Source of the DNA: Actinacidiphila epipremni
Lineage (GTDB): Bacteria; Actinomycetota; Actinomycetes; Streptomycetales; Streptomycetaceae
NCBI RefSeq assembly: GCF_012034175.1
Contig: NZ_JAATEJ010000027.1
Location: 1-64,000, forward strand
Length of the DNA: 64,000 nucleotides
Direction: 5' to 3'
Part shown: in pieces, positions 1 to 64,000 of the stretch
How the letters are laid out: every line of letters starts with the position of its first letter
Numbering within the stretch: the first letter of the stretch is position 1
Notes under the pieces: model-generated
What the model saw: the letters and a program-made list of their open reading frames with translations, nothing else
Databases searched by the model: none
What the model was told of the DNA's origin: nothing
Position numbers and translations under genes: made by a program

Positions 1-241
1 CTCCGCTCGCCTCGGCCAAATCGGCCGGCCGGTCGAAAGTCTGCGCTCATTCCGAAAAAACGCACGACGAGACGACAAAGACGACGGCACACGGCCGTCG
101 ACCGGTCGAATCGAGGTGGTCCTGCGGGATGGCTGTCCGGGGACCGACCGGAGTCGGCGCTCACGTCGGACAACCCGAAGAACTTTACGCACGTCCGCCG
201 GGCGTGTCAACACCCGGCGGTCGGGGCGGTCGGGTGGGGGG

Positions 242-802
242 TCAGTCGAGGTCCTCCAGGCGGCCTCCGGCGTCGGGCTGGCTGGTCTCGACGCGGCGGA
301 GGAGGCGGATGAGGATGTCGCCGAGGGTGGCGCGCTCGGGCGGGGAGAGGTCCTGGAGGAGGTCGTCCTCGAAGGCGGCGGCCATGCGCATGGTCTGGAG
401 CCACTTGTCGCGGCCGGCCTCGGTGAGCTCGACGATGACGCGGACGCGGTTGGCCTCGTCGCGTTCCCGGGTGACCAGGCCCTCGGCGACGAGGCGGTCG
501 ATGCGGTGGGTCATCGCGGCGGGGGTGAGGCCGAGGCGCTTGGCGAGGTCGCCGGGGCCGAGGCGGTACGGGCGGCCGATGACGACGAGGGCCTTGAGGA
601 CCTCCCACTCGGCGTTGCTGATGCCGAGGTCGACGAGCTGGCGGCCGTACGCGACGTTCATCCGGCGGTTGAGCCGGCCCAGTGCCGTCACGACCTTCTC
701 GACCTGGGGGTCGACCTCGGGGAATTCGCGCTGGTAGGCGGCGATCTGGGCGTCCAGGTCCAGTTCCTGCGGCGCACCGGCGGAGCCAGGGGCTGCGGTC
801 AT
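242..802 (-). CDS. MarR-family transcriptional regulator
   Basis: A 186-residue winged-helix DNA-binding protein. The central segment carries the MarR pattern: a helix ending in NAEWEVLKAL, then a recognition region LAKRLGLTPAAMTHRIDRL, then the wing EGLVTRERDEANRVRVIVELT. The length is slightly above the usual 140-170 because of an acidic N-terminal tail of about 35 residues. The ATG at 802 is divergent from the MFS exporter gene that begins at 926, leaving 123 bp for shared promoters. This is the classic layout of a MarR repressor controlling an adjacent efflux pump. That pairing is inference; the ligand cannot be read from the sequence. Confidence 0.9.
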   Translation of the reverse strand: MTAAPGSAGAPQELDLDAQIAAYQREFPEVDPQVEKVVTALGRLNRRMNVAYGRQLVDLGISNAEWEVLKALVVIGRPYRLGPGDLAKRLGLTPAAMTHRIDRLVAEGLVTRERDEANRVRVIVELTEAGRDKWLQTMRMAAAFEDDLLQDLSPPERATLGDILIRLLRRVETSQPDAGGRLEDLD

Positions 803-925
803 GATCCGAGTATGGCACGAAAGGGCTTTGCCCTAAAGCTCTTCGGCATGTACTCTTTAGCTTCGAACTTTACTCGTCAAGTCTTCGAAGCGAAGGCGTC
901 GGCCGGACCGCCGGGAGGGAGAGCC

Positions 926-2227
926 GTGAACACCACGATGGGCGCAGCGCTGCGCCGTATACAGCTGGGTAACGCCCTGAGTGCGTTCGGCAACGGCTTC
1001 ACCGTGCCCTACACGTTTGTGTACGTGTCGCAGGTGCGGGGGCTCGGGGCCGGGGTCGCGGGTGTGGTGCTGGCGACGTTCGCCGTCGCCGCGCTTTTCG
1101 TGCTGCCCTTCACCGGGCGGGCGATCGACCGGCGCGGGCCGGTGCCGGTGGCCGTGGCCGGCACGGTGCTGGCGGCGTCCGGGTCGCTGGGGCTCGGGCT
1201 GTCCGGGAGCGAGCCGGTGGTCGTGCTGGCGGCCGGGGCGCTGGGGGCGGGCATCTCGGTGGTGCAGCCGGCGCTGGCGACGATGATCGTGTGGTGCTCG
1301 ACCACGGCGACGCGCTCGCGGGCGTTCGCGACGCAGTTCTTCCTGGCGAACCTGGGGCTCGGCGTCGGGGGGCTGGTGGGCGGGCTGATCGTGGACACCG
1401 CGCACCCGTCGTCCTTCATCCGGCTCTTCGCGATCGAGGCGGCGATGTTCCTGGTGCTCGGGGCGGTGGTCGCGACGGTGCGGTTGCCGCGGGCGTCGCT
1501 GGCCGGTGAGACGGTGCCGGGGGCGTCGGCGGCCGGCTCCGCCGGCGGTGGGGGCTGGGGGCTGCTGGCGCGGAACCGGGCGATGGTGCTGTTGTGCGTG
1601 CTCGGGTTCGTGCTGTTCTTCGCGTGCTACGGGCAGTTCGAGTCGGGGCTTTCCGCTTTCGCGGTGAGCGTGACGCGGATATCGCCGGCGATGCTGGGGA
1701 TCGCGCTCGCGGCGAACACGGCGGCGATCGTGCTGGCGCAGTTCGTGGTGCTGCGGCTCGTGGAGCGGCGGCGGCGCAGCCGGGTGATCGCGGTGGTCGG
1801 GCTGGTGTGGGCGGTGGCGTGGCTGGTCGCCGGGGCGTCGGGGGTGGCGCATACGCATCACGCGGTCGCGGTGGTGGCGATCATCTCGACGTATGGGCTG
1901 TTCGGGCTCGGGGAGGCGATGCTGGCGCCGACGGTGTCGCCGCTGGTCGCCGATCTTGCGCCGGAGGGGATGGTGGGGCGGTACAACGCGGCGTTCGCGC
2001 TGGTGAAGCAGTTGGCGCTGGCGCTGGGCCCGGCGGTGGGGGGCCTCATCGCGGCGGCCCACGCGTGGGGCTCCTACGTCGCCCTGCTCGTGGCCTGCTC
2101 CCTTGCCGTCTCGGCCCTCGCCTTGCGCCTGGGCCGCGCACTTTCTGCTTCGCAGGACGCGCCGGCAAGGTCCCGCATCGTGACCTCCCACCCCACCCCG
2201 GACCCGACCCCGGTCCCGTCCCCCTGA
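926..2227 (+). CDS. MFS-family transporter (probable drug/metabolite exporter)
   Basis: A 433-residue integral membrane protein with about 12 hydrophobic segments and the MFS inter-helix motif after TM2 (FTGRAIDRRGPVPV, residues roughly 67-80). The reading frame is open far upstream, but the GTG at 926 is chosen. It follows a strong ribosome-binding site (gggaggga, 912-919) and gives a normal MFS N-terminus (MNTTMGAALRRIQ). The upstream open part overlaps the MarR gene antisense and is not coding. The gene is divergent from the MarR regulator and is followed by a strong terminator. Substrate unknown; an efflux role is inferred from the regulator pairing. Confidence 0.88.
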   Translation: MNTTMGAALRRIQLGNALSAFGNGFTVPYTFVYVSQVRGLGAGVAGVVLATFAVAALFVLPFTGRAIDRRGPVPVAVAGTVLAASGSLGLGLSGSEPVVVLAAGALGAGISVVQPALATMIVWCSTTATRSRAFATQFFLANLGLGVGGLVGGLIVDTAHPSSFIRLFAIEAAMFLVLGAVVATVRLPRASLAGETVPGASAAGSAGGGGWGLLARNRAMVLLCVLGFVLFFACYGQFESGLSAFAVSVTRISPAMLGIALAANTAAIVLAQFVVLRLVERRRRSRVIAVVGLVWAVAWLVAGASGVAHTHHAVAVVAIISTYGLFGLGEAMLAPTVSPLVADLAPEGMVGRYNAAFALVKQLALALGPAVGGLIAAAHAWGSYVALLVACSLAVSALALRLGRALSASQDAPARSRIVTSHPTPDPTPVPSP

Positions 2228-2240
2228 CGCAACGCCCGCG

Positions 2241-2283
2241 GCACCCCGCCCGCACGTCGCGGCTACGCCGCGGGGTGCTTTTT
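2241..2283 (+). terminator. Rho-independent terminator after the MFS gene
   Basis: A perfect 9-bp stem (gcaccccgc at 2241-2249 with gcggggtgc at 2270-2278) is followed at once by five T residues (2279-2283). It lies 13 bases beyond the MFS stop codon. Confidence 0.8.
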
Positions 2284-2370
2284 CAGGGGTGCGGGGCTGT
2301 GTTTGTTGTGCGGCTGCCGCCGCGTGAGCGCGCCCGGCGGGGGCCTGCGTCTGCGTCGGGCGTTGCTTTT

Positions 2371-2901
2371 CAGGGGCGCGGGGAACTGCGCGACCAACCA
2401 AGAACCGGCCTGCACATCGCCACCGACCCAAAGGGGCAGTTCGGACCGATCCGGACCACCGGCCGGTGGCCGGTTGCGCGCGCAGTTCCCCGCGCCCCTG
2501 GGTGGTGGCCGTCCCGCGCCAAGTGGGGCTCACCCCAGCGGAGCCGCGGCTCGCGCCGCCGGGCGCTTTTTCAGGGGCGCGGGGAACTGCGCGACAAACC
2601 AGGAACCGGCGTGCACGTCGCCACCGACCCAAAGGGGCAGTTCGGACCGATCCGGACCACCGGCCGGTGGCCGGTTGCGCGCGCAGTTCCCCGCGCCCCT
2701 GGTGGTCGGCGTCCCGCGCCAAGTGGGGCTCACCCCAGCGGAGCTGCGGCTTGCGCCGCCGGGCGCTTTTTCAGGGGCGCGGGGAACTGCGCGACCAGCC
2801 AGTGACCGGCCTGCACGTCGCCACCGACCCAAAGGGGCAGTTCGGTCCGATCCGGACCACCGGCCGGTGGTGGGCTGAGCGCGCAGTTCCCCGCGCCCCT
2901 G
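2371..2901. repeat. Three tandem ~200-bp intergenic repeat units with 22-bp inverted arms
   Basis: The 817-bp gap 2228-3044 holds no gene. It contains three near-identical units at 2371-2500, 2572-2701 and 2772-2901, each 130 bp, at a period of about 200 bp. Each unit starts with the arm caggggcgcggggaactgcg (plus cg) and ends with its exact reverse complement. The interior is conserved, including aaaggggcagttcgg and accggccggtgg. Linkers of about 70 bp end in a small GC hairpin plus TTTT. Single arms or pairs recur at 9902, 15842, 15966, 19270 and 19377, always beside gene 3' ends. The arm sequence is common in Streptomyces intergenic DNA (from memory). Frames open across it are artefacts of composition. 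Confidence 0.93.
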
Positions 2902-3044
2902 GATGTCACCGTCAAGGCGCAGACGCACCCCCCGGCGCGGATCGCGCCCGCGCGGCGGCAGCCGGACGGCGGGCGCAGCTCCGCGCACGTGGGTTGTCAC
3001 CCCGCGGCGTAGCCGCGAGTGCTGGGTGGGCTCGGCTCGGGCTC

Positions 3045-4820
3045 CTAGCTCGGGAGGGCGAATTCGCACCAGACGGATTTGCCGCCGTCCGGGGTGTGGC
3101 GGGAGCCCCAGGACGTGGCGATCGTGGCGATGATCGAGATGCCGCGGCCGGCCTCGTCGGCGGGGTCGGCGCGGCGGCGGCGCGGGAGGTGCTCGTCGGC
3201 GTCGGTGACCTCGATCACGAGCCGGCGGTCCGTGCGCCGAAGGCGCAACCGCATGGGTGGGGTGCCGTGCTTGAGGGAGTTGGCGACGAGCTCGCTCGCG
3301 GCGAGGACGCCGAGGTCGCGCAGTTCGACGGGGAAGCGCCAGGACGCCAGGACGCCGGTGGCGAACGCGCGGGCGCGGGGGGCCGCCTCGATGCCGCCGA
3401 GGAGGTCGAGGGAGGCGTTGCGGAAGACCTCGCCGTCGGGGTGGCCGGTGTGGTCGGGGTATTGCATGACGAGGACGGCGACGTCGTCGTCGTGCTGGCC
3501 GGTGACGCCGAGGGCGCGCATGAGGCGGTCGCACACGACCTGCGGGGACCCGGTGGCGCCGGCGAGGGCGCGCATGAGGGTGGTGACGCCGTCCTCGATG
3601 TCCTCGCCGCGGCGTTCGATGAGGCCGTCGGTGTAGAGGACGGCGGTGCAGCCGGGGCCGAAGGGGACGGACGCGGAGACGTGGGGCCAGCCGCCGGTGC
3701 CGAGCGGTGGGCCGGTGGGTTCCTCCGTGCGGGTGACGGTGCCGTCGGGGTCGCGGATGAGCAGGGGCAGGTGGCCGGCGCTGGCATAGGCGAGGCGGCC
3801 CTCGCCGGGGTCGTGGACGGCGTAGACGCAGGTGGCGATCTGGGTCGCGTCGATCTCCGCGGCGAGTCCGTCGAGGAGCTGGATGATCTCGTGCGGGGGC
3901 AGGTCGAGCCGGGCGTAGGCGCGTACCGCCGTGCGCAGCTGGCCCATGACGGCGGCGGCGCGCACCCCGCGGCCCATGACGTCGCCGATGACGAGGGCGG
4001 TGCGGCCGGCGCCGAGGGTGATGACGTCGTACCAGTCGCCGCCGACCGCGGCGTCGGTGCCGCCGGGCTGGTAGGTGGCGGCCAGCCGCAGGTCGTCGGG
4101 CTGTTCGAGCTGCTCGGGCAGCAGGCTGCGCTGGAGGGTGACGGCGGTCTCGTGGATGCGGCGTTCGCTTTCCCTGAGCCGTTCGGCTGACTGGACCTGG
4201 TCGGTGACGTCGGCGGCGAAGACCAGGACGCCGCGGCGTTCGGGGTCGGGGTCGTCGGCCCGGACGGGCGTACAGGTGAAGGTGAAGTAGCCCTGACGGG
4301 TGACGGCGGCGGTGTCGGCCCGGGTGACCTTGCGGGCTTTGACGGTGCGCGGCCGGCCGCTGCGGTGGACCTGGTCCATGAGCGGAAGCAAACCGAGGTC
4401 GGCGAGTTCGGGCAGGGCGTCGCGGGCGGGGGTGCCGGTGGTGCGGGGGCCGAAGACGTCGGCGTAGGCGTCGTTGACGAAGTCGACGCGGTGGGCGGGG
4501 CCGTGGGTGACGGCGATGAGCGCGGGCAGCCGGCTGAGGACCGCGGCGACGGCGGAGTGGGTGTCGCCGAGGGCGGAGAGTGCCTGGTCCTGGAGGGTGG
4601 CGGCCGTGCCGAGGCCGGGCGGTTCTGCGGGGTCGGCGCCGGGGGCGCTCGCGGTGTCCTCGCCGGTGCTCGCGCCGGTCGGGGCTTTCGCGCCGGCGGC
4701 CGGTGCGGCGGTGCCGGTGGCTGTGCCGGTGGCGGCGTCGTCGGTCTTGCCGCGGGCCGCCGGGACGGCTCCGCGTCGCTGTGTTCCGGGGAGCCGGGCG
4801 CTCCAACGCGTGAGGTTCAA
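3045..4820 (-). CDS. PAS-PP2C (SpoIIE-type) phosphatase with C-terminal HATPase/anti-sigma kinase domain
   Basis: A 591-residue multidomain regulator. After a variable N-terminus (1-75) comes a PAS-like sensor (about 80-200, including VDFVNDAYADVFGPR) and a PP2C/SpoIIE phosphatase core (about 230-450) with metal-ligand motifs VGGDWYDV, IGDVMGRG and YTDGLIERRGEDIEDG. The C-terminus is a GHKL ATPase of the RsbW/SpoIIAB type (N-box ELVANSLKHG, about 465-591). Such proteins act on STAS anti-anti-sigma factors of the BldG/RsbV type; a link to BldG at 29294 is only a possibility. The TTG at 4820, behind gaggaatcgg, is the best start visible. The signal sensed is unknown. Confidence 0.9.
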   Translation of the reverse strand: MNLTRWSARLPGTQRRGAVPAARGKTDDAATGTATGTAAPAAGAKAPTGASTGEDTASAPGADPAEPPGLGTAATLQDQALSALGDTHSAVAAVLSRLPALIAVTHGPAHRVDFVNDAYADVFGPRTTGTPARDALPELADLGLLPLMDQVHRSGRPRTVKARKVTRADTAAVTRQGYFTFTCTPVRADDPDPERRGVLVFAADVTDQVQSAERLRESERRIHETAVTLQRSLLPEQLEQPDDLRLAATYQPGGTDAAVGGDWYDVITLGAGRTALVIGDVMGRGVRAAAVMGQLRTAVRAYARLDLPPHEIIQLLDGLAAEIDATQIATCVYAVHDPGEGRLAYASAGHLPLLIRDPDGTVTRTEEPTGPPLGTGGWPHVSASVPFGPGCTAVLYTDGLIERRGEDIEDGVTTLMRALAGATGSPQVVCDRLMRALGVTGQHDDDVAVLVMQYPDHTGHPDGEVFRNASLDLLGGIEAAPRARAFATGVLASWRFPVELRDLGVLAASELVANSLKHGTPPMRLRLRRTDRRLVIEVTDADEHLPRRRRADPADEAGRGISIIATIATSWGSRHTPDGGKSVWCEFALPS

Positions 4821-4949
4821 ACGTCCGATTCCTCGTATTTGTCACTCTTTGCAGGTGCTGCCGCACGGGTGGTCACCCGTCCAGTGTGGCCGACCGGGGG
4901 CCGAGGGGGGAATCGCGGCGGCGGCCCCGGCGGGGCGCGGCGCGGGCGT

Positions 4950-6332
4950 TCAGCGGCGCGGCGGGTCGGTGTCGCCGTCGGCGCCCGCGGCCTGTTCGAA
5001 TTCGGCGCGCGGATGCTCCAGGGAGCCGAGCGAGACGATCTCCCGCTTGAAGAGGCCGGACAGGATCCACTCGGCGAGCACCTTGGACTTGCGGTTGACG
5101 GTGGGCATCCGGCTGAGGTGGTAGACGCGGTGGACGAGCCACGCCGGGTAGCCGGTGAGCCGGCGGCCGTAGAGCAGTGCGACGCCTTCGTGCAGGCCGA
5201 GGGAGGCGACGGAGCCGGCGTATGTGTGGCGGTATTCGGTGAGCGGTTCGCCGCGCAGCTGGTGGGCGATGTTGCCGGCGAGCACCTTGGCCTGGCGTAC
5301 GGCGTGCTGGGCGTTGGGGGCGCACAGGGTGCCGGGCGTGTCGGCGGTGAGGTCGGGGACGGCCGCGGCGTCGCCGGCGGTCCAGGCGTCGGGGACGCCG
5401 GTGATGCGCAGGGTGGCGTCGGCGGCGAGCCGGCCGCGGGCGCCCAGCGGCAGTCCGGTGGCAGCCAGCAGCGGCGCGGGCTTGACGCCGGCGGTCCACA
5501 CGACGGTGCGGGTGGGCAGCCGGGAGCCGTCGGACAGGGCCGCGACGCGGTGCTCGCAGGACTCCAGGCGGGTGTCGAGCCGGATGTCGATGTTGCGGCC
5601 CCGCAACTCCCGTACGGCGTACCGCCCGAGCTGTTCGCCGACCTCGGGGAGGATCCGCCCGGTCGCCTCGACGAGCACCCATTTCATGTCCTCGGGGCGG
5701 ACGTTGTGGTAGTAGCGCAGGGCGTATCTGGCCATGTTCTCCAGCTCGCCGAGCGCTTCGACGCCCGCGTAGCCGCCGCCGACGAAGACGAAGGTGAGGG
5801 CGGCCTCGCGGACGTCGGCGTCGCGGGTGGAGGAGGCGATGTCGAGCTGTTCGAGGACGTGGTTGCGCAGGCCGATGGCCTCCTCGACGGTCTTGAAGCC
5901 GATGCCGTGCTCGGCCAGGCCGGGCACGGGCAGGATGCGGGAGACCGAGCCGGGGGCGAGGACGAGCTGGTCGTAGCGGATCTCGGTGGCGCCGCCGCCC
6001 TCCTCCTCGGTGGCCGGGGTGACGACCTCGGCGACGCGCTTGTCGTGGTCGATCGCGCGCACCTCGCCGACCACGATCCGGCAGCGGTCCAGGACCCGGC
6101 GCAGGGGGACGACGACATGGCGCGGGGAGATCGACCCGGCGGCGGCCTCGGGCAGGAACGGCTGGTAGGTCATGTACGGCTGGGGCTCGACGACCACGAC
6201 CTCGGCCTCGCCGCGGTCGAGCCGCAGCTTTCGCTGCAGCTGCAATGCCGTGTACATGCCGACGTATCCACCGCCGACCACGAGAATGCGCGGTGTGCTT
6301 GCCTTGGCCAGGGCCGCCGACTCCGTCGTCAT
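4950..6332 (-). CDS. ndh: Type II NADH dehydrogenase (NDH-2)
   Basis: A 460-residue flavoprotein that oxidises NADH and reduces quinone at the inner face of the membrane without proton pumping. It has an N-terminal FAD dinucleotide fold (ILVVGGGYVGMYTA, residues about 15-28) and a second GxGxxG NADH site (TFVFVGGGYAGVEALGEL, about 183-200). The FAD-contact segment VWTAGVKPAPLL and a C-terminal amphipathic tail are also present. Length is typical of NDH-2. The frame is open further upstream to 6512, but the ATG at 6332 (MTTESAALAK) leaves a normal N-terminus; the upstream residues resemble no family member. Only a short-spaced GGAG precedes it, so the exact start is moderately certain. Confidence 0.88.
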   Translation of the reverse strand: MTTESAALAKASTPRILVVGGGYVGMYTALQLQRKLRLDRGEAEVVVVEPQPYMTYQPFLPEAAAGSISPRHVVVPLRRVLDRCRIVVGEVRAIDHDKRVAEVVTPATEEEGGGATEIRYDQLVLAPGSVSRILPVPGLAEHGIGFKTVEEAIGLRNHVLEQLDIASSTRDADVREAALTFVFVGGGYAGVEALGELENMARYALRYYHNVRPEDMKWVLVEATGRILPEVGEQLGRYAVRELRGRNIDIRLDTRLESCEHRVAALSDGSRLPTRTVVWTAGVKPAPLLAATGLPLGARGRLAADATLRITGVPDAWTAGDAAAVPDLTADTPGTLCAPNAQHAVRQAKVLAGNIAHQLRGEPLTEYRHTYAGSVASLGLHEGVALLYGRRLTGYPAWLVHRVYHLSRMPTVNRKSKVLAEWILSGLFKREIVSLGSLEHPRAEFEQAAGADGDTDPPRR

Positions 6333-6361
6333 TGCTCCATGACGCAATGGGTGGACGCCGT

Positions 6362-6370
6362 TTGTCCACA
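6362..6370. promoter_or_regulatory. DnaA-box match TTGTCCACA upstream of ndh
   Basis: A perfect copy of the Streptomyces-preferred DnaA box lies 30 bp upstream of the ndh start. A single 9-mer can occur by chance; it is recorded because a pair of such boxes occurs at 40053-40079. Confidence 0.4.
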
Positions 6371-6525
6371 GGGCGGACGGCCCGATTCGGCGGAATCCGC
6401 GTCGGCGCAGGCCGCGGGCCGGCGGGCGCATCGGGTGATCAGCGGGCAAACGCCGCAGAGGCGGGAAGCCGCCACCCGGCCCTGCGGCGCGATCTCCCGC
6501 CCCAGGGATCACACCCCCTTCATTC

Positions 6526-6555
6526 TTGACGCGCCCTCAACTATGTTCGTATCTC
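6526..6555 (+). promoter_or_regulatory. Candidate promoter of the TetR-family gene
   Basis: TTGACG (6526-6531) and TATCTC (6550-6555), separated by 18 bp, resemble a vegetative sigma promoter. They stand in an unusually AT-rich stretch 90 bp before the TetR gene. A small stem (gtctcc/ggagac, 6602-6617) sits in the leader between promoter and ribosome-binding site. Confidence 0.5.
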
Positions 6556-6642
6556 GTAGTAGTGCGCGGAGACGCGCATGCGTGATCTTTAAGGGTGGGG
6601 AGTCTCCGGGGGGAGACATTCAATTCGCCGGGGGATACACAT

Positions 6643-7467
6643 ATGCACATTCGGGACACGACATGGACGCCTGCCGCAGCTCCGGAGGGGGGCACGGGCC
6701 GGGCGGCACCCCTGCGGGTGGACGCCCAGCGCAATCTGGAGCATGTGCTCCGCGCCGCCCGTGAGGTCTTCGGGGAGCTGGGCTACGGCGCGCCCATGGA
6801 GGACGTCGCCCGCCGCGCGCGCGTCGGCGTGGGGACGGTCTACCGCCGCTTTCCCAGCAAGGACGTACTGGTCAGAAGGATCGCCGAGGAGGAGACGGCA
6901 CGGCTGACCGAGCAGGCGCGCACCGCGCTCGGCCAAGAGAACGAGGCGTGGTCGGCGCTGGCCCGCTTCCTGCGCACCTCCGTCGCCTCCGGCGCCGGCC
7001 GGCTGCTGCCCCCGCAGGTGCTGCGGGTCCAGCGCACATCGGACGGCCAGGACGCCGAGCCGCAGGGCGGTGACGCGGCGCGGGTGCCGCAGCAGCGCGC
7101 CAGGTTCGGCGAGGACGCGGGGGTCGGGGCGGGGGCGGGCGCCCGTCCGGGCCCGCGCGACCACGCCGGGCGCGACGAGGTGGCGCCGGCCGCCCCGGCC
7201 GTGCCCGCCGGGCGGCCGGGCGCGGCCGAGGAGCAGGACGGGATACGCACCCTGCTCGACGTCGTGGGCCAGCTCGTGGAGCGGGCCCGGACGGCCGGTG
7301 AGCTGCGGGCGGACGTGTCGGTGGCGGATGTGCTGCTGGTCATCGCGACCGCCGCGCCCTCGCTGCCGGACGCCGCCCAGCAGGCGGCGGCGTCGGCGCG
7401 GCTGCTGGACATCCTGCTGGAGGGCCTGCGCTCCCGGCCCTCGGAGCGGCCGGCCGCGCACGAGTAG
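6643..7467 (+). CDS. TetR-family transcriptional regulator
   Basis: A 274-residue regulator with a canonical TetR helix-turn-helix at about residues 30-75 (VLRAAREVFGELGY, then MEDVARRARVGVGTVYRRF). The helical C-terminus (LLDVVGQLVERARTAGEL) is that of Streptomyces TetR proteins. The ATG at 6643 is used because it follows gccggggga with proper spacing; an earlier in-frame start at 6595 lacks this. The protein is longer than the usual 190-220 residues because of a Gly/Ala/Arg/Pro-rich, probably disordered stretch of about 70 residues (about 130-200) in the ligand domain. It is divergent from ndh; target and effector are unknown. Confidence 0.87.
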   Translation: MHIRDTTWTPAAAPEGGTGRAAPLRVDAQRNLEHVLRAAREVFGELGYGAPMEDVARRARVGVGTVYRRFPSKDVLVRRIAEEETARLTEQARTALGQENEAWSALARFLRTSVASGAGRLLPPQVLRVQRTSDGQDAEPQGGDAARVPQQRARFGEDAGVGAGAGARPGPRDHAGRDEVAPAAPAVPAGRPGAAEEQDGIRTLLDVVGQLVERARTAGELRADVSVADVLLVIATAAPSLPDAAQQAAASARLLDILLEGLRSRPSERPAAHE

Positions 7468-7494
7468 CGCGCACGCCGTAGCTGCCGCCCGGTC

Positions 7495-7531
7495 GCGGGC
7501 CGGTCCTCCCGGGGCCGGCCCGCGGCTTTTT
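7495..7531 (+). terminator. Rho-independent terminator after the TetR gene
   Basis: Stem gcgggccgg (7495-7503) with ccggcccgc (7515-7523), followed by ggc and five T residues (7527-7531). Confidence 0.75.
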
Positions 7532-7697
7532 CCGGCGCGCGGCCTTTCGGGCGCACGGCTTTCCCCCGCGCGTCCCCGCACGCGGCGTTCACCCGGACGG
7601 CGGAACGCGGCGGAACCGTGGACGATCCGGCCACGGACGGGTGGTTCCTTCCCGATGCCGGGCCCCTGAGGGGTCGCGCTGTGCCAGTCTTGGGCGC

Positions 7698-9788
7698 GTG
7701 GATGAGGCGAACGGGGAGGCCGCCGGCGGGTCCGCCGCCGCGGAGGGCGGTACGGAGCTGCCGCCGCGCCGGGTGCCGGAGCAGCGCGACCCGGTCGGGC
7801 GCGCCGAGCCGGCGTACGGCGCTGTGCCGCGCCCCGGGGCCGGGCCCGACGACGCGCTCGACGACGCGGTGGAGGACGGTGCCGTCGAGGACGGTGCCGG
7901 GAATGGTTTCGACGACGCCGGGGCGGAGGTGCCCGCCGGGCACCCCGAGCACGGGGAGCAGGAGCCCGGGCACTCCGACGCCGAGCTGGTCGACCAGGTC
8001 AGGGCCGGGCGCGACAGCGCGTACGAGGAGCTGTACCGCCGGCACGCCGAGGCCGTACGCCGCTACGCCCGCACGTGCTGCCGGGACGCGCACACCGCGG
8101 AGGACCTGACCGGCGAGGTGTTCGCCCGTACGTTGCAGGCGATCCGCGGCGGGAGCGGGCCGCAGTCCGCGGTGCGGGCGTATCTGCTCACCACGGTGCG
8201 GCGGGTCGCCGCCGCGTGGGGCAACACCGCGCGCCGCGAGCACCTCGTCGAGGACTTCGCCGTCTTCGCCGTCACGGCGGCCGGCGCCGGCACGGTGGCC
8301 GCGGCGAGCGCGCCGGCCGCGGACGTACGCGCCATGCGCGAGGCCGAGCAGTCGCTCGCCGTCAAGGCCTTCCGTACGCTGCCCGAGCGCTGGCAGACCG
8401 TGCTGTGGCACACCGCCGTCGAGGAGGAGTCGCCGAGTACGATCGCGCCGCTGCTCGGGCTGACCGCCAACGCCACGGCCGTGCTCGCGCACCGCGCGCG
8501 GGAGGGGCTGCGGCAGGCGTACTTGCAGGCGCACGTCAGCTCCGCGCTCACCGAGGCGGGTGAATGCGCGCGGTACGCCGACCGGCTCGGGGCGCACGCC
8601 CGCGGGGGCCTGCGGATGCGGGCGGACCGGGAGCTGAACCGGCACCTGAAGGAGTGCGAGCGCTGCACGGCCGCGTCACGGGAGCTGGCCGACCTCAACT
8701 CGACGCTCAAGGGGCTGCTGCCGGTCGCGTACATCGGCTGGTTCGCCGCGCTGTACGCCACGAAGGCGGGGGCTGTGGTCGTCGCCGGGGGCGCGGCTGC
8801 GGCAGCTGCCACGGGTGGGGCTGCGGCTGCCGCGGCCGGCTCCGCCGGGGCTTCGGCAGGTGCGGGTGCCGCCGGCGCGGGTGCCGCTGGAGCCGGCGCC
8901 GGTGCTGCCGGTGCCGGTGCGGGTTCGGGCGGCGCTGCCGCCGGTGGGGCTGCCGCGGGCGAAGGGCTCGGGGCGCCGGTGAAGGTGGGGATCGCGGTGG
9001 CCGTGGTCGTCGCCGCCGCCGCGACCGCGTTCGCCCTCACCGCCGGGGGTGGCGGGACGCCGAAGCCGCAGGCCAAGCCGCCGGTCGCCGCGCCGGTCGT
9101 GACACCGCCGGTGGCCGCGCCGCCGCCACCTGCGCAGCCGAGCCCGACGCCGGCCCCGAAGCGGGTGGCGCCGCCGGCCCCGCACACCACCGCGCCGACT
9201 CCCCCGCCGCCGTCCCCGCGCCCCACGCCGCGGCCCACGCCGGTCCTCGCGCCGCCGCCCAGCACTCCGGCGCCGCCGCCGGTGACGCCGACGCCCACGC
9301 CGTCCGCGACCCCCAGCCCTACGCCGAGCCCGACGCCGCCGCCGACCGCGTACCAGGTCGACTCGCTGCCCATCAGCGGGGTGGGCGACGCGAAGGGGCC
9401 CAGCATCCGATTGGGCGGCCTGGCGGCCGGCTCGTGGTGGTGGGACCGGTGGGGCCTGCGGATCGCCGGGACGGCGTATGCGCACGGGATCAGCGTGCAT
9501 GCGCCGTCGTCCGTCACGATCGACCTCAACGGGCCGTGCGTCGCGTACGACGCGAAGGTGGGGGTCGATGATCTGACGCGGCTGCTGGGCTCGCCGGTGC
9601 GGTTCGCCGTCTACGCGGACGGTACGCGCGTGTGGACCTCGCCGGTCGTGCGCGGGGGCGACCCCGCGGTCCCCGTCCACGTCGACCTGACCGGCGCGTC
9701 CACCCTCCGCCTGACCGTCACCCGGGAACGCCGCGGATTCCCCGTGGGCCTGGCGGACTGGGCCTCCGCGCAAATCACCTGCCGGTGA
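7698..9788 (+). CDS. ECF sigma factor fused to anti-sigma zinc motif, TM anchor and NPCBM sensor domain
   Basis: A 696-residue one-protein signalling switch. Residues 1-93 are acidic and variable. Residues 94-175 are sigma region 2 (DAELVDQVRAGRDSAYEELY; DLTGEVFARTL). Residues 215-285 are sigma region 4 (LPERWQTVLWHT; IAPLLGLTANATAVLAHRAR). Residues 310-325 form a zf-HC2 anti-sigma zinc motif (H316-x3-C320-x2-C323). An Ala/Gly linker, one membrane helix (about 427-447), a roughly 100-residue Pro/Thr stalk and an extracellular NPCBM-type carbohydrate-binding domain (551-696; GISVHAPSSVTIDL, KVGVDD, FAVYADGTRVW) follow. The GTG at 7698 was chosen over an upstream ATG at 7641, but neither has a clear ribosome-binding site. 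Release of the sigma part, perhaps by proteolysis, is inference. The architecture resembles ECF groups with C-terminal sensory extensions. Confidence 0.88.
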   Translation: MDEANGEAAGGSAAAEGGTELPPRRVPEQRDPVGRAEPAYGAVPRPGAGPDDALDDAVEDGAVEDGAGNGFDDAGAEVPAGHPEHGEQEPGHSDAELVDQVRAGRDSAYEELYRRHAEAVRRYARTCCRDAHTAEDLTGEVFARTLQAIRGGSGPQSAVRAYLLTTVRRVAAAWGNTARREHLVEDFAVFAVTAAGAGTVAAASAPAADVRAMREAEQSLAVKAFRTLPERWQTVLWHTAVEEESPSTIAPLLGLTANATAVLAHRAREGLRQAYLQAHVSSALTEAGECARYADRLGAHARGGLRMRADRELNRHLKECERCTAASRELADLNSTLKGLLPVAYIGWFAALYATKAGAVVVAGGAAAAAATGGAAAAAAGSAGASAGAGAAGAGAAGAGAGAAGAGAGSGGAAAGGAAAGEGLGAPVKVGIAVAVVVAAAATAFALTAGGGGTPKPQAKPPVAAPVVTPPVAAPPPPAQPSPTPAPKRVAPPAPHTTAPTPPPPSPRPTPRPTPVLAPPPSTPAPPPVTPTPTPSATPSPTPSPTPPPTAYQVDSLPISGVGDAKGPSIRLGGLAAGSWWWDRWGLRIAGTAYAHGISVHAPSSVTIDLNGPCVAYDAKVGVDDLTRLLGSPVRFAVYADGTRVWTSPVVRGGDPAVPVHVDLTGASTLRLTVTRERRGFPVGLADWASAQITCR

Positions 9789-9901
9789 CGCCTGGGCCTG
9801 CCCCTTACCGCCGGTTGCGCGACCACCCGCCGGTGGTGGGCTTGTCGCCCCGGGCTGCCCCTTACGGTCCGTTGCGCGAACTTCCGCCGTGGCCGGCTGG
9901 T

Positions 9902-9923
9902 CGCGCAGTTCCCCGCGCCCCTG
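9902..9923 (-). repeat. Single arm of the dispersed 22-bp intergenic repeat
   Basis: An exact reverse-complement arm of the repeat at 2371-2901. It lies in the 224-bp convergent gap between the sigma gene and the FrnE-like gene. Degenerate partners (gttgcgcgacc near 9813, gttgcgcgaac near 9872) precede it. No gene is seen in 9789-10012. Confidence 0.85.
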
Positions 9924-9943
9924 GTTTGTTGCCCTCCGCGCGC

Positions 9944-9961
9944 AAAAATCCCCGTGCGGGG
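9944..9961 (-). terminator. Terminator of the FrnE-like gene (minus strand)
   Basis: Read on the minus strand, a 5-bp GC stem (ccccg/cgggg, 9950-9961) is followed by A and five T residues (9944-9948). A longer stem, gggctgcc (9959-9966) with ggcagccc (9993-10000), sits just before it. Confidence 0.6.
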
Positions 9962-10012
9962 CTGCCTACGCGCCAGGGGGTGCCCACCCAGGGGCAGCCC
10001 GGAGGGATGGGG

Positions 10013-10717
10013 TCAGGGCTTGGGCGTAGGGACGGCGCAGGTGTCGTCGGTGCAGGTGGCGGTCTCTGAGGGGGCCGGGGTGGGGGAGGTCTCGCGGGAG
10101 ATCTGCTCAAGCGCTTGGAGGAAGACGGAGGTCTCCTGGCCGCCCTGGACGGCCCACTTGCCCTCGAAGACGAAGGTGGGGACCGCCGTGATGCCCAGGA
10201 GGCGGGCCTCGTCGATGTCGGCGCGGACCTCGTCCGCCAAAGCGTCGCCGGCGAGGAAAGCGGCGGCGGCCTCCGCGTCGAGGCCCGCCGACGCCGCCGC
10301 GGCGGCGAGTTGCGCGGGGTCGCCGATGTCGGCGCCCTCGGCGAAGTGCGCCGTCATGAGGCGGCCCTTGAGGCGGACCTGCGCCTCGGGGCCGTACGTG
10401 TCGAGGGCGAAGCGGAGGAGCCGGTGTGCGAGGAAGGAGTTGTTCTCCAGCACCGTGTCGAAGTCGAACGTGATGCCCTCGTCCGCGCCGAGCGCGGTGA
10501 CGCGGGCGTCCATCGCGCGGGCCTGCGGCCCGTACTTCGCGGCGAGCACGTCATGGTGCGGGCGCGGCTCCTGCGGCGCGGTCGGGTCGAGCTGGAAGGG
10601 CTTGTAGACCACCTCGACGGAGGACGCCTTCGGGAAGGCGGCGAGCGCCCGCTCGAAGCGGGTCTTGCCGACGTAGCACCAAGGGCACGCGATATCGCTG
10701 TAGATCTCGACCTTCAC
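10013..10717 (-). CDS. DsbA-family (FrnE-like) thiol oxidoreductase
   Basis: A 234-residue cytosolic thioredoxin-fold protein of the DsbA/FrnE type. The N-terminus VKVEIYSDIACPWCYVGK places the redox-active CPWC motif at residues 11-14. The helical insertion and the cis-Pro loop (LLGITAVPTFVFEGKWAVQGGQ, about residues 165-186) are present. A second Cys pair at the extreme C-terminus (TCTDDTCAVP) resembles the extra C-terminal cysteines of FrnE proteins. The GTG at 10717 follows acgggag and replaces a longer open start at 10771. It lies 93 bp downstream of the AfsR-type regulator on the same strand and may be its cotranscribed last gene. Substrate unknown. Confidence 0.88.
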   Translation of the reverse strand: MKVEIYSDIACPWCYVGKTRFERALAAFPKASSVEVVYKPFQLDPTAPQEPRPHHDVLAAKYGPQARAMDARVTALGADEGITFDFDTVLENNSFLAHRLLRFALDTYGPEAQVRLKGRLMTAHFAEGADIGDPAQLAAAAASAGLDAEAAAAFLAGDALADEVRADIDEARLLGITAVPTFVFEGKWAVQGGQETSVFLQALEQISRETSPTPAPSETATCTDDTCAVPTPKP

Positions 10718-10810
10718 CGGACGCTCCCGTAATCCTCGACGTGTTCCCCGACGTGTTCCTTGAAGCCTCAACCGAAGCCCTCACCGGAATAAAGCCGGCG
10801 CCGGCCGCCT

Positions 10811-13800
10811 CTATTCCCCGCCCGCCAGCGCGGCGACCAGCTCCGCCGCCTCCTGCGCCGTGAGCGCCGCCCCCCGCTCGTGCGCCGCGGCCAGCTCCCG
10901 CTCGGGCAGGGCCTCGGCGGCGCGGGCCGCCACCGCGGCGGCGACCTCGCGTTCGGGGAGGCTGCGTGGCAGCACACCGCGTACGGCGTCGGCCGCGGCC
11001 AGCAGCACCGCCGCGGACCGGGAATCACCGGCGGCGCACAGCGCTTCCGCCGCGGTGTCGAGCTGCGCGGCGACGACCTGCTCGGTGCCGCCCGCCGCCT
11101 GGGCGAGCCGCAGCGCCTCGGCGGCCCGGGCCAGCGCGGCGCCCGGGTCGCCCTCGGCGAGGGTGATGCGGGCCGACAGCGCCACCAGCAGGGAGATGAA
11201 GACCGGCGGCGGAGTGCCGTCGGTGGCGTGCCCGGTGGCCAGCTCGCACAGCCGGCGGGCCTGCGCGACGTCGCCGCGGCGCAGCAGCAGCATGGCCTGG
11301 AGGTAGCGCACATAGGTGCGGGCGTCCCAGACGGAGTAGCGCTCGCAGGACTCGTCGGCCTCCCGCACCAGCCGCTCGGCGGACGCGTCGTCGCCGGCGC
11401 GGTAGGCGACCTCACCCATCCGGGCGAGCAGGAACGCCGCCTCGGCCGCCGCGCCCAGCTCCGCGCCGAGCCGGTGCGCGGCCTCCAGGTGGGCGCGGGC
11501 GGCGCGGTAGTCGCCGCGGGCCATGGCGATCTCACCGGCGGCGCTGCGGACCTGCGCGCTGACCCAGCGGTCGGAGAGGCGCTCGGTGAGCTCGGCGAGC
11601 TCGGCCCGGGTGTCGTCGGCGACGGGCAGCCCGCCGGGGGTGTCCACGGCCACGTGGGTGCGGAACATCAGCGCGACGGCCAGCTCCCAGTCGCTGCCGT
11701 ACTTGCGGCAGTTGGCGACGACCGTCTCGGTGTACTGCCGGATCTCGATCGTGCCGCCGAGGATGTAGGAGGTGAAGGGCCACAGCATGCCGGGGAAGCG
11801 GGCGGACTGCGGGCCGCTGCCGTTGTAGGCGCGCTCCAGGTAGCGCGCGGTGGCCACCGACTCGGGCGCGGAGAGCTGGTCGGCGGTGGCGTGGTCGCTC
11901 TTGACGAAGAAGAGCAGCATGCGCGCGTCGGTGCGCGGCCAGTACAGCGGGTGCGCCGGGTCCTCGGGCGGCGGGTCGCCGGCCATCGCGACGACCCGCT
12001 CCAGCCAGGCGTCCGCCTCGCTGCGGTAGTTGCGCAGCCACCAGAACCAGCCCATGGCGAGCGCGATCTCCAGCGCGTCGGCCTCCTCGCCGGCCTCGAC
12101 GGTACGGTGCAGCGCGGCCCGTACGTTGTCCAGCTCGGCCTCCAGGACCTCCAGCCAGCGCAGTTGGTCGGCGCCGCGCAGCTCGGAGTCGGCGGTACGG
12201 GCCAGGTCGCGGTAGTGGACGGTGTGCGCGCGGGCGGCCCGGGCAAGTTCTGCGGGGTGGCCGGCAGCGCGCTCGGCGGCGTATTCGTGGATGGTCTCCA
12301 GCAGCCGGTAGCGCACATGCGGGCCGCCGGCCGTGTCGCCGCCCGAGGCGCGCAGGTCGGCGACGACCAGGGACTTGTCGACGAGCTGCGCGACGGTCTC
12401 CAGCGCGTCGGGCCCGCACACCGCCTCCGCGGCGGCCAGGGTGCAGCCGCCGGCGAAGACGCTGAGCGCGCACAGCGTCGTACGTTCCCGGTCGGTGAGC
12501 AGGTCCCAGCTCCAGTCGACGACCGCGCGGAGGGTCTGCTGGCGGGGCAGGACGGTGCGGCTGCCGCTGGTCAGCAGGCGGAAGCGGTCGTCGAGGCGGT
12601 CGGCGATCTGCCGCGGGGTGAGGGCCCGCAGCCGGGCGGCGGCCAGCTCGATCGCGAGCGGCAGCCCGTCCAGGCGGCGGCAGATCTCCCGTACGGCCGC
12701 GGCGTCCGGCTCGTCGTCGCGGTACGGGGCGGCGCCGGGGCGGACGGCGGCGGCGCGTTCGGCGAACAGCCGGTAGGCGGTGGCCGGCGGCAGCGGCTCG
12801 ACGGGGCGGACGACCTCGCCGGGCACGCCCAGCGGTTCGCGGCTGGTGGCCAGCACGGTCACGCCGGGGCAGGCGGCCAGCAGCTCCGCGGTGAGGCGGG
12901 CGGCGGCGGTGATGACGTGCTCGCAGTTGTCGAGCACCAGCAGCAGGCGGCGCCGGGCGCAGTGCTCCAGCAGCCGGGCGGTGGGGTCCTCGGCGTACGT
13001 CTCGGGCCGCAGCGGGCCGGCGGCGAGGCCGACGTGCGAGTCGCGGCGGCCCAGCGCGCTGAGCACGGCCTGCGGTATGGCGGCGGGGTCGTCGACGGGG
13101 GCGAGTTCGGCGAGCCAGACGCCGTCCGGGTAGTCGCCGGCCGCGGTCTCGGCGGCTTCCTGGGCGAGCCGGGTCTTGCCGGAGCCGCCGGGCCCGGTGA
13201 GGGTCACCAGGCGGGCCCGGGCGATCTCGCGGCGCAGGTCGCGCAGGTCCGCCTCGCGGCCGACGAAGCTGGTCAGCCGGGCCCGCAGGTTGCCGGCCGC
13301 GGGCTGCGGGAGCGCGGGCGGGGGTGGGGGTGGTGGCGGGGGCGGCGGCGTGTCGCGCGGGGTGAGCAGGTCGGCGTGCAGGGCGCGCAGCTCCGGGCCG
13401 GGGTCGGCGCCGAGGGTCTCGGCGAGGGCGGTGCGGGCGTCCTCGTAGGCCATGAGGGCGTCGGCGGTGCGGCCGGCGGCGCGCAGGGCGGTGATGAGCT
13501 GGACGTGCACGGTCTCGTCGAGGGGGTGCGCGAGCACGGCCTCGCGCAGCTCGGGCAGTACGTCGGCGGCGTGCCCGAGGGCGAGTTCGGCGTCGACGCG
13601 GAGCCGCTGGGCGGTGCGGTGCAGGGCCTCGGGGCGGGCGGCCTGGACGGCGCGCTCGGGCAGGTCGGCGAGGGCGGGGCCGCGCCACAGGGCCAGGCCC
13701 CGGGTGAGCGTGTCGGCGGCGGTGCGGGGGTCGCCGGCGGCGAGGGCGGCTTCGCCGGCGCGGACGAGCCGCTCGAAGGTGTGCAGGTCGACCGCGTCGG

Positions 13801-14074
13801 GCCCGGCCGCCAGCCGGTAGCCGCCGGGCTCGGAGGTGACGGCGTCCCGGCCGACCGCCCGGCGCAGCCGGGCCACCAGCGCCTGGAGGGCGCCGGTGGC
13901 GTCGGCGGGGGGATCGCCGGCCCACACCTGGTCGATGAGGGTGCCCGCGCCGACCGGCCGCCCGGCCTCGGCGGCAAGAGCCGCGGCCAGCGCCCGTACG
14001 CGTACGCCGCCGAGCGGCACGACCGTCCCGTCGTCCCGTCTGACCTCGGTCACGCCGAGCACCGAATACCGCAC
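10811..14074 (-). CDS. AfsR/SARP-type regulator with NB-ARC ATPase and TPR domains
   Basis: A 1087-residue transcriptional activator of the large SARP class. It has an N-terminal OmpR-like winged helix (1-95; GTLIDQVWAGDPPADATGALQALVARLRR) and a BTAD domain (about 98-245). A polyproline linker (11 consecutive Pro) leads to an NB-ARC ATPase with Walker A GPGGSGKTRLAQEAAE near residue 295 and Walker B LLLVLDNCEHV. The C-terminal half is TPR-like. The GTG at 14074 follows gggggag and begins only 22 bp after the flavoprotein monooxygenase stop, so the two are probably cotranscribed. Such proteins usually activate secondary metabolism, but no biosynthetic cluster is visible here. Its target genes are unknown. 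Confidence 0.92.
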   Translation of the reverse strand: MRYSVLGVTEVRRDDGTVVPLGGVRVRALAAALAAEAGRPVGAGTLIDQVWAGDPPADATGALQALVARLRRAVGRDAVTSEPGGYRLAAGPDAVDLHTFERLVRAGEAALAAGDPRTAADTLTRGLALWRGPALADLPERAVQAARPEALHRTAQRLRVDAELALGHAADVLPELREAVLAHPLDETVHVQLITALRAAGRTADALMAYEDARTALAETLGADPGPELRALHADLLTPRDTPPPPPPPPPPPALPQPAAGNLRARLTSFVGREADLRDLRREIARARLVTLTGPGGSGKTRLAQEAAETAAGDYPDGVWLAELAPVDDPAAIPQAVLSALGRRDSHVGLAAGPLRPETYAEDPTARLLEHCARRRLLLVLDNCEHVITAAARLTAELLAACPGVTVLATSREPLGVPGEVVRPVEPLPPATAYRLFAERAAAVRPGAAPYRDDEPDAAAVREICRRLDGLPLAIELAAARLRALTPRQIADRLDDRFRLLTSGSRTVLPRQQTLRAVVDWSWDLLTDRERTTLCALSVFAGGCTLAAAEAVCGPDALETVAQLVDKSLVVADLRASGGDTAGGPHVRYRLLETIHEYAAERAAGHPAELARAARAHTVHYRDLARTADSELRGADQLRWLEVLEAELDNVRAALHRTVEAGEEADALEIALAMGWFWWLRNYRSEADAWLERVVAMAGDPPPEDPAHPLYWPRTDARMLLFFVKSDHATADQLSAPESVATARYLERAYNGSGPQSARFPGMLWPFTSYILGGTIEIRQYTETVVANCRKYGSDWELAVALMFRTHVAVDTPGGLPVADDTRAELAELTERLSDRWVSAQVRSAAGEIAMARGDYRAARAHLEAAHRLGAELGAAAEAAFLLARMGEVAYRAGDDASAERLVREADESCERYSVWDARTYVRYLQAMLLLRRGDVAQARRLCELATGHATDGTPPPVFISLLVALSARITLAEGDPGAALARAAEALRLAQAAGGTEQVVAAQLDTAAEALCAAGDSRSAAVLLAAADAVRGVLPRSLPEREVAAAVAARAAEALPERELAAAHERGAALTAQEAAELVAALAGGE

Positions 14075-14096
14075 CTGGGCATTCTCCCCCGGACGG

Positions 14097-15614
<1,518 letters not shown>

Positions 15615-15671
15615 CTACGAACCGGCTGATTACTTACCTTCCGGCTGAGGCCGCCGATTCTGCCCCCCAAG

Positions 15672-15694
15672 GGGGGCCTTGCGGCAAGGCCCCC
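15672..15694. promoter_or_regulatory. Rifamycin-associated element (RAE)-like palindrome
   Basis: A perfect 23-bp palindrome: arm gggggccttgc (15672-15682), one central base (15683), arm gcaaggccccc (15684-15694). It matches, from memory, the GC-rich inverted repeat called RAE that is found upstream of rifamycin-inactivation genes in actinomycetes and confers rifamycin induction. A TATAGC hexamer lies on its upstream side for the minus strand (about 15702-15707). The start codon of rox is 139 bp downstream. Confidence 0.8.
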
Positions 15695-15711
15695 ACCCCG
15701 CTATACCTTGA

Positions 15712-15741
15712 AGAGGGCAAGGAGCGGACTCCTTGCCCTTT
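15712..15741 (-). terminator. Strong hairpin insulating tmk from rox
   Basis: A 10-bp perfect stem, gggcaaggag (15715-15724) with ctccttgccc (15729-15738), has a cgga tetraloop and is extendable by A-T and G-T pairs. It lies between the end of the minus-strand tmk transcript and the rox control region, so it probably terminates tmk read-through. It lacks a long T run on the minus strand. Confidence 0.6.
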
Positions 15742-15841
15742 CGCTTTCCCGGGCCCGAGCGCATGCATGGAGCTATGGCGGTGCCGCTCCGGGCTGCTGC
15801 TTGCGGTGGTTTGCGCGACCATCCGCCGGTGAGTGGCTTGT

Positions 15842-15987
15842 CGCGCAGTTCCCCGCGCCCCTGGTATGCCGACCCGCGCCGCAGCCGTAAGCCCATCGGG
15901 GGGGACCCCCACGCCTTGCCGGGTGCGACGGCAGGGGCTCGTCTCCGCGCGTGAGGCCAACCAATCAGGGGCGCGGGGAACTGCGCG
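15842..15987. repeat. Outward-facing pair of dispersed repeat arms in the tmk-rox gap
   Basis: The gap 15742-16078 contains no gene. Exact copies of the 22-bp arm lie at 15842-15863 (reverse) and 15966-15987 (forward), pointing away from each other with 102 bp between. In the full units at 2371-2901 the arms face inward. This suggests two truncated units meeting here, possibly a trace of the rearrangement that placed rox beside tmk. Confidence 0.85.
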
Positions 15988-16078
15988 AGCAACCGGCCAC
16001 CGGCGGATGGTCGCGCGGGCACCGCATGGGGCAGCCCGGGGCGGGCCGACCGCCCGGGCGCAGGGGCCTCGGGGAAAC

Positions 16079-19000
16079 CTAGCGGGGCGGGTCTTCGTGG
16101 GGGCCGAGGAGTTCGTCCGCGAGGGTGGGGAGGTCGTCGAGGGGGGTTTCCTCGGCCCAGTGGGGGCGGGGGCGGCGGGGGGCGGGGGATGCCGTGGGGA
16201 GTTCGCGGGTGCGTTCGGGGTCGGTGGGCTCGGGGCGGAAGAGCCACGGGGGGACGCGGTCGGCCGGGTCGGCGTCGCGCGCGGTGCCGGGGACGGGCGG
16301 CGGGGCGTCGGGGCGCTCCGCGGGTTCCGCCGGCTCGGCCGGCACCGCAGGGAGCACCGCGGTCTCGTCGGACGCCGAGGCCGGCCCCTCACCGGGCTCG
16401 TCCTCATGCGGCGGCTGCACCGCAGGCAGCACCTTCGTCTCGTCGGCGTCAGGTTCCTCGTCCGGCGGCGCCACCGGCGGCAGCACCGTCGTCGTCTCGG
16501 CGTCGTCCGCCGGGACGACCGGCGTGACGATCGTCGTCGCCTCGTCGTCGGACGCGGGCGCCTCGACCTCCGCGGCGGCGGACGCCGCGGCCCTCGCGGC
16601 CTCGGCCCGCAGCAGCGCCTCCTCCGCCCGGCGCTGCTTCTCCAGCCGCCGGGCCTCCGCCTCCGCGCGCAGCCTGGCCTGCTCCTCGGCGAGCCGCCGC
16701 AGCCGGGCCTGCTCGGCCTCACGCGCGGCCTCCTCGGCCGCAACGCGCGCGGCCTCCTCCACCGCGAGCCGGTCCGCCTCCTCCTGGCGCAGCCGGGCGG
16801 CCTCCGCCTCCTGCGCGGCCTTGCGCTCGGCGATCTCCTGCCGGGCGGCCTCCTCCGCGGCGAGCCGCCGCTCCTCCTCCTCGCGGCGCAGCTTCTCCAG
16901 CTGCTCGCGCCGCTCCCGCTCCTTGCGCTCTTCCTCGGCCTTGCGCGCCGCCTCCTCCGCGGCGAGCCGCGCGGCCTCCTCGGCGGCCTTGCGCTCGGCC
17001 TCGGCCCGCGCCGCGATCTCCTGCTCCGACAGCGGCAGCACCTCGTCGAGCCGGTGCCGTATCACCGTCGTGACGGCCTCCGGCTCCTGCCCCGCGTCGA
17101 TCACGAGGTAACGGGACGGGTCCGCGGCGGCCAACGTGAGGAAGCCGGACCGTACCCGCTGGTGGAACTCGGGCGGCTCGGACTCGAGCCGGTCGGGCGC
17201 CTCGGTGAAGCGTTCCCGCGCGGTCTCGGGCGAGACGTCGAGCAGGACGGTCAGGTGCGGGACGAGCCCGCCGGTGGCCCAGCGGTTGATGCGGGCGATC
17301 TCGGTGGGGGCCAGTTCGCGGCCGGCGCCCTGGTAGGCGACGGCGGAGTCGATGTAGCGGTCGGTGATGACGACCGCGCCGCGCGCGAGAGCCGGCCGTA
17401 CGACCGTCTCGATGTGCTCCGCGCGGTCCGCCGCGTAGAGCAGCGCCTCCGTGCGGTGCGAGATGCCGCCGGACGAGACGTCCAGCAGGATCGATCGCAG
17501 CCGCTTGCCGACGGCGGTCGCGCCCGGCTCGCGGGTGACGACGACCTCGTGGCCCTTGGCCCTGATCCAGCTCGCCAGCGCCTCCACCTGCGTGGACTTG
17601 CCGGCGCCGTCGCCGCCCTCGACGGCGATGAAGAAGCCCGCCTCGGACGTCGCGGTGGCCGGCTCCGCGCCGCGCAGCGACTCGCGCAGGTCGCGCCGCA
17701 GCGGCACCCCGCGGCGGTCGTCGGTCTTGCCGAGCACGAGCGCGGCGACCGGCAGCAGCAGCGCGCCGACCAGCATGAGCGTGTACGCGGCGCCGGCGTG
17801 GTCGAAGGTGAAGTGGCCGTGGTGCACGCGGTGCGGCCCGATCGCGGCGGCGAGCAGCGGCGCGACGATCGCGGCGACGCCGAGCGCGGCACGCGAGACG
17901 GCCTGCAGGTGCTCGACGGTACGGGCCCTGCGGGTCTGCTCGGCCTCCTGTTCGACGAGGGCGTGCCCGGTGTTGGCGCTGACCCCGGCGGCGACGCCGG
18001 CCAGCAGCGCGAGCGCGAGCATCGTCGTCGGGTCGGGCACGAGGCCGGTGAGCAGCAGCGCGATGCCGGTCAGGCCGATCGCGAGGGCCAGCAGGCGGCG
18101 CCGGGACAGGCCCGGCAGCGTCCGCGGGCCGATCCGGATGCCGATGACGGTGCCGCCGGTGAGCAGCAGGACGAGCAGCCCGAAGCCGGTCGGCCCGAAG
18201 CCCATCGCGGCGGCGTGCAGCACCGCGACGGCGACGGCCGCGGCGATCGCGCCGGCGACCGCGGCGGTGGACAGCACGAGCAGCGGCAGCGCGCCGGTCC
18301 GGCCGTTCTCCGCGCCGGCCGGGCCCTTCGGCAGCCGCAGCCCCTCCAGCGGGGAACGCGGCCGGGCGGCGGTGCCGGCGGGCAGCTCCAGCGCGGAGAG
18401 CACGGCGATCGAGGAGGAGAACAGCCCCGCGGCGACGTACGAGGACAGCGCGACCTGGTGCAGGTCGAACCAGTCGACGCCGGTCGCGAGCAGAATGTTG
18501 ACGAGCGTGATGACGACCATCGCCGCGGCGGCGAGCGGCAGCGCGACGAAGCTGGTCCGCAGGTCGAGGCGGTGCAGCGTCGCGAGCCGGTCGGGCGCCG
18601 GCCGTACGGTGGTGTCGCCGGGCGCCGGCAGCAGGCCGGGGGCGGCGCCGTCCTTGGCGATCGCCCACAGGCGCTCGGCCGCGCCGGCGGCGAAGACGCT
18701 GAGCAGCAGCCATACGTATGCCGAGTCCGGCGTCCAGGTGATCCACAGCGGGGCGACGATGAACAGGCCAAGGCGTACGCCGTCGGCCCCGATCATCGTC
18801 CAGCGGCGGTCCAGCGGGCCGTCCTGCGCGGTGAGCCCGGCGAGCGGGCCGAGCAGCACGGCGCCGAACAGTACGGTCGCGACCAGGCGCGCCGCGAACA
18901 CCGCGGCGGCGGCGAAGGCGACCCCGCGGTACCCGCCCCCGAAGGCGGCGGCCCCGGAGGCCGCCTGCACCGTCAGCAGGAGCAGCACCAGCAGGCCGAG

Positions 19001-19156
19001 GCGGTCGGCGACCGCGCCGGTCATCTGGGCGTTCCACAGCTTCCGCAGCGAGGGGATTTTGAGCAGCGCGCGGACTGCGCGGTCGCGCGAATCGGCGGCC
19101 AAATCCTCCGCGAACGCGTCCGTGACGTCAGCGGGCTGCGGCGTAGATGGCGTCAT
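16079..19156 (-). CDS. tmk: Thymidylate kinase fused to MFS-like membrane domain and coiled-coil tail
   Basis: A 1025-residue fusion. Residues about 40-480 form an MFS-like domain with some 12 hydrophobic helices. Residues about 505-710 are dTMP kinase, with P-loop VEGGDGAGKST, the DR(Y/H) motif ITDRYIDSAVAYQGAGRELA and LID-region residues. Next come about 150 residues of Arg/Glu/Ala heptads (AERKAAEEAARLAAEEAARK; a long coiled coil), then an acidic Thr/Pro tail. Thymidylate kinase makes dTDP for DNA synthesis. The fused form is standard in Streptomyces. It follows topA on the same strand. In Streptomyces reference genomes it is followed by holB (DNA polymerase III delta'), which is absent here. 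Confidence 0.93.
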   Translation of the reverse strand: MTPSTPQPADVTDAFAEDLAADSRDRAVRALLKIPSLRKLWNAQMTGAVADRLGLLVLLLLTVQAASGAAAFGGGYRGVAFAAAAVFAARLVATVLFGAVLLGPLAGLTAQDGPLDRRWTMIGADGVRLGLFIVAPLWITWTPDSAYVWLLLSVFAAGAAERLWAIAKDGAAPGLLPAPGDTTVRPAPDRLATLHRLDLRTSFVALPLAAAAMVVITLVNILLATGVDWFDLHQVALSSYVAAGLFSSSIAVLSALELPAGTAARPRSPLEGLRLPKGPAGAENGRTGALPLLVLSTAAVAGAIAAAVAVAVLHAAAMGFGPTGFGLLVLLLTGGTVIGIRIGPRTLPGLSRRRLLALAIGLTGIALLLTGLVPDPTTMLALALLAGVAAGVSANTGHALVEQEAEQTRRARTVEHLQAVSRAALGVAAIVAPLLAAAIGPHRVHHGHFTFDHAGAAYTLMLVGALLLPVAALVLGKTDDRRGVPLRRDLRESLRGAEPATATSEAGFFIAVEGGDGAGKSTQVEALASWIRAKGHEVVVTREPGATAVGKRLRSILLDVSSGGISHRTEALLYAADRAEHIETVVRPALARGAVVITDRYIDSAVAYQGAGRELAPTEIARINRWATGGLVPHLTVLLDVSPETARERFTEAPDRLESEPPEFHQRVRSGFLTLAAADPSRYLVIDAGQEPEAVTTVIRHRLDEVLPLSEQEIAARAEAERKAAEEAARLAAEEAARKAEEERKERERREQLEKLRREEEERRLAAEEAARQEIAERKAAQEAEAARLRQEEADRLAVEEAARVAAEEAAREAEQARLRRLAEEQARLRAEAEARRLEKQRRAEEALLRAEAARAAASAAAEVEAPASDDEATTIVTPVVPADDAETTTVLPPVAPPDEEPDADETKVLPAVQPPHEDEPGEGPASASDETAVLPAVPAEPAEPAERPDAPPPVPGTARDADPADRVPPWLFRPEPTDPERTRELPTASPAPRRPRPHWAEETPLDDLPTLADELLGPHEDPPR

Positions 19157-19269
19157 CCCAACAGCCTATCGTTCTCACCTCGCACCCCTCCGGGGTGCCG
19201 TCCCCCCGACTGTTGCCCCACACTCCGCCGCACTAAGCCCGATCCGCCCCCGGCCGCGCCATGCTTTTT

Positions 19270-19398
19270 AGGGGCGCGGGGAACTGCGCGCGCAACCGGC
19301 CACCGGCCGGTGGTCCGGACACGACAGCAACAGCCCCTTTCGGACGGTGACGGCCTGCGGGCCGCATACGGCTAGTCGCGCAGTTCCCCGCGCCCCTG
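19270..19398. repeat. Full dispersed repeat unit between topA and tmk
   Basis: Inward-facing arms aggggcgcggggaactgcg (19270 onward) and its complement ending at 19398 enclose about 85 bp. The interior keeps accggccggtggtccgga but is otherwise different from the units at 2371-2901. It fills most of the 324-bp gap 19157-19480, which has no gene. On the minus strand it lies just after the topA stop. Confidence 0.88.
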
Positions 19399-19480
19399 AA
19401 AAGCAACGCCCGACGCAGCCGCAAGCACCCGCCGGGCGCGCCCATGCGGCGGCAGCCGCAGTCCCCGGCCGGGGGGTCGG

Positions 19481-22294
19481 CTATTCGGCGGGGGGTGAGG
19501 CCTTGCGGGGGGTCGACTTCTTCGCGGCAGCGGCTTTCTTCGCCGGAGTCGTCTTCTTCGCGGCGGCAGCCTTCTTCGCCGGCGCAGCCTTCTTCGCCGG
19601 GGCGGCCTTCTTCTTCGCCGGGGCCTTCGAAGGCCCCTTCGCCCGCTTCTCCGCGAGGAGTTCGTACCCCCGCTCCGGGGTGATCGTCTCGACGTCGTCG
19701 TCGCGGCGCAGCGTCGCGTTCGTCTCGCCGTCCGTCACGTAAGGGCCAAAGCGGCCGTCCTTGACGACGACGGGGCGCTCGCTCACCGGGTCGGTGCCGA
19801 GTTCCTTCAGCGGCGGCTTCGCCGCGGCCCGGCCGCGCTGCTTGGGCTGGGCGTAGATCGCCAGCGCCTCGTCCAGCGTGATGGAGAAGATCTGCTCCTC
19901 GTTCTCCAGCGAGCGCGAGTCCGTACCGCGCTTGAGGTACGGCCCGTAGCGGCCGTTCTGCGCGGTGATCTCGACGCCTTCCGCATCCTTGCCGACGACG
20001 CGCGGCAGGGACATCAGGCGCAGCGCGTCCTCCAGGGTCACCGTGTCGAGGGACATCGACTTCAGCAGCGAGGCGGTGCGCGGCTTGACCGCGTTCTTGC
20101 CGGTCTTCGGGGTGTCCTCGGGCAGCACCTCGGTGACGTAGGGGCCGTAGCGGCCGTCCTTGGCGACGATGGGGCGGCCGGTCTGCGGGTCGGTGCCGAG
20201 CTCGAACTCGCCGCTGGGGCGGGCGAAGAGCTCCTGCGCGTATTCGACGCCGAGTTCGTCGGGCGCGAGGTCCGGGGGGACGTCGGCGCGCTGGTGGCCT
20301 TCGGTGTCGCGCTCGCCCTTCTCGATGTAGGGGCCGTAGCGGCCGACCCGCAGCACGATGCCGTCGCCGACGGGGAAGGAGGAGATCTCCCGGGCGTCGA
20401 TCGCGCCGAGGTCCTCGACAAGTTCCTTCAGGCCGCCGAGGTGGTCGCCGTTGGCCCCGCCGTTGGCGCTGCCGGCGGCCTCGGGCTCCTCGGTGCCGAA
20501 GTAGAAGCGGCGCAGCCACGGCACGGACTCGGCCTCGCCGCGGGCGATGCGGTCGAGGTCGTCCTCCATGGAGGCGGTGAAGTCGTAGTCGACGAGCCAG
20601 CCGAAGTGCTTCTCCAGCAGGTTGACGACGGCGAAGGAGAGGAAGGTCGGGACGAGCGCCGTGCCCTTCTTGAACACATAGCCGCGGTCCAGGATCGTGC
20701 CGAGGATCGTGGCGTACGTGGAGGGGCGGCCGATCTCGCGCTCTTCCAGCTCCTTGACCAGCGACGCCTCGGTGTAGCGGGCGGGCGGCTTGGTGGAGTG
20801 GCCCTCGGCGGTGATCTCGCCTGCGGTCAGCGCGTCGCCCTCGGCGACCTGCGGCAGCCGGCGCTCGCGGTCGTCGAGTTCGGCGTTGGGGTCGTCGGCG
20901 CCCTCGACGTACGCCTTGAGGAAGCCGTGGAAGGTGATGATCTTGCCGGACGCGCTGAACTCGGCGTCGCGGCCGTCGGCGGAGGTGCCGCCGACCCGGA
21001 CGGAGACGGACTGGCCGACGGCGTCCTTCATCTGGGAGGCGACCGTACGCATCCAGATCAGCTCGTAGAGCCGGAACTGGTCGCCGGTCAGGCCGGTCTC
21101 GGCGGGGGTGCGGAAGCGGTCGCCGGAGGGGCGGATCGCCTCGTGCGCCTCCTGCGCGTTCTTCACCTTTCCGGCGTACGTGCGCGGCTTGTCCGGCAGG
21201 TAGTCGGCGCCGTAGAGCTGGGTGACCTGGGCGCGGGCGGCGCCGATCGCGGTCTCCGACAGCGTGGTGGAGTCCGTACGCATGTAGGTGATGAAGCCGT
21301 TCTCGTACAGCTTCTGGGCGACCTGCATGGTGGCCTTCGCGCCGAAGCCGAGCTTGCGCGAGGCCTCCTGCTGGAGGGTGGTGGTGCGGAAGGGCGCGTA
21401 CGGCGAGCGGCGGTAGGGCTTGGACTCGACGCTGCGGACGGCGAAGGCGGTGTCGGCGAGCGCGGCGGCGAGCGCGCGGGCGGCGGATTCGTCCAGCTGG
21501 AGGACGTTCGCGCCCTGCTTGAGCGCGCCGGTGGACGCGTCGAAGTCGCGGCCCTGCGCGACCCGCAGCCCGTCGACGGCGACGAGCCGGGCGTTGAGGG
21601 TGGACGGGTCGGTGGAGTCACCCGTGCGGCCGGTGTCGAAGACGCCGGTGAGGTCCCAGTAGTCGGCGGAGTGGAAGGCGATGCGCTCGCGCTCGCGCTC
21701 CACGACGAGCCGGGTCGCGACCGACTGGACGCGGCCGGCCGACAGCCGCGGCATGACCTTCTTCCACAGCACCGGCGAGACCTCGTAGCCGTAGAGGCGG
21801 TCGAGGATGCGGCGGGTCTCCTGGGCGTCGACCAGGCGCTTGTTCAGCTCGCGCGGGTTGCGCACGGCGGCCTGGATGGCGTCCTTGGTGATCTCGTGGA
21901 AGACCATCCGGTGGACCGGCACCTTGGGCTTGAGGATCTCCTGGAGGTGCCAGGCGATGGCCTCGCCCTCGCGGTCCTCGTCGGTGGCGAGGAAGAGTTC
22001 GTCGGACTCCTTGAGCAGGTCCTTGAGCTTCTTGACCTGCGCCTTCTTGTCGGCGTTGACGACGTAGATCGGCTGGAAGTCGCTGTCCACGTTGACGCCC
22101 AGGCGCGCCCAGGGCTGGCCCTTGTACTCCGCCGGCACTTCGGCGGCCCCGTTGGGGAGGTCGCGGATGTGCCCGACGCTCGCCTCGACGACGTACCCAG
22201 GACCCAGGTAGCCCTTGATCGTCTTCGCCTTGGCGGGCGACTCGACGATGACGAGTCGGCGGCCGGCTGGTGCGGTCTCGCGGGTCGGGGACAA
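19481..22294 (-). CDS. topA: DNA topoisomerase I (type IA)
   Basis: A 937-residue enzyme that relaxes negative supercoils. It has an N-terminal TOPRIM domain (RLVIVESPAKAKTIKGYLG; acidic triad in ATDEDREGEAIAWHL, about 105-120). The central cleavage domain has the active-site Tyr in GFITYMRTDSTTLS, near residue 333. C-terminal degenerate topo C-terminal repeats (PVVVKDGRFGPYVTDGETNA and relatives) follow. The tail is a run of KKAAPAKKAAAAKK-type repeats seen in actinobacterial TopA, which aids processivity. No zinc-finger cysteines are present, as usual in this phylum. A TTG start at 22294 follows ggagagaagagcg and gives the family N-terminus MSPTRETA. Essential gene. Confidence 0.97.
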   Translation of the reverse strand: MSPTRETAPAGRRLVIVESPAKAKTIKGYLGPGYVVEASVGHIRDLPNGAAEVPAEYKGQPWARLGVNVDSDFQPIYVVNADKKAQVKKLKDLLKESDELFLATDEDREGEAIAWHLQEILKPKVPVHRMVFHEITKDAIQAAVRNPRELNKRLVDAQETRRILDRLYGYEVSPVLWKKVMPRLSAGRVQSVATRLVVERERERIAFHSADYWDLTGVFDTGRTGDSTDPSTLNARLVAVDGLRVAQGRDFDASTGALKQGANVLQLDESAARALAAALADTAFAVRSVESKPYRRSPYAPFRTTTLQQEASRKLGFGAKATMQVAQKLYENGFITYMRTDSTTLSETAIGAARAQVTQLYGADYLPDKPRTYAGKVKNAQEAHEAIRPSGDRFRTPAETGLTGDQFRLYELIWMRTVASQMKDAVGQSVSVRVGGTSADGRDAEFSASGKIITFHGFLKAYVEGADDPNAELDDRERRLPQVAEGDALTAGEITAEGHSTKPPARYTEASLVKELEEREIGRPSTYATILGTILDRGYVFKKGTALVPTFLSFAVVNLLEKHFGWLVDYDFTASMEDDLDRIARGEAESVPWLRRFYFGTEEPEAAGSANGGANGDHLGGLKELVEDLGAIDAREISSFPVGDGIVLRVGRYGPYIEKGERDTEGHQRADVPPDLAPDELGVEYAQELFARPSGEFELGTDPQTGRPIVAKDGRYGPYVTEVLPEDTPKTGKNAVKPRTASLLKSMSLDTVTLEDALRLMSLPRVVGKDAEGVEITAQNGRYGPYLKRGTDSRSLENEEQIFSITLDEALAIYAQPKQRGRAAAKPPLKELGTDPVSERPVVVKDGRFGPYVTDGETNATLRRDDDVETITPERGYELLAEKRAKGPSKAPAKKKAAPAKKAAPAKKAAAAKKTTPAKKAAAAKKSTPRKASPPAE

Positions 22295-22545
22295 CTTCGC
22301 TCTTCTCTCCGGTTCGAAGGGGTGACGCTGCGGAGTGTGACCGTACCTCCCGGTCCCGTGTCAAACGGGAAAAGTCAACAACGCCATCCGAACGGTAACC
22401 CGACAAGCGGTCTGTCTGCCGCATGGACGGGTCATGTCAGACCCGCGGGGAGGGGGGACGCGGGGCCTGCGGGCTGACAGGATGGTCGGACACAATGGCG
22501 GTGGAGGCCGCCCGCCCGGCCGGCCGCAGCAGGACAGGGGGGACG

Positions 22546-23133
22546 ATGTCCGACCAGTACCCGTACGGGAGCAACAACTCCTACGGCGGCAGCAGTCCGC
22601 ACGACGATCCGAAGGTGCAGCACACCGCGCTGCCCTCCTACCAGCCGACGATGCCCGCGATGCCCGGTTACGGCTATCCGCAGGCCGGCGCGCCCGGCGG
22701 GGTGCCGCCGACGCCGCCCGGGCAGCTGCCGGTGCCGGTGCCCGGCGCGGGCTGGCAGCACGGCGCGGCGGGGGCACCGGGCGGCACCGGCGCGACGCTC
22801 ATGACCATAGGCGACATCGCCGTGACCGAATCCGGCATCGTCACGCCGGCCGGCGTGCTGCCGCTGCGCGGCGCGGTGTGGACGGTCTCGGACATGTCCC
22901 GCACGGAGTCCAAGACGCCGACATACGCGATCGTGCTCGCCGTCATCTTCTTCTTCGCGTGCCTGCTCGGGCTGCTCTTCCTGCTGATGAAGGAGCAGGT
23001 GACCACGGGATACGCGCAGGTGACGGTCAACAGCGGCGGAAAATACCACGCCGTGATGATCCCGGTGCGCGGGCCGCAGGACATCTACGCGATCACGCAG
23101 CAGGTCAACTACGCGCGCACGCTGTGCTCGTGA
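22546..23133 (+). CDS. Single-pass membrane protein of unknown function
   Basis: A 195-residue protein with a Tyr/Gly/Pro/Asn-rich N-terminal third (MSDQYPYGSNNSYGGSS). A compact domain follows (about 78-115, ending GAVWTVSDMSRTESKTP), then one strong membrane helix (AIVLAVIFFFACLLGLLFLLMK, about 124-145) and a C-terminal domain (GYAQVTVNSGGKYHAVMIPV). The ATG at 22546 follows aggacagggggg; an earlier in-frame start at 22423 has no ribosome-binding site. It is divergent from topA and lies 16 bp upstream of the DUF2752 gene, so the two probably form an operon. Conserved in Streptomyces beside topA as recalled; function unknown. Confidence 0.82.
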   Translation: MSDQYPYGSNNSYGGSSPHDDPKVQHTALPSYQPTMPAMPGYGYPQAGAPGGVPPTPPGQLPVPVPGAGWQHGAAGAPGGTGATLMTIGDIAVTESGIVTPAGVLPLRGAVWTVSDMSRTESKTPTYAIVLAVIFFFACLLGLLFLLMKEQVTTGYAQVTVNSGGKYHAVMIPVRGPQDIYAITQQVNYARTLCS

Positions 23134-23149
23134 CGGTCCGGCGTACGCG

Positions 23150-23629
23150 GTGAGCGGTACGGCGGGGCGGGCTGCCCGGGCTCCTGCGGCCGGCGCGGCC
23201 CCGGCTGCGTCGGCGGTCCCGGCTGCCCCGGCTTCGGCTTCGGCACGGAGGGTTTTCGGCCATCCGGCCGCCGGGCCGCTGGGCGCGCTCGCGGTGGGGG
23301 CCGCGGCGGCGGCGTATCTCTACCGCACCGATCCGCACCAGCCGGGGCACCTGCTGCCGCGCTGCCCGTTCAACTGGGCGACGGGGCTGCTGTGCCCCGT
23401 CTGCGGGGCCACCCGGATGGCGTACGACCTGCTGCACGCCGATCCGGTGCGGGCCTTCCACGACAACGCGCTGCTGCTGCTCTGCACGCCCTTCCTGCTC
23501 GCGGTCGCCGGGCGCTGGGCGGCCCTGGGGCTGCGCGGGCGGCGGTGGCGGCCGGTGCTGGGGGCGCGGGCTTCGGTGGCGGTCGCGGTGCTGCTGGTGG
23601 CGTGGGCCGTGCTGCGCAACGTGTACTGA
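23150..23629 (+). CDS. DUF2752 membrane protein
   Basis: A 159-residue protein: an Ala/Pro-rich N-terminal tail, then the DUF2752 signature CPFNWATGLLCPVCGATRMAYDLLHAD (about 72-98) with three conserved Cys, and two or three hydrophobic segments (ALLLLCTPFLLAVAG; VAVAVLLVAWAVL). The GTG at 23150 starts 16 bp after the preceding stop. Function unknown; the CPxCGxTR motif suggests a metal- or redox-active site, but that is speculation. Confidence 0.85.
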   Translation: MSGTAGRAARAPAAGAAPAASAVPAAPASASARRVFGHPAAGPLGALAVGAAAAAYLYRTDPHQPGHLLPRCPFNWATGLLCPVCGATRMAYDLLHADPVRAFHDNALLLLCTPFLLAVAGRWAALGLRGRRWRPVLGARASVAVAVLLVAWAVLRNVY

Positions 23630-23676
23630 GCCCGGACGGCTGGTTTCAGCCCAGGACCCGTCGCGGTGACCGCGGC

Positions 23677-25203
23677 TCAGTCCGTGACCGGCTCCAGGAA
23701 GCCCTGGCCGACCAGCAGCCGGATCGCGGCCGGCGTGCGGTCGCGCAGCACCACCGGGTCCTCGCCGAGCAGTTGCGCGATGGCGTCGACGATGCGGCCG
23801 GCCGGGAGCGTACCGTCGCACACGCCGGCGAAGCCCGCGCCGACCGTGTCGACCTCGGTGGCCCGGCGCATGCCGCGGGCCGAGCGCAGCACGACGTGCT
23901 CCGGGTCCTCGGCGCCGGGCATCCCGACCTGCTCCTGGACGACCTCGGGGGCGAGGGTGAAGCGGGCTTCGAGCAGGTCGGCGTCGTCGTGGCGGCGCAG
24001 GAAGTCCTGCCGGGCGAACCAGCCGGCGATGTGCGGGCCGAGCGGCTGCTCCACCGGGTGCGGCCATTCCTCGGCGGTGAACACGGGCTGGTCGGAGCCG
24101 GTTCTGCGCAGCGTGATCCAGCCGAAGCCGACGCCGTTGACCTTGGCGCGCTCGAAGTCGTCGAGCCAGGCGTCGTAGCGGGCCGCGTACGCCGCCGGCT
24201 CGTCGCGGTGGTCGCCGCCGTCGCGCAGCCACAGCTCGGCGTACTGCGCGACGTCCTGCACCTCGCGCTGCACGATCCACGCGTCGCAGCCGGCCGGCAC
24301 CCAGCCGCTCAGCCGCTCGCGCCAGTCCTGGCCCTCGACGTGCTGCCAGTTCGCGAGCAGCTGGCACCAGCCGCCCTCGGTGAGGTGGTCGGCGGCCTGC
24401 CGTACGAGGGTGGCGCACAGGTCGTCGCCGCCCATTGCGCCGTCCCGGTAGGTGAAGCGGCCGGCCGGGGAGATCACGAAGGGCGGGTTGGACACGACGA
24501 GGTCAAAGCGCTCGTCGGCGCCGACCGGCTCGAAGAGGCTGCCGGACCGCAGGTCGGGCTCGCGCGCGCCGGACAGCGCGAGGGTGAGGCGGGCGAAGTG
24601 CAGGGCGCGCGGGTTGACGTCGGTGGCGGTGACGCGGGTGGCGTGCCGGGAGGCGTGCAGCGCCTGGATGCCGGAGCCGGTGCCGAGGTCGAGGGCGCTG
24701 CCGGCGGGCTCGCGCACGGTCAGGCCGGCCAGCGTCGTCGAGGCGCCGCCGACGCCGAGGACGAGGTCGGCGCGGTCCACGCCGGGCGCGCTGCCGATGC
24801 CGCCGGCGCCGCCGACCGCGCAGCCGAGGTCGGAGACGATCCACCAGTCCGCGCCGCCGTCGCCGGCGTAGGGGCGTACGTCGACGGTGGCGCGTACGTC
24901 CGCGCCGTCGCGGGTCAGCCAGCCGTCCGCGAGGTAGCCGTCCAGGCCCGGCAGCGCGGCGCGGGCGCGGGCCTGCGGGACGGGCTGCTGGAGCAGGAAG
25001 AGCCGCACGAGGGCGTCGAGCGGGCTGCCGCCGCGGGTCGCGCGCAGGGCCGGCACGGTCTCGGCGCGGCTGAGGGCGGCGTAGCCGACGGCGCCGAGCA
25101 GGTCGAGGCAGCCGTCCGCGGTGAAGTCCGCGGCGAGCAGGTCGTCGCGCAGGGCGGGCGCGCTGTCGGGGGCGGGGAGGCGGGGCGGGCGCGGAGGTGT
25201 CAC
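23677..25203 (-). CDS. Class I SAM-dependent methyltransferase (HemK/PrmC-like)
   Basis: A 508-residue protein. Residues 1-150 form an Ala/Leu-rich N-terminal helical domain. The catalytic Rossmann domain follows, with motif I ALDLGTGSGIQALHASRHATRVTATD (about 172-197) and motif IV VSNPPFVIS (about 232-240). NPPF indicates N-methylation of a base or of a glutamine/asparagine side chain. A further 200 residues are C-terminal. The GTG at 25203 is chosen from the frame and the N-terminus VTPPRPPRLPAPDSA; the open frame beyond it covers repetitive intergenic DNA. It is convergent with the DUF2752 gene (47-bp gap). The target, rRNA or protein, cannot be decided. Confidence 0.86.
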   Translation of the reverse strand: MTPPRPPRLPAPDSAPALRDDLLAADFTADGCLDLLGAVGYAALSRAETVPALRATRGGSPLDALVRLFLLQQPVPQARARAALPGLDGYLADGWLTRDGADVRATVDVRPYAGDGGADWWIVSDLGCAVGGAGGIGSAPGVDRADLVLGVGGASTTLAGLTVREPAGSALDLGTGSGIQALHASRHATRVTATDVNPRALHFARLTLALSGAREPDLRSGSLFEPVGADERFDLVVSNPPFVISPAGRFTYRDGAMGGDDLCATLVRQAADHLTEGGWCQLLANWQHVEGQDWRERLSGWVPAGCDAWIVQREVQDVAQYAELWLRDGGDHRDEPAAYAARYDAWLDDFERAKVNGVGFGWITLRRTGSDQPVFTAEEWPHPVEQPLGPHIAGWFARQDFLRRHDDADLLEARFTLAPEVVQEQVGMPGAEDPEHVVLRSARGMRRATEVDTVGAGFAGVCDGTLPAGRIVDAIAQLLGEDPVVLRDRTPAAIRLLVGQGFLEPVTD

Positions 25204-25241
25204 GAGGGCTATTGTCCCGGACGGCCGCGGCGGCGGGCGCG

Positions 25242-25326
25242 AGGCGTACGGGCGTGGGGCGTACGGGCGTGGGGCGCGCGGGCGGTGCGGGCGTACGGGT
25301 GCGGGGCGTACGGGCGGTACGGGCTT
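25242..25326. repeat. Short tandem GC-rich repeats between lipoprotein and methyltransferase genes
   Basis: Iterations of ggcgtacgggcgtgg and variants fill most of the 155-bp gap 25204-25358. They contain no gene and make neighbouring frames look open. Confidence 0.7.
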
Positions 25327-25358
25327 ACCGGCGCGCGTACCCGGCGCGTACCGGGCGG

Positions 25359-25943
25359 CTAGGAGGCGGTCGGGGCGGCGGACTGGGCGGCGGAGGTGCA
25401 GCCGGGCTGCTTGGCCAGGGCCTTGCCCTGGTCGCCCTTGCGCAGTGCTTGGAGGGCCTGCTCGCCGTCGGTGCCGGCCTTCGTGAAGGAGTCCGACACG
25501 CCCTGGAGCCCGGCGGCGAACTTGCTCTGGTCGGTCGTGTCGAGCCCGTCGACCTGCTTCTTCAGGCCCGCGTACTGCGTGGACAGCCCCGTGAAGGACG
25601 TGACGGCCTGCTGCTGGAACTGCTCGCCGTCGCTGCCGGGCGCCGGCCCCGCAGCGGTGAAGATGCCGGCGAGCGCCTTGTACGCGTCGGAGATCTGCTG
25701 GAAGGCGGCGGAGTCCGCGGCCTGGACGTCCTGCGGCTTGCCGCCGCTGTCGACCTTGGTGAGCGCGACGTTCGCGTCGTTGATCTTCGTGACCTGCGTC
25801 GCGGTCTGGTCGCACACGCCCTTCGCCCATGTGTCGAGCTTCTTGCCGGTGTCGTCGCTGGAGCAGGCCGACGACAGCGGCGCCAGCGCCAGCAGCACCG
25901 CCGCGCCGGACAGCGCGGCGCGGCGCCTGGGGTTCAGCTTCAC
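25359..25943 (-). CDS. Small secreted lipoprotein
   Basis: A 194-residue protein with a lipoprotein signal peptide (KLNPRRRAALSGAAVLLALAP, then LSSAC with the lipidation Cys near residue 26). A helical domain of about 150 residues follows (DTWAKGVCDQTATQVTKINDAN, AFQQISDAYKALAGIF, FTGLSTQYAGLKKQVDGLD). It resembles Streptomyces lipoproteins of unknown role. The GTG at 25943 follows ggaaggga with good spacing; another GTG 39 bp upstream has weaker support. It lies downstream of hppA on the same strand, separated by a strong hairpin, so it is probably transcribed independently. Confidence 0.82.
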   Translation of the reverse strand: MKLNPRRRAALSGAAVLLALAPLSSACSSDDTGKKLDTWAKGVCDQTATQVTKINDANVALTKVDSGGKPQDVQAADSAAFQQISDAYKALAGIFTAAGPAPGSDGEQFQQQAVTSFTGLSTQYAGLKKQVDGLDTTDQSKFAAGLQGVSDSFTKAGTDGEQALQALRKGDQGKALAKQPGCTSAAQSAAPTAS

Positions 25944-26108
25944 CGGTGGGGTCCCTTCCGTGGCCTTCTCCGTGGCCTTCACGGCCCCGGAACTTACACG
26001 GGGAAGGGGTGCCGACCACGAATCGCGCGGGGAGTTCGCCGCCATTCGTCCGATATTCAAGCCGTTCGTAGCAAGGGGCGGTACCGTGCGCGCTGACCTG
26101 CCCGTACG

Positions 26109-26150
26109 GCGGGCGCCCGGCCGGATCGCGGTCCGGTGCGGGGCGCCCGC
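26109..26150 (-). terminator. Nested hairpin terminator downstream of hppA
   Basis: Outer stem gcgggcgcc (26109-26117) with ggcgcccgc (26142-26150) encloses an inner ccgga/tccgg stem. It lies 45 bp past the hppA stop on the minus strand. Confidence 0.6.
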
Positions 26151-26194
26151 CGGCGGGCTGACGGTGTGGCAGAACTCACGCCCGCTCCGGGCGT

Positions 26195-28603
26195 TCAGGC
26201 GGTGCGCAGCCGCTGCCCGGGGTCCTCCTGGTCCTCGGCGGAGCCGTCCGTGGAGCCGTCGGGGGACTCGTCGCCCATGGCGACACCGCGGCGCTTGGAG
26301 ACGTACACCGCCGCGAGGATGACGGCGATCGCGACGGCGGCCACGACCACCCGTACGGCGGCGTTCGCGTCGACGCCGTAGCTGAACTTCACGACGGCCG
26401 GGGCGATCAGCAGCGCGACCAGGTTCATGACCTTCAGCAGCGGGTTGATGGCCGGGCCCGCGGTGTCCTTGAACGGGTCGCCGACCGTGTCGCCGATGAC
26501 GGTCGCGGCATGCGCCTCGCTGCCCTTGCCGCCGTGGTGGCCGTCCTCGACGAGCTTCTTGGCGTTGTCCCAGGCGCCGCCGGAGTTGGCGAGGAAGACC
26601 GCCATGAGGGTGCCGGCGCCGATCGCGCCCGCCAGATACGCCGCGAGCGAGCCGATGCCGAGGGCGAAGCCGACCGCGACCGGGGCCAGGACGGCGAGCA
26701 GGCCGGGGGTGGCGAGCTCCCGCAGCGCGTCCTTCGTGCAGATGTCCACGACCCGGCCGTACGCGGGTTTCTCGGTGCCGTCCATGATCCCGGGGTGCTC
26801 GCGGAACTGCCGGCGCACCTCGTAGACGACCGCCCCCGCCGAGCGGGAGACCGCGCTGATGGCGAGCCCGGAGAAGAGGAAGACCGCCGCCGCGCCGAAC
26901 AGCAGCCCGACCAGGTTGTTGGGCTGCGAGATGTCCAGCGACAGCCAGCGGGCGTCGGACGCGGCCGGATGCGCCTTGCCGACCGCCGTGTCGACGGCCT
27001 CCTTGAACGAGCCGAACAGCGCCGTCGCGGCGAGCACGGCGGTCGCGATGGCGATGCCCTTGGTGATGGCCTTGGTGGTGTTGCCGACCGCGTCGAGGTC
27101 GGTGAGCACCTGGGCGCCCTGGCCGTGGACGTCGCCGGACATCTCGGCGATGCCCTGGGCGTTGTCGGAGACCGGCCCGAAGGTGTCCATGGCGACGATG
27201 ACGCCGACGGTGGTCAGCAGGCCGGTGCCGGCCAGCGCGACCGCGAAGAGCGCCAGCCATACGGAGGTGCCGCCGAGCAGGAAGGCCCCGTAGACGGACA
27301 GGCCGATCAGCAGCGCCGAGTAGACCGCCGACTCCAGGCCGAGGGAGATGCCGGAGAGCACGACGGTGGCCGGGCCGGTGAGCGAGGTGCGGCCGACGTC
27401 GCGGACCGGGCGCCGGGTGGTCTCGGTGAAGTAGCCGGTGAGCTGCTGGATCAGCGCGGCGAGCACGATGCCGATGGCGACCGCGACCAGGGCCAGCACG
27501 CGCGGGTCGCCGGCGTGGCCGGTGATGTCGGGGCCGACGCCGTGCAGGTCCGCGTAGGAGGAGGGCAGGGCGGTGTAGACGGCCACGGCGACGCCGGCCA
27601 GGGAGATCAGCGCGGAGACGAAGAAGCCGCGGTTGATGGCCGACATGCCGCTGCGGTCGGAGCGGCGGGGCGCGACGGCGAAGATGCCGACCATGGCGGT
27701 GAGCACGCCGATCGCCGGGATGAGGAGGGGGAAGGCGAGGCCCGCGTCGCCGAAGGCCACTTTGCCGAGGATGAGTGCCGCCACCAGGGTGACGGCGTAG
27801 GACTCGAACAGGTCGGCGGCCATGCCGGCGCAGTCCCCGACGTTGTCGCCGACGTTGTCCGCGATGGTCGCGGCGTTGCGCGGGTCGTCCTCGGGGATGC
27901 CCTGCTCGACCTTGCCGACCAGGTCGGCGCCGACGTCGGCGGCCTTGGTGAAGATGCCGCCGCCGACCCGCATGAACATCGCCAGCAGCGCCGCGCCGAA
28001 CCCGAATCCCTCCAGGACCTTGGGCGCGTCGGCCTTGTAGACCAGGACGACGGCGGACGCCCCGAGCAGCCCGAGTCCGACGGTGAACATTCCGACGACG
28101 CCGCCGGTCCTGAATGCGATCTTCATGGCCCGGTGCGATACGTCCGTGAGGTCCGCGGGTGGTTCTCCGCTTTCCGGTGTCGCGGCCCGCGCCGCCGCCG
28201 CGACCCGCACATTGCTGCGTACCGCGAGCCACATTCCGACGTATCCGGTGATCGCCGAGAAAAGCGCGCCGACGAGAAAGAAGATCGACCGGCCGATACG
28301 TTGCGAGGTGTCGTCCGCGGGCAGCAGCATGAGCAGGAAGAACGCGGCGAAGGCGAAGACCGCGAGGGTGCGGAACTGCCGGGCGAGGTAGGCGTTGGCG
28401 CCTTCCTGCACGGCAGCGGCGATCTTTTTCATGGCGTCGGAGCCTTCGTCCGCCGCGAGCACTTGACGTACCAGGACCGCGGCGAGCGCCAGCGCCGCGA
28501 CGGCGACGACCGCGATGATCCATACGAGCAGCCGGTTTCCGTCGGTGAGCACCGGATGCGCGGCGGCGAGCATGCTGAACTCTTCGTTGAGTGGCCCCGC
28601 CAT
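26195..28603 (-). CDS. hppA: Membrane-bound proton-translocating pyrophosphatase
   Basis: An 802-residue integral membrane protein with about 16 helices. It couples pyrophosphate hydrolysis to proton export. The catalytic loop motifs GGGIFTKAADVGADLVGKVE, DDPRNAATIADNVGDNVGDCAG and, near the C-terminus, HAATVIGDTVGDPFKDTAGPA are intact. The segment AVGNTTKAITKG (near residue 505) carries Lys where potassium-dependent enzymes have Ala. By established family rules this marks it as potassium-independent and proton-pumping. The ATG at 28603 follows aaggaggacg. The N-terminal helix and a C-terminal Asp/Glu-rich tail are normal. Housekeeping gene, syntenic with the bldG region in Streptomyces. Confidence 0.96.
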   Translation of the reverse strand: MAGPLNEEFSMLAAAHPVLTDGNRLLVWIIAVVAVAALALAAVLVRQVLAADEGSDAMKKIAAAVQEGANAYLARQFRTLAVFAFAAFFLLMLLPADDTSQRIGRSIFFLVGALFSAITGYVGMWLAVRSNVRVAAAARAATPESGEPPADLTDVSHRAMKIAFRTGGVVGMFTVGLGLLGASAVVLVYKADAPKVLEGFGFGAALLAMFMRVGGGIFTKAADVGADLVGKVEQGIPEDDPRNAATIADNVGDNVGDCAGMAADLFESYAVTLVAALILGKVAFGDAGLAFPLLIPAIGVLTAMVGIFAVAPRRSDRSGMSAINRGFFVSALISLAGVAVAVYTALPSSYADLHGVGPDITGHAGDPRVLALVAVAIGIVLAALIQQLTGYFTETTRRPVRDVGRTSLTGPATVVLSGISLGLESAVYSALLIGLSVYGAFLLGGTSVWLALFAVALAGTGLLTTVGVIVAMDTFGPVSDNAQGIAEMSGDVHGQGAQVLTDLDAVGNTTKAITKGIAIATAVLAATALFGSFKEAVDTAVGKAHPAASDARWLSLDISQPNNLVGLLFGAAAVFLFSGLAISAVSRSAGAVVYEVRRQFREHPGIMDGTEKPAYGRVVDICTKDALRELATPGLLAVLAPVAVGFALGIGSLAAYLAGAIGAGTLMAVFLANSGGAWDNAKKLVEDGHHGGKGSEAHAATVIGDTVGDPFKDTAGPAINPLLKVMNLVALLIAPAVVKFSYGVDANAAVRVVVAAVAIAVILAAVYVSKRRGVAMGDESPDGSTDGSAEDQEDPGQRLRTA

Positions 28604-28748
28604 TCGTCCTCCTTGACGTTTGGCGCATGGGCGTGCGGCTCCTACGGCTCGGCGGTCGACTAAGCCGCGACGCTCAGGCGAGCTGAGCAGGATGTCCGGA
28701 GTGTAGGGAGCCGGGAAAGATCAGAAAAGGGTGCTCGCAGAGGATTGC

Positions 28749-28762
28749 GCCGGAATTCCGGC
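28749..28762. promoter_or_regulatory. 14-bp perfect palindrome upstream of hppA
   Basis: gccggaattccggc lies 146 bp upstream of the hppA start and 45 bp past the anti-sigma stop. It could be an operator or part of a terminator. No known regulator site is recognised. Confidence 0.35.
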
Positions 28763-28806
28763 CATAATCGCGGGCACGCGAAACAATGCCGGCGTAATGC
28801 GGTTGC

Positions 28807-29214
28807 TCAGGGCGTGGGCCAGCTCATGCGGATCACTCCGCCGTTGGCGCCCTCGATCACCTTGACGTCGTCGACCAGGCCGCTGATGACGGCCAGGCCC
28901 ATCTCGCCCTCGTCGTCGGCGGCCTCGTCGGCGCCGGAGTCGGGCGCGGAGCCCGCGGCATTGCCCGGGACCTCGTCCGCGACCTCGATGGAGAACGACT
29001 TCTCGTCCTCGTTGAGCATCACCCGCACCGGCGCCTCGACGCCGTTGCTGCGGTGCAGGCCCACCGCCCGGCTGCACGCCTCGCCCACCGCGAGCCGCAC
29101 CTCGTCCAGAGCCGCCTCGTCCACCCCCGCCCGGCGCGCCACGGCAGCCGCGACGAGCCGTGCGGTGCGCACATGCTCCGGCTGGGCGCTGAAGAGCAGT
29201 TCTACGGTGGGCAT
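28807..29214 (-). CDS. Anti-sigma factor / HATPase-type regulator, partner of BldG
   Basis: A 135-residue RsbW/SpoIIAB-like GHKL ATPase. It has the N-box DEVRLAVGEACSRAVGLHR (about 42-60) and a C-terminal G-box GEMGLAVISGLVDDVKVIE. An acidic insert between them (GSAPDSGADEAADDEGE) replaces part of the ATP lid. The ATG at 29214 follows gagggggaggcc and replaces a longer open frame. It lies 79 bp downstream of bldG on the same strand. In Streptomyces coelicolor the corresponding gene (SCO3548) is partly cotranscribed with bldG and encodes its binding partner. It probably sequesters a sigma factor and kinases BldG. Confidence 0.9.
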   Translation of the reverse strand: MPTVELLFSAQPEHVRTARLVAAAVARRAGVDEAALDEVRLAVGEACSRAVGLHRSNGVEAPVRVMLNEDEKSFSIEVADEVPGNAAGSAPDSGADEAADDEGEMGLAVISGLVDDVKVIEGANGGVIRMSWPTP

Positions 29215-29245
29215 GGCCTCCCCCTCGAATGACACGGGCATCACA

Positions 29246-29277
29246 GGGGTCCGGACGGCGACACCGTCCGGTACCCC
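29246..29277 (-). terminator. Intercistronic attenuator hairpin between bldG and the anti-sigma gene
   Basis: Stem ccggacgg (29251-29258) with ccgtccgg (29264-29271), loop cgaca, extended by ggggt/acccc across a one-base bulge. It would let some bldG transcripts stop and others read through, matching the known mono- and bicistronic bldG messages in S. coelicolor. Confidence 0.6.
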
Positions 29278-29293
29278 TTCGCTCGGGCGAAGA

Positions 29294-29635
29294 TCAGTCG
29301 GTCGCCGCGACAGCCTCGTCGACCGAGGTGTGGATCGGGAACACCTTGGTCAGACCGGTGATACGGAAAATCTTCAGGATGCGCTCCTGGTTGCACACCA
29401 GACGCAGCGATCCCTCATGCGCACGCACCCGCTTGAGTCCGCCGACGAGCACGCCCAGTCCGGTGGAGTCGAGGAAGTCGACTCCCTCCATGTCCACGAC
29501 CAGGTGGTAACTGCCGTCGTTCACGAGCTCCACCAGCTGCTCACGCAGCTTGGGCGCGGTGTACACATCAATCTCGCCGCCGACCTCGACGATCGTGCGA
29601 TCGCCGACGGTTCGGGTCGACAGGGACAGGTCCAC
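29294..29635 (-). CDS. bldG: Anti-anti-sigma factor BldG
   Basis: A 113-residue STAS protein of the SpoIIAA/RsbV type, needed for aerial mycelium and antibiotic production in S. coelicolor. The sequence is almost identical in memory to Bld[15 protein letters not shown] at the start, [21 protein letters not shown], then the phospho-acceptor loop [20 protein letters not shown] with the conserved DST serine near residue 57. The GTG at 29635 gives exactly the family length and follows ggtgctggaggatcc; the open frame upstream is not coding. It is divergent from the helicase gene and is followed by its anti-sigma partner gene. Confidence 0.97.
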
Positions 29636-29815
29636 GGATCCTCCAGCACCTTGCATCGACGCGACTCCCCCAGGGGCCTCCCCACCGAGGAGTAAGGGTC
29701 CTTCTCCCACCGAACGGTAGGCGAAGGACCGGCAGCCGCGATGGCATTCAATCACTTCGCGGTGGGCGAGCACGACGCCTTACCGCGTTTGTCCGGCACG
29801 CCGGTGACACACTGA

Positions 29816-32566
29816 GTGCCGATGGCCCAGGATCGTCTTCCGCAGTCGGCGCACGCCGGCCCGTCCCCCCGCCGCGCTCTCGAGCGGCTCGCCGCGGGGG
29901 CGGACCGTGCCGCGCGCATCACCCATACGGAGCACCTGCCCCCGCGGGTCGGACGTCATGCATCCTGGCCGGCGGGCATCCGGGCGGAGGTCGTGGCGGC
30001 GATCGAGGCGGCCGGGATCGCCCGTCCGTGGGAGCACCAGGCGCGGGCGGCGGAGCTGGCGGCGGGCGGCACGTCGGTGGTCGTGGCGACGGGGACGGCG
30101 TCGGGGAAGTCGCTGGGGTATCTGGCGCCGGTGCTCAGTGCGCTGCTGGAGGGGGCGGAGGCCGCCGGCGGTGCGCCGGGGGGTTCCCGGGGGTCGGGCG
30201 GGTCGGGGGGTTTCCGGGGTACGGGGGGCTCGGGCGGGTCGGGCGGGGCCGGCGGCTCAGGCGGGTCGGGGGGCTCGGGCGGGTCGGGCGGGGCTGGGGG
30301 GTCCGGGGGGCGCGGGGCGACCGCGTTGTACCTGGCGCCGACGAAGGCGCTGGCCGCCGACCAGCGGCGGGCGGTGGCGGCGCTCGCGGCTCCGCTGGGC
30401 ACGGCGGTGCGGGCCGCGGTCTACGACGGCGACACGCCCGTCGAAGAACGCGAATGGGTGAGGCAGTACGCCACCTACGTGCTCACCAACCCCGACATGC
30501 TGCACCGCGGCATATTGCCGGGCCACGCCCGCTGGTCGTCCTTCCTGCGCCATCTGCGCTACGTCGTGATCGACGAGTGCCACACCTACCGGGGTGTCTT
30601 CGGCTCCCACGTGGCGCAGGTACTGCGCCGGCTGCGGCGGGTGTGCGCCCGTTACGGTGCCGAGCCGGTCTTCCTGCTGGCCTCGGCGACCTCCGCGGAC
30701 CCGGCGCGGGCGGCGACCCGGCTCACCGGCGTGCCCGTCGCGGAGATCACCGACGACGCCTCGCCGCGCGGCGAGCTGGCCTTCGCCCTGTGGGAGCCGC
30801 CGCTGACGCACCTGTCCGGCGAGCACGGCGCCCCGGTGCGCCGCACCGCCACCGCGGAGTCCGCGGACCTGCTCACCGACCTGGTGCTCCAGGGCACCCG
30901 GACGGTGGCCTTCGTACGCTCGCGGCGCGGCGCTGAGCTGGTCGCGATGATCGCGCAGGAACGCCTCGCCGAGATCGATCCCTCGCTGCCGGGGCGGGTC
31001 GCCGCCTACCGGGGCGGCTACCTGCCGGAGGAGCGCCGGGCCCTGGAGCGGGACCTGCACTCCGGCCGGCTGCTGGGCCTGGCGTCCACCTCCGCCCTGG
31101 AGCTGGGCGTGGACATCTCGGGCCTGGACGCGATCGTGCTGGCCGGCTACCCCGGCACGCGGGCCTCGCTGTGGCAGCAGGCCGGGCGGGCCGGGCGCTC
31201 GGGGCAGGGGGCGCTCGCGGTGATGGTCGGGCGGGACGACCCGCTCGACACGTATCTGGTCCACCACCCGGAGGCGATCTTCGAGCAGCCGGTGGAGTCC
31301 ACGGTGCTGGACCCGGACAACCCGTACGTGCTCGCCCCGCATCTGTGCGCGGCGGCGGCGGAGCTGCCGCTCACCGAGGAGGACCTGCCCCTCTTCGGCG
31401 AGCAGGCGCCGGCGCTGCTGGGCCAGCTGGAGCGGCGCGGGCTGCTGCGGCGGCGGGCGGCCGGCTGGTACTGGACCCGCCGGGAACGCGCCGCCGACCT
31501 CGCCGACATCCGGGGGGAGGGCGGCAAGCCGGTGCAGGTGGTGGAGTCCGCGACGGGGCGGCTGCTCGGCACGGTGGACGCGGGCTCGGCGCACACCGCC
31601 GTGCACGACGGGGCGGTGCATCTGCACCAGGGGCGCACGTATCTCGTCGAGCAGCTGGACCTCGACGACGGTGTCGCCCTCGTCACCCGGGCGGACCCGC
31701 CCTACTCCACGATGGCCCGGGACACCACGGCCATCCGGGTGCTCTCCTCGGACGTCGAGGAGCCGTGGGGCGAGGCCCGCATCCACTTCGGCTCGGTCGA
31801 GGTGACCCACCAGGTGGTGTCCTATCTGCGCCGCCGCTTGGTGACCGGCGAGGTCCTCGGCGAGACGAAGCTGGACCTCCCGCCGCGCACGCTGCGCACC
31901 CGCGCGGTGTGGTGGACGGTCACCGACGCCCACCTCGACGCCGCCGCCATCCACCCCGACGAGCTCCCCGGCGCCCTGCACGCCGCCGAGCACGCCTCCA
32001 TCGGCCTGCTCCCCCTCTTCGCCACGTGCGACCGCTGGGACATCGGCGGCGTCTCCGTCCCCCTCCACCCCGACACGGGCCTGCCCACCGTCTTCGTCTA
32101 CGACGGCCACCCCGGCGGCGCCGGCTTCGCAGAACGCGCCTTCCACACCGCCCTGACCTGGCTCACCGCCACCCGCGAGGCCATCACCTCCTGCGAATGC
32201 GACTCCGGCTGCCCGTCCTGCGTCCAATCCCCCAAATGCGGCAACGCCAACGACCCCTTGAACAAACCCGCCGCCATCCGCCTCCTCACCACCCTCCTGA
32301 CCCCCACCCCGCCTTCGGAGCCGCCTGCCGCAGCGCCGGGCGGGCCGGGCTCTGCGGCGCGGGGCGAGGGAGCCTCCACGCCGCGGGGTGAGGCGACGGC
32401 CGCCGCGTTGGGTTCAGCTCAGGGCGGGGCGGCCTCCACGCCGCAAGGTGAGGCGACGGCTGCCACGCCGGGTGAGCCGACGACGGGTGAGGCCGCTTCC
32501 ACCCGGCCGGGTGAGACGGCGCGAAGTGAGGCCAGCTGCCACGCCGGGCAAGGGGACGACGGCTGA
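29816..32566 (+). CDS. DEAH-box helicase with DUF1998/MrfA-like cysteine domain (helicase/secretion neighbourhood)
   Basis: A 916-residue superfamily 2 helicase. It has Walker A ATGTASGKSLGYLAP (about 92-106), the DEAH-type box VIDECHTYRG (about 249), SAT motif LLASATSADPA, motif V STSALELGVDISGLD and motif VI QQAGRAGRSGQGA. A C-terminal DUF1998 domain has a Cys cluster (CECDSGCPSCVQSPKC, about 792-807). This matches the MrfA/Hrq1-like family (DNA repair, 3'-5' translocation). Two oddities: a Gly/Ser-rich insert of about 45 residues between motifs I and Ia, and a repetitive Ala/Thr/Pro/Gly tail. The start may be GTG 29816 or ATG 29822. It heads the Tad-type locus but is convergent with it. 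Confidence 0.9.
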   Translation: MPMAQDRLPQSAHAGPSPRRALERLAAGADRAARITHTEHLPPRVGRHASWPAGIRAEVVAAIEAAGIARPWEHQARAAELAAGGTSVVVATGTASGKSLGYLAPVLSALLEGAEAAGGAPGGSRGSGGSGGFRGTGGSGGSGGAGGSGGSGGSGGSGGAGGSGGRGATALYLAPTKALAADQRRAVAALAAPLGTAVRAAVYDGDTPVEEREWVRQYATYVLTNPDMLHRGILPGHARWSSFLRHLRYVVIDECHTYRGVFGSHVAQVLRRLRRVCARYGAEPVFLLASATSADPARAATRLTGVPVAEITDDASPRGELAFALWEPPLTHLSGEHGAPVRRTATAESADLLTDLVLQGTRTVAFVRSRRGAELVAMIAQERLAEIDPSLPGRVAAYRGGYLPEERRALERDLHSGRLLGLASTSALELGVDISGLDAIVLAGYPGTRASLWQQAGRAGRSGQGALAVMVGRDDPLDTYLVHHPEAIFEQPVESTVLDPDNPYVLAPHLCAAAAELPLTEEDLPLFGEQAPALLGQLERRGLLRRRAAGWYWTRRERAADLADIRGEGGKPVQVVESATGRLLGTVDAGSAHTAVHDGAVHLHQGRTYLVEQLDLDDGVALVTRADPPYSTMARDTTAIRVLSSDVEEPWGEARIHFGSVEVTHQVVSYLRRRLVTGEVLGETKLDLPPRTLRTRAVWWTVTDAHLDAAAIHPDELPGALHAAEHASIGLLPLFATCDRWDIGGVSVPLHPDTGLPTVFVYDGHPGGAGFAERAFHTALTWLTATREAITSCECDSGCPSCVQSPKCGNANDPLNKPAAIRLLTTLLTPTPPSEPPAAAPGGPGSAARGEGASTPRGEATAAALGSAQGGAASTPQGEATAATPGEPTTGEAASTRPGETARSEASCHAGQGDDG

Positions 32567-33000
32567 GGAGACGGCCGCCGCGCGGGGCGGGCCGCCGGCC
32601 GATGGGGCCGCGTCCGCCCACGCCGAGTCAGCCGACGACGGGTAGGGCGGCTTCTGCCCGCCCGGGCAGCTCGGCCGGGCAGAGACGGCCACCACGCCGG
32701 GCGAGACAGCGCAGGGCGGGGCCGCTTCTACCTGGCCGAACCACTCGGCCGGATGAGACGACGCCTGCCACGCCGGGTGAGGCGACACGGGGTAGGGCCG
32801 ACGCTGCCACGCCGGATGAGGCAACGGCGGCTGAGGGGACGGCGGCTGAGGGGACGGCTGCGGGCGCAGGAGGGGGCCGCTTCCGCCACACCGGTGAAAC
32901 CGACGACGGGTAGGGCGTCCCTCACCCGGCCGGGCGCTCGGCCGGGTGAAGGGACGGCTGCCGTGCCGGGTGGATCAGAGGGGTGAGGGGCACCCTCCGC
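32330..33000. repeat. Degenerate GC-rich repeat array at and beyond the helicase 3' end
   Basis: At least eight variants of a unit resembling gccacgccgggtgaggcgac run from inside the helicase C-terminal codons (from about 32380) through its stop at 32566 to about 32850. Further loose copies reach 33000. The same peptide theme (TPGEAT) continues in another frame after the stop, which suggests that expansion or frameshifting moved the stop codon. The rest of the gap, 33000-33396, shows only low-complexity GC-rich sequence. No gene is supported in 32567-33396. Confidence 0.65.
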
Positions 33001-33396
33001 CATGCCGGGGTGGGCGGCGGTGGGGCCGACGCTGCAGGCCGGAGGGCGCCGACGTCCCGGTTTCGGAGCCGACCTCCCGTGGCGCCGAGTGAGTAGAAGG
33101 CAGGGGAGGTTGCCTCTGCGGCGGTGGGTGCGCTGGCGGTGGAAGGGGCTGCCTGGGCGGCACGGCGACGGGTGAAGGGACGGCCGCCGCGCAGGGTGAG
33201 CCATGCAACGGGTGCGGCTGCTGCTGCCGTGCCGAGCCGCCCGGCGGGTGGGGGCAGCTGCGCCGCAGGGTGGGGCTGCCCCGCGCCTTTTGGGTGAGCT
33301 GACAGCCGGGGGGCCTCCGCCATGCGGGGCGGGTCGGGCGGGTGATCGGTGAGGTGGCGGAGGCTCGCCGCCACCGCGGGCCGGCGGGGGGTGTGC

Positions 33397-33762
33397 TCAG
33401 CCGTCGGGGGCGCTTGCGGTGCCTGGCGTGGGCAGCGGTGGGCCCGCGCGGGAGCGGATGCGGACTCCGTGGACTTCCGCCACCACGTCGGCGACCTCGC
33501 CGGTCACCGTGCAGTCCGCCAGGCGGGCGCCCTGGGCCGTCGCGACCTTCGCCGCCAGCGCGCAGGCACGCTCACGCCCGTCCAGGGCGTGGTCTGCCGC
33601 AGCCAGCGCCGCGAGGTCGGCCGCGGCGCCCGCGCGGTGCCGCAGCACCACCGCCTGGACCAGCAGCAACCCCGCCGCGAAGAGGGCCAGCAGGACGGCC
33701 ACGACCCCCAGCGACCACACCGTCGCCGACCCACGCTCCCCGTCCCGCCCGGCCCTCCTCAC
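33397..33762 (-). CDS. TadE/TadG-like protein of the helicase/secretion neighbourhood
   Basis: A 121-residue protein with a positively charged N-terminus, then one long hydrophobic helix (ATVWSLGVVAVLLALFAAGLLLVQAVVL, about 13-40). A short extracytoplasmic domain contains AGAAADLAALAAADHALDG and two Cys. This is the pattern of the 'helicase/secretion neighbourhood TadE-like' family. The GTG at 33762 overlaps the stop of the upstream TadE gene by 4 bp (translational coupling). It is the last gene of the minus-strand Tad operon. Probably a pseudopilin or accessory membrane protein. Confidence 0.82.
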   Translation of the reverse strand: MRRAGRDGERGSATVWSLGVVAVLLALFAAGLLLVQAVVLRHRAGAAADLAALAAADHALDGRERACALAAKVATAQGARLADCTVTGEVADVVAEVHGVRIRSRAGPPLPTPGTASAPDG

Positions 33763-34205
33763 GGCTCGTCACCCCCGTCCACCGTGTCCTCGGCGAGCGC
33801 GGAAGCCTGGGCCGTCAGAGTGACGGGGAAGCGGGGCCGCGGCACCGTCACCCGCACCTCGACCATGTCCCCGTGCCGCCCCACGCTGACCCGCGCCCCG
33901 GCCGGCGCCGCCTCCCGCGCCGCCCGCAGCACATCCCCGGCCGCCTCCGACCTCGCCGCCGCCCGCGCCCCGGCCCGCGCGGCGTCCACGCACTCCACCT
34001 CAGCGACGCCGGCCATCAGCCCCCAGATCAGCAACCCGGCCACAACGACCAGCGAGGGAATCACCACCGCCGTCTCCGCCGTGACATAGCCCGCCTCCCC
34101 GCGCACCAAGCGCCCGCGCCTGCCCCGACCCCGTGGCCAAAGAGCGCCAGCCCGCCGCCCCGCCCCTCGGCCCGAGGCCACCTCGGAGCGGAACGCCGAG
34201 CACAT
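33759..34205 (-). CDS. TadE-like pilus-assembly protein
   Basis: A 148-residue protein. The segment RGEAGYVTAETAVVIPSLVVVAGLLIWGLM has the prepilin-type pattern: Gly at -1, Glu at +5 and a hydrophobic helix. A short periplasmic-type domain (VSVGRHGDMVEVRVTVPRPRFPVTL) follows. The ATG at 34205 follows ccggggggatggc, a convincing ribosome-binding site. The frame remains open upstream to 34634, but that part is low-complexity. The leader before the cleavage Gly is about 40 residues, longer than usual. It is coupled by a 4-bp overlap to the next gene. Confidence 0.82.
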   Translation of the reverse strand: MCSAFRSEVASGRGAGRRAGALWPRGRGRRGRLVRGEAGYVTAETAVVIPSLVVVAGLLIWGLMAGVAEVECVDAARAGARAAARSEAAGDVLRAAREAAPAGARVSVGRHGDMVEVRVTVPRPRFPVTLTAQASALAEDTVDGGDEP

Positions 34206-34620
34206 GCCATCCCCCCGGACGGCCACCGCCACGACCCGCAGCCCGAAAGCCCCCGCCCAACCTGCCCCGGAGCCGGACGCGCACCCCACCCCCGAGCCAC
34301 GCGGGGACGTCAGAGTGCGGCGCCGCCCGGCGTCTCTCCTCACGCCCACCCCGAAGCGGCGCACGCGCCACGCCGCCGGGCCGCCGGCGAGCTCCGAGGT
34401 AGAGCCCGGCCCGCGACCTCCCCGCGAGCCGTCCCCGGAACGGGATCCGCACTCCGCCCGCAGGGCACGCGGGGGCGCCAGGGTGGACCGCTCTCCGGCA
34501 CTGCCCCTCCGGCCCGGCCCGCAGGGGCGTACGGGCCACACGGCCGGGACTCGCGGGGGTGGTGGGGAGGGGCGCGGCCCGGGACGTTTGTCCGGGGCCG
34601 CGCTGCGTAGCGGTGTGGGG
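34206..34620. other. Gene-free GC-rich gap with internal degenerate duplication
   Basis: 415 bp between the TadE-like gene and the DUF4244 gene. All frames are open or nearly so owing to composition. A block of about 140 bp appears twice in degenerate form: cacgcgggggcgccagggtgg near 34469 is echoed by cacgcggggacgtcagagtgc near 34299. I see no start with a ribosome-binding site that would support a gene. Confidence 0.55.
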
Positions 34621-34863
34621 TCAGAACGGCACATGGAGCGCCTTCGTGATCACGCCGGTGAGTGCGGTCCGCACCGCGCTGCTCGTCACGATCTTGTAGA
34701 GCACCGCGGCGAAGCCGCACGCGGCGATCGTCCCGACCGCGTACTCCGCCGTGCTCATCCCCACCTCCCCCGCCTCCCGGCAGACCCGCACCCTGCGGCT
34801 CCACCACTCCGCTGTCCACCGCCGGCCACCCGTGGCCGCACCCGGCACCTTGACGTCGCTCAT
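34621..34863 (-). CDS. DUF4244 Flp-pilin-like small membrane protein
   Basis: An 80-residue protein. REAGEVGMSTAEYAVGTIAACGFAAVLYKIVTS shows a prepilin peptidase-type site (Gly at -1, Glu at +5 within GMSTAEYA) and one hydrophobic helix, as in Flp/TadE pilins. The ATG at 34863 follows ggagggaaagccc. It lies between the TadC part and the TadE genes, so it is the likely major pilin of the locus. The short C-terminus (ALTGVITKALHVPF) is typical of DUF4244. Confidence 0.88.
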   Translation of the reverse strand: MSDVKVPGAATGGRRWTAEWWSRRVRVCREAGEVGMSTAEYAVGTIAACGFAAVLYKIVTSSAVRTALTGVITKALHVPF

Positions 34864-34913
34864 GGGCTTTCCCTCCGTTGTGTCGATCTCTCCGGGTCGC
34901 TCCCGGACTGTTT

Positions 34914-34937
34914 CGGGGCGTGCGCATCCACGCCCCG
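34914..34937 (-). promoter_or_regulatory. Hairpin upstream of the pilin gene
   Basis: Stem ggggcgtg (34915-34922) with cacgcccc (34929-34936) and a 6-nt loop, 50 bp upstream of the DUF4244 start on the minus strand. It could be a processing or attenuation site that separates pilin expression from the upstream TadBC gene. The rest of the gap 34864-35120 shows nothing coding. Confidence 0.45.
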
Positions 34938-35120
34938 GGTCTTGTGAGCCCTTCTGTGGCTGCCGGCCACCCGCCGACCTGTTCGGCGCGAGCCGCCCGG
35001 CCGCCCAGGCAGGTACCGGAGCCTCCGTGCCGGGCTCCGGCACCGGCGTTGCGCGCGGGCTGCGGGCTCCCCCGGCAGGTGCCGCCGCGGCTCGTCTGCC
35101 GCGCCGGCAGGCGCAACGCG

Positions 35121-37397
35121 TCAGCCAGGGCCGGCGCCGAGGATCGTGCCGGCCAGGCCGATCACCACCGGGGCGACGCCCACCAGCAGGAACGCGGGCA
35201 GGAAGCACAGGCCGAGCGGTGCGGTGGCGAGCACCGCCGCGCGGCGGGCCGCGGCCAGGGCGGCGCGGCCGTGGGCGGCGCGCAGGTCCGCGGCCAGCCG
35301 GGTCATCTCCGCCACCGGCGCGCTGCCGATCGTCGACGCCCTGGCCAGGCACCGGCCCAGCTCGCGGGCGGCGGGCTGGGCACCGCCGAAGCGCAGCCAG
35401 CACTCCGCCGGGTCCCCGCCGAGCCGCAGCTCGGCCCGCGCTCGTATCAGCGCGTCCCCGAGCGGCCCGCCCAGACACGCGCCCACCGCGCCCGCCGCGT
35501 CTCCGGGGGTCGCCCCGGCTGCCAGGCACGCGGCCATCAGATCGGCGCACAGCGGGAGCTGGGCCGGATCGGGCTCCGGCGTCATTCCGCGGCTCTCTGT
35601 GGCCCGCTGACGGCCTTTCAGCCATCGTCCGACGCCGAGGGCCGCGACCAGCCCAGCCAGGGCGCCCAGCACCCCGCCGAGTGCCATCGCCAGCCCGAGC
35701 CCGACTGCCGGGCCCGGCCCGTAGCGCCGCACCGGCCCCTCGACCCGTCGCCACCAGCGCTCGCGCTCAGCCCCTCGGACCGGCCCGCGCCCCAGCACCT
35801 CGCCCAGCCCCCGTACCCGTCTCCGCCGGCGCCGGCTCCTCGCAGCCGCGCCCGCGACCGCCGCGACTGCCACCGCCCCGAGCGCAACTGTCCCCAGGCT
35901 GTGGACAACTCCGCCGACCGCGACGACCGCCACCGCCATCGCCTCCGACCGCTCCGATCCCCCGGTCGGCCGGGCCGGCCACGCCCGGTCCGGGGACGAG
36001 CCGGTGCTCGCCGCACCGGACGGCGGCCTCGGCACCACCGCGGGCCGTAGCGACTCGGCGGAAGGCGCGGGGTCGCCCCAGCTCCCCAGCTCCGCCGCCC
36101 GAAGCGGCGACCCGGGCGGCGACGCGTGCTCGGCCGGCCACGCCGGGCCCAGCGCCGGTGGCCTCGCGACCACGGCCGGCCGCAGTGACCCGGCGGAGGA
36201 CGAAGCGGCCGGCTTCACGGAGCGCGGGCGGGTCGATGCCGCCGGGCCGGATTCCGCCGTGCGGATGATGCGGGCCGTCCAGGCGAGGCCCGCCCATTCA
36301 AGGAGGGCGCCGGTCATGAGGCACGCGAGACCGGTCGGGGTGTGGAGGAGCGTCCGGGCGGGGTGGGCGCCGAGCCCGGTGCCGAGGGTGATGCCGAAGC
36401 CGGGGAGGAGCGCGAGCAGAGCCGCGGTGGAGCGGGGGCCGGCCAACTGGGCGCGGAGGTCGTCGCGTTGGTCGGCCTCCGCGCGCAGGGCGGCTGCCAC
36501 CCGGTCGAGCGCACCGGCCAGGCCCGCGCCGCCGTCGACGGCCACCTGCCAGCAGGCCGCCATCGCGGCGAGACCTCGGGTGCCCTCGGACTGCCGGGCG
36601 GCGGTGCGCAGTGCCTGCGGCACGTCACCTCCGAAGCGGGCTGCCGAGAGCAGCAGCCGCGCCGTACCGGCCAGCTCGGGCGTGGCGGCCCACCCGGCCG
36701 CCTCGACCGTCTCGCCGAGCGCGATATGCGGCGGGCGCCCGGCCCGCAGGTCGCCGGCCAGCGCCGCGCAGAGCGCCCCGACGGCCGCAGCCGCGCGCTC
36801 GGCGGCTGCCCGCTCGGCCCGCCGCCGCAGCGCCCGCCCCACGAGCGGAACGGCCACCGCCCCGGCAACCAGCGGCACCACGGACCCCGTCACCACGGCC
36901 AGCACCCCACCCCCCGGCACGCACCACCCTTCCGGCCCCCGCAAGAGCCCCCCGCCTCGGCGCCACACGCCGCCTTCGGCACCTTCCCGGCAATCCGCCC
37001 CCGCAGGGCAGGAATCCGCGCCGCCCCGGCAGCCACCCCCGGCACCCTCCCGGCAGCCCGCCCCCGCAGGGCAGGAACCGTCCCGGCGGTCCCATCCGCC
37101 GGGCCGCCCGGCACGTGGGAACCGCAGCCCGCGAGGCTTGCGCCTGCCGCAGTCGCTCCGGGCGTCGGCGCAGCCGGTACGTGGCCCACGGGCGCGGGCA
37201 GGCTCGCCCTCCGGCAGTCCCCCGCCCCAGCGCTTGGACCGGCGGCGCAACCCGGGCCAGCGGCTCATACGGCGGCTGCCGTCGAGTACACGCCGGGCCC
37301 GGCGGCGCGGGCCGGTACCGTCCAGCGCCGTGCAGACCAGGGCCACCGCGCAGAGCGTCGCCGCCCACATCACCGCCAGGGACTCAGGCGTCCTCAT
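35121..37397 (-). CDS. TadB-TadC fusion (type II/IV secretion platform protein)
   Basis: A 758-residue protein uniting what are normally two genes. Residues 5-27 form a membrane helix, followed by a repetitive Gly/Cys-rich stretch (about 60-140). The TadB-like GspF domain (about 150-390) includes AGDLRAGRPPHIALGETVE and ARFGGDVPQALRTAA. A Ser/Pro/Ala linker with a duplicated motif (SLRPAVVARPPALG, SLRPAVVPRPPSG) runs to about 486. The TadC-like domain occupies 487-758 (LPLCADLMAACLAAGATPGDA; ARASTIGSAPVAEMTRLAADLRA; two C-terminal helices). The ATG at 37397 follows ggaggtgcgcg. An internal ATG at 35939 preceded by ggaggcg could also start TadC separately, but there is no stop between them. 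Confidence 0.8.
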   Translation of the reverse strand: MRTPESLAVMWAATLCAVALVCTALDGTGPRRRARRVLDGSRRMSRWPGLRRRSKRWGGGLPEGEPARARGPRTGCADARSDCGRRKPRGLRFPRAGRPGGWDRRDGSCPAGAGCREGAGGGCRGGADSCPAGADCREGAEGGVWRRGGGLLRGPEGWCVPGGGVLAVVTGSVVPLVAGAVAVPLVGRALRRRAERAAAERAAAAVGALCAALAGDLRAGRPPHIALGETVEAAGWAATPELAGTARLLLSAARFGGDVPQALRTAARQSEGTRGLAAMAACWQVAVDGGAGLAGALDRVAAALRAEADQRDDLRAQLAGPRSTAALLALLPGFGITLGTGLGAHPARTLLHTPTGLACLMTGALLEWAGLAWTARIIRTAESGPAASTRPRSVKPAASSSAGSLRPAVVARPPALGPAWPAEHASPPGSPLRAAELGSWGDPAPSAESLRPAVVPRPPSGAASTGSSPDRAWPARPTGGSERSEAMAVAVVAVGGVVHSLGTVALGAVAVAAVAGAAARSRRRRRRVRGLGEVLGRGPVRGAERERWWRRVEGPVRRYGPGPAVGLGLAMALGGVLGALAGLVAALGVGRWLKGRQRATESRGMTPEPDPAQLPLCADLMAACLAAGATPGDAAGAVGACLGGPLGDALIRARAELRLGGDPAECWLRFGGAQPAARELGRCLARASTIGSAPVAEMTRLAADLRAAHGRAALAAARRAAVLATAPLGLCFLPAFLLVGVAPVVIGLAGTILGAGPG

Positions 37398-37697
37398 CGC
37401 GCACCTCCGGCATCCCGCGTCCAACCGCCCAGCACCGGGCGTCCCGTGCAGGCCACGGCAGGCGCACGGCACCCGGCCGGCCAGGCAGCACGCCCGAACC
37501 CGCCCACGCGCCAGCGGCACGTCCGGCGCCGCACCGCCGGCCCGTGCTCGCGGCAGCGTGAGCGCCCAAGGGCCCCGCCCGCCCGACGTCCCGGCGCAGA
37601 ACCGTGCTCGCGGCAGCGTCAGCCCGGCCGGTGGCGTATCGCCGATCCCCGTGCGGCCCGAGCGCCCAGGAGCGCTGCCCGCGGGGCGTGTTCGTCC
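37398..37697. other. Gap between tadA and tadBC with direct repeats
   Basis: 300 bp without a supportable gene, although a frame on the minus strand is open throughout. Exact 18-bp direct repeats ccgtgctcgcggcagcgt lie at 37542-37559 and 37602-37619, 60 bp apart. In most relatives the tadA stop and tadB start overlap or nearly touch, so this spacer looks acquired by repeat growth. Confidence 0.55.
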
Positions 37698-38852
37698 TCA
37701 TGACGTCCCCCGCTCGCACAGCGCCGTCAGGCGTGGCCAGCCCGGGCCGCGGGTCGGGGGGCCGTTCGGGGTGGAGGTGAGGGCGGGGACCGTCGTCACC
37801 AGGCCGTCCGGGGTGAGGTGGAGGACGTGGATCTCGGAGACGTGGCGGAGGCCGGCCGGGGTGCGGGTGAGGTGGATGACGAGGGAGAGGGCGGCGGACA
37901 GTTGGCTGTGGAGGGCGGCGCGGTCGAGGCCCGCAGTGGAGGCGAGGGCTTCGAGGCGGGCGGGGACGTCGGCGGCGGCGTTGGCGTGGACGGTGCCGCA
38001 GCCGCCTTCGTGGCCGGTGTTGAGGGCGCTGAGGAGGTCGGTGACCTCGGGACCGCGGACCTCGCCGACGACGAGGCGGTCGGGGCGCATGCGCAGGGCC
38101 TGGCGGACCAGGTCCCGGAGGGTGACTTCGCCGGCGCCCTCCTGGTTGGCCGGGCGGGTTTCGAGGCGGACGACATGGGGGTGGTCGGGGCGCAGCTCCG
38201 CGGAGTCCTCGGCCAGGACGATGCGGGCGGCGGGGTCGACCAGGCCGAGCAGGCTACTGAGCAAGGTGGTCTTGCCCGAGCCGGTGCCGCCGCTGATCAG
38301 GAAGGACAGTCGGGCGTCGAGGACGGAGCGCAGCAGCGCCGCCGTCCCCGCGTCGAGTGTGCCCGCGGCGGTCAGCTCGGCGAGGGTGAAGGCGCGGGAG
38401 CGCACGACCCGCAGGGACAGGCACGGCGATCCGACGACGACGGGCGGGAGCACCGCGTGCAGGCGTGTGCCGTCGGGCAGCCGGGCGTCGACCCAGGGGT
38501 GGGCGTCGTCGAGGCGGCGGCCCGCGGTGGTGGCCAGGCGCTGGGCGAGGCGGCGGACGGCGGCGGTGTCGGGGAAGCGGACGGCGGCCCGCTCCAGGCC
38601 CCGGCCGCGGTCGATCCAGACGTCGTCCGGCGCGTTGACCAGGATGTCGGTGACCTCGCGGTCGGCGAGCAGCGCCTCCAGCGGCCCCGCGCCGACCAGT
38701 TCGGAGCGCAGGGCGCTGACGACGCCGAGCACTTCGGTGTCGCCGAGCAGCCGGCCCTCGGCGCGCAGCGCGGCGGTGACCCGGGCGGGGGTGGCCTCGC
38801 CGCCGTGCTCGGCCAGCCGCAGCCGCACCGCGTCGAGCATGTCGCGGCTCAT
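37698..38852 (-). CDS. tadA: TadA/VirB11-type secretion ATPase
   Basis: A 384-residue hexameric ATPase that powers the Tad machine. It has an N-terminal domain (VTDILVNAPDDVWIDRGRGLERAAVRF), Walker A FLISGGTGSGKTTLLSSLL (about 187-205) and the Asp box IVLAEDSAELRPDHPHVVRLETR. Walker B is ALRMRPDRLVVGEVRGPEV, and the His box is TGHEGGCGTVHANAA. Length and motifs match the helicase/secretion neighbourhood ATPase family. Its ATG overlaps the ssd stop by 4 bp (translational coupling). Confidence 0.93.
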   Translation of the reverse strand: MSRDMLDAVRLRLAEHGGEATPARVTAALRAEGRLLGDTEVLGVVSALRSELVGAGPLEALLADREVTDILVNAPDDVWIDRGRGLERAAVRFPDTAAVRRLAQRLATTAGRRLDDAHPWVDARLPDGTRLHAVLPPVVVGSPCLSLRVVRSRAFTLAELTAAGTLDAGTAALLRSVLDARLSFLISGGTGSGKTTLLSSLLGLVDPAARIVLAEDSAELRPDHPHVVRLETRPANQEGAGEVTLRDLVRQALRMRPDRLVVGEVRGPEVTDLLSALNTGHEGGCGTVHANAAADVPARLEALASTAGLDRAALHSQLSAALSLVIHLTRTPAGLRHVSEIHVLHLTPDGLVTTVPALTSTPNGPPTRGPGWPRLTALCERGTS

Positions 38853-39955
38853 GCGGGCACGCTCCCGTCACCTGCGAATGCCCGGTCGAGGAAGGCGGTG
38901 CAGAAGCCGGCCAGTGGTCCGCGGCCGGAGGAGCCCGGTGGGCCGCCGCTGCCGAGGGCCGGGAGGCGGCTTTCCGGGGGCAGTTCGCCGGCGAGCGGGA
39001 GTCCGAGCAGCCGGGCGGTCTCGCGGTCGTCGATGCCTTCGGTGAAGGGGCCGCGGGCGACCACCCGCAGGTCCTTGAGGACCATGCTGAAGGCGGCGGC
39101 GACCCGGGTGGCCGCGGCGACGGCCCGCAGTTCCGCGGGCACGACGAGCAGGCCGATGTCGATCTGCCGCAGCGTCTCGGCGACCGCCTCGTCCACCCTG
39201 CGGGGCAGGTCGACGACGACCAGGCCGCCGCGCCGCCGGGCGGCGCCGAGCACGGAGCGCATGGCCTGCGCGGGGATGACGACCTGGTCGCCGCGGTCCC
39301 AGCTCAGGACGCTCAGCGCGTCGAGCCGGGGCAGGGACTCCTCCAGCACCGCGCTGTTGACGCGTCCGCGCGAGTCGGCGAGGTCGGGCCAGCGCAGGCC
39401 GCCGGAGCGTTCGGCGCCGACGAGGATGTCGATGCCGCCGCCGAGCGGATCGCCGTCGATCAGCATCGTGCGCCGCCGGGCGCGGGCGGAGGTGACGGCG
39501 AGGGCGCAGGCCAGGGTGCTGGCGCCGGCGCCGCCGCGTCCGCCGACCACGCCGACGGTCAGGGCCGGGCGGCCGACGCCTTCGGCGACGTCGGCGATCC
39601 GGTCGACGAGCCAGTGCTCGGCGTCGGGGAGCAGCAGGACGTGGTCGGCGCGGATGTCGAGGGCGGTGCGCCAGATCTCGGCGTCGTCGGGATCCCGCCC
39701 GACGAGCAGGACTCCCCCTCTGCGGGCGACCGCGCGCACGTGCCTGCCGGCTTCCGCTCCCACGAGGACGAGCGGGGCGGTGTCCCAGCTCGCGGCGCGC
39801 GGGGGCGCGCCGAAGACGACTTCCGGTTCCGAACCGGCGGCTGCGCACAACCGCAGCAGATCGTCGAGGAGGCATTCGTCCTCGGTGACAATCAGCGGCC
39901 CGCCCGTGCGTTCGGCTGTCGCCTGCTGAGGTCCGGGCGTGCTGGATCCGAACAT
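38849..39955 (-). CDS. ssd: Septum-site-determining protein Ssd (CpaE/TadZ-like ATPase)
   Basis: A 368-residue MinD/ParA-superfamily protein. Residues 1-115 form a receiver-like N-terminal domain (LIVTEDECLLDDLLRLC). The ATPase begins with a deviant Walker A (VGVVGGRGGAGASTLACAL, about 131-149) and a LIDGDPLGGGIDILVG motif. It continues with VVVDLPRR and SMVLKDLRVVARG. Actinobacterial Ssd is annotated as a septum-site or pilus-positioning protein (CpaE-like). It is the first gene of the minus-strand Tad operon. The upstream region carries paired DnaA boxes. Confidence 0.88.
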   Translation of the reverse strand: MFGSSTPGPQQATAERTGGPLIVTEDECLLDDLLRLCAAAGSEPEVVFGAPPRAASWDTAPLVLVGAEAGRHVRAVARRGGVLLVGRDPDDAEIWRTALDIRADHVLLLPDAEHWLVDRIADVAEGVGRPALTVGVVGGRGGAGASTLACALAVTSARARRRTMLIDGDPLGGGIDILVGAERSGGLRWPDLADSRGRVNSAVLEESLPRLDALSVLSWDRGDQVVIPAQAMRSVLGAARRRGGLVVVDLPRRVDEAVAETLRQIDIGLLVVPAELRAVAAATRVAAAFSMVLKDLRVVARGPFTEGIDDRETARLLGLPLAGELPPESRLPALGSGGPPGSSGRGPLAGFCTAFLDRAFAGDGSVPA

Positions 39956-40052
39956 TTTTCATCCCCCGTCGCTTGTCTTGCGCGCACGGCGTGCGCGGCT
40001 GACATCAGCGTGGGGTGAGAAACCGGATTCAAGATGATCTTGGTCCGGAAAC

Positions 40053-40079
40053 TGTGGACAACTCCGCGATTGTGGATAA
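40053..40079. promoter_or_regulatory. Pair of DnaA boxes upstream of ssd
   Basis: tgtggacaa (40053-40061; complement TTGTCCACA, the Streptomyces-preferred box) and tgtggataa (40071-40079; complement TTATCCACA, the classical box) lie in the same orientation, 18 bp apart. They sit 98-124 bp upstream of the ssd start in the ssd/HAD divergent region. Confidence 0.65.
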
Positions 40080-40236
40080 CTCGTCACTCACACCGGTGAC
40101 TTCACGCCGTCCGCGTAACGATTACCGAGCGTGATCGCACGTACTGATCGAGACGCACACACGCGCGAAGGAGAGCAAGATGAGAGAGGACGCCGCGGGA
40201 CCCGGCCGAGAGCGGCAGAACGGGTCCGGACATGCG

Positions 40237-40269
40237 ACGACCCCCGCCGGGGGGGAGAGCGGGGGTCGT
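40237..40269 (+). promoter_or_regulatory. Strong hairpin in the leader region upstream of the HAD gene
   Basis: Perfect 11-bp arms acgacccccgc (40237-40247) and gcgggggtcgt (40259-40269) with a purine-rich loop. They lie 150 bp upstream of the HAD start and about 55 bp after an ATG (40180) with an excellent ribosome-binding site (gaaggagagcaag). The rest of the gap 39956-40417 holds the DnaA boxes and no supportable gene. A leader-peptide/attenuator arrangement is possible. Confidence 0.45.
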
Positions 40270-40417
40270 CCCCACAGTCCGACTCGGGGGGGGAGGAGCC
40301 AGACCGGGTTAGCACGGTCGCGAACGATCCGTGACTTCCATGGTGTACCCGATGGCCTTCCAGAGCAAACCCACGCGCCTGACCTTACGCCGAATGGTGG
40401 TTGCCTATGCTCGTCCC

Positions 40418-41239
40418 GTGGAAAACCACCTGCCACCGCGCACCGCGGCCTTCTTCGATCTCGACAAGACCGTGATCGCCAAGTCCAGCACACTCGCCTT
40501 CGGGCGGTCCTTCTACCAGGGCGGCCTCATCAACAGGCGCGCGGTTTTGCGCACCGCATATGCCCAGTTCGTGTACCTGGTCGGCGGCGCAGATCACGAC
40601 CAGATGGAAGGCATGCGCAAATACCTGTCCGAGCTGTGCAAAGGATGGAATGTCCAGCAGGTCAGGGAGATCGTCGCCGAGACCCTGCACGACCTCATCG
40701 ACCCGATCATCTACGACGAGGCGGCCTCGCTGATCGAGGAGCACCACGCCGCCGGGCGTGATGTCGTCATCGTCAGCGCCTCCGGCTCCGAGGTGGTCGA
40801 GCCCATCGGCGAGATGCTCGGCGCGGACCACGTGGTGGCCACCCGGATGATCGTCGAGGACGGGGCGTACAACGGCGAGATCGAGCACTACGTCTACGGT
40901 CCGGCCAAGGCCGCGGCGATCGAGGAGCTGGCCCGCTCGGAGGGCTATGACCTGGAGCGTTCCTTCGCCTACAGCGACTCGATCACCGACATCCCGATGC
41001 TGGAGTCGGTCGGCCACCCCTACGCGGTCAACCCCGACCGGGCGCTGCGCCGCGAGGCGGTCGCCCGTGAGTGGCCGGTGCTCACCTTCAACCGCCCGGT
41101 GCGGCTGAACCAGCGCATCCCGAACCTGTCGATGCCGCCGGCCCCGGTGCTCGCCTTCGCCGCGGTCGGCGCGGCGGCAGCGACCGCCGGGCTGGTGTGG
41201 CTGGCGGCCCGGCGCCGCCGCCCGGCGATTATGTCCTGA
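40418..41239 (+). CDS. HAD-superfamily phosphatase (SerB/CicA-like), morphological differentiation-associated
   Basis: A 273-residue HAD hydrolase: motif I AAFFDLDKTVIAKSS (nucleophile Asp near residue 15), motif II VVIVSASGSEVVEPI, motif III lysine in GPAKAAAIEEL and motif IV YSDSITDIPMLE. A C-terminal hydrophobic segment with an Arg cluster (VGAAAATAGLVWLAARRRRPA) suggests membrane anchoring. It corresponds to S. coelicolor SCO3558. The GTG at 40418 is chosen because similarity begins at ENHLPPRTAAFF. A TATGCT hexamer just upstream suggests possible leaderless transcription, but an ATG at 40331 cannot be excluded. Substrate unknown. Confidence 0.88.
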   Translation: MENHLPPRTAAFFDLDKTVIAKSSTLAFGRSFYQGGLINRRAVLRTAYAQFVYLVGGADHDQMEGMRKYLSELCKGWNVQQVREIVAETLHDLIDPIIYDEAASLIEEHHAAGRDVVIVSASGSEVVEPIGEMLGADHVVATRMIVEDGAYNGEIEHYVYGPAKAAAIEELARSEGYDLERSFAYSDSITDIPMLESVGHPYAVNPDRALRREAVAREWPVLTFNRPVRLNQRIPNLSMPPAPVLAFAAVGAAAATAGLVWLAARRRRPAIMS

Positions 41240-41261
41240 TTCATCGCATCCGCCGGAAAAG

Positions 41262-41470
41262 TAAAGAAGCGGGACAGGGGGTTCCGCTGGGAGCGGCCCA
41301 GCGGTAGAAAAGAGTGAGCGGCCCGCGAGACCACGGACTTCCGAGAGGAAGACCGCAGCTCACAGCAGTTGGCCCCACGGACCGAGCATGGATGCCGGGC
41401 ACCCACGCGTAGCCGACCCGCCAACCGGGCCAGCCGCACCAGGTGACGGGCGAAGTCCCCGACCTGATCG
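41262..41470. ncRNA. ssrS: Candidate 6S-like RNA (ssrS) locus
   Basis: The 385-bp convergent gap between the HAD gene and the Fic-like gene has a purine-rich, AT-richer block and several clean hairpins: ccgctggg/cccagcgg (41284-41304), gtgagc/gctcac (41314-41363) and inside it cttcc/ggaag. In S. coelicolor the 6S-like RNA gene is reported between the orthologues SCO3558 and SCO3559 (from memory). The identification rests on synteny plus structure. The strand and exact ends are not determined; the minus strand ends in a T-rich tail near 41262, which would suit a terminator. Confidence 0.45.
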
Positions 41471-41511
41471 GCACGATTCGCGCACGCACTGGTAACGCGG
41501 CGGACATGCCA

Positions 41512-41537
41512 GCGGCGGCACCCTCCGGTGCCGCCGC
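41512..41537. terminator. Bidirectional hairpin terminator
   Basis: Perfect 11-bp stem gcggcggcacc (41512-41522) with ggtgccgccgc (41527-41537) and a 4-nt loop. It lies 88 bp past the Fic-like gene stop on the minus strand and beyond the candidate RNA on the plus strand. Confidence 0.65.
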
Positions 41538-41624
41538 ATTGACGTGCGCCGCCGAACCGCCCGGGCCACCCGGCGCCACGGCCGCGCCGGCTGCCCGAGC
41601 CACCCGGCCGCCCGAGCCGTGCGC

Positions 41625-42515
41625 TCAGGCCGCCCCGCGCTGCATCGCCTCGCACACCGCGACGCTCTCGCGTACGCCCAGCTCCAGCGCCCGCCCGCAG
41701 TGGCCGATCCATACCGCCATGCCCTCGGGAGTACCCGAGGCGTAGCCCTCCAGGGCGCCGAGATACGCGGCCGTACCCAGTTCCGCGTAGCCGACCTCCG
41801 CCGGGCAGATGGACTTCGGGTCCAGCCCGCTGCCGACCAGGACGACCCGTTCGGCGGCCCGCGCGACCGGCCCGTTGAAGGAGCCGAACGGCCGCAGGCT
41901 CAGCAGCTCGCCGTGCACGACCGCCGCCACCACCAGCGCGGGCGCCGCCGTGCCGGACACCAGCAGCGCGGCCAGGCCGTCCAGCCGCGCGGTCACCTCG
42001 AAGGGCTCCGGCAGGTCCAGCTCCGCCGCGTCGACCAGCGGCTCGTCCACCGGCTCGCCCGCCAGCCGGGGCCGGCCCACCGTCGCGTCGTCGGCCACCC
42101 CGCCCGCCGCCACCAGGTGCAGCCGGGCCAGCGCCTGCATCGGCGAGCGCCGCCAGATCCCCAGCAGCTGCCCGGCCTCCGCGGTCAGCCGCAGCGCCGC
42201 GCCGACCGTACGCGCCTGCTCGTCGGCGGTGAAGTCGCTGCGCCGGCGCACCTCTTCCAGCGGCCAGTCGGCGCCGGCCAGTGCCGCGGACCCGCGCGCC
42301 CCGCGCAGCGCGGCCTCCGAGGCGACCTCGTCCGACCTGCGCCGCATCACCCGGTGGCCGTAGACCTTGTCCACCGCCTGCCGCACGGCGTCGACCGCCT
42401 CGGGCACACCGGGCAGCGCGCCGAGAGCGGACAGCGGATCGGTGGACAGCCCCTCGGCGGCGCTGGGGGTATCTCCCGGGTGCAGGCCCGCGGGAGTGTC
42501 AGCGTTCGTAGCCAT
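41625..42515 (-). CDS. Fic-domain-like protein with degenerate active site
   Basis: A 296-residue helical protein matching the Streptomyces family annotated as oxidoreductase or Fic-family (SCO3559-like). The Fic core is recognisable around residue 205 as ELLSLRPFGSFNGPVARA. The catalytic HPFxxGNGRxxR motif has become RPFGSFNGPVAR: the catalytic His is Arg and the phosphate-binding GNGR is lost. AMPylation activity is therefore unlikely. The ATG at 42515 is used because the family N-terminus begins MATNADTPAG. It is divergent from the CooC-like ATPase gene (106-bp gap with a TTGACA hexamer reading toward the ATPase). Confidence 0.8.
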   Translation of the reverse strand: MATNADTPAGLHPGDTPSAAEGLSTDPLSALGALPGVPEAVDAVRQAVDKVYGHRVMRRRSDEVASEAALRGARGSAALAGADWPLEEVRRRSDFTADEQARTVGAALRLTAEAGQLLGIWRRSPMQALARLHLVAAGGVADDATVGRPRLAGEPVDEPLVDAAELDLPEPFEVTARLDGLAALLVSGTAAPALVVAAVVHGELLSLRPFGSFNGPVARAAERVVLVGSGLDPKSICPAEVGYAELGTAAYLGALEGYASGTPEGMAVWIGHCGRALELGVRESVAVCEAMQRGAA

Positions 42516-42621
42516 GCCCAAGACCCTACGCACCCTGCGACACGGCAAACGACCACGAACGAGTGGCTTTTGACACTCCGCGCGCACACCAAAAGTAACG
42601 ACCCGACTACTCTTGGCGAAC

Positions 42622-43614
42622 ATGAAGATCGCTTTCGTCGGAAAGGGCGGCAGCGGCAAGTCGACGCTGTCCTCGCTGTTCATCCGTCACCTCGCCGCGG
42701 TCCAGGTGCCAGTTGTCGCCGTCGACGCCGACATCAACCAGCATCTGGGGCCCGCGCTCGGGCTCGCCGAGCAGGAGGCCGCCGCACTGCCGGCGCTCGG
42801 CGCGCACCTGCCGGAGATCAAGGAGTATCTGCGCGGCGCCAATCCGCGGATCGCCTCCGCCGAGACGATGATCAAGACGACGCCGCCCGGCTCCGGCTCC
42901 CGCCTTCTGCGCCTCACCGGCGACGACGACAACCCCGTCTACGCCGCCTGCGCCCGGCCCGTCGCCCTGGACGGCGGCACCGTACGGCTCATGGTGACCG
43001 GCCCGTTCGAGGAGTCCGACCTCGGCGTGGCCTGCTACCACTCCAAGGTCGGCGCGGTCGAACTGTGCCTGAACCACCTGGTCGACGGGCGCGACGAATA
43101 CCTGGTCGTCGACATGACGGCGGGCAGCGACTCCTTCGCCTCCGGCATGTTCACCCGCTTCGACCTGACGTTCCTGGTCGCCGAGCCGACCCGCAAGGGC
43201 GTCGCGGTCTACCGGCAGTACCGCGACTACGCCCGCGACTACGGGGTCGCGCTCGCGGTCGTCGGCAACAAGGTGCAGGGCGAGGACGACGTGGCCTTCC
43301 TGCGCGACGAGGTCGGCGACGACCTGCTGGTCACCGTGGGCCACTCCGACTGGGTCCGGGCGATGGAAAAAGGCCGCCCGCCGCGGCTGGATTCACTCGA
43401 AGAGCGCAACAAGCAGGCGCTGCGGGTGATGCACGAGCGGGCGGACGCCGCGTACGAGGAGCGCGACTGGCGGCGCTACACGCAGCAGATGGCACTTTTC
43501 CACAGGAAGAACGCGGAAAGCTGGGGAAACTCCAGGACCGGTGCCGACCTGACGGCCCAGATCGACCCCGGTTTTGTCCTCGACGAGAGCGTGCTCACTG
43601 CCCGTCCGGTGTGA
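42622..43614 (+). CDS. CooC/MinD-type P-loop ATPase
   Basis: A 330-residue ParA/MinD/CooC-superfamily protein: MKIAFVGKGGSGKSTLSSLFIRH (deviant Walker A with the signature Lys), VVAVDADINQHLGPALGLAE, ATPase core motif VVDMTAGSDSFASGMF and VVGNKVQ. CooC-like members load metal cofactors into enzymes, but no nickel enzyme is nearby. The ATG lies 9 nt after an in-frame TTG; the ATG start is preferred. The gene ends by overlapping the convergent lipoprotein gene by 20 bp. Role unknown; the association with the Fic-like gene is conserved in Streptomyces as recalled. Confidence 0.85.
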   Translation: MKIAFVGKGGSGKSTLSSLFIRHLAAVQVPVVAVDADINQHLGPALGLAEQEAAALPALGAHLPEIKEYLRGANPRIASAETMIKTTPPGSGSRLLRLTGDDDNPVYAACARPVALDGGTVRLMVTGPFEESDLGVACYHSKVGAVELCLNHLVDGRDEYLVVDMTAGSDSFASGMFTRFDLTFLVAEPTRKGVAVYRQYRDYARDYGVALAVVGNKVQGEDDVAFLRDEVGDDLLVTVGHSDWVRAMEKGRPPRLDSLEERNKQALRVMHERADAAYEERDWRRYTQQMALFHRKNAESWGNSRTGADLTAQIDPGFVLDESVLTARPV

Positions 43615-45049
43615 CGGGTGTCGCCCGCATCAGCGCCGGCCAGCCGCCCTTGGGGGCCGCACCGACGTCCAGGGCGCGCAGCCGGTCGAGGACCTGCGGG
43701 TCCTGCAGGTCGAGCCAGTCGGCGAGCTGCTTGAAGGACACGCACCGCACATCCGGCTTCCCGCACACCTCGCGGACGGTGTCCTCGACCGCCTTCAGAT
43801 ACGCGCTGCCGTTCCATGACTCCAGATGGCCGGCGACGACCAGCGGCGCGCGGTTGCCGTCGTACGCGCGCTGGAAGCCGGCGATCAGGCCGTCGTGCAT
43901 CTGCCGACTCCAGGCGGCGTTCTGCTCGGGGTCCTGGGCGCCGGTGGCCGGGGTACCGGACTGGACGGACAGGAAGCCCTGGTCGGAGGCGGGCGTCTCG
44001 ACGTCCCGGCCGGGGACGGGCACCTCCTGCTCCGGGAAGTGCCACAGGCCGTCCACCTGCGACGGCCACACCTGCGGCTGCGCGGTCGGGTCGGCGAGAT
44101 AGCGGAAGCCGGCCGCCTTGGCCGCCGCCGGCAGCCCCGCCGGGTCGCTCAGGCACGGCGGGCGGCCCCCGACGACGCCTTTGGCGTAGTCGAAGGGGAG
44201 CGGATCCAGGCCGGTGAGCCCGGTGTCGGTCTTCCACTGCTGCGTGAAGTCCCGCGCCTGCCGGATCTCGCCGGCCCACTCGTCCGCCGTCCACGTCCCC
44301 GAGGCGCTGTCTGCGGAATCGGCCGTCCCGGTGGAATCGCCGGAGGCCGCCGAACCGCCGGAATCCCCCGCCGCATCCCCCGCCGCATCCGCCGCCCCGC
44401 CGTCCGCACCGCAGAAGTGCGCGTTGAAGTTCGTGCCGATCTCGCTGCCGTCCGCCCAGGCGAGCCGCATCTCCCGCACGGTGTCCGCGACGACACCCCG
44501 GTCCGCGGGCAGCCCGGTGTCGGAGGTCCCGCGCGGGTGCCGCGGCGCCGCGTAGAGGTCCTGGCGGCCGGCCGGGAGCAGGCTCGTACCGCTCACGAAG
44601 TACGTCATCGCGGCGCCGTCGCGCTCGCCGAACTCGCGGATGTACGACATGAGGTGGCGGTCGTCCTGGACGGCGCCGTCCCAGGAGAAGACGACGAACT
44701 GCGGCGGCTGCTCGCCCGGACGCAGCCGGCGGAAGTCGGGCTGGCGCGGCTGCGGGCCGGTGTCGGCGGTGGAGCCGTCGCCGATCAGCTGCCGGACCGG
44801 TGGCACCTGCGGCGGGCCCTCGGCGCCGGAACCGCCCGGGCCGCCGGGCCCGTCGAGGCCGGCCGAACCCGCGCCGCCCGAGGAGCAGGCGGTGGCGCCC
44901 AGGGCCAGGGCGAGGGCGGCGACACCCGCGGCGACCCGAGCCGTAAAGCCAAAGCGGCCAGGGCGGACCGGGCGGACCGGGCCGAAGGCGTGGGCGGGAC
45001 GGACAGGGCGGCGACAGCGGCGGGCGGGCGGCTTGCGCACGGCGTGCAT
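43595..45049 (-). CDS. Secreted lipoprotein with polysaccharide-deacetylase-like fold
   Basis: A 484-residue lipoprotein. After an Arg-rich N-terminus, a signal helix (VAAGVAALALALGATACSS) gives a lipidated Cys near residue 57. The mature part starts with a Gly-rich linker and then FVVFSWDGAVQDDRHLMSYI. This recalls the deacetylase opening TFDDG, but with SWDG, so catalysis is doubtful. AWADGSEIGTNFNAHFCG follows, then a Ser/Gly/Asp-rich insert, FPEQEVPVPG and a final region with four Cys in total. Such proteins in Streptomyces are annotated simply as lipoproteins. The ATG at 45049 is preferred to the longer 45130 start. It overlaps the ATPase gene tail to tail. Confidence 0.78.
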   Translation of the reverse strand: MHAVRKPPARRCRRPVRPAHAFGPVRPVRPGRFGFTARVAAGVAALALALGATACSSGGAGSAGLDGPGGPGGSGAEGPPQVPPVRQLIGDGSTADTGPQPRQPDFRRLRPGEQPPQFVVFSWDGAVQDDRHLMSYIREFGERDGAAMTYFVSGTSLLPAGRQDLYAAPRHPRGTSDTGLPADRGVVADTVREMRLAWADGSEIGTNFNAHFCGADGGAADAAGDAAGDSGGSAASGDSTGTADSADSASGTWTADEWAGEIRQARDFTQQWKTDTGLTGLDPLPFDYAKGVVGGRPPCLSDPAGLPAAAKAAGFRYLADPTAQPQVWPSQVDGLWHFPEQEVPVPGRDVETPASDQGFLSVQSGTPATGAQDPEQNAAWSRQMHDGLIAGFQRAYDGNRAPLVVAGHLESWNGSAYLKAVEDTVREVCGKPDVRCVSFKQLADWLDLQDPQVLDRLRALDVGAAPKGGWPALMRATPVTPDGQ

Positions 45050-45175
45050 ACGTACGTACCTCGCATCGCGACGGGTCCGCGCGGTGGGGCGCGGCGGTGA
45101 CCACACGCCGAACCACGCTGGCACGCTCACCCCCGGTACCCGGCCCGACCGGCCGTTTCATCCACCAAATCACTC

Positions 45176-45200
45176 GATAGCCGTAAATACCCCGGCTATC
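45176..45200. promoter_or_regulatory. Inverted repeat between lipoprotein and SulP genes
   Basis: Arms gatagccg (45176-45183) and cggctatc (45193-45200) lie with a 9-bp AT-rich spacer in the divergent promoter region, 122 bp before the SulP start. This is a candidate operator. Confidence 0.45.
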
Positions 45201-45321
45201 CGTCCTTCAGGGTTCACTCTCCGCATTCGATGCATTACCGTCTCTTTACCGGCTCTTGAGCGTAGCGAGTGCTGACGCTCCGCCACCGAGCAGCCCCGCC
45301 GCCCACCGAAGGAGACGGGAA

Positions 45322-47670
45322 ATGAAGCTCCGCGCCCCCCACACCGTCCGCACCCCCCACGACGTCCGCACCCCCCACGACGTGTCCGCCTCGCTCACGG
45401 TCTTCCTGATCGCCGTCCCGCTCTCCCTCGGCATCGCCCTCGCCACCGGCGCCCCGCTCCAGTCCGGCCTGGTCGCCGCGGTCGTCGGCGGCATCGTCGC
45501 CGGCTCCCTCGGCGGCGCCCCGCTCCAGGTCAGCGGCGCCGCCACCAGCCTGGTCGTGGTCACCGCCGACCTCGTGCACCGCTACGGCTGGCGCGCCACC
45601 TGCGCCGTCACCGTCCTGGCCGGGCTCGCGCAACTGCTGCTCGGCGCCCTGCGCGTGGCGAGGGCGGCGCTCGCGGTGAGCCCGGCGATCGTGCACGGCA
45701 TGCTCGCCGGGATCGGCACGGTCATCGCGGTCGGCCAGCTGCATGTGGTGCTGGGCGGCAGCCCCCAGAACTCCACGCTGGCCAACCTCACCGCCCTGCC
45801 CGGCCAGCTGACGGACAGCCACCCCGTCACCCCGCTGATCGGCGCGGTCACCGTGGCGGTCCTGCTGGGCTGGCGGCGGCTGCGCGGGCGCGCCGGCGGG
45901 ATGCTGCGGCGGATCCCGGCGCCGCTGGCCGCCGTTGCGCTCGCGACCGCCGCCTCCGCGGGCCTGTCGGTGCCGCGGGTCGAGCTGCCCGCGTGGCAGG
46001 CGCCCGCGCTGCCGCAGCTGCCGCAGGGCCCGGTCCTCGGCGTCGCCGCCGTCGTCCTCACAGTGACGCTGGTGGCGAGCATGGAGTCGCTGCTGTCGGC
46101 GGTGGCGGTGGACGCGCTCCAGGCCAGGCTGCCGGCCGCCGAGCAGGTCCCGCCGACCCGGCTGGACCGCGAGCTGCTGGGGCAGGGCGCGGCGAACGTG
46201 GCCTCGGGCCTGCTCGGCGGGCTGCCGATCGCCGGCGGCGCGATGCGCGGCTCGGCCAACGTCGAGGCGGGCGCCCGCAGCCGCGGCTCGACGGTGCTGC
46301 ACGGGGTGTGGGTGCTGGTGTGCGCGGGGCTCGCGGCCGGCCTGCTGGAGGCGATCCCGCTGGCGGCGCTGGCCGCGCTGGTGATGCTGGTCGGCGTGCG
46401 CATGGTGAGCTTCGCGCACATCCGCCATGTGCGCCGGCACCGCGAATTCCCCGTCTACGCGGCGACCTTCGGCACGGTCGTCGTCCTCGGCGTGCTGCAA
46501 GGGGTGGCGGCCGGCGTCGCGGTGGCCCTCTTCCTGGCGCTGCGCCGCCTGACCCGCACCCGGGTCACCGTGACGCGCGGGCCGCACGGCCACCGGGTGC
46601 GGGTGAGCGGGCAGTTGACGTTCCTGGCGGTGCCGCGGCTGAGCCGGGCGCTCGCGCAGGTCCCGGACGGGGCGGACACCGTGGTCGAGCTCGACGGCTC
46701 GTTCATGGACCACGCCGCCTACGAGGCGCTCCGCGCGTGGAGCGCGCGGCACCGCTCGCGCGGCGGCCGGGCCGTCGTCGGCGACGACGCGGGCCGCGCC
46801 CTGGGCGAACCGGCCGGCGCGCACACCTGCCATCCCTGGACGCCCTGGCGCAACCACCACTGCACGCGCCCCGACGCACTGCCGGCCACCGCCGCCGGGC
46901 AGCTGCTCGGCGGGGTCAGCGCCTTCCAGCGCAACACCGCGCCGCTGGTGCGGGAGGAGCTGGCGCGGCTGGCCCGCGAGGGGCAGCGGCCGACCCAGCT
47001 CTTCCTCACCTGTGCGGACTCCCGCCTGGTCACCAGCATGATCACCTCCAGCGGGCCGGGCGACCTGTTCACCGTGCGCAATGTCGGCAACCTCATGCCG
47101 CCGCCGGGCTCGGACGCCTCCTGCGACTCGGTCGCCGCGGCGGTCGAATACGCGGTGGAGGTGCTGGAGGTCTCCAGCATCACGGTGTGCGGCCACTCCG
47201 GCTGCGGGGCGATGCAGGCGCTGCTGACCGCGGGCGAGCCGGGCACGCCGACCCCGCTGACACCATCGAACCCGCCGACCTCCCTGACCGCGCCGACCCC
47301 GCTGACCCGCTGGCTGCGGCACGGCCGGCCGAGCCTGGCCCGGATGGGCCGGGCGTACGAGGCCGGTCCCGCGGGCGGCGTCACGCTCGCCGACCGCCCG
47401 GTCACCGACGACCACGAGCGGCTCAGCCTCGTCAACGTCGTCCAGCAACTCGACCATCTCACCGCTCACCCGTGCGTGGCACGCCGGGTCCGGGAGGGCA
47501 CGCTCCACCTCCACGGCATGTATTTCCACGTCGGCGAGGCGCAGGCGTACATCCTCGACCGCGCGACGGGCACCTTCCGTGCGGTACGGCCGGACGGGGC
47601 GTCCCCGCCGCCGCCCGCCGCCGCGCCCGACCCGGGACCGGACACGTACGGGCTGACCACAAAGGTCTAA
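45322..47670 (+). CDS. SulP-family anion transporter fused to STAS and beta-carbonic anhydrase
   Basis: A 782-residue fusion. Residues 15-430 are a SulP/SLC26 transporter (VFLIAVPLSLGIALATGAPLQSGLVAAVVGG; GLLGGLPIAGGAMRGSANVEAGA). Residues about 445-510 form a STAS domain. Residues about 540-750 form a beta-class carbonic anhydrase with zinc ligands in CADSRL and CGHSGCGAM. The pairing suggests bicarbonate uptake linked to interconversion with CO2. The ATG at 45322 follows ggagacggga. The N-terminus contains a duplicated RTPHDV hexapeptide encoded by an 18-bp tandem repeat. It lies 88 bp upstream of the acetyl-CoA synthetase gene on the same strand. Confidence 0.93.
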   Translation: MKLRAPHTVRTPHDVRTPHDVSASLTVFLIAVPLSLGIALATGAPLQSGLVAAVVGGIVAGSLGGAPLQVSGAATSLVVVTADLVHRYGWRATCAVTVLAGLAQLLLGALRVARAALAVSPAIVHGMLAGIGTVIAVGQLHVVLGGSPQNSTLANLTALPGQLTDSHPVTPLIGAVTVAVLLGWRRLRGRAGGMLRRIPAPLAAVALATAASAGLSVPRVELPAWQAPALPQLPQGPVLGVAAVVLTVTLVASMESLLSAVAVDALQARLPAAEQVPPTRLDRELLGQGAANVASGLLGGLPIAGGAMRGSANVEAGARSRGSTVLHGVWVLVCAGLAAGLLEAIPLAALAALVMLVGVRMVSFAHIRHVRRHREFPVYAATFGTVVVLGVLQGVAAGVAVALFLALRRLTRTRVTVTRGPHGHRVRVSGQLTFLAVPRLSRALAQVPDGADTVVELDGSFMDHAAYEALRAWSARHRSRGGRAVVGDDAGRALGEPAGAHTCHPWTPWRNHHCTRPDALPATAAGQLLGGVSAFQRNTAPLVREELARLAREGQRPTQLFLTCADSRLVTSMITSSGPGDLFTVRNVGNLMPPPGSDASCDSVAAAVEYAVEVLEVSSITVCGHSGCGAMQALLTAGEPGTPTPLTPSNPPTSLTAPTPLTRWLRHGRPSLARMGRAYEAGPAGGVTLADRPVTDDHERLSLVNVVQQLDHLTAHPCVARRVREGTLHLHGMYFHVGEAQAYILDRATGTFRAVRPDGASPPPPAAAPDPGPDTYGLTTKV

Positions 47671-47758
47671 ACCATTTTCCGGGTGAACCCTTGTCAGGGT
47701 GCCCGAGGACTGGTGAGGTAGTGCCGGGACATCTGGGACACCGTGACAAGGAGCTGGC

Positions 47759-49717
47759 GTGAGCAGCAACGAGAGCCTGGCGAACCTGCTGAAGGAGGAG
47801 CGGCGGTTCGCTCCGCCGGCGGAGCTGACCGAGGCCGCCAACGTCACCGCCGCCGCGTACGAGCAGGCCGCCGCCGACCGGCTGGGGTTCTGGGCGGAGC
47901 AGGCCCGGCGGCTGACCTGGGCGACCGAGCCCACGCAGACGCTGGACTGGTCGAACCCGCCCTTTGCCAAGTGGTTCGCCGACGGCGAGCTGAACGTGGC
48001 GTACAACTGCGTCGACCGGCATGTCGAGGCCGGCCACGGCGACCGGGTCGCCCTGCACTTCGAGGGCGAGCCGGGCGACAGCCGGGCCATCACCTACGCC
48101 GAGCTGAAGGACGAGGTGAGCCGGGCGGCGAACGCGCTGACCGAACTCGGCGTCACCAAGGGCGACCGGGTCGCGGTGTATCTGCCGATGATCCCCGAGG
48201 CCGTCGTCGCGATGCTGGCGTGCGCGCGGATCGGCGCGGCCCATTCCGTCGTCTTCGGCGGCTTCTCGGCCGACGCGGTCGCCTCCCGGATCGACGACGC
48301 CGACGCCAAGCTCGTCATCACCGCCGACGGCGGCTACCGGCGCGGCAAGCCGTCCGCGCTCAAGCCCGCCATCGACGACGCGGTCGCCCGTACCCCGCAG
48401 GTCGAGCATGTGCTGGTGGTCCGCCGCACCGGGCAGGACGTGGACTGGACCGAGGGCCGGGACGTGTGGTGGCACGAGATCACCGGCCGGCAGTCCGCCG
48501 AGCACACCCCCGAGGCGTTCGAGGCCGAGCACCCGCTGTTCATCCTCTACACCTCGGGCACCACGGGTAAGCCCAAGGGCATCCTGCACACCTCCGGCGG
48601 CTACCTGACGCAGGCCAGCTACACCCACCACGCGGTCTTCGACCTCAAGCCGGAGACGGACGTCTACTGGTGCACCGCCGACATCGGCTGGGTCACCGGC
48701 CACTCGTACATCGTCTACGGGCCGCTGTCGAACGGCGCCACGCAGGTCATCTACGAGGGCACCCCGGACACCCCGCACCAGGGCCGGTTCTGGGAGATCG
48801 TGCAGAAGTACGGCGTCACGATCCTCTACACCGCGCCCACCGCGATCCGCACGTTCATGAAGTGGGGCGACGCCATCCCGGCGAAGTTCGACCTGAGCAG
48901 CCTGCGGGTCCTCGGCAGCGTCGGCGAGCCGATCAACCCCGAGGCGTGGATCTGGTACCGCGAGAACATCGGCGCCGGCAGGACGCCGGTCGTGGACACC
49001 TGGTGGCAGACCGAGACCGGCGCGATGATGATCAGCCCGCTGCCGGGCGTCACCGCCGCCAAGCCCGGCTCCGCGCAGACCCCGCTGCCCGGCGTCGCGG
49101 CCACCGTCGTCGACGACGAGGGCAACGAGGTGCCCAACGGCTCCGGCGGCTACCTGGTGCTGACCGAGCCGTGGCCGTCGATGCTGCGCACCATCTGGGG
49201 CGACGACCAGCGCTACATCGACACCTACTGGTCGCGTTTCACCGGCCGCTACTTCGCCGGCGACGGCGCGAAGAAGGACGACGACGGCGACATCTGGCTG
49301 CTCGGCCGGGTCGACGACGTGATGCTGGTGTCGGGCCACAACATCTCCACCACCGAGGTCGAGTCGGCGCTGGTGTCGCATCCGAAGGTCGCCGAGTCCG
49401 CGGTCGTCGGCGCCGCCGACGAGACGACGGGGCAGGCCATCGTCGCCTTCGTCATCCTGCGCGGCTCCGCGGAGGACAGCGCCGACCTGGTGGCGGCCCT
49501 GCGCGACCACGTCGGCAAGACGCTCGGCCCGATCGCCAAGCCCAAGCGCATCCTGGTGGTCTCCGAGCTGCCCAAGACCCGCTCCGGCAAGATCATGCGC
49601 CGCCTGCTGCGGGACGTCGCGGAGAACAGGGCGCTGGGCGACGTCACGACGCTGACCGACTCCTCCGTCATGGAGATCATCCAGAGCAAGCTGCCGAGCG
49701 CGCCCAGCGAGGACTGA
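47759..49717 (+). CDS. acsA: Acetyl-coenzyme A synthetase
   Basis: A 652-residue AMP-forming ligase that activates acetate to acetyl-CoA through acetyl-AMP. It has the P-loop-like A3 motif [19 protein letters not shown], motif [13 protein letters not shown] and hinge/A8 [25 protein letters not shown]. The catalytic Lys611 lies in [14 protein letters not shown], which is the site of regulatory acetylation in the family. The GTG at 47759 follows aaggagctgg. A strong terminator stands 54 bp after the stop. Length is normal for the family. Confidence 0.97.
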
Positions 49718-49770
49718 CGCGCCGGGCCCTGACCGCGCGTCACCCGCCCGGCCCAGCAGCCGGCACCCCT

Positions 49771-49813
49771 GCGCAGGGCGCCCCGTCCGGAACACCGGCG
49801 GGGCGCCCTGCGC
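49771..49813 (+). terminator. Terminator after acsA
   Basis: Perfect 14-bp stem gcgcagggcgcccc (49771-49784) with ggggcgccctgcgc (49800-49813). The loop itself contains a small ccgg/ccgg hairpin. Confidence 0.8.
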
Positions 49814-49963
49814 CTGTTCTCGGCGGGTACGCCCGGGGCCCGGCCCTTTGCCCAGGTTGCCCGGGCTCGCCCAACCGGCCCGCCGCGACGGCGGACCTGA
49901 CACCATCTGAGGCATGATCGGGTATGAGTGGACGCAGTGGACGACGCGATGACGGAGGACGCG

Positions 49964-50473
49964 ATGAGCGCAGCGCAGAACGGTGACAGTCGCAGCATCG
50001 GGCAGCTGTTCGCCGCCGCCACGGCGGAGATGAGCGCCCTGGTGCACGACGAGATCGCGCTGGCCAAGGCGGAGCTCCGGCAGGACGCCAAGCGCGCGGC
50101 CTTCGGCAGCGCGGCGGTCGTCGCCGCGCTGGCCCTCGCGCTGTTCTCGGTGCCGATGCTGAGCCTGGCCGCCGCGTGGGGGCTCAAGGCGCTGGGCATC
50201 ACGACGGGCTGGGCCTTCCTCATCGTCTTCGGCGCGTACGTGCTGCTCGCGCTGATCCTCGGCGCGATCGCGTACTCCCGCTTCAAGGCCGTCAAGAAGC
50301 CGGAGCGGTCCATCACTTCGGCCAAGCAGACCGCCGCGGTGCTGCAGAAGGCCAAGCCGCACCCGCGCGAGCTGAACGGCGGCGCGCCGGCGCTGGGCAG
50401 CGGCGCCACCGAGGCGTCCAGGACCTCGCGGCTGCTGCCCCCGGCGGACGCCACGGCGAGCGGCAATCTGTGA
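49964..50473 (+). CDS. Phage-holin-like (superfamily III / DUF1469) membrane protein
   Basis: A 169-residue protein. It has an N-terminal amphipathic region (SIGQLFAAATAEMSALVHDEIALAKAELRQDAKRA), two membrane helices (AAVVAALALALFSVPMLSLAAAW; TGWAFLIVFGAYVLLALILGAIAYS) and a basic tail. This is the Actinobacterial Holin-X/DUF1469 pattern. Such genes are chromosomal and not phage-linked here. The ATG at 49964 is preceded by ggaggacgcg; earlier in-frame starts at 49928 and 49952 exist. It is followed after 13 bp by the alpha/beta hydrolase gene, so the two are probably an operon. Function unknown. Confidence 0.82.
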   Translation: MSAAQNGDSRSIGQLFAAATAEMSALVHDEIALAKAELRQDAKRAAFGSAAVVAALALALFSVPMLSLAAAWGLKALGITTGWAFLIVFGAYVLLALILGAIAYSRFKAVKKPERSITSAKQTAAVLQKAKPHPRELNGGAPALGSGATEASRTSRLLPPADATASGNL

Positions 50474-50486
50474 CACGCTCTGGGGC

Positions 50487-51443
50487 ATGAACCTCGCCGA
50501 GAGCTCGGGAAACCCGTGGAGCAGGGGCGGGTCGAGCGCGTCGGTGATCCGGCCGGACGGCCCCTGGACCCACCGCGACGTCGCGGCCAACGGCGCCCGC
50601 TTCCACATCGCGGAGGTCGGCGACGGCCCGCTCGTGCTGTTCCTGCACGGCTTCCCGCAGTTCTGGTGGACCTGGCGGCACCAGCTCACCGCGCTGGCCG
50701 ACGCCGGCTACCGGGCCGTCGCGATGGACCTGCGGGGCGTCGGCGGCAGCGACCGCACCCCGCGCGGCTACGACCCGGGCAACCTCGCGCTGGACGTGAC
50801 CGGGGTGATCCGCTCGCTCGGCGAGCCGGACGCCGCGCTCGTCGGCCACGACCTCGGCGGCTACCTGGCCTGGACGGCGGCGGCGATGCGGCCCAAGCTC
50901 GTCCGCCGGCTCGCGGTGTGCTCGATGCCGCACCCGCGCCGCTGGCGCACCGCGATGCTCACCGACCTGCGGCAGAGCCGCGCCGGGGCGTACATCTGGG
51001 GCTTCCAGCGGCCGTGGCTGCCCGAGCGGCAGCTGGTCGCGGACGACGCCGCGCTGGTCGGCGAGCTGATCCACTCCTGGTCCGGGCCCTCGCTGCCGGA
51101 CGAGGAGGCGCTGGGCGTCTACCGGCGGGCGATGCAGATCCCCTCGACGGCGCACTGCACGGTGGAGCCGTACCGCTGGATGGTGCGCTCGATGCTGCGG
51201 CCGGACGGCATCCAGTTCAACCGCCGGATGAAGCGGCCGGTGCGGGTGCCGACGCTGCACCTGCACGGTTCGCTCGACCCGGTGGTGCGCACCGGCAGCG
51301 CGGCGGGCAGCGGGGAGTACGTGGAGGCGCCCTACCGCTGGCGGCTCTTCGACGGGCTCGGGCACTTCCCGCACGAGGAGGACCCGGCGGCCTTCTCCGC
51401 GGAGCTGGTCAACTGGCTCAAGGACCCGGAACCGGACCGCTGA
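50487..51443 (+). CDS. Alpha/beta hydrolase (epoxide hydrolase-like)
   Basis: A 318-residue cytosolic hydrolase. The oxyanion-hole motif LVLFLHGFPQFWWTWRHQ (about 49-66) and nucleophile elbow LVGHDLGGYLAW have Asp as nucleophile (about residue 118), which points to epoxide hydrolase or dehalogenase rather than esterase. The catalytic His is in GLGHFPHEEDP (about 293). A C-terminal acid is likely in HGSLDPVV. It starts 13 bp after the holin-like gene stop. Natural substrate unknown. Confidence 0.87.
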   Translation: MNLAESSGNPWSRGGSSASVIRPDGPWTHRDVAANGARFHIAEVGDGPLVLFLHGFPQFWWTWRHQLTALADAGYRAVAMDLRGVGGSDRTPRGYDPGNLALDVTGVIRSLGEPDAALVGHDLGGYLAWTAAAMRPKLVRRLAVCSMPHPRRWRTAMLTDLRQSRAGAYIWGFQRPWLPERQLVADDAALVGELIHSWSGPSLPDEEALGVYRRAMQIPSTAHCTVEPYRWMVRSMLRPDGIQFNRRMKRPVRVPTLHLHGSLDPVVRTGSAAGSGEYVEAPYRWRLFDGLGHFPHEEDPAAFSAELVNWLKDPEPDR

Positions 51444-51666
51444 GCCGCCGGTACGCGCCCGGGTCCGTATCTCGCTGTCCCGCCGCCCCGCCGTCTAGCC
51501 GTCTCGCCCGCGTCCGCCGCCGTGGCCCCGCCCGCGCCTGGCCCGGCGCTGCAACGTAACCGCACTGATACGACAAGCTCACGATCATTTGAAATGCCGG
51601 GCGCATAGGCCAACAGGACCAGCACACGGCGATTACGGACCATTCGGCGCGGGCACGTAGCTTCGT

Positions 51667-51846
51667 ATGGGTTGGACGCACGACTACCGTGATGTGTCAC
51701 GCACTCCTCGCCGCAGCGCCGCCGTCGCCGGCAGCACGGCTCCCATGGAGCTCTTCCCGCCGGGCGAGGCCCGGCTGGGCATCCCCCGGATCCTGCGCCG
51801 CCGCGCCCGCTGGGTCGGCGCCAGGCTCCGGCACTCCCGCGGCTGA
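51667..51846 (+). CDS. Probable small gene, 59-residue basic protein
   Basis: An ATG-to-TGA frame of 60 codons encoding MGWTHDYRDVSRTPRRSA and continuing with a basic C-terminus (RILRRRARWVGARLRHSRG). Third-position G/C is high through the second half, as in real genes here. The 120 bp before it (51550-51666) is the AT-richest stretch of the neighbourhood, promoter-like, with TAGCTT 5 bp before the ATG, which would suit a leaderless message. There is no clear ribosome-binding site. The remaining gap 51444-51872 holds nothing else. I do not recognise the family. Confidence 0.42.
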   Translation: MGWTHDYRDVSRTPRRSAAVAGSTAPMELFPPGEARLGIPRILRRRARWVGARLRHSRG

Positions 51847-51872
51847 CCGGGGCCGGGGCCCCGGCCCCGGCC

Positions 51873-53081
51873 TCACAGCGCGCAGCCCTGGCTGTCCACC
51901 CGCTGGTCCGCGGTACGGCCCGCCGCCACGTCGGGCGCGACCTCGTCGGCGGTGAGCGCGTAGCCGGTGTTGGAGTCGTCCAGCGACTTGGCGAAGACGA
52001 CGCCGGCGACCTTGCCGTCCGGGGTGAGCAGCGGACCGCCCGAGTTGCCCTGCCGTACGGTCGCGTACAGCGAGTAGACGTCGCGGTGCACGGTGCCCCG
52101 GTGGTAGATGTCGGGCCCGTTGGCGCGGATACGGTCCCGGACGCGGGCGGCGCGCACGTCGAAGCCGCCGTTCTCCGGGAAGCCGGCGACGATGGCGTCG
52201 TCGCGGGTGTGCTCGTCGGTGGTGGCGAAGTGCAGCGCCGGCGCGTCCAGGCCCGGCACGTCCAGGACGGCGATGTCGCGCTGCCAGTCGTAGAGGACCA
52301 CGCGCGCGTCATGCAGCTTGCCCTTGCCGTCGACCTGCACGGTCGGCTCCGACACGCCGCCGACGACATGGGCGTTCGTCATGACCCTGTCCTTGGCGAA
52401 GACAAAGCCGGAGCCCTCCAGCACCTTGCCGCAGCCGGGCGCGGTGCCGACGACCTTGACGATGCTGCGCCGGGCCGTCGTGACGACCGGGTTGTTGACC
52501 AGCGCCGGGTCGGGGGCGGGCACCGAGGTGATCGGCTCGGCGCCGAACGTGCCGAAGACCTGCGGCAGGCCGTTCTGCGCGAGGGTGGAGCTGAAGTTGT
52601 CGAACCACGAGTCGGCCTGCGAGGGCACCACCCGCGACACCCCGAGCAGCACCTTCGACGAGCGCACCTCGCGCCCTATCGTCGGCAGCGCCGTGGTGGC
52701 CAGCGCGCTGCCGATCAGCCACGCCACCAGCAGCATCGCCAGGACGTTGACCAGCGCCCCGCCGCTGGCGTCGATCGCCCGGGCGGGCGACCAGGTGATC
52801 TTGGTGCGGACCTTGTTGCCCAGGTGGGTGGTGAACGCCTGGCCGACCGAGGCGCACACGATGACGATCGCCACCGCCGTGAGCGCCGCCGCCGAGCCCG
52901 GCGTCGCGTCGCCCGTCGCCCGGTCCCACAGCAGCGGCAGCAGGTAGATCGCCAGCAGCCCGCCGCCGATGAAGCCGACCACCGACATGACGCCCACGAC
53001 GAAGCCCTGCCGGTAGCCGACCACGGCGAACCAGACAGCGGCGAGGATGAGCAGGAAGTCCAGCACGTTCACGAGGGACAC
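51873..53081 (-). CDS. MarP-like membrane-anchored serine protease (CvpA + trypsin-like)
   Basis: A 402-residue protein. Four N-terminal membrane helices (1-150; CvpA/colicin V production-like, LDFLLILAAVWFAVVGYRQGFVVGVMS) are joined to an extracytoplasmic chymotrypsin-fold protease. The catalytic triad is readable: His in VMTNAHVVGG, Asp in WQRDIAVLDV and Ser in VRQGNSGGPLLT. This is the architecture of mycobacterial MarP (Rv3671c), which protects against acid and oxidative stress. It is followed by the Nudix gene on the same strand after short tandem repeats. A stress role is inferred from the family. Confidence 0.92.
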   Translation of the reverse strand: MSLVNVLDFLLILAAVWFAVVGYRQGFVVGVMSVVGFIGGGLLAIYLLPLLWDRATGDATPGSAAALTAVAIVIVCASVGQAFTTHLGNKVRTKITWSPARAIDASGGALVNVLAMLLVAWLIGSALATTALPTIGREVRSSKVLLGVSRVVPSQADSWFDNFSSTLAQNGLPQVFGTFGAEPITSVPAPDPALVNNPVVTTARRSIVKVVGTAPGCGKVLEGSGFVFAKDRVMTNAHVVGGVSEPTVQVDGKGKLHDARVVLYDWQRDIAVLDVPGLDAPALHFATTDEHTRDDAIVAGFPENGGFDVRAARVRDRIRANGPDIYHRGTVHRDVYSLYATVRQGNSGGPLLTPDGKVAGVVFAKSLDDSNTGYALTADEVAPDVAAGRTADQRVDSQGCAL

Positions 53082-53159
53082 GGTCTCACGCGGAGCTGAG
53101 CGCGTGGGACCGTACGGGCGTAAACGGGCCGGTGGGGCGAAACGTCAGGCCGGCTGAGG

Positions 53160-53209
53160 TCTGCTGAGGTCAGGTGGGCTCGGGTCTGCTGAGGTCAGGT
53201 GGGCTCAGG
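53160..53209. repeat. Two tandem 25-bp repeats before the Nudix stop
   Basis: tctgctgaggtcaggtggg plus ctcggg occurs at 53160-53184 and again, with one change, at 53185-53209. Shorter derivatives run to 53219. They lie in the upstream region of the MarP-like gene, just past the Nudix gene end. This may be variable-number repeat DNA. Confidence 0.75.
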
Positions 53210-53219
53210 TCGGCTCGGC

Positions 53220-53936
53220 TCAGGTCAGCTCGACCGTGCGTTCCTCGTCCCACGCGCGCTCCCAGCCGGCGAAGTGCAGGATCTTGTCGATCAGGCCCGC
53301 CGTGAAGCCCCACACCAGCGCGTCCTGGACCAGGAACGCCGGGCTGCGGAAGCCGCTGGGGTGGACGCACGTGGCGCGGTTGGCCGGGTCGGCGAGGTCG
53401 GCGAGCGGCACCCGGAAGACCCGGGCGGTCTCCGCCGGGTCCACCGCGGCGACCGGGCTCGGCTCGCGCCACCAGCCCAGCACGGGCGTCACGACGAAGC
53501 CGCTGACCGGGATGTAGAGCCGCGGCAGCACACCGAAGAGCTGGACGCCCGCCGGATCCAGGCCGGTCTCCTCGCGGGCCTCGCGCAGGGCGGCGCGCAG
53601 CGGCCCCTCCCCGTCCGGGTCGCCGTCCTGCGGGTCGAGCGCGCCGCCGGGGAAGGACGGCTGGCCCGCGTGCGAGCGCAGGGCGGCGGACCGCTCGATG
53701 AGCAGCAGGTCGGGGCGGGTGCCGGCCGGCGTGGTGCCGGGCGCCCCGGGCGGGGCGGGGCGCTCGCCGAAGAGGATGAGCACGGCGGACTGCCGGCCGC
53801 CGGCCGGGGGCGGCAGGAAGCGGCTGAGCTGCTCGGGGCGTATGCGGTCGGCCGCCGCGGCGACCGGGGCGAGCCAGCCGGGCAGGCCCGCCCTGCTCAC
53901 CTCGACGTCCGCCCCCGCCCCCCGGGCCTGCGTCAT
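53220..53936 (-). CDS. Nudix hydrolase, coenzyme A pyrophosphatase type
   Basis: A 238-residue hydrolase. The segment LLLIERSAALRSHAGQPSFPGGALDP matches the CoA-pyrophosphatase signature that precedes the Nudix box. The box itself ends in AALREAREETGLD with the metal-binding REAREE glutamates. It probably cleaves CoA or its oxidised forms to 4'-phosphopantetheine and ADP. The ATG at 53936 overlaps the nth stop by 4 bp, so the two are translationally coupled. The nth-nudix-marP order is the usual Streptomyces and mycobacterial arrangement. Confidence 0.9.
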   Translation of the reverse strand: MTQARGAGADVEVSRAGLPGWLAPVAAAADRIRPEQLSRFLPPPAGGRQSAVLILFGERPAPPGAPGTTPAGTRPDLLLIERSAALRSHAGQPSFPGGALDPQDGDPDGEGPLRAALREAREETGLDPAGVQLFGVLPRLYIPVSGFVVTPVLGWWREPSPVAAVDPAETARVFRVPLADLADPANRATCVHPSGFRSPAFLVQDALVWGFTAGLIDKILHFAGWERAWDEERTVELT

Positions 53937-54772
53937 GAGGCCGCCAGCGGGGGCGCGGGCTGCCCGGGGTAGTCCGGCGGGGGCTTGAGCCGCTGGCCGG
54001 GCGCGCCGCCCTTCTCGTACTTGAGCAGCTTCTTCGCCTTCTCCGGGTCCATCTCGCCCTCGCCGTACGACGGGCACAGCGGTGCGATCGGGCAGGCGCC
54101 GCACGCGGGCTTGCGGGCGTGGCAGATGCGGCGGCCGTGGAAGATGACGCGGTGGGACAGCATCGTCCAGTCCGACTTCGGGAACAGGCCCGCCACGTCC
54201 CGCTCGATCTGGTCGGGGTCCTCCGACGTCGTCCAACCGAAGCGCCGGGACAGCCGGCCGAAGTGCGTGTCCACGGTGATCCCGGGGACGCCGAAGGCGT
54301 TGCCCAGCACGACGTTGGCGGTCTTGCGGCCGACGCCGGGCAGCTTGACCAGGTCCTCTATGCGGCCCGGCACCTCGCCGCCGAAGTCGTCGCGCAGCGC
54401 CGCCGACAGGCCCAGCACCGCGCGCGTCTTGGCCCGGAAGAAGCCGGTGGGCCGCAGGATCTCCTCCAGCTCCTCCGGCTTGGCCGCCGCCATCGCCTCG
54501 GGCGTCGGATACAGCGCGAAGAGCGCCGGCGTCGTCTGGTTGACCCGCAGGTCGGTGGTCTGCGCCGACAGCACGGTGGCAATCAGCAGCTGGAAGGGGT
54601 TCTCGAAATCCAGCTCGGGATGCGCATACGGATACACCTCGGCCAGCTCGCGGTTGATCCGCCGGGCCTGCCGTACGAGCCCCGCATGCGTCTGCGCGAC
54701 CTTCGCCTTCTTCTTGACCGCGACCGCGCCGGCCGGGGCCGCCGTGCCGTTCGCGCCGTTCCTCGTCGCCAT
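53933..54772 (-). CDS. nth: Endonuclease III
   Basis: A 279-residue DNA glycosylase/AP lyase that removes oxidised pyrimidines. It has the helix-hairpin-helix LVKLPGVGRKTANVVLGNAFG with the catalytic Lys, the catalytic Asp in ITVDTHFGRLSRR, and the 4Fe-4S cluster cysteines C-x6-C-x2-C-x5-C in CHARKPACGACPIAPLC. It carries a basic N-terminal extension of about 30 residues and a Pro-rich tail. It is divergent from crp and coupled to the Nudix gene. Confidence 0.96.
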   Translation of the reverse strand: MATRNGANGTAAPAGAVAVKKKAKVAQTHAGLVRQARRINRELAEVYPYAHPELDFENPFQLLIATVLSAQTTDLRVNQTTPALFALYPTPEAMAAAKPEELEEILRPTGFFRAKTRAVLGLSAALRDDFGGEVPGRIEDLVKLPGVGRKTANVVLGNAFGVPGITVDTHFGRLSRRFGWTTSEDPDQIERDVAGLFPKSDWTMLSHRVIFHGRRICHARKPACGACPIAPLCPSYGEGEMDPEKAKKLLKYEKGGAPGQRLKPPPDYPGQPAPPLAAS

Positions 54773-54950
54773 GCCGCCAGACTACGGGCCGCCACCGACA
54801 CCGGGCGGCGATCCGGGTGAGCCGCCGCGGAAGCTGTTCGCTGACAGCGGAAAACGGCCGCGGGGCCACTCGTATGGCCGCCGCCGGGCGTGCGCGAGGG
54901 GGCCGATCGGCCCCCCGGGGCACTCGCGCGACCGCGGATAAGACATCCTT

Positions 54951-54964
54951 GTGATTGATCGCAC
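54951..54964. promoter_or_regulatory. Candidate Crp-binding site in the crp promoter
   Basis: gtgattgatcgcac has the GTG-N8-CAC symmetry of Crp/CRP sites (TGTGA half-site on the left). It lies 58 bp upstream of the crp start. Autoregulation is plausible. It differs at one position from the Streptomyces consensus as I recall it. Confidence 0.45.
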
Positions 54965-55022
54965 TGTTTGATACGTCATGCATCATGGGGACATCCCAGC
55001 GATGTCGACAAGGAGAGAGCTC

Positions 55023-55697
55023 GTGGACGACGTTCTGCGCCGTGCCCCGCTTTTCGCGGCGCTCGACGACGAGCAGGCCGCTGAACTGCGTGCCTCCATG
55101 ACCGAGGTCACGCTCGCACGTGGCGATTCGCTGTTCCACGAGGGCGACCCCGGGGACCGGCTGTACGTCGTCACCGAAGGCAAGGTGAAGCTGCACCGCA
55201 CCTCCCCCGACGGCCGGGAGAACATGCTGGCCGTCGTCGGTCCGGGAGAGCTGATCGGTGAGCTGTCGCTCTTCGACCCCGGCCCGCGGACGGCCACCGC
55301 CACCGCGCTGACCGAGGTCAAGCTGCTCGGCCTCGGCCACGGCGACCTCCAGCCCTGGCTCAACGTCCGGCCCGAGGTCTCCACCGCGCTGCTGCGCGCG
55401 GTCGCCCGCCGGCTGCGCCGCACCAACGACGTCATGTCCGACCTGGTCTTCTCCGACGTGCCCGGGCGTGTCGCCAAGGCGCTGCTCGACCTCTCCCGCC
55501 GCTTCGGCGTGCAGTCGGAGGAGGGCATCCACGTCGTGCACGACCTGACGCAGGAGGAGCTGGCGCAGCTCGTCGGCGCGTCGCGCGAGACGGTGAACAA
55601 GGCGCTCGCCGACTTCGCCGGGCGCGGCTGGCTGCGGCTCGAAGCGCGTGCGGTGATCCTGCTCGACGTGGAGCGGCTGGCCAAGCGCAGCCGCTGA
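55023..55697 (+). CDS. crp: cAMP receptor protein Crp
   Basis: A 224-residue CRP/FNR regulator. The cyclic-nucleotide domain (about 15-125) has the cAMP pocket GPGELIGELSLFDPGPRTATATA. The dimer helix follows, then a winged helix-turn-helix (DLTQEELAQLVGASRETVNKALADFAGRGWL, about 170-200). The GTG at 55023 gives exactly the length of S. coelicolor Crp and follows aaggagagagctc. Crp controls germination, growth and secondary metabolism in Streptomyces. It is divergent from nth. Confidence 0.97.
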   Translation: MDDVLRRAPLFAALDDEQAAELRASMTEVTLARGDSLFHEGDPGDRLYVVTEGKVKLHRTSPDGRENMLAVVGPGELIGELSLFDPGPRTATATALTEVKLLGLGHGDLQPWLNVRPEVSTALLRAVARRLRRTNDVMSDLVFSDVPGRVAKALLDLSRRFGVQSEEGIHVVHDLTQEELAQLVGASRETVNKALADFAGRGWLRLEARAVILLDVERLAKRSR

Positions 55698-55771
55698 TAC
55701 CTGGCCGGGGCTTTCGCTCCCTCTTACGGCCGGCCGCCGCGCTTTACGCCTGGCCCCGCGCCTTGCGCCTG

Positions 55772-55815
55772 GCCCCCGCGCCGGTCCCGGAAGTCCTTCG
55801 GGGCGGCGCGGGGGC
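55772..55815. terminator. Terminator between crp and the kynurenine operon
   Basis: Perfect 11-bp stem gcccccgcgcc (55772-55782) with ggcgcgggggc (55805-55815) in the convergent gap. It can serve both the crp transcript and the kyn operon. Confidence 0.7.
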
Positions 55816-55866
55816 TTCGTGCTGCCCGGGGGCTTCGCGCCGCCGGGCGCTGCTACGGCCGGGCGC

Positions 55867-56835
55867 TCACCAGGCGAGCTGGTCCAGCTCGTCCGTCACC
55901 GCCGCGGCTGCCGGGCTCGCGGGGTCGATGAGGGCGTAGTGGCCGGTGCCGGGCAGCCACGCCATGACGACCTCCTCCCCCGCTGCCGCCGCCGCGCCCG
56001 CGAAAGCCCGGCTGACCTGCGGTGGGACCTCACTGTCAGTGGTGCCGTGCACGATGGTGACGGCGATACCGGTGGGCAGCAGCGCGGCGGGGTCGGCGTA
56101 CGAGAGCCGGGCGGTGCGGTGGCCGGGGCCGCCGAGCAGGTCGGTGACGGCGTCGGAGCACACCCGCAGCCGGATCGCCGAGGTGAGGTCGGCGATCGGG
56201 GCGAGCGCCACGACGCCGCGGAGCGGGGGAGGTGACGGGCGGTGCCAGGGGGAATCGGCGGGCAGTACGTGCCGGGCGGCGGCCCACAGCGCGAGGTGGC
56301 CGCCCGCGCTGTGCCCGGCCAGGACGACGCGGCGCGGGTCGGCGTGCTCCGGGCCCAGCGTCCGTACGGCCAGGTCGGGCAGGGCGTCGACGGCGGCGGC
56401 GACGTCGTCGAAGGTGTCGGGCCAGCGCCCCGCGGCGGGCGGCGGCTGGGAGCCGGAGCCGTCGGCGCTGTCCTGGGCGGCGTCCTCAGAGCGCCTGGGC
56501 GGGCCGTCCGCGCCCTCGGGCGCCGGGCCGCGCCGGTATTCCACCGAGGCCACCGCGAAGCCGTGTGCGGCCAGCCGGGCGGCCAGCGGCGAGAGGTGGG
56601 CGCGGCCGTAGCGCTGCCGCCAGGCGCCGCCGTGGAAGAGGGCGACGAGCGGCGCGGGCCGGCCGCCGGGGCGCCGTACCCGGGGGCGGTAGAAGTCGAC
56701 GACCTGGTCCGGGTGGTCGCCGTAGGCGGCGGTGGCGTCGGGCGGCACCGCCGGGTGCGCGAAGGCCGACGCCTCCTCCGCCTCGGCCGCCTCGGCCTGG
56801 GAAGCGGGCGGCGGCGGGGCGGGGTCGGCGGTCAT
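55867..56835 (-). CDS. Alpha/beta hydrolase, probable kynurenine formamidase
   Basis: A 322-residue hydrolase with the oxyanion motif LVALFHGGAWRQRYGR (about 63-78), Ser nucleophile in VVLAGHSAGGHLALWAA and catalytic His in LPGTGHYALIDP. HGGxW plus GHSAGGH is the pattern of the kynurenine formamidase/esterase-lipase class. It begins 3 bp after the kynU stop, in an operon with kynU and kynA. Hydrolysis of N-formylkynurenine, the missing middle step, is therefore the likely role. An Asp/Gln/Pro-rich insert (about 107-135) is family-variable. Confidence 0.82.
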   Translation of the reverse strand: MTADPAPPPPASQAEAAEAEEASAFAHPAVPPDATAAYGDHPDQVVDFYRPRVRRPGGRPAPLVALFHGGAWRQRYGRAHLSPLAARLAAHGFAVASVEYRRGPAPEGADGPPRRSEDAAQDSADGSGSQPPPAAGRWPDTFDDVAAAVDALPDLAVRTLGPEHADPRRVVLAGHSAGGHLALWAAARHVLPADSPWHRPSPPPLRGVVALAPIADLTSAIRLRVCSDAVTDLLGGPGHRTARLSYADPAALLPTGIAVTIVHGTTDSEVPPQVSRAFAGAAAAAGEEVVMAWLPGTGHYALIDPASPAAAAVTDELDQLAW

Positions 56836-56838
56836 CGG

Positions 56839-58320
56839 TCAGGGCGTTCCTTCTCGTACGGGGGCCGGCGCGGGGTCCGCGCCCGGGTCGGTGCTCGGCT
56901 CCGCGCTCATGTCCGGGGCCGGGGCGTCGGGGGCTGCGGTGTCGCGGGTAGCGGTGGTGGCGGCTGGGGCGTCGCGGCTGTCGGAGGTCGCGGTCGGTGT
57001 GCCCGGCTGCGCCGTCAGCTCGGCCAGGGTGCGGGCGGCGCGCAGGGCGTCCGCGTAGCGCGTGTAGAGCGGGGTGAAGCCGAAGCGCAGTACGTCGGGC
57101 CGCCGGAAGTCGCCGACGACGCCGCGCGCGGTCAGCTCCCGCATGACGTCCCTGGCGGCGGCGCAGCGCAGCGACACCTGGCTGCCGCGCTGCTCGTGCG
57201 GCGCGGGCGTGACGGACTCCACGCGCCCGGGCGGCACGAGCGCGGCCACGCACTCCAGGAAGAAGTCGGTGAGGGCCAGGCTCTTGGCCCGCACGGCGTC
57301 GATGCCCACCCCGTCCCACACGTCGAGGGCGGCGTCCAGGGCCAGCAGCGACAGGATTTCCGGGGTGCCGACCCGGCCGCGCGGCGCGCCCGCGGCGGGC
57401 TCGTAGCCGGAGCTCATGGCGAAGGGGTCGGCGTGCGAGTTCCAGCCGGGCAGCGGCGAGTCGAAGAGCGGCTGGAGCGCGCGGCGGACGTAGAGGTAGG
57501 CGGGCGCGCCGGGCCCGCCGTTGAGGTATTTGTACGTGCATCCGACGGCGAGGTCGGCCTCGGCGGCGTCCAGCCCGACCGGCAGCGCGCCGGCGCTGTG
57601 GCACAGGTCCCACACGGCGAGCGCGCCGGCGGCGTGCAGGGCCGCGGTGGTGCCCGGCAGGTCGTGCAGCCGCCCGGTGCGGTAGTCGACGTGGTTGACC
57701 AGCGCGACGGCGGTGCGCTCGCCGGCCGTCACCGCCATCTCCGCGGCCGGCACCGCCCGTACGGTGTGGCCGGTCAGCCGGGCGGCGGAGGCGGCGATGT
57801 AGCCGTCGGTGGGGAAGGTCGCGGCGTCCACCAGGATCTCGGTCCGGCCGGGCCTGGCCATCCGGACGGCGGCGACGAGCGCCTTGAAGACGTTGACGCT
57901 GGTCGAGTCGCCCACGACGACCTGGCCGGGGGCGGCACCGACGAGCGGGGCGATACGGTCGCCGATCCGCTCGGGTGCGGTCCACCAGCCGCTCTCCTCC
58001 CAGGACCTGATGCGCAGCTCGCCCCACTCGCGGGTGACGACGTCGGCCAGGCGCGGCAGGACGGAGGTGGGCAGCGCGCCGAGCGAGTTGCCGTCGAGGT
58101 AGACAGTGTCCTCGTCGAGCGCGAACCGGCCGCGGACGGCCCCGAGCGGGTCGGCGGCGTCCAGCGCGGCAGCCCGGGCGTCGAGGCCGGCGGGGCCTTG
58201 CGGGCCCGGGCGCTGCGGGCCGGCAGCACCTCGGGCGTCCAGGCCCGGCGCGGGGCTCGCGGCCGGCGGGGCGTCCTGGCCCGGCGCGGGCGGGGCGTCG
58301 TACGGGAGGGGCTCAGACAT
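56839..58320 (-). CDS. kynU: Kynureninase
   Basis: A 493-residue fold type I PLP enzyme that cleaves kynurenine to anthranilate and alanine. The pyridoxal Lys lies in VGCTYKYLNGGPGAPAYLYV (near residue 262). VYLDGNSLGALP, VALVNHVDYRTGRLHDL and VWDLCHSAGALPV are diagnostic. It has an unusually Pro/Ala/Gly-rich N-terminal extension (about 45 residues) and a C-terminal Ala/Thr/Pro tail (about 60 residues) beyond the usual 410-430. Its start overlaps the kynA stop by 8 bp. Confidence 0.95.
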   Translation of the reverse strand: MSEPLPYDAPPAPGQDAPPAASPAPGLDARGAAGPQRPGPQGPAGLDARAAALDAADPLGAVRGRFALDEDTVYLDGNSLGALPTSVLPRLADVVTREWGELRIRSWEESGWWTAPERIGDRIAPLVGAAPGQVVVGDSTSVNVFKALVAAVRMARPGRTEILVDAATFPTDGYIAASAARLTGHTVRAVPAAEMAVTAGERTAVALVNHVDYRTGRLHDLPGTTAALHAAGALAVWDLCHSAGALPVGLDAAEADLAVGCTYKYLNGGPGAPAYLYVRRALQPLFDSPLPGWNSHADPFAMSSGYEPAAGAPRGRVGTPEILSLLALDAALDVWDGVGIDAVRAKSLALTDFFLECVAALVPPGRVESVTPAPHEQRGSQVSLRCAAARDVMRELTARGVVGDFRRPDVLRFGFTPLYTRYADALRAARTLAELTAQPGTPTATSDSRDAPAATTATRDTAAPDAPAPDMSAEPSTDPGADPAPAPVREGTP

Positions 58321-59149
58321 GGCTGCGGGCCGTCCACAGTTCGGGGAAGACGTTCTTCGTGGCCCGCTTCTCCAGCCAGGCCACCCCCGCCGAGCCGCCG
58401 GTGCCCACCTTCGCGCCCATCGCGCGCCGGGTCGCCACGAGGTGGTCGTTGCGCCAGCGCCAGACGTATTCGGCGATGTCGGTCAGGGTCTCGCCGAGCC
58501 GCATGAGGTCGGAGTCCTGGTCGTCGGCGGCGTAGACGCGCTGCCAGGCCCGCTCGACCTCCGGGTGCGGCTCGTAGTGCTGCGTGAGGTCGCGGTCGAG
58601 GACGTCCGCGGGGATGCGGTAGCCGCGCCGGTCCAGCAGCCGCAGGACCTCGTCGTACAGGCTCGGCTCGCTGAGCGCCTTCTCCAGTTCGGCGTGCGCG
58701 CGGGGTGTGCCGCGGTGCGGGACGAGCATGGAGGCGGACTTCTCGCCGAGCAGGAATTCCACGTGGCGGTACATCGCGGACTGGAAGCCGGAGCCCTCGC
58801 CGAGCGCGGATCGGTAGGCGTTGAACTGCCCGGGCGTCAGATGGGCGATCGGCTTCCAGGAGCCGTTGAGCGCCTCCAGCTCCGGCAGGCTGCGGTGCAG
58901 CGCCGCCATCGCGGTGGGCAGGTCGTCCTGGCGCAGTGCCCGGGCCGCGGTGGTCCATTCGTGGACCAGCAGCGTGAACCACAGCTCCATGACCTGGGTG
59001 GTGACCAGGAAGGCCATCTCGCCGGGCTCGTCGGACAGCGGGTGCTGCAGATGGGTGAGCACGGACGCCTGCACGTAGTCCTCGTACGGCGTGCTGCCCT
59101 CGAACGAGAGGTTCGGGGTCGCCGCCTCGTCGGTCGGGTGGTGGGACAT
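58313..59149 (-). CDS. kynA: Tryptophan 2,3-dioxygenase
   Basis: A 278-residue haem enzyme that opens the tryptophan indole ring to N-formylkynurenine. Family segments are TPYEDYVQASVLTHLQHP (with the active-site His), TTQVMELWFTLLVHEW, FQSAMYRHVEFLLG and the proximal-His region VWRWRNDHLVATRRAMGAKVGTGGSAGVAWL. The ATG at 59149 follows tggaggtaacc. It is the first gene of the kynA-kynU-hydrolase operon, whose end product is anthranilate. Confidence 0.96.
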   Translation of the reverse strand: MSHHPTDEAATPNLSFEGSTPYEDYVQASVLTHLQHPLSDEPGEMAFLVTTQVMELWFTLLVHEWTTAARALRQDDLPTAMAALHRSLPELEALNGSWKPIAHLTPGQFNAYRSALGEGSGFQSAMYRHVEFLLGEKSASMLVPHRGTPRAHAELEKALSEPSLYDEVLRLLDRRGYRIPADVLDRDLTQHYEPHPEVERAWQRVYAADDQDSDLMRLGETLTDIAEYVWRWRNDHLVATRRAMGAKVGTGGSAGVAWLEKRATKNVFPELWTARSHV

Positions 59150-59342
59150 GGTTACCTCCAGTGCGGGTGCCCGGGGTCACCGGGCCACGCCGCGATCATC
59201 GGCCGTGGGCGCGGATCCGGCAAGGCCGGCCGCGGCGTGCCGCGGCACCCGACGGCCTGCCTCACCGGGGAGGATGCCCGCTCGGCCGCCCGTTCGGCCG
59301 CCTGCTCGGCGGAGGTGTGCCGTCCTGCGGCGGCAGGAGCCG

Positions 59343-60227
59343 TCAGGGGACGGGAGGCCCGGAGATGTAGTGGCCCTTGGCGTCGTACGGCCACTGGTTG
59401 GCGACACAGCCCTTGAGGCCCTTGATCTGCTGCATCATCACCGGCGCGGGCTTGCCCGGCCCCGGGCAGCCCTCGTGGTGGTGGCCGATGCGGTGGCCGA
59501 CCTCGTGGTTGATGATCAGCGCGCGATAGCCGTCGATCGGGCCGTCGAACTCGGGCGAGCCGAGCATCCAGCGCTTGAGGTTGACCACGACGGTCGGGCC
59601 GACGTCGCAGTTGACCTCGCCGCGGGTGAGCAGGCCGGCGGCGCCGCATATCCGGTCCACGGTGTCGGGCGTGGCGATCTTGATGACGAAGTCGGCGTGC
59701 CCGGAGGAGACCAGCTGGAAGCCGTCATGGCCGTCGGCGGTCCAGCCGCGCGGGTTGGCCAGGATGTCGGCGATCTCGTGCGCGGCGTCGGTCGCGGACA
59801 GGGTGATACCGCCCTCGACCTCGACCTTGTAGCGCCGGATGATGCCGCGGCCCGAGGCCGTGCCGTTGGCCTTGGCGGTGCTGAAGCTGCCGCTGCCGTG
59901 CTGGGGCACCGACGTCGGGGCGGGCGTGGGAGAGGTGGTCGGCGCGGCGGACCGTGACGTACGGCCGGTCGTCGGGGTGCCTGCCGGGTGGGAGGCGAGG
60001 GTCTGGCCGCCGCGGTTCGAGGCGGCGGAGGGCGGCGTACTCGCCGTGGCGCCGGCGGCGCGGTCCGGCGCGGCGGCCTCCGCGGTGTCGCGGGACTTGT
60101 GCCAGGCGGCGTATCCGGCGCTCGCGCCGAGGACGAGGATGACGACCAGGCTCAGCGGCCCGGCTATCGAGGCGCGTCTCTTCGCCCGCCGCCGGCCGTG
60201 CCGGTGGCGGCTCCGCTGTGCTGACAA
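59343..60227 (-). CDS. DUF3152 secreted metallopeptidase-like protein
   Basis: A protein of about 294 residues. It has an Arg/His-rich N-terminus, a signal-anchor helix (ASIAGPLSLVVILVLGASAGYAAW), a Ser/Thr/Pro linker, then the DUF3152 domain with HEVGHRIGHHHEGCPGPGKPAPVM. That HExxHxxGHxH arrangement is a metzincin-like zinc site. Two extracellular Cys pairs are likely. The start is uncertain: TTG at 60227 follows gggggag and gives a tidy signal anchor, while ATG at 60302 adds 25 residues. Surface location inferred; substrate unknown. Confidence 0.8.
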   Translation of the reverse strand: MSAQRSRHRHGRRRAKRRASIAGPLSLVVILVLGASAGYAAWHKSRDTAEAAAPDRAAGATASTPPSAASNRGGQTLASHPAGTPTTGRTSRSAAPTTSPTPAPTSVPQHGSGSFSTAKANGTASGRGIIRRYKVEVEGGITLSATDAAHEIADILANPRGWTADGHDGFQLVSSGHADFVIKIATPDTVDRICGAAGLLTRGEVNCDVGPTVVVNLKRWMLGSPEFDGPIDGYRALIINHEVGHRIGHHHEGCPGPGKPAPVMMQQIKGLKGCVANQWPYDAKGHYISGPPVP

Positions 60228-60497
60228 GGACTCCCCCTGGTGCCGCGCAGCGCAGGGGGCGGCCACGACCCAGGCCCCCCGATCCGGCCCCCCGTGGTGC
60301 ATCCCGTGCTGCGAGTGGACATGCGATCGGACCTGCGCGTGAACGACACGAACTACTCGGGGCAACAATCGCACAGGGGTACGCCGCCGCGGCGCGCGCC
60401 CCCCTTCTGTGGCGATACTGCGACATTGCGACATTGCGCCCGCGAGCAGGCGCAAGGGGACGCCGGGGAGGGTGAGGGGGGCGCGGCGGGTGCCGGC

Positions 60498-60560
60498 TCA
60501 GAGCGTCAACTCAGGGTGCCGGCTCTCGGTGTCAGCTCTCGGTGTCAGCTCAGGGTGTCG
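60498..60560. repeat. 13-bp tandem repeats at the DUF3151 3' end
   Basis: The unit ctctcggtgtcag occurs at 60523-60535 and 60536-60548 with related copies on both sides. The second copy contains the DUF3151 stop codon. The rest of the gap 60228-60544 has a tandem tgcgacat motif (about 60417-60435) and AT-richer promoter-like DNA for the DUF3152 gene. No gene was seen. Confidence 0.65.
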
Positions 60561-60958
60561 GCGGCGGTCGGTGAGCTGTCGCGCAGGAAGGTCGTGCAGC
60601 GCTCGTACTCGTCCTTCTCGCCGATCGCCTGCGCGGCGCGCCCGAGGGCGTACAGGGAGCGCAGGAAGCCGCGGTTGGGCTCGTGCTCGAACGGCACCGG
60701 GCCGTGGCCCTTCCAGCCGGCCCGGCGCAGCGCGTCCAGGCCGCGGTGGTAGCCGGTGCGGGCGTAGGCGTAGGACTCCACCGGGCGCCCGGCCTCGTAG
60801 GCCTCGTCGGCCAGCCGCGCCCAGGCCAGCGACGACGCCGGGTACTTCGCCGCGACGTCGGCGGGATCGGCGCCGGAGGCGAGCAGTTCGCGCGGCTCGG
60901 GGTCGTCGGGCAGATGGGTGGGGGCCGGACCCCCGAGCAGGTTCTCGTGATTGGGCAT
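60545..60958 (-). CDS. DUF3151 protein
   Basis: A 137-residue cytosolic protein. The sequence HENLLGGPAPTHLPDDPEPRELLASG and SYAYARTGYHRGLDALRRAGWKGHGPVPFEHEPNRGFLRSL is diagnostic of DUF3151, a TPR-like helical family conserved next to fba in Streptomyces. The ATG at 60958 gives the family N-terminus. It follows fba on the same strand (122-bp gap). Function unknown. Confidence 0.92.
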   Translation of the reverse strand: MPNHENLLGGPAPTHLPDDPEPRELLASGADPADVAAKYPASSLAWARLADEAYEAGRPVESYAYARTGYHRGLDALRRAGWKGHGPVPFEHEPNRGFLRSLYALGRAAQAIGEKDEYERCTTFLRDSSPTAADTLS

Positions 60959-61080
60959 GCGTTCCAGTCTGCCCGAGCCCGCACGCGAAGGGGCCCCCGG
61001 CGTCCGCCGAGAGCCCCGAACCGTATCCCGCGTCCGAACCGTATGCCGCGCCCTGCCCGGTATCCGGCGGGCGTCGCGGG

Positions 61081-62103
61081 CTACTTGCGCTTGTTGCCCG
61101 CTGAGCGCAGGTTCTCCGCGGCGACGACGACCCGGGCGGCCATGCCCGCCTCGGCGGACTTGCCCCACACCCGCGGGTCGTACGCCTTCTTGTTGCCGAC
61201 CTCGCCGTCGACCTTCAGCACACCGTCGTAGTTCTGGAACATGTGCGCCGCTACCGGCCGCGTGAAGGCGTACTGCAGGTCGGTGTCGATGTTCATCTTC
61301 ACCACGCCGTTCTCCAGCGCCTCCTCGATCTCCTCGATCGTGGAGCCGGAGCCGCCGTGGAAGACGAAGTCGAACGGGCTGGCCTTGCCGTACTTCTGCG
61401 CGACGGCGTCCTGCAACTCCTTCAGGATGCTCGGCCGCAGCACCACGTTGCCCGGCTTGTAGACGCCGTGGACGTTGCCGAAGGAGGCGGCCAGCAGGTA
61501 GCGGCCCTGCTCGCCGAGGCCCACGGCCTCGACGGTGCGGAAGGCGTCGTCGACCGTGGTGTAGAGGTGCTCGTTGATCTCGTGCGAGACACCGTCCTCC
61601 TCGCCGCCGGTCGGGGTGATCTCCATCTCCAGGATGATCTTCGCCTTCGCGGCCTGCGCCAGCAGCTCCTTGGCGATGGCGAGGTTGTCGTCGAGGTTCT
61701 CGGCGGAGCCGTCCCACATGTGGGACTGGAAGAGCGGGTTGCGGCCGGCGTCGACGCGCTCCTGCGAGATGGCCAGCAGCGGACGGACATAGCCGTCGAG
61801 CTTGTCCTTCGGGCAGTGGTCGGTGTGCAGGGCCACGGTGACCGGGTACTTCTCGGCGACGACATGCGCGAACTCGGCGAGCGCGACGGCGCCGGTGACC
61901 ATGTCCTTCTTGTACTGGCCGCCCAGGAACTCCGCGCCGCCCGTGGAGATCTGGATGATGCCGTCGCTCTCCGCCTCGGCGAGCCCGCGCAGCGCGGCGT
62001 GCAGCGTCTGCGACGAGGTGACGTTGATGGCCGGATAGGCGAACTTCCCCGCCTTCGCCCGGTCCAGCATCTCGTTGTAGACCTCGGGGGTTGCGATGGG
62101 CAT
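61081..62103 (-). CDS. fba: Class II fructose-bisphosphate aldolase
   Basis: A 340-residue zinc-dependent aldolase of glycolysis and gluconeogenesis. It has the zinc ligands in ALHTDHCPKDKLDG and EMEITPTGGEEDGV, the GNVHGVYKPGNV His, the phosphate loop FDFVFHGGSGSTIEEIEEA and the catalytic region KMNIDTDLQYAFTRPVA. The ATG at 62103 follows gaggagcggaaacg. Its promoter region includes a perfect parS site. Confidence 0.97.
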   Translation of the reverse strand: MPIATPEVYNEMLDRAKAGKFAYPAINVTSSQTLHAALRGLAEAESDGIIQISTGGAEFLGGQYKKDMVTGAVALAEFAHVVAEKYPVTVALHTDHCPKDKLDGYVRPLLAISQERVDAGRNPLFQSHMWDGSAENLDDNLAIAKELLAQAAKAKIILEMEITPTGGEEDGVSHEINEHLYTTVDDAFRTVEAVGLGEQGRYLLAASFGNVHGVYKPGNVVLRPSILKELQDAVAQKYGKASPFDFVFHGGSGSTIEEIEEALENGVVKMNIDTDLQYAFTRPVAAHMFQNYDGVLKVDGEVGNKKAYDPRVWGKSAEAGMAARVVVAAENLRSAGNKRK

Positions 62104-62231
62104 CGTTTCCGCTCCTCAGATTCGGCGGGGGTGGTGGTGCTGGCGTGGCGACGTCATCGTCGGCCCTATCTTCCCATTCTCGAACGGATACACCACCTCG
62201 GTACGGGGCCAGCCCGCCCCGACCTCCCGGG

Positions 62232-62247
62232 TGTTTCACGTGAAACA
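62232..62247. promoter_or_regulatory. parS chromosome-partition site
   Basis: The perfect 16-bp palindrome tgtttcacgtgaaaca equals the ParB-binding parS consensus. It lies in the 247-bp gap between fba and pyrE, outside any gene. Streptomyces parS sites cluster around oriC. Confidence 0.93.
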
Positions 62248-62350
62248 TCCCAACCTGGACAAAGTCGCAGGTCAGGACGGCTGTGCAGGTGTTACGGCGA
62301 AGGGCGTACGGGCCGCCGCCGGACGTGTCGGACCGGCGGCGGCCCGGGGC

Positions 62351-62893
62351 TCACCTCAGGCCGAGGTCGCCCAGCGTGTACGCGGCGAGATACGGCAGAC
62401 CCGCCGCCGTAACCTTCGGCTCCGCCCCGCGGTCGACGATGACCGCGACGGCGACGACCTCGGCGCCCGCCTCCCGGGCCGCCTCGACCGCGGTGAGCGG
62501 CGAACCGCCGGTCGTCGAGGTGTCCTCGACGACCAGCACCCGGCGGCCGGCGATGTCCGGGCCCTCGATCCGGCGCTGCATGCCGTGCGCCTTGGTGGCC
62601 TTGCGCACCACGAAGGCGTCCAGCCGGCGCCCGCGCGCCGCGGCGGCGTGCAGCATCGCACCGGCCACCGGGTCCGCGCCGAGCGTCAGCCCGCCGACCG
62701 CGTCGTAGTCCAACTCGGCGGTGAGGTCCAGCATCGCCGCGCCGACCAGCGGCGCGGCCTGCCCGTCCAGGGTGATACGGCGCAGGTCGATGTAGAAGTC
62801 GGCCTCCAGCCCGGAGGAGAGGGTCACCTTGCCGTGCACCACGGCCTTGTCCTGGATCTGCTGCAGCAGCGCACTGCGTACGTCGTCGCTCAT
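62351..62893 (-). CDS. pyrE: Orotate phosphoribosyltransferase
   Basis: A 180-residue enzyme that makes OMP from orotate and PRPP in de novo pyrimidine synthesis. It has the PRPP loop RRVLVVEDTSTTGGSPLTAVE (about 118-138), the flexible loop with catalytic Lys (VVRKATKAHGMQRRIEG) and LTLGADPVAGAML. The ATG at 62893 is used; a GTG two codons earlier is the only alternative. It lies 53 bp downstream of the epimerase-like gene on the same strand. Confidence 0.94.
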   Translation of the reverse strand: MSDDVRSALLQQIQDKAVVHGKVTLSSGLEADFYIDLRRITLDGQAAPLVGAAMLDLTAELDYDAVGGLTLGADPVAGAMLHAAAARGRRLDAFVVRKATKAHGMQRRIEGPDIAGRRVLVVEDTSTTGGSPLTAVEAAREAGAEVVAVAVIVDRGAEPKVTAAGLPYLAAYTLGDLGLR

Positions 62894-62946
62894 GCCCACC
62901 AGTATCGGGGCTCAGGGCCGCACGGGTGCGCTCGGCCGATGCGCGG

Positions 62947-63750
62947 TCAGCCGATGCGGTGCCAGGTCCACAGGGTGCTGATCTCCAGCGGGTCGATCGG
63001 GGTGACCAGCCGCGGGGTGGTGTTGAGGCCGTTGGGCGGGCCGGACTGCGGCTCGACGCACACCGCCTCGGGCTGCTCGTCGTAGACGACGACCCACTGC
63101 GTCGGGCTCTGGATGTTGAGCCGCAGCTCACCGGGCCAGGTCAGGGTGACATCCACTCCGTCGGGCATGCCGAAGCAGTCGTCCCAGGGGCCGGGCTTGG
63201 GGGTGATGCGGTTGCCGGTCGGGAGGTGGTTGTCGCCGCGCTCCTCCTGCCAGCCGGCGCGGAAGGACAGCTCGACGTCCTGGCCGCCGTTGCCGAGGTT
63301 GCGGTTCCACCACGGGTGCCAGCCGGCCTGCGCCGGGAAGGAGTCGCCGCCGGCCGGCACCTCCACGCTGAGCGTCAGCTTGAGCGAGTGCGGCGCCAGT
63401 TCCACGGTGTGCGTGACCTTGCCCTGGTACGGCCAGGGGTCGGCGAGGTCGACATGGTAGGACGCGGTGGTGTCGGTCGCGGGGCTCGCCTCCTGCCACG
63501 CGGTGTGCCGCACGGTGCCGTGGATGGCGTGCGGCGGTGCGTCGACCGGGAGCTGGTGCGTGACGCCGCCGTTGCGGAAGACGCCGTTCTCGGTCCGGCC
63601 GGCCCACGGCACCATAAGAAATGCGCCGAAGCGCTCGCCCTGGCGCAGGAGTTCCGTCCCGGCGACCTTCAGCGAGGCGATCCGGCAGCCGTGCCCGGGC
63701 TCCAAGGTCAGTTCGGCGTCGCCCGCCGTCAGCTTCGTCTCGTTCTGCAC
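62947..63750 (-). CDS. Aldose-1-epimerase family protein
   Basis: A 267-residue galactose-mutarotase-fold protein: GCRIASLKVAGTELLRQ at the start, MVPWAGRTENGVFRNGG, HAIHGTVRHTAW (the conserved His) and GWHPWWNRNL. The glutamate end is AVCVEPQSGPPNGLN. The family interconverts sugar anomers; the precise sugar cannot be read. It is probably cotranscribed with pyrE. Confidence 0.9.
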   Translation of the reverse strand: MQNETKLTAGDAELTLEPGHGCRIASLKVAGTELLRQGERFGAFLMVPWAGRTENGVFRNGGVTHQLPVDAPPHAIHGTVRHTAWQEASPATDTTASYHVDLADPWPYQGKVTHTVELAPHSLKLTLSVEVPAGGDSFPAQAGWHPWWNRNLGNGGQDVELSFRAGWQEERGDNHLPTGNRITPKPGPWDDCFGMPDGVDVTLTWPGELRLNIQSPTQWVVVYDEQPEAVCVEPQSGPPNGLNTTPRLVTPIDPLEISTLWTWHRIG

Positions 63751-63933
63751 GTCACGAGCCTAGCGGGCGGGGGTTCTGACGTTCACTTATGGTCCGGCGA
63801 GCGGGTGGCGGGGCGGACTTCCGTACGGGCGGGGGTGCGGGTTGCCGTACGGGGGTGGCGGGCCGCCGACGGTTGTCGGCGGGGTCGCGCGTGGCGCCGA
63901 TCGCGGGGCTGTCCCGCGGAGCTGCCCGCGCAG

Positions 63934-64000
63934 CTATCCGCGGCGGCGCAGCACCCGGCTCACGACGACGGCCGACGCGACCAGGGCCGCCGCCACCGGG
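63934..64000 (-). CDS. 3' end of a gene for a membrane-anchored protein (partial)
   Basis: The last 21 codons before a TAG at 63934-63936 read PVAAALVASAVVVSRVLRRRG, a hydrophobic helix followed by an Arg cluster. This is typical of a C-terminal membrane anchor with a cytoplasmic stop-transfer. The rest lies beyond the window. The gap 63751-63933 before it shows only tandem gtacggg-type motifs. Confidence 0.5.
   Translation of the reverse strand, partial: PVAAALVASAVVVSRVLRRRG

Follow-up and report, generated by a model that had tools for sequence, protein, structure and literature searches.

An ECF52-type sigma/anti-sigma fusion protein with a transmembrane helix and an NPCBM domain, encoded beside an atrA-like gene in Actinacidiphila epipremni

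A single forward-strand gene in the window (the whole 64,000-nucleotide stretch of Actinacidiphila epipremni DNA that was analysed) runs unbroken from a GTG at 7698 to a stop codon ending at 9788 and encodes a protein of 696 amino acids, whose N-terminal sigma part (regions 2 and 4) is followed by a zinc anti-sigma (ZAS) domain, a linker rich in Ala and Gly, a transmembrane (TM) helix, a stalk rich in Pro and Thr and, at the C-terminus, an NPCBM (CBM51) domain (Table 1). The protein has the traits of the ECF52 group, namely an ECF sigma factor, a fused ZAS domain, a TM helix with a proline-rich extension and a C-terminal carbohydrate-binding-type domain, and by its architecture and synteny the gene is almost certainly the ECF52 orthologue of SCO4117. 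The architecture is real, yet it is already known in kind and in the orthologue SCO4117 itself; because domain order and gene neighbourhood match those of SCO4117, the finding is that of an orthologue of a published protein.

Table 1. Positions in the window of the fusion gene, its parts and its conserved neighbours.
Feature	Position	Strand	Basis
NDH-2-type NADH dehydrogenase (presumed), conserved neighbour (SCO4119 position)	4950..6512	-	homologue in 78/80 loci
atrA (SCO4118) orthologue upstream of the fusion gene, TetR-family regulator	6595..7467	+	homologue in 78/80 loci; alignment; synteny PMC5826349
Conserved footprint ahead of the fusion gene: GGACGGGTGG and, 45 nt on (start-to-start), TGTGCCAGTCT (-10-like)	7635..7690	+	fixed 44-45 nt spacing in orthologues
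ECF52-type sigma/anti-sigma/TM/NPCBM fusion gene, almost certain orthologue of SCO4117	7698..9788	+	ORF; Pfam/NCBIfam; 80 homologous loci
Sigma-70 region 2, residues 112-171	8031..8210	+	Pfam PF04542 1.5e-10; whole-genome scan also places match here
Sigma-70 region 4, residues 223-269	8364..8504	+	Pfam PF08281 (Sigma70_r4_2) 0.0063, under cut-off; conserved in 32 orthologues; within TIGR02937 match
ZAS domain, Cx25HxxxCxxC: Cys290 (likely ligand), His316, Cys320, Cys323	8565..8666	+	zf-HC2 0.005 (residues 290-323, under cut-off); ligands invariant; profile match to 3hug_B
LLPVAxIGWFAA segment, conserved, mildly hydrophobic, 3' of ZAS	8715..8765	+	
Ala/Gly-rich low-complexity linker, orthologue lengths differ	8767..8985	+	
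TM helix KVGIAVAVVVAAAATAFALTA	8982..9047	+	KD19 2.35 in segment
Pro/Thr-rich stalk	9057..9350	+	sequence composition
NPCBM / CBM51 domain (predicted fold), invariant Cys pair	9450..9779	+	Pfam 3.3e-32 (residues 585-694); AF2 pLDDT 88; Foldseek to CBM51 structures

This domain order had been proposed in an earlier, sequence-only reading, and it is borne out by Pfam and NCBIfam matches, by KD19 values and by an orthologue profile. The HMM searches suggested at that time gave strong matches to Sigma70_r2 and NPCBM and matches under the cut-off to Sigma70_r4_2 and zf-HC2. Two observations back the weak scores: both parts show strong conservation across 32 diverse orthologues, and a profile of these orthologues matches solved structures, with ECF sigma factors aligned to regions 2 and 4 and the anti-sigma chain 3hug_B to the ZAS part. 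The NCBIfam sigma70-ECF profile TIGR02937 matched residues 108-274 (4.7e-16), and this match, taken with those of Pfam, shows a sigma part of regions 2 and 4 only, of the ECF type. There is one strong TM helix, C-terminal to the Ala/Gly linker, and the stalk that follows it comprises ~120 residues, 47 of them proline. Sigma and anti-sigma parts do therefore share a single membrane-tethered polypeptide, as the sequence-only reading had it, on the evidence of the domains, the one strong TM helix and the conserved fusion. In a scan of the organism's own genome, Sigma70_r2 matched 59 times and NPCBM five times, and only in this gene do the two coincide; the sigma-ZAS profile has one match in the same genome.

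The fused form is widespread among relatives. Within 80 homologous loci taken from named genomes, the fused ORF was intact in 63, cut by contig ends in 13 and frame-broken in four; all named homologue matches were actinobacterial. Whole-genome profile searches, which spanned the window's own order and phylum, found the sigma-ZAS profile in 111 of the 119 genomes of the order (cut-off 1e-30) and in 15 of the 296 genomes of the phylum (cut-off 1e-25). Five near-complete genomes of the same family (G044, G058, G059, G060 and G064) had no match to this profile at 1e-30. The sequence-only reading had itself raised the worry that a frameshift had joined two genes. Four homologues that are frame-broken in the repetitive region, together with a split in S. 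clavuligerus mentioned in the literature (PMC5826349), might lend some weight to such a sequencing or assembly error. The ORF is nevertheless intact and free of frameshifts, and the intact fused ORF recurs in most of the loci and across the order-wide genome set; an artefact of this kind was ruled out on that conservation, and error as the origin of the fusion is scarcely credible. In the four homologues (L027, L043, L061 and L069) the break falls within or close to the repetitive stretch of linker and stalk, and could reflect sequencing error in GC-rich repeats or a real loss of the outer domain.

The surroundings of the gene are also conserved. The TetR-family regulator upstream of it aligns end to end with its orthologues, and the next gene, whose product we take to be NDH-2 from its sequence and from general knowledge, is divergent from atrA, giving the order NDH-2, atrA, fusion gene. 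The AtrA-like regulator has a seemingly unusual central part; a frameshift was considered there and rejected, the alignment showing a natural variable insert. Elsewhere in the window, a minus-strand gene at 3045-4820 appears by eye from its translation to encode a phosphatase of the PAS/SpoIIE type that ends in an ATPase-like part. A 21-base exact repeat, CGCGCAGTTCCCCGCGCCCCT, is present in 11 copies where 0.03 are expected (2372-2900, 9902-9922, 15842-15987 and 19270-19397); the copies form mostly inverted pairs ~107-125 bases apart and look like a dispersed intergenic repeat.

SCO4117 of S. coelicolor was the first ECF52 member to be studied (Lopez-Garcia et al., 2018; PMC5826349). It carries an ECF sigma factor, a zinc finger, a TM segment, a proline-rich stretch and a carbohydrate-binding module in that order, and it sits downstream of atrA (SCO4118) in a synteny conserved across streptomycetes (PMC5826349). 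Loss of SCO4117 delayed aerial growth, sporulation and actinorhodin production and lowered CDA, and a putative regulon was proposed from a putative motif in 29 promoters (PMC5826349). Following Pinto and Mascher, it was suggested that the carbohydrate-binding module mediates activation, whether by proteolysis or by conformational change (PMC5826349). Both this published identity and the conserved atrA neighbourhood were overlooked in the sequence-only reading, and its description of activation and regulon as largely undescribed was too strong, since a proposed model of proteolytic activation for ECF52/SCO4117, knock-out phenotypes and a putative regulon have been published (PMC5826349, PMC8999054).

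Ahead of the gene lies a conserved footprint. In orthologues from most streptomycetes, GGAYGRGTGG is followed by TGTGnCAnnCT at 44 nt start-to-start (45 in the window); TGTGnCAnnCT served as the anchor, so its own conservation arises by construction, while GGAYGRGTGG and the spacing are independent of the anchor. The footprint pair at 7635-7690 is the only such pair in the organism's genome. Taken alone, CGGACGGGTGGTT has a second copy at G000:C1:410910. The -10-like element stops 7 nt ahead of GTG 7698, which suggests that the message of the fusion gene is leaderless and starts at 7698, a feature new here; the start codon chosen in the sequence-only reading gains support from the same spacing. 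A longer start at GTG 7641 was dropped because the conserved promoter-like element extends to 7690. The apparently leaderless start of the window gene differs from that of many Streptomyces orthologues, which seem to begin at an ATG ~40 nt further downstream. A conserved leader peptide (VFGSERAYGGFRDER-like) between promoter and start in other Streptomyces was considered and rejected, its frame being lost in several species; as the frame is not kept, the conserved bases there are better explained as a ribosome-binding and start region. Scans of 7440-9950 for consensus sigma-70 promoters and terminators found none. The conserved footprint is not obviously equal to the published CSGYN-17-SRHA motif (PMC5826349).

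The anti-sigma part can be described more fully than before. His316, Cys320 and Cys323 are as the sequence-only reading had claimed; it missed Cys290, which lies 26 residues ahead of His316 and is invariant in all 81 sequences examined. The set Cx25HxxxCxxC, invariant in the same 81 sequences, is the four-ligand arrangement of ZAS domains, and Cys290 is likely the fourth zinc ligand, an assignment new here. The conserved segment that follows the zinc finger reads LLPVAYIGWFAA. An AF2 model of the sigma and ZAS parts was only fair to mediocre (pLDDT 67, pTM 0.43); in Foldseek it matched ECF sigma chains, many of them in sigma/anti-sigma complexes, with low TM-scores. The model is too weak to establish an intramolecular complex, and for that reason inhibition of the sigma part by the ZAS domain of the same chain is something that we infer.

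At the other end of the protein, the C-terminal domain is predicted to fold as a CBM51 module (pLDDT 88, pTM 0.85), which settles in its favour an earlier doubt as to whether this end would fold as NPCBM. Its best Foldseek matches are CBM51 modules, including complexes with GlcNAc and methyl-galactose, and its sequence profile also points to CBM51/NPCBM. Two Cys are invariant within this domain in orthologues, and exactly two Cys lie past the TM helix in 64 of the 66 scored orthologues, an extracytoplasmic signature. The same positions are Cys in the NPCBM domain of another protein of the genome, L081, which from its sequence is presumably a secreted alpha-galactosidase-type glycosidase. Because the Cys pair is common to the L081 domain, an oxidising, outside location is favoured for the NPCBM domain; this sharing with a glycosidase-like protein is new here and supports that placement. 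The charges on either side of the TM helix run counter to the positive-inside rule, with mean K/R counts of 0.98 before and 1.73 after it.

More distant homologues suggest what the outer end may do. Thirty, picked from the profile matches in the order and the phylum, were scanned: 14 end in a ricin-B lectin domain (one under the cut-off), two in DUF642, two in a bacterial Ig-like domain, one in F5/8 type C and one in NPCBM; as this sample is phylogenetically unbalanced, these counts are not of independent events. No outer domain was recognised in 10 of the 30, which counts against an explanation by glycan sensing. The homologues may include ECF53 or other groups, and some ECF52/53 members are known to bear glycosyl hydrolase or other carbohydrate domains (PMC10766802). 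The sequences compared retain the sigma-ZAS-TM-stalk chassis but differ in the end domain, which is mostly exchanged for other carbohydrate-binding folds; this pattern is new here and gives the strongest indirect support for the outer end as a reader of glycans. The idea put forward in the sequence-only reading, that glycan is sensed outside the cell, is plausible on the CBM51 fold, the disulfide-type Cys pair and the lectin-swapping relatives. Two chassis homologues, L104 and L105, lie a few kb apart on opposite strands (G045:C37:20000-28500), one with an F5/8-C end and one with a ricin-B lectin end.

Taken together, glycan-linked proteolytic release of the sigma part is the likeliest mechanism and, in our judgement, a reasonably probable one. 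The sigma domain would be held at the cytoplasmic side of the membrane from its synthesis on. There the neighbouring ZAS domain is expected to bind regions 2 and 4 within its own chain and so keep them from RNA polymerase. The single TM helix would carry the Pro/Thr stalk and the CBM51 lectin domain outward into the cell wall. When CBM51 engages, or loses, a glycan in the wall or the surroundings, a protease cascade would cleave first outside and within the membrane segment and strip off the ZAS domain, and the freed sigma would activate developmental and antibiotic genes as well as its own gene. Intramolecular inhibition, the glycan as signal and proteolysis are the inferred parts of this scheme. 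For the orthologue SCO4117, autoregulation by a truncated form has been published, and the truncated-sigma result lends partial support to release and to activation once the C-terminal part is lost or inactivated (PMC5826349, PMC8999054). Points against the scheme are the mediocre sigma-ZAS model, the TM-flank charges and the failure of SCO4117 with its two mapped promoters to complement the mutant (PMC5826349).

The same topology could also operate without cleavage, glycan binding or a mechanical pull on the stalk altering the conformation of the ZAS domain so that sigma acts on DNA while membrane-bound. A tethered sigma could reach DNA by way of the long, flexible Ala/Gly stretch that all orthologues have between the ZAS domain and the TM helix, and conformational change has been quoted as an alternative (PMC5826349). 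However, IutY, the one experimentally characterised fused sigma/anti-sigma protein, uses proteolysis (PMC8999054), and a tethered sigma would have to function within the holoenzyme at the membrane; we regard activation without cleavage as rather unlikely. A further reading, which places the NPCBM domain in the cytoplasm and makes a second TM helix of the LLPVAxIGWFAA segment, draws on the strong conservation and mild hydrophobicity of that segment (KD19 median 1.72 over the first part of the linker) and on the TM-flank charges, which leave the topology unsettled. The segment is short, however, and an invariant Lys follows it, and the Pro/Thr stalk and the invariant Cys pair common to the glycosidase-like NPCBM fit an outside location, so that a cytoplasmic NPCBM domain seems very improbable.

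The signal might instead be read inside, by a ZAS domain that senses redox or zinc, the NPCBM domain serving only to fix the protein to the wall or to places where the wall grows. The C-H-C-C set with its 26-residue spacing resembles that of the redox-responsive RsrA, and Cys290 is invariant in orthologues. Against this, such ligands occur in many ZAS domains that do not sense redox, a Cys occupies the Cys290 position in only 20 of 44 distant homologues, and the replacement of the lectin end by other lectins suggests ligand recognition over plain anchoring; sensing from the inside is accordingly judged unlikely.

If the glycan and the protease were found, the preferred reading, proteolytic release linked to a glycan, would provide a direct single-protein link from the sugar state of the wall or surroundings to antibiotic production and sporulation in Streptomyces, for both of which the orthologue SCO4117 already shows phenotypes. 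The swapped lectin ends offer a natural receptor set for testing which signal tethered sigma factors read. More tentatively, and with somewhat less than even confidence, the sigma-ZAS-TM-stalk unit might be a chassis in general use among actinobacteria, onto which different carbohydrate-binding folds (NPCBM, ricin-B, F5/8-C and possibly DUF642) have been swapped again and again as the outer end. Its members would then be single-protein glycan receptors, each linking its own sugar to a sigma factor, and the NPCBM member beside atrA would report a wall-derived or GlcNAc/galactose-type glycan during development.

The closest known system is SCO4117, which has the same domain order and the same place beside the TetR gene atrA; it comes from another species, and its orthology to the window gene is read from architecture and synteny rather than from direct alignment. 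ECF48, ECF52 and ECF53 are groups of fused sigma/anti-sigma proteins for which proteolytic activation is expected by analogy with IutY (PMC8999054). Like the window protein, ECF53 and ECF48 members join sigma, a zinc finger and TM helices in one chain, with predicted proteolytic activation (PMC8999054), but they are phylogenetic groups other than ECF52. IutY of Pseudomonas putida (ECF243) also combines sigma and membrane anti-sigma in one polypeptide and is freed by regulated proteolysis involving Prc and RseP (PMC8999054); it serves iron-starvation cell-surface signalling triggered by the siderophore aerobactin, and the ZAS-TM-stalk-lectin layout is not described for it. RslA (3hug) and RsiW (5wuq) are likewise of the ZAS type, and the ZAS segment alone matches both weakly; they are, however, separate proteins, whereas in the window protein the ZAS domain is fused to sigma. 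Finally, the CBM51/NPCBM modules 7jrl, 7js4, 2vmg and 8pvs share sequence family and predicted fold with the C-terminal domain, but they come from glycan-degrading enzymes or glycopeptidases, while the domain described here sits in a regulator.

Follow-up and report, generated by a model that had tools for sequence, protein, structure and literature searches.

The rox locus and its palindrome

The window, by which we mean the whole analysed stretch of 64,000 nucleotides of the Actinacidiphila epipremni genome (contig NZ_JAATEJ010000027.1), carries on its minus strand the gene rox (14097-15533, 478 aa). Its product, described in the earlier note as rifampicin-monooxygenase-like, passes the equivalog cut-off of NCBIfam NF033145 over its full length (869 bits against 800, residues 3-475), and its best solved-structure match is rifampin monooxygenase (PDB 5vqb/6brd; E 3.7e-218 for 5vqb). 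Judged by this curated family, it is a true rifampin monooxygenase. An AfsR-like SARP regulator of 1087 aa with BTAD, Trans_reg_C and NB-ARC/AAA domains (10811-14074, minus strand) begins 22 bp past the end of rox, and because of this short gap co-transcription of the two genes is possible. However, the 'rox-SARP unit' of the earlier note is not supported as a conserved unit. Elsewhere in the genus, 11 rox loci searched over 1.5 kb downstream have no SARP gene beside rox, nor do 80 rox loci from other genomes; the adjacency is found only in this genome.

At 15672-15694 the sequence reads GGGGGCCTTGC-G-GCAAGGCCCCC, with 11-bp arms fully complementary about one central base, and 138 bp separate this perfect 23-bp palindrome from the GTG start of rox. 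By size alone it is only mildly unusual: 0.16 bare odd palindromes with arms of at least 11 are expected in the window at its 74% GC, and one is observed, namely this one. The same palindrome sequence is absent from shuffles. The earlier note recognized in it the rifamycin-associated element (RAE) and expected a further copy near helR in the genome. A whole-genome search with the core pattern of the known RAE finds exactly two copies in 8.2 Mb, and none with the reversed pattern as a control. The second copy, on contig 31, precedes a helR-type gene, whose locus is incomplete, hence its score below the full-length cut-off. The match to the RAE sequence is not due to chance.

The element also accompanies rox elsewhere. 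Among 80 orthologous rox loci from 80 contigs the strict core lies upstream of the gene in 71; three more have the core with one mismatch and intact flanks, which gives 74 of 80, and the RAE is missing in six. Together with the core match and the helR-type gene as the other carrier in the genome, this bears out the RAE identity and the presence of the element upstream of orthologous rox genes. The palindrome has the 19-bp core of the RAE, TTGC-N-GCAA with G/C-rich arms, and it stands upstream of a rifamycin-inactivating gene, assigned by NF033145, over the predicted -35 of its promoter. Its identification as an RAE is thus supported, and by analogy with published RAEs rox would be inducible by rifamycin.

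In the alignment of the rox loci, the conserved region spans roughly -68 to +45 relative to the palindrome centre, i.e. about 115 bp. The conserved order is a hairpin, CTCTCAAC-N-TATA-GCGCACC, the palindrome, and CAGAAT or CACAAT at +21 to +26 on the rox side. The window carries CAGAAT at precisely this place, which agrees with the orientation toward rox assumed in the earlier note. The core TTGCNGCAA and the GGG/CCC arms at ±7 to 9 are conserved in 202 aligned elements. We suggest that the palindrome forms just the core of a bidirectional promoter that extends over about 115 bp and is far larger than the known 19-bp RAE.

A dispersed repeat with the core GGGGCGCGGGGAACTGCGCG occurs in 11 mismatch-free copies in the window. 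Its sites include 15813-15863 and 15966-16016, as well as 2373-2899, 9902-9921 and 19271-19396. Often the copies form inverted pairs about 106-126 bp apart in intergenic DNA, with three pairs at a 200-bp period in 2373-2899.

Predicted mirror-placed promoters and a predicted terminator hairpin

The predicted rox promoter lies on the minus strand and consists of the -35 TTGCCG (15682-15687), placed from the sequence and the rox locus alignment, and, after a 19-nt spacer, the -10 CAGAAT (15657-15662). CAGAAT or CACAAT stands at exactly this place in 68 of 71 rox loci, and the consensus of the 202 aligned elements at +21 to +26 is CANAAT. On the plus strand, sequence and rox locus comparison predict an opposing promoter with the -35 TTGCGG (15679-15684), again a 19-nt spacer, and the -10 TACCTT (15704-15709) of the TANNNT class, at -21 to -26 from the centre. 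Each -10 is thus separated by 19 nt from a TTGCNG -35, the two -10 elements mirror each other across the palindrome, and the -35 elements overlap within TTGCNGCAA. The palindrome itself, which has no strand of its own, would be made of these overlapping -35 elements and the conserved GGG/CCC arms.

The opposing -10 is kept almost everywhere. With no constraint from the search, 70 of 71 rox loci have TANNNT at exactly -21 to -26, against a background of 0.1% per position. The T at -26, which the composite pattern does not impose, is found in 130 of 131 of its matches (background 0.1-0.2% per position in flanking DNA). In other actinobacterial classes the motif is present in 12 of 13 elements, where TA was imposed and the final T was not. 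Mycobacterial elements often miss TATAGC and yet keep the opposing TANNNT at -21 to -26 (14 of 15, nothing imposed); the 15th locus, L247, fits the rule if read from the other side. In the variants TATAGT, TAAAAT and TATCCT the T, A and T are fixed and the other bases vary. Mycobacterial promoters have TANNNT as their -10 motif (PMC3898074). The same mycobacterial variants fix the register as TANNNT with a 19-nt spacer, and TATACC with a 17-nt spacer was discarded as a candidate for the opposing -10. A generic sigma-70 and terminator scan gives no match at the site, its consensus being too strict for such sites. The opposing -10 is the better match of the two; the rox -10 (CANAAT) with its GC-rich downstream bases looks weaker. 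Comparison of about 200 relatives suggests that the palindrome is the common centre of two back-to-back promoters, one for rox and one for a tiny self-terminating RNA.

The hairpin at 15714-15739 (plus strand, stem AGGGCAAGGAG/CTCCTTGCCCT) is an 11-bp perfect inverted repeat with a fold z of -2.1 and starts about at the predicted opposing +1 (15716). We predict it to be the stem of an intrinsic terminator, followed by the T-rich tail TTTCGCTTT (15739-15747). Past the hairpin the T-tract is conserved on the opposing strand only: T reaches 0.76, 0.80 and 0.69 at the first three positions against a background of 0.18, and eight positions hold 4.7 T on this side of the hairpin versus 2.3 on the other. 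The arms covary, with a stem score of 6.97 for the own arms versus 5.15 ± 0.08 when left arms are swapped between sequences; without the commonest arm the values are 6.03 and 4.48 ± 0.10. About one third of the elements have a weak hairpin or none by stem scoring, so the terminator, as judged from the stems, is common rather than universal.

Position -33 lies seven bases beyond the opposing -10; 73 of the 130 strong hairpins have their end there, and in 199 of 202 elements the opposing strand carries G at this position. From this placement we predict that the first base of the terminator is also the first base of the opposing RNA, whose length would be about 30 nt (27-32 nt). In the window it would run on the plus strand from about 15716 to 15742-15747. 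Two other candidates were rejected: a hairpin at the start of the rox transcript shows no covariation (3.17 own, 3.18 swapped), and a match to the RNA family RAGATH-13 at the site is sub-threshold (18.8 bits against a gathering score of 80) and is taken as chance. The gene at 16079-19156 (minus strand), an MFS-like membrane part fused to a thymidylate kinase with a long charged tail, is convergent with the predicted opposing transcript.

Genes behind the element

We searched 394 genomes of the class for TATA, core and CANAAT at set distances from each other. The full layout is found in 129 of these genomes and in 41 of 138 genera, and the reversed pattern gives no match in the same 394 genomes. 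We examined 132 elements, i.e. 100 survey loci, 30 search loci, the second genomic copy and the window, and grouped the downstream genes by single-linkage BLAST. In every case the gene directly downstream belongs to one of five kinds: HelR/HelD (62), Rox (38), Rph-type phosphotransferase (17), Rgt-like glycosyltransferase (12) and DrrA-like ABC ATPase (3). Representatives of HelR, Rph and DrrA score above curated cut-offs; the Rgt-like ones have Rgt as best match yet stay below the Rgt cut-off. Another 13 elements come from other classes of this phylum; 11 of them stand before Rox, one before Rph and one before Arr. A gene for Arr, rifampin ADP-ribosyltransferase, stands behind the module at L306, from another actinobacterial class, and at L252, from a mycobacterial genome.

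Three genomes of a single family have the DrrA-like ABC transporter genes directly behind the full RAE module (L155:360-1960, L156 and L157), at L155 accompanied by a permease-like gene. These transporters are candidate rifamycin exporters. The module pattern so far marks only genes of the rifamycin-resistance type, and thus it can reveal new ones, such as these.

Proposed switch and its alternatives

Comparison of relatives establishes the element, its extent, the mirror geometry, the opposing -10, the covarying hairpin with its T-tract and the gene association. From these we infer both transcripts, their mutual exclusion and the rifamycin inducibility of rox in this strain. We suggest, with a probability of roughly 0.6, that a conserved bidirectional promoter, responsive to rifamycin, is centred on the palindrome, with the opposing promoter restraining rox and an additional component taking part in the switch.

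In the proposed mechanism two primary-sigma promoters would face apart with overlapping -35 elements (TTGCNGCAA). The weak CAGAAT -10 would drive rox on the minus strand, and the mirror TANNNT -10 would start an RNA that is the intrinsic terminator itself and ends after about 30 nt. Since the promoters diverge and share the -35, the polymerases must exclude each other: polymerase would fit in one orientation at a time, and without the drug the opposing promoter probably keeps it off rox, which may explain tight repression in this condition. With rifamycin present the choice would shift toward the rox direction. As to the nature of the switch, we hypothesize that a second reader of the GGGNCTTGC half-sites (a putative regulator, possibly contacting sigma) or the short RNA takes part; a drug effect differing between the two promoters is a further option.

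Such a component is needed because steric competition alone yields only repression. In a steady-state kinetic model with two orientations and one shared -35, drug-locked polymerase lowers rox transcription at every drug level tried; a larger locked fraction can only reduce the rate expression. We therefore rejected plain steric competition as the whole mechanism. Other points also count against the proposed switch, among them the third or so of the elements that have no strong hairpin. The GGG/CCC arms do not belong to an ordinary promoter and suggest that some protein besides sigma is involved. Also, a review (PMC10719064) reports a sense P1 start of Mycobacterium smegmatis helD that precedes the RAE by about 20 bp; it lies close to where the opposing transcript is predicted to begin and may speak against the reading of an opposing promoter.

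The same arms, conserved at ±7 to 9 though sigma has no need of them, are what a conventional operator would explain. There, a rifamycin-responsive factor would bind the 19-bp palindrome over the rox -35 and repress until the drug arrives, and the opposing promoter and hairpin would be secondary, e.g. insulation against leaky divergent transcription. The literature proposes a putative factor (PMC12802891, PMC10719064), and pure competition cannot account for induction. But the DNA-binding factor is putative, and a nuisance promoter would not retain its -10 in nearly every copy across several actinobacterial classes; we regard the operator as possible, though on the unlikely side. A scheme with no dedicated drug-binding regulator can also be imagined for the whole phylum, where polymerase idling on the self-terminating opposing promoter, or its tiny RNA, holds the resistance genes off and rifamycin acting on polymerase frees them. 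This version of the RAE as a sensor we consider doubtful.

Less probable still is polymerase as the sole sensor in the style of the convergent alarm of Bacillus subtilis, where drug-arrested polymerase at a fast opposing promoter would free the slow rox promoter. This logic has been described for helD and pps of B. subtilis (PMC12802891), and the better opposing -10 with the weaker-looking rox -10 fits it. Here, however, the promoters diverge and overlap fully, so that an arrested polymerase obstructs rox; the competition model produces no induction, just repression; and the B. subtilis regulation is lost once the promoters are moved close enough to clash (PMC12802891). We find it hardly credible that the conserved flanks are a larger protein-binding site with a coincidental -10 and terminator. 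The long pyrimidine-rich CTCTCAAC, conserved between hairpin and TATA, would suit it, but the hairpin arms covary while their sequence changes, and the T-tract is on one strand only. Moreover, the hairpin stands at a constant distance from the -10 that suits a start site, and TATAGT, TAAAAT and TATCCT keep T, A and T as other bases change.

The proposed bidirectional promoter resembles known systems in part. With the known RAE, a 19-bp palindrome of Actinobacteria, it shares the core, the gene kinds (rox, helR, rgt, rph, arr) and the overlap with the target-gene -35. The RAE is needed for rifamycin induction of helD and overlaps the helD P2 -35 (review, PMC10719064). However, it has been described solely as a palindrome that may bind a factor, and its mechanism and factor are given as unknown (PMC10719064, PMC12802891). 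The opposing promoter, the self-terminating RNA and the extent of about 115 bp are added here, and we found no description of them in the literature searched, outside which the original RAE and HelR papers lie. Upstream of B. subtilis helD and pps a strong fast antisense and a weak slow sense promoter converge, with a short terminated antisense RNA (PMC12802891). The likeness is in the weak sense promoter and the antisense promoter closely trailed by a terminator, here predicted from sequence, before helD or a rifampicin-modifying enzyme. Unlike the B. subtilis promoters, which are separate elements converging about 39 bp apart, those at rox do not face each other with separate -35 and -10 elements; they diverge from one palindromic -35, and because of this the B. 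subtilis mechanism cannot be copied over. Bidirectional promoters of Escherichia coli (PMC12825309) likewise use pseudo-symmetric DNA and polymerase in two mutually exclusive orientations, but they share the -10, whereas here the -35 is shared and the mirror-placed -10 elements are 41 bp apart.

A January 2026 paper (PMC12802891) describes rifamycin sensing through the RAE in actinobacteria, including mycobacteria, as unresolved. From this architecture the opposing -10 and the self-terminating hairpin emerge as two concrete targets for mutation, and it predicts a small RNA searchable in existing RNA-end data.

Last, two rox loci are organized differently. In one without the RAE (L041:3900-4001), a long inverted repeat (CTTTTGAAGGGTT...AACCCTTCAAAAG) immediately precedes the gene. 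At rox of Rhizocola hellebori (L029:3840-4001) the second palindrome half and the opposing -10 are lost and a remnant of the rox-side -35 and -10 is kept; two GAGAGCGCTCTC palindromes just upstream resemble operators of the LacI family. This single case is what a swap of the RAE switch for ordinary repression would look like.
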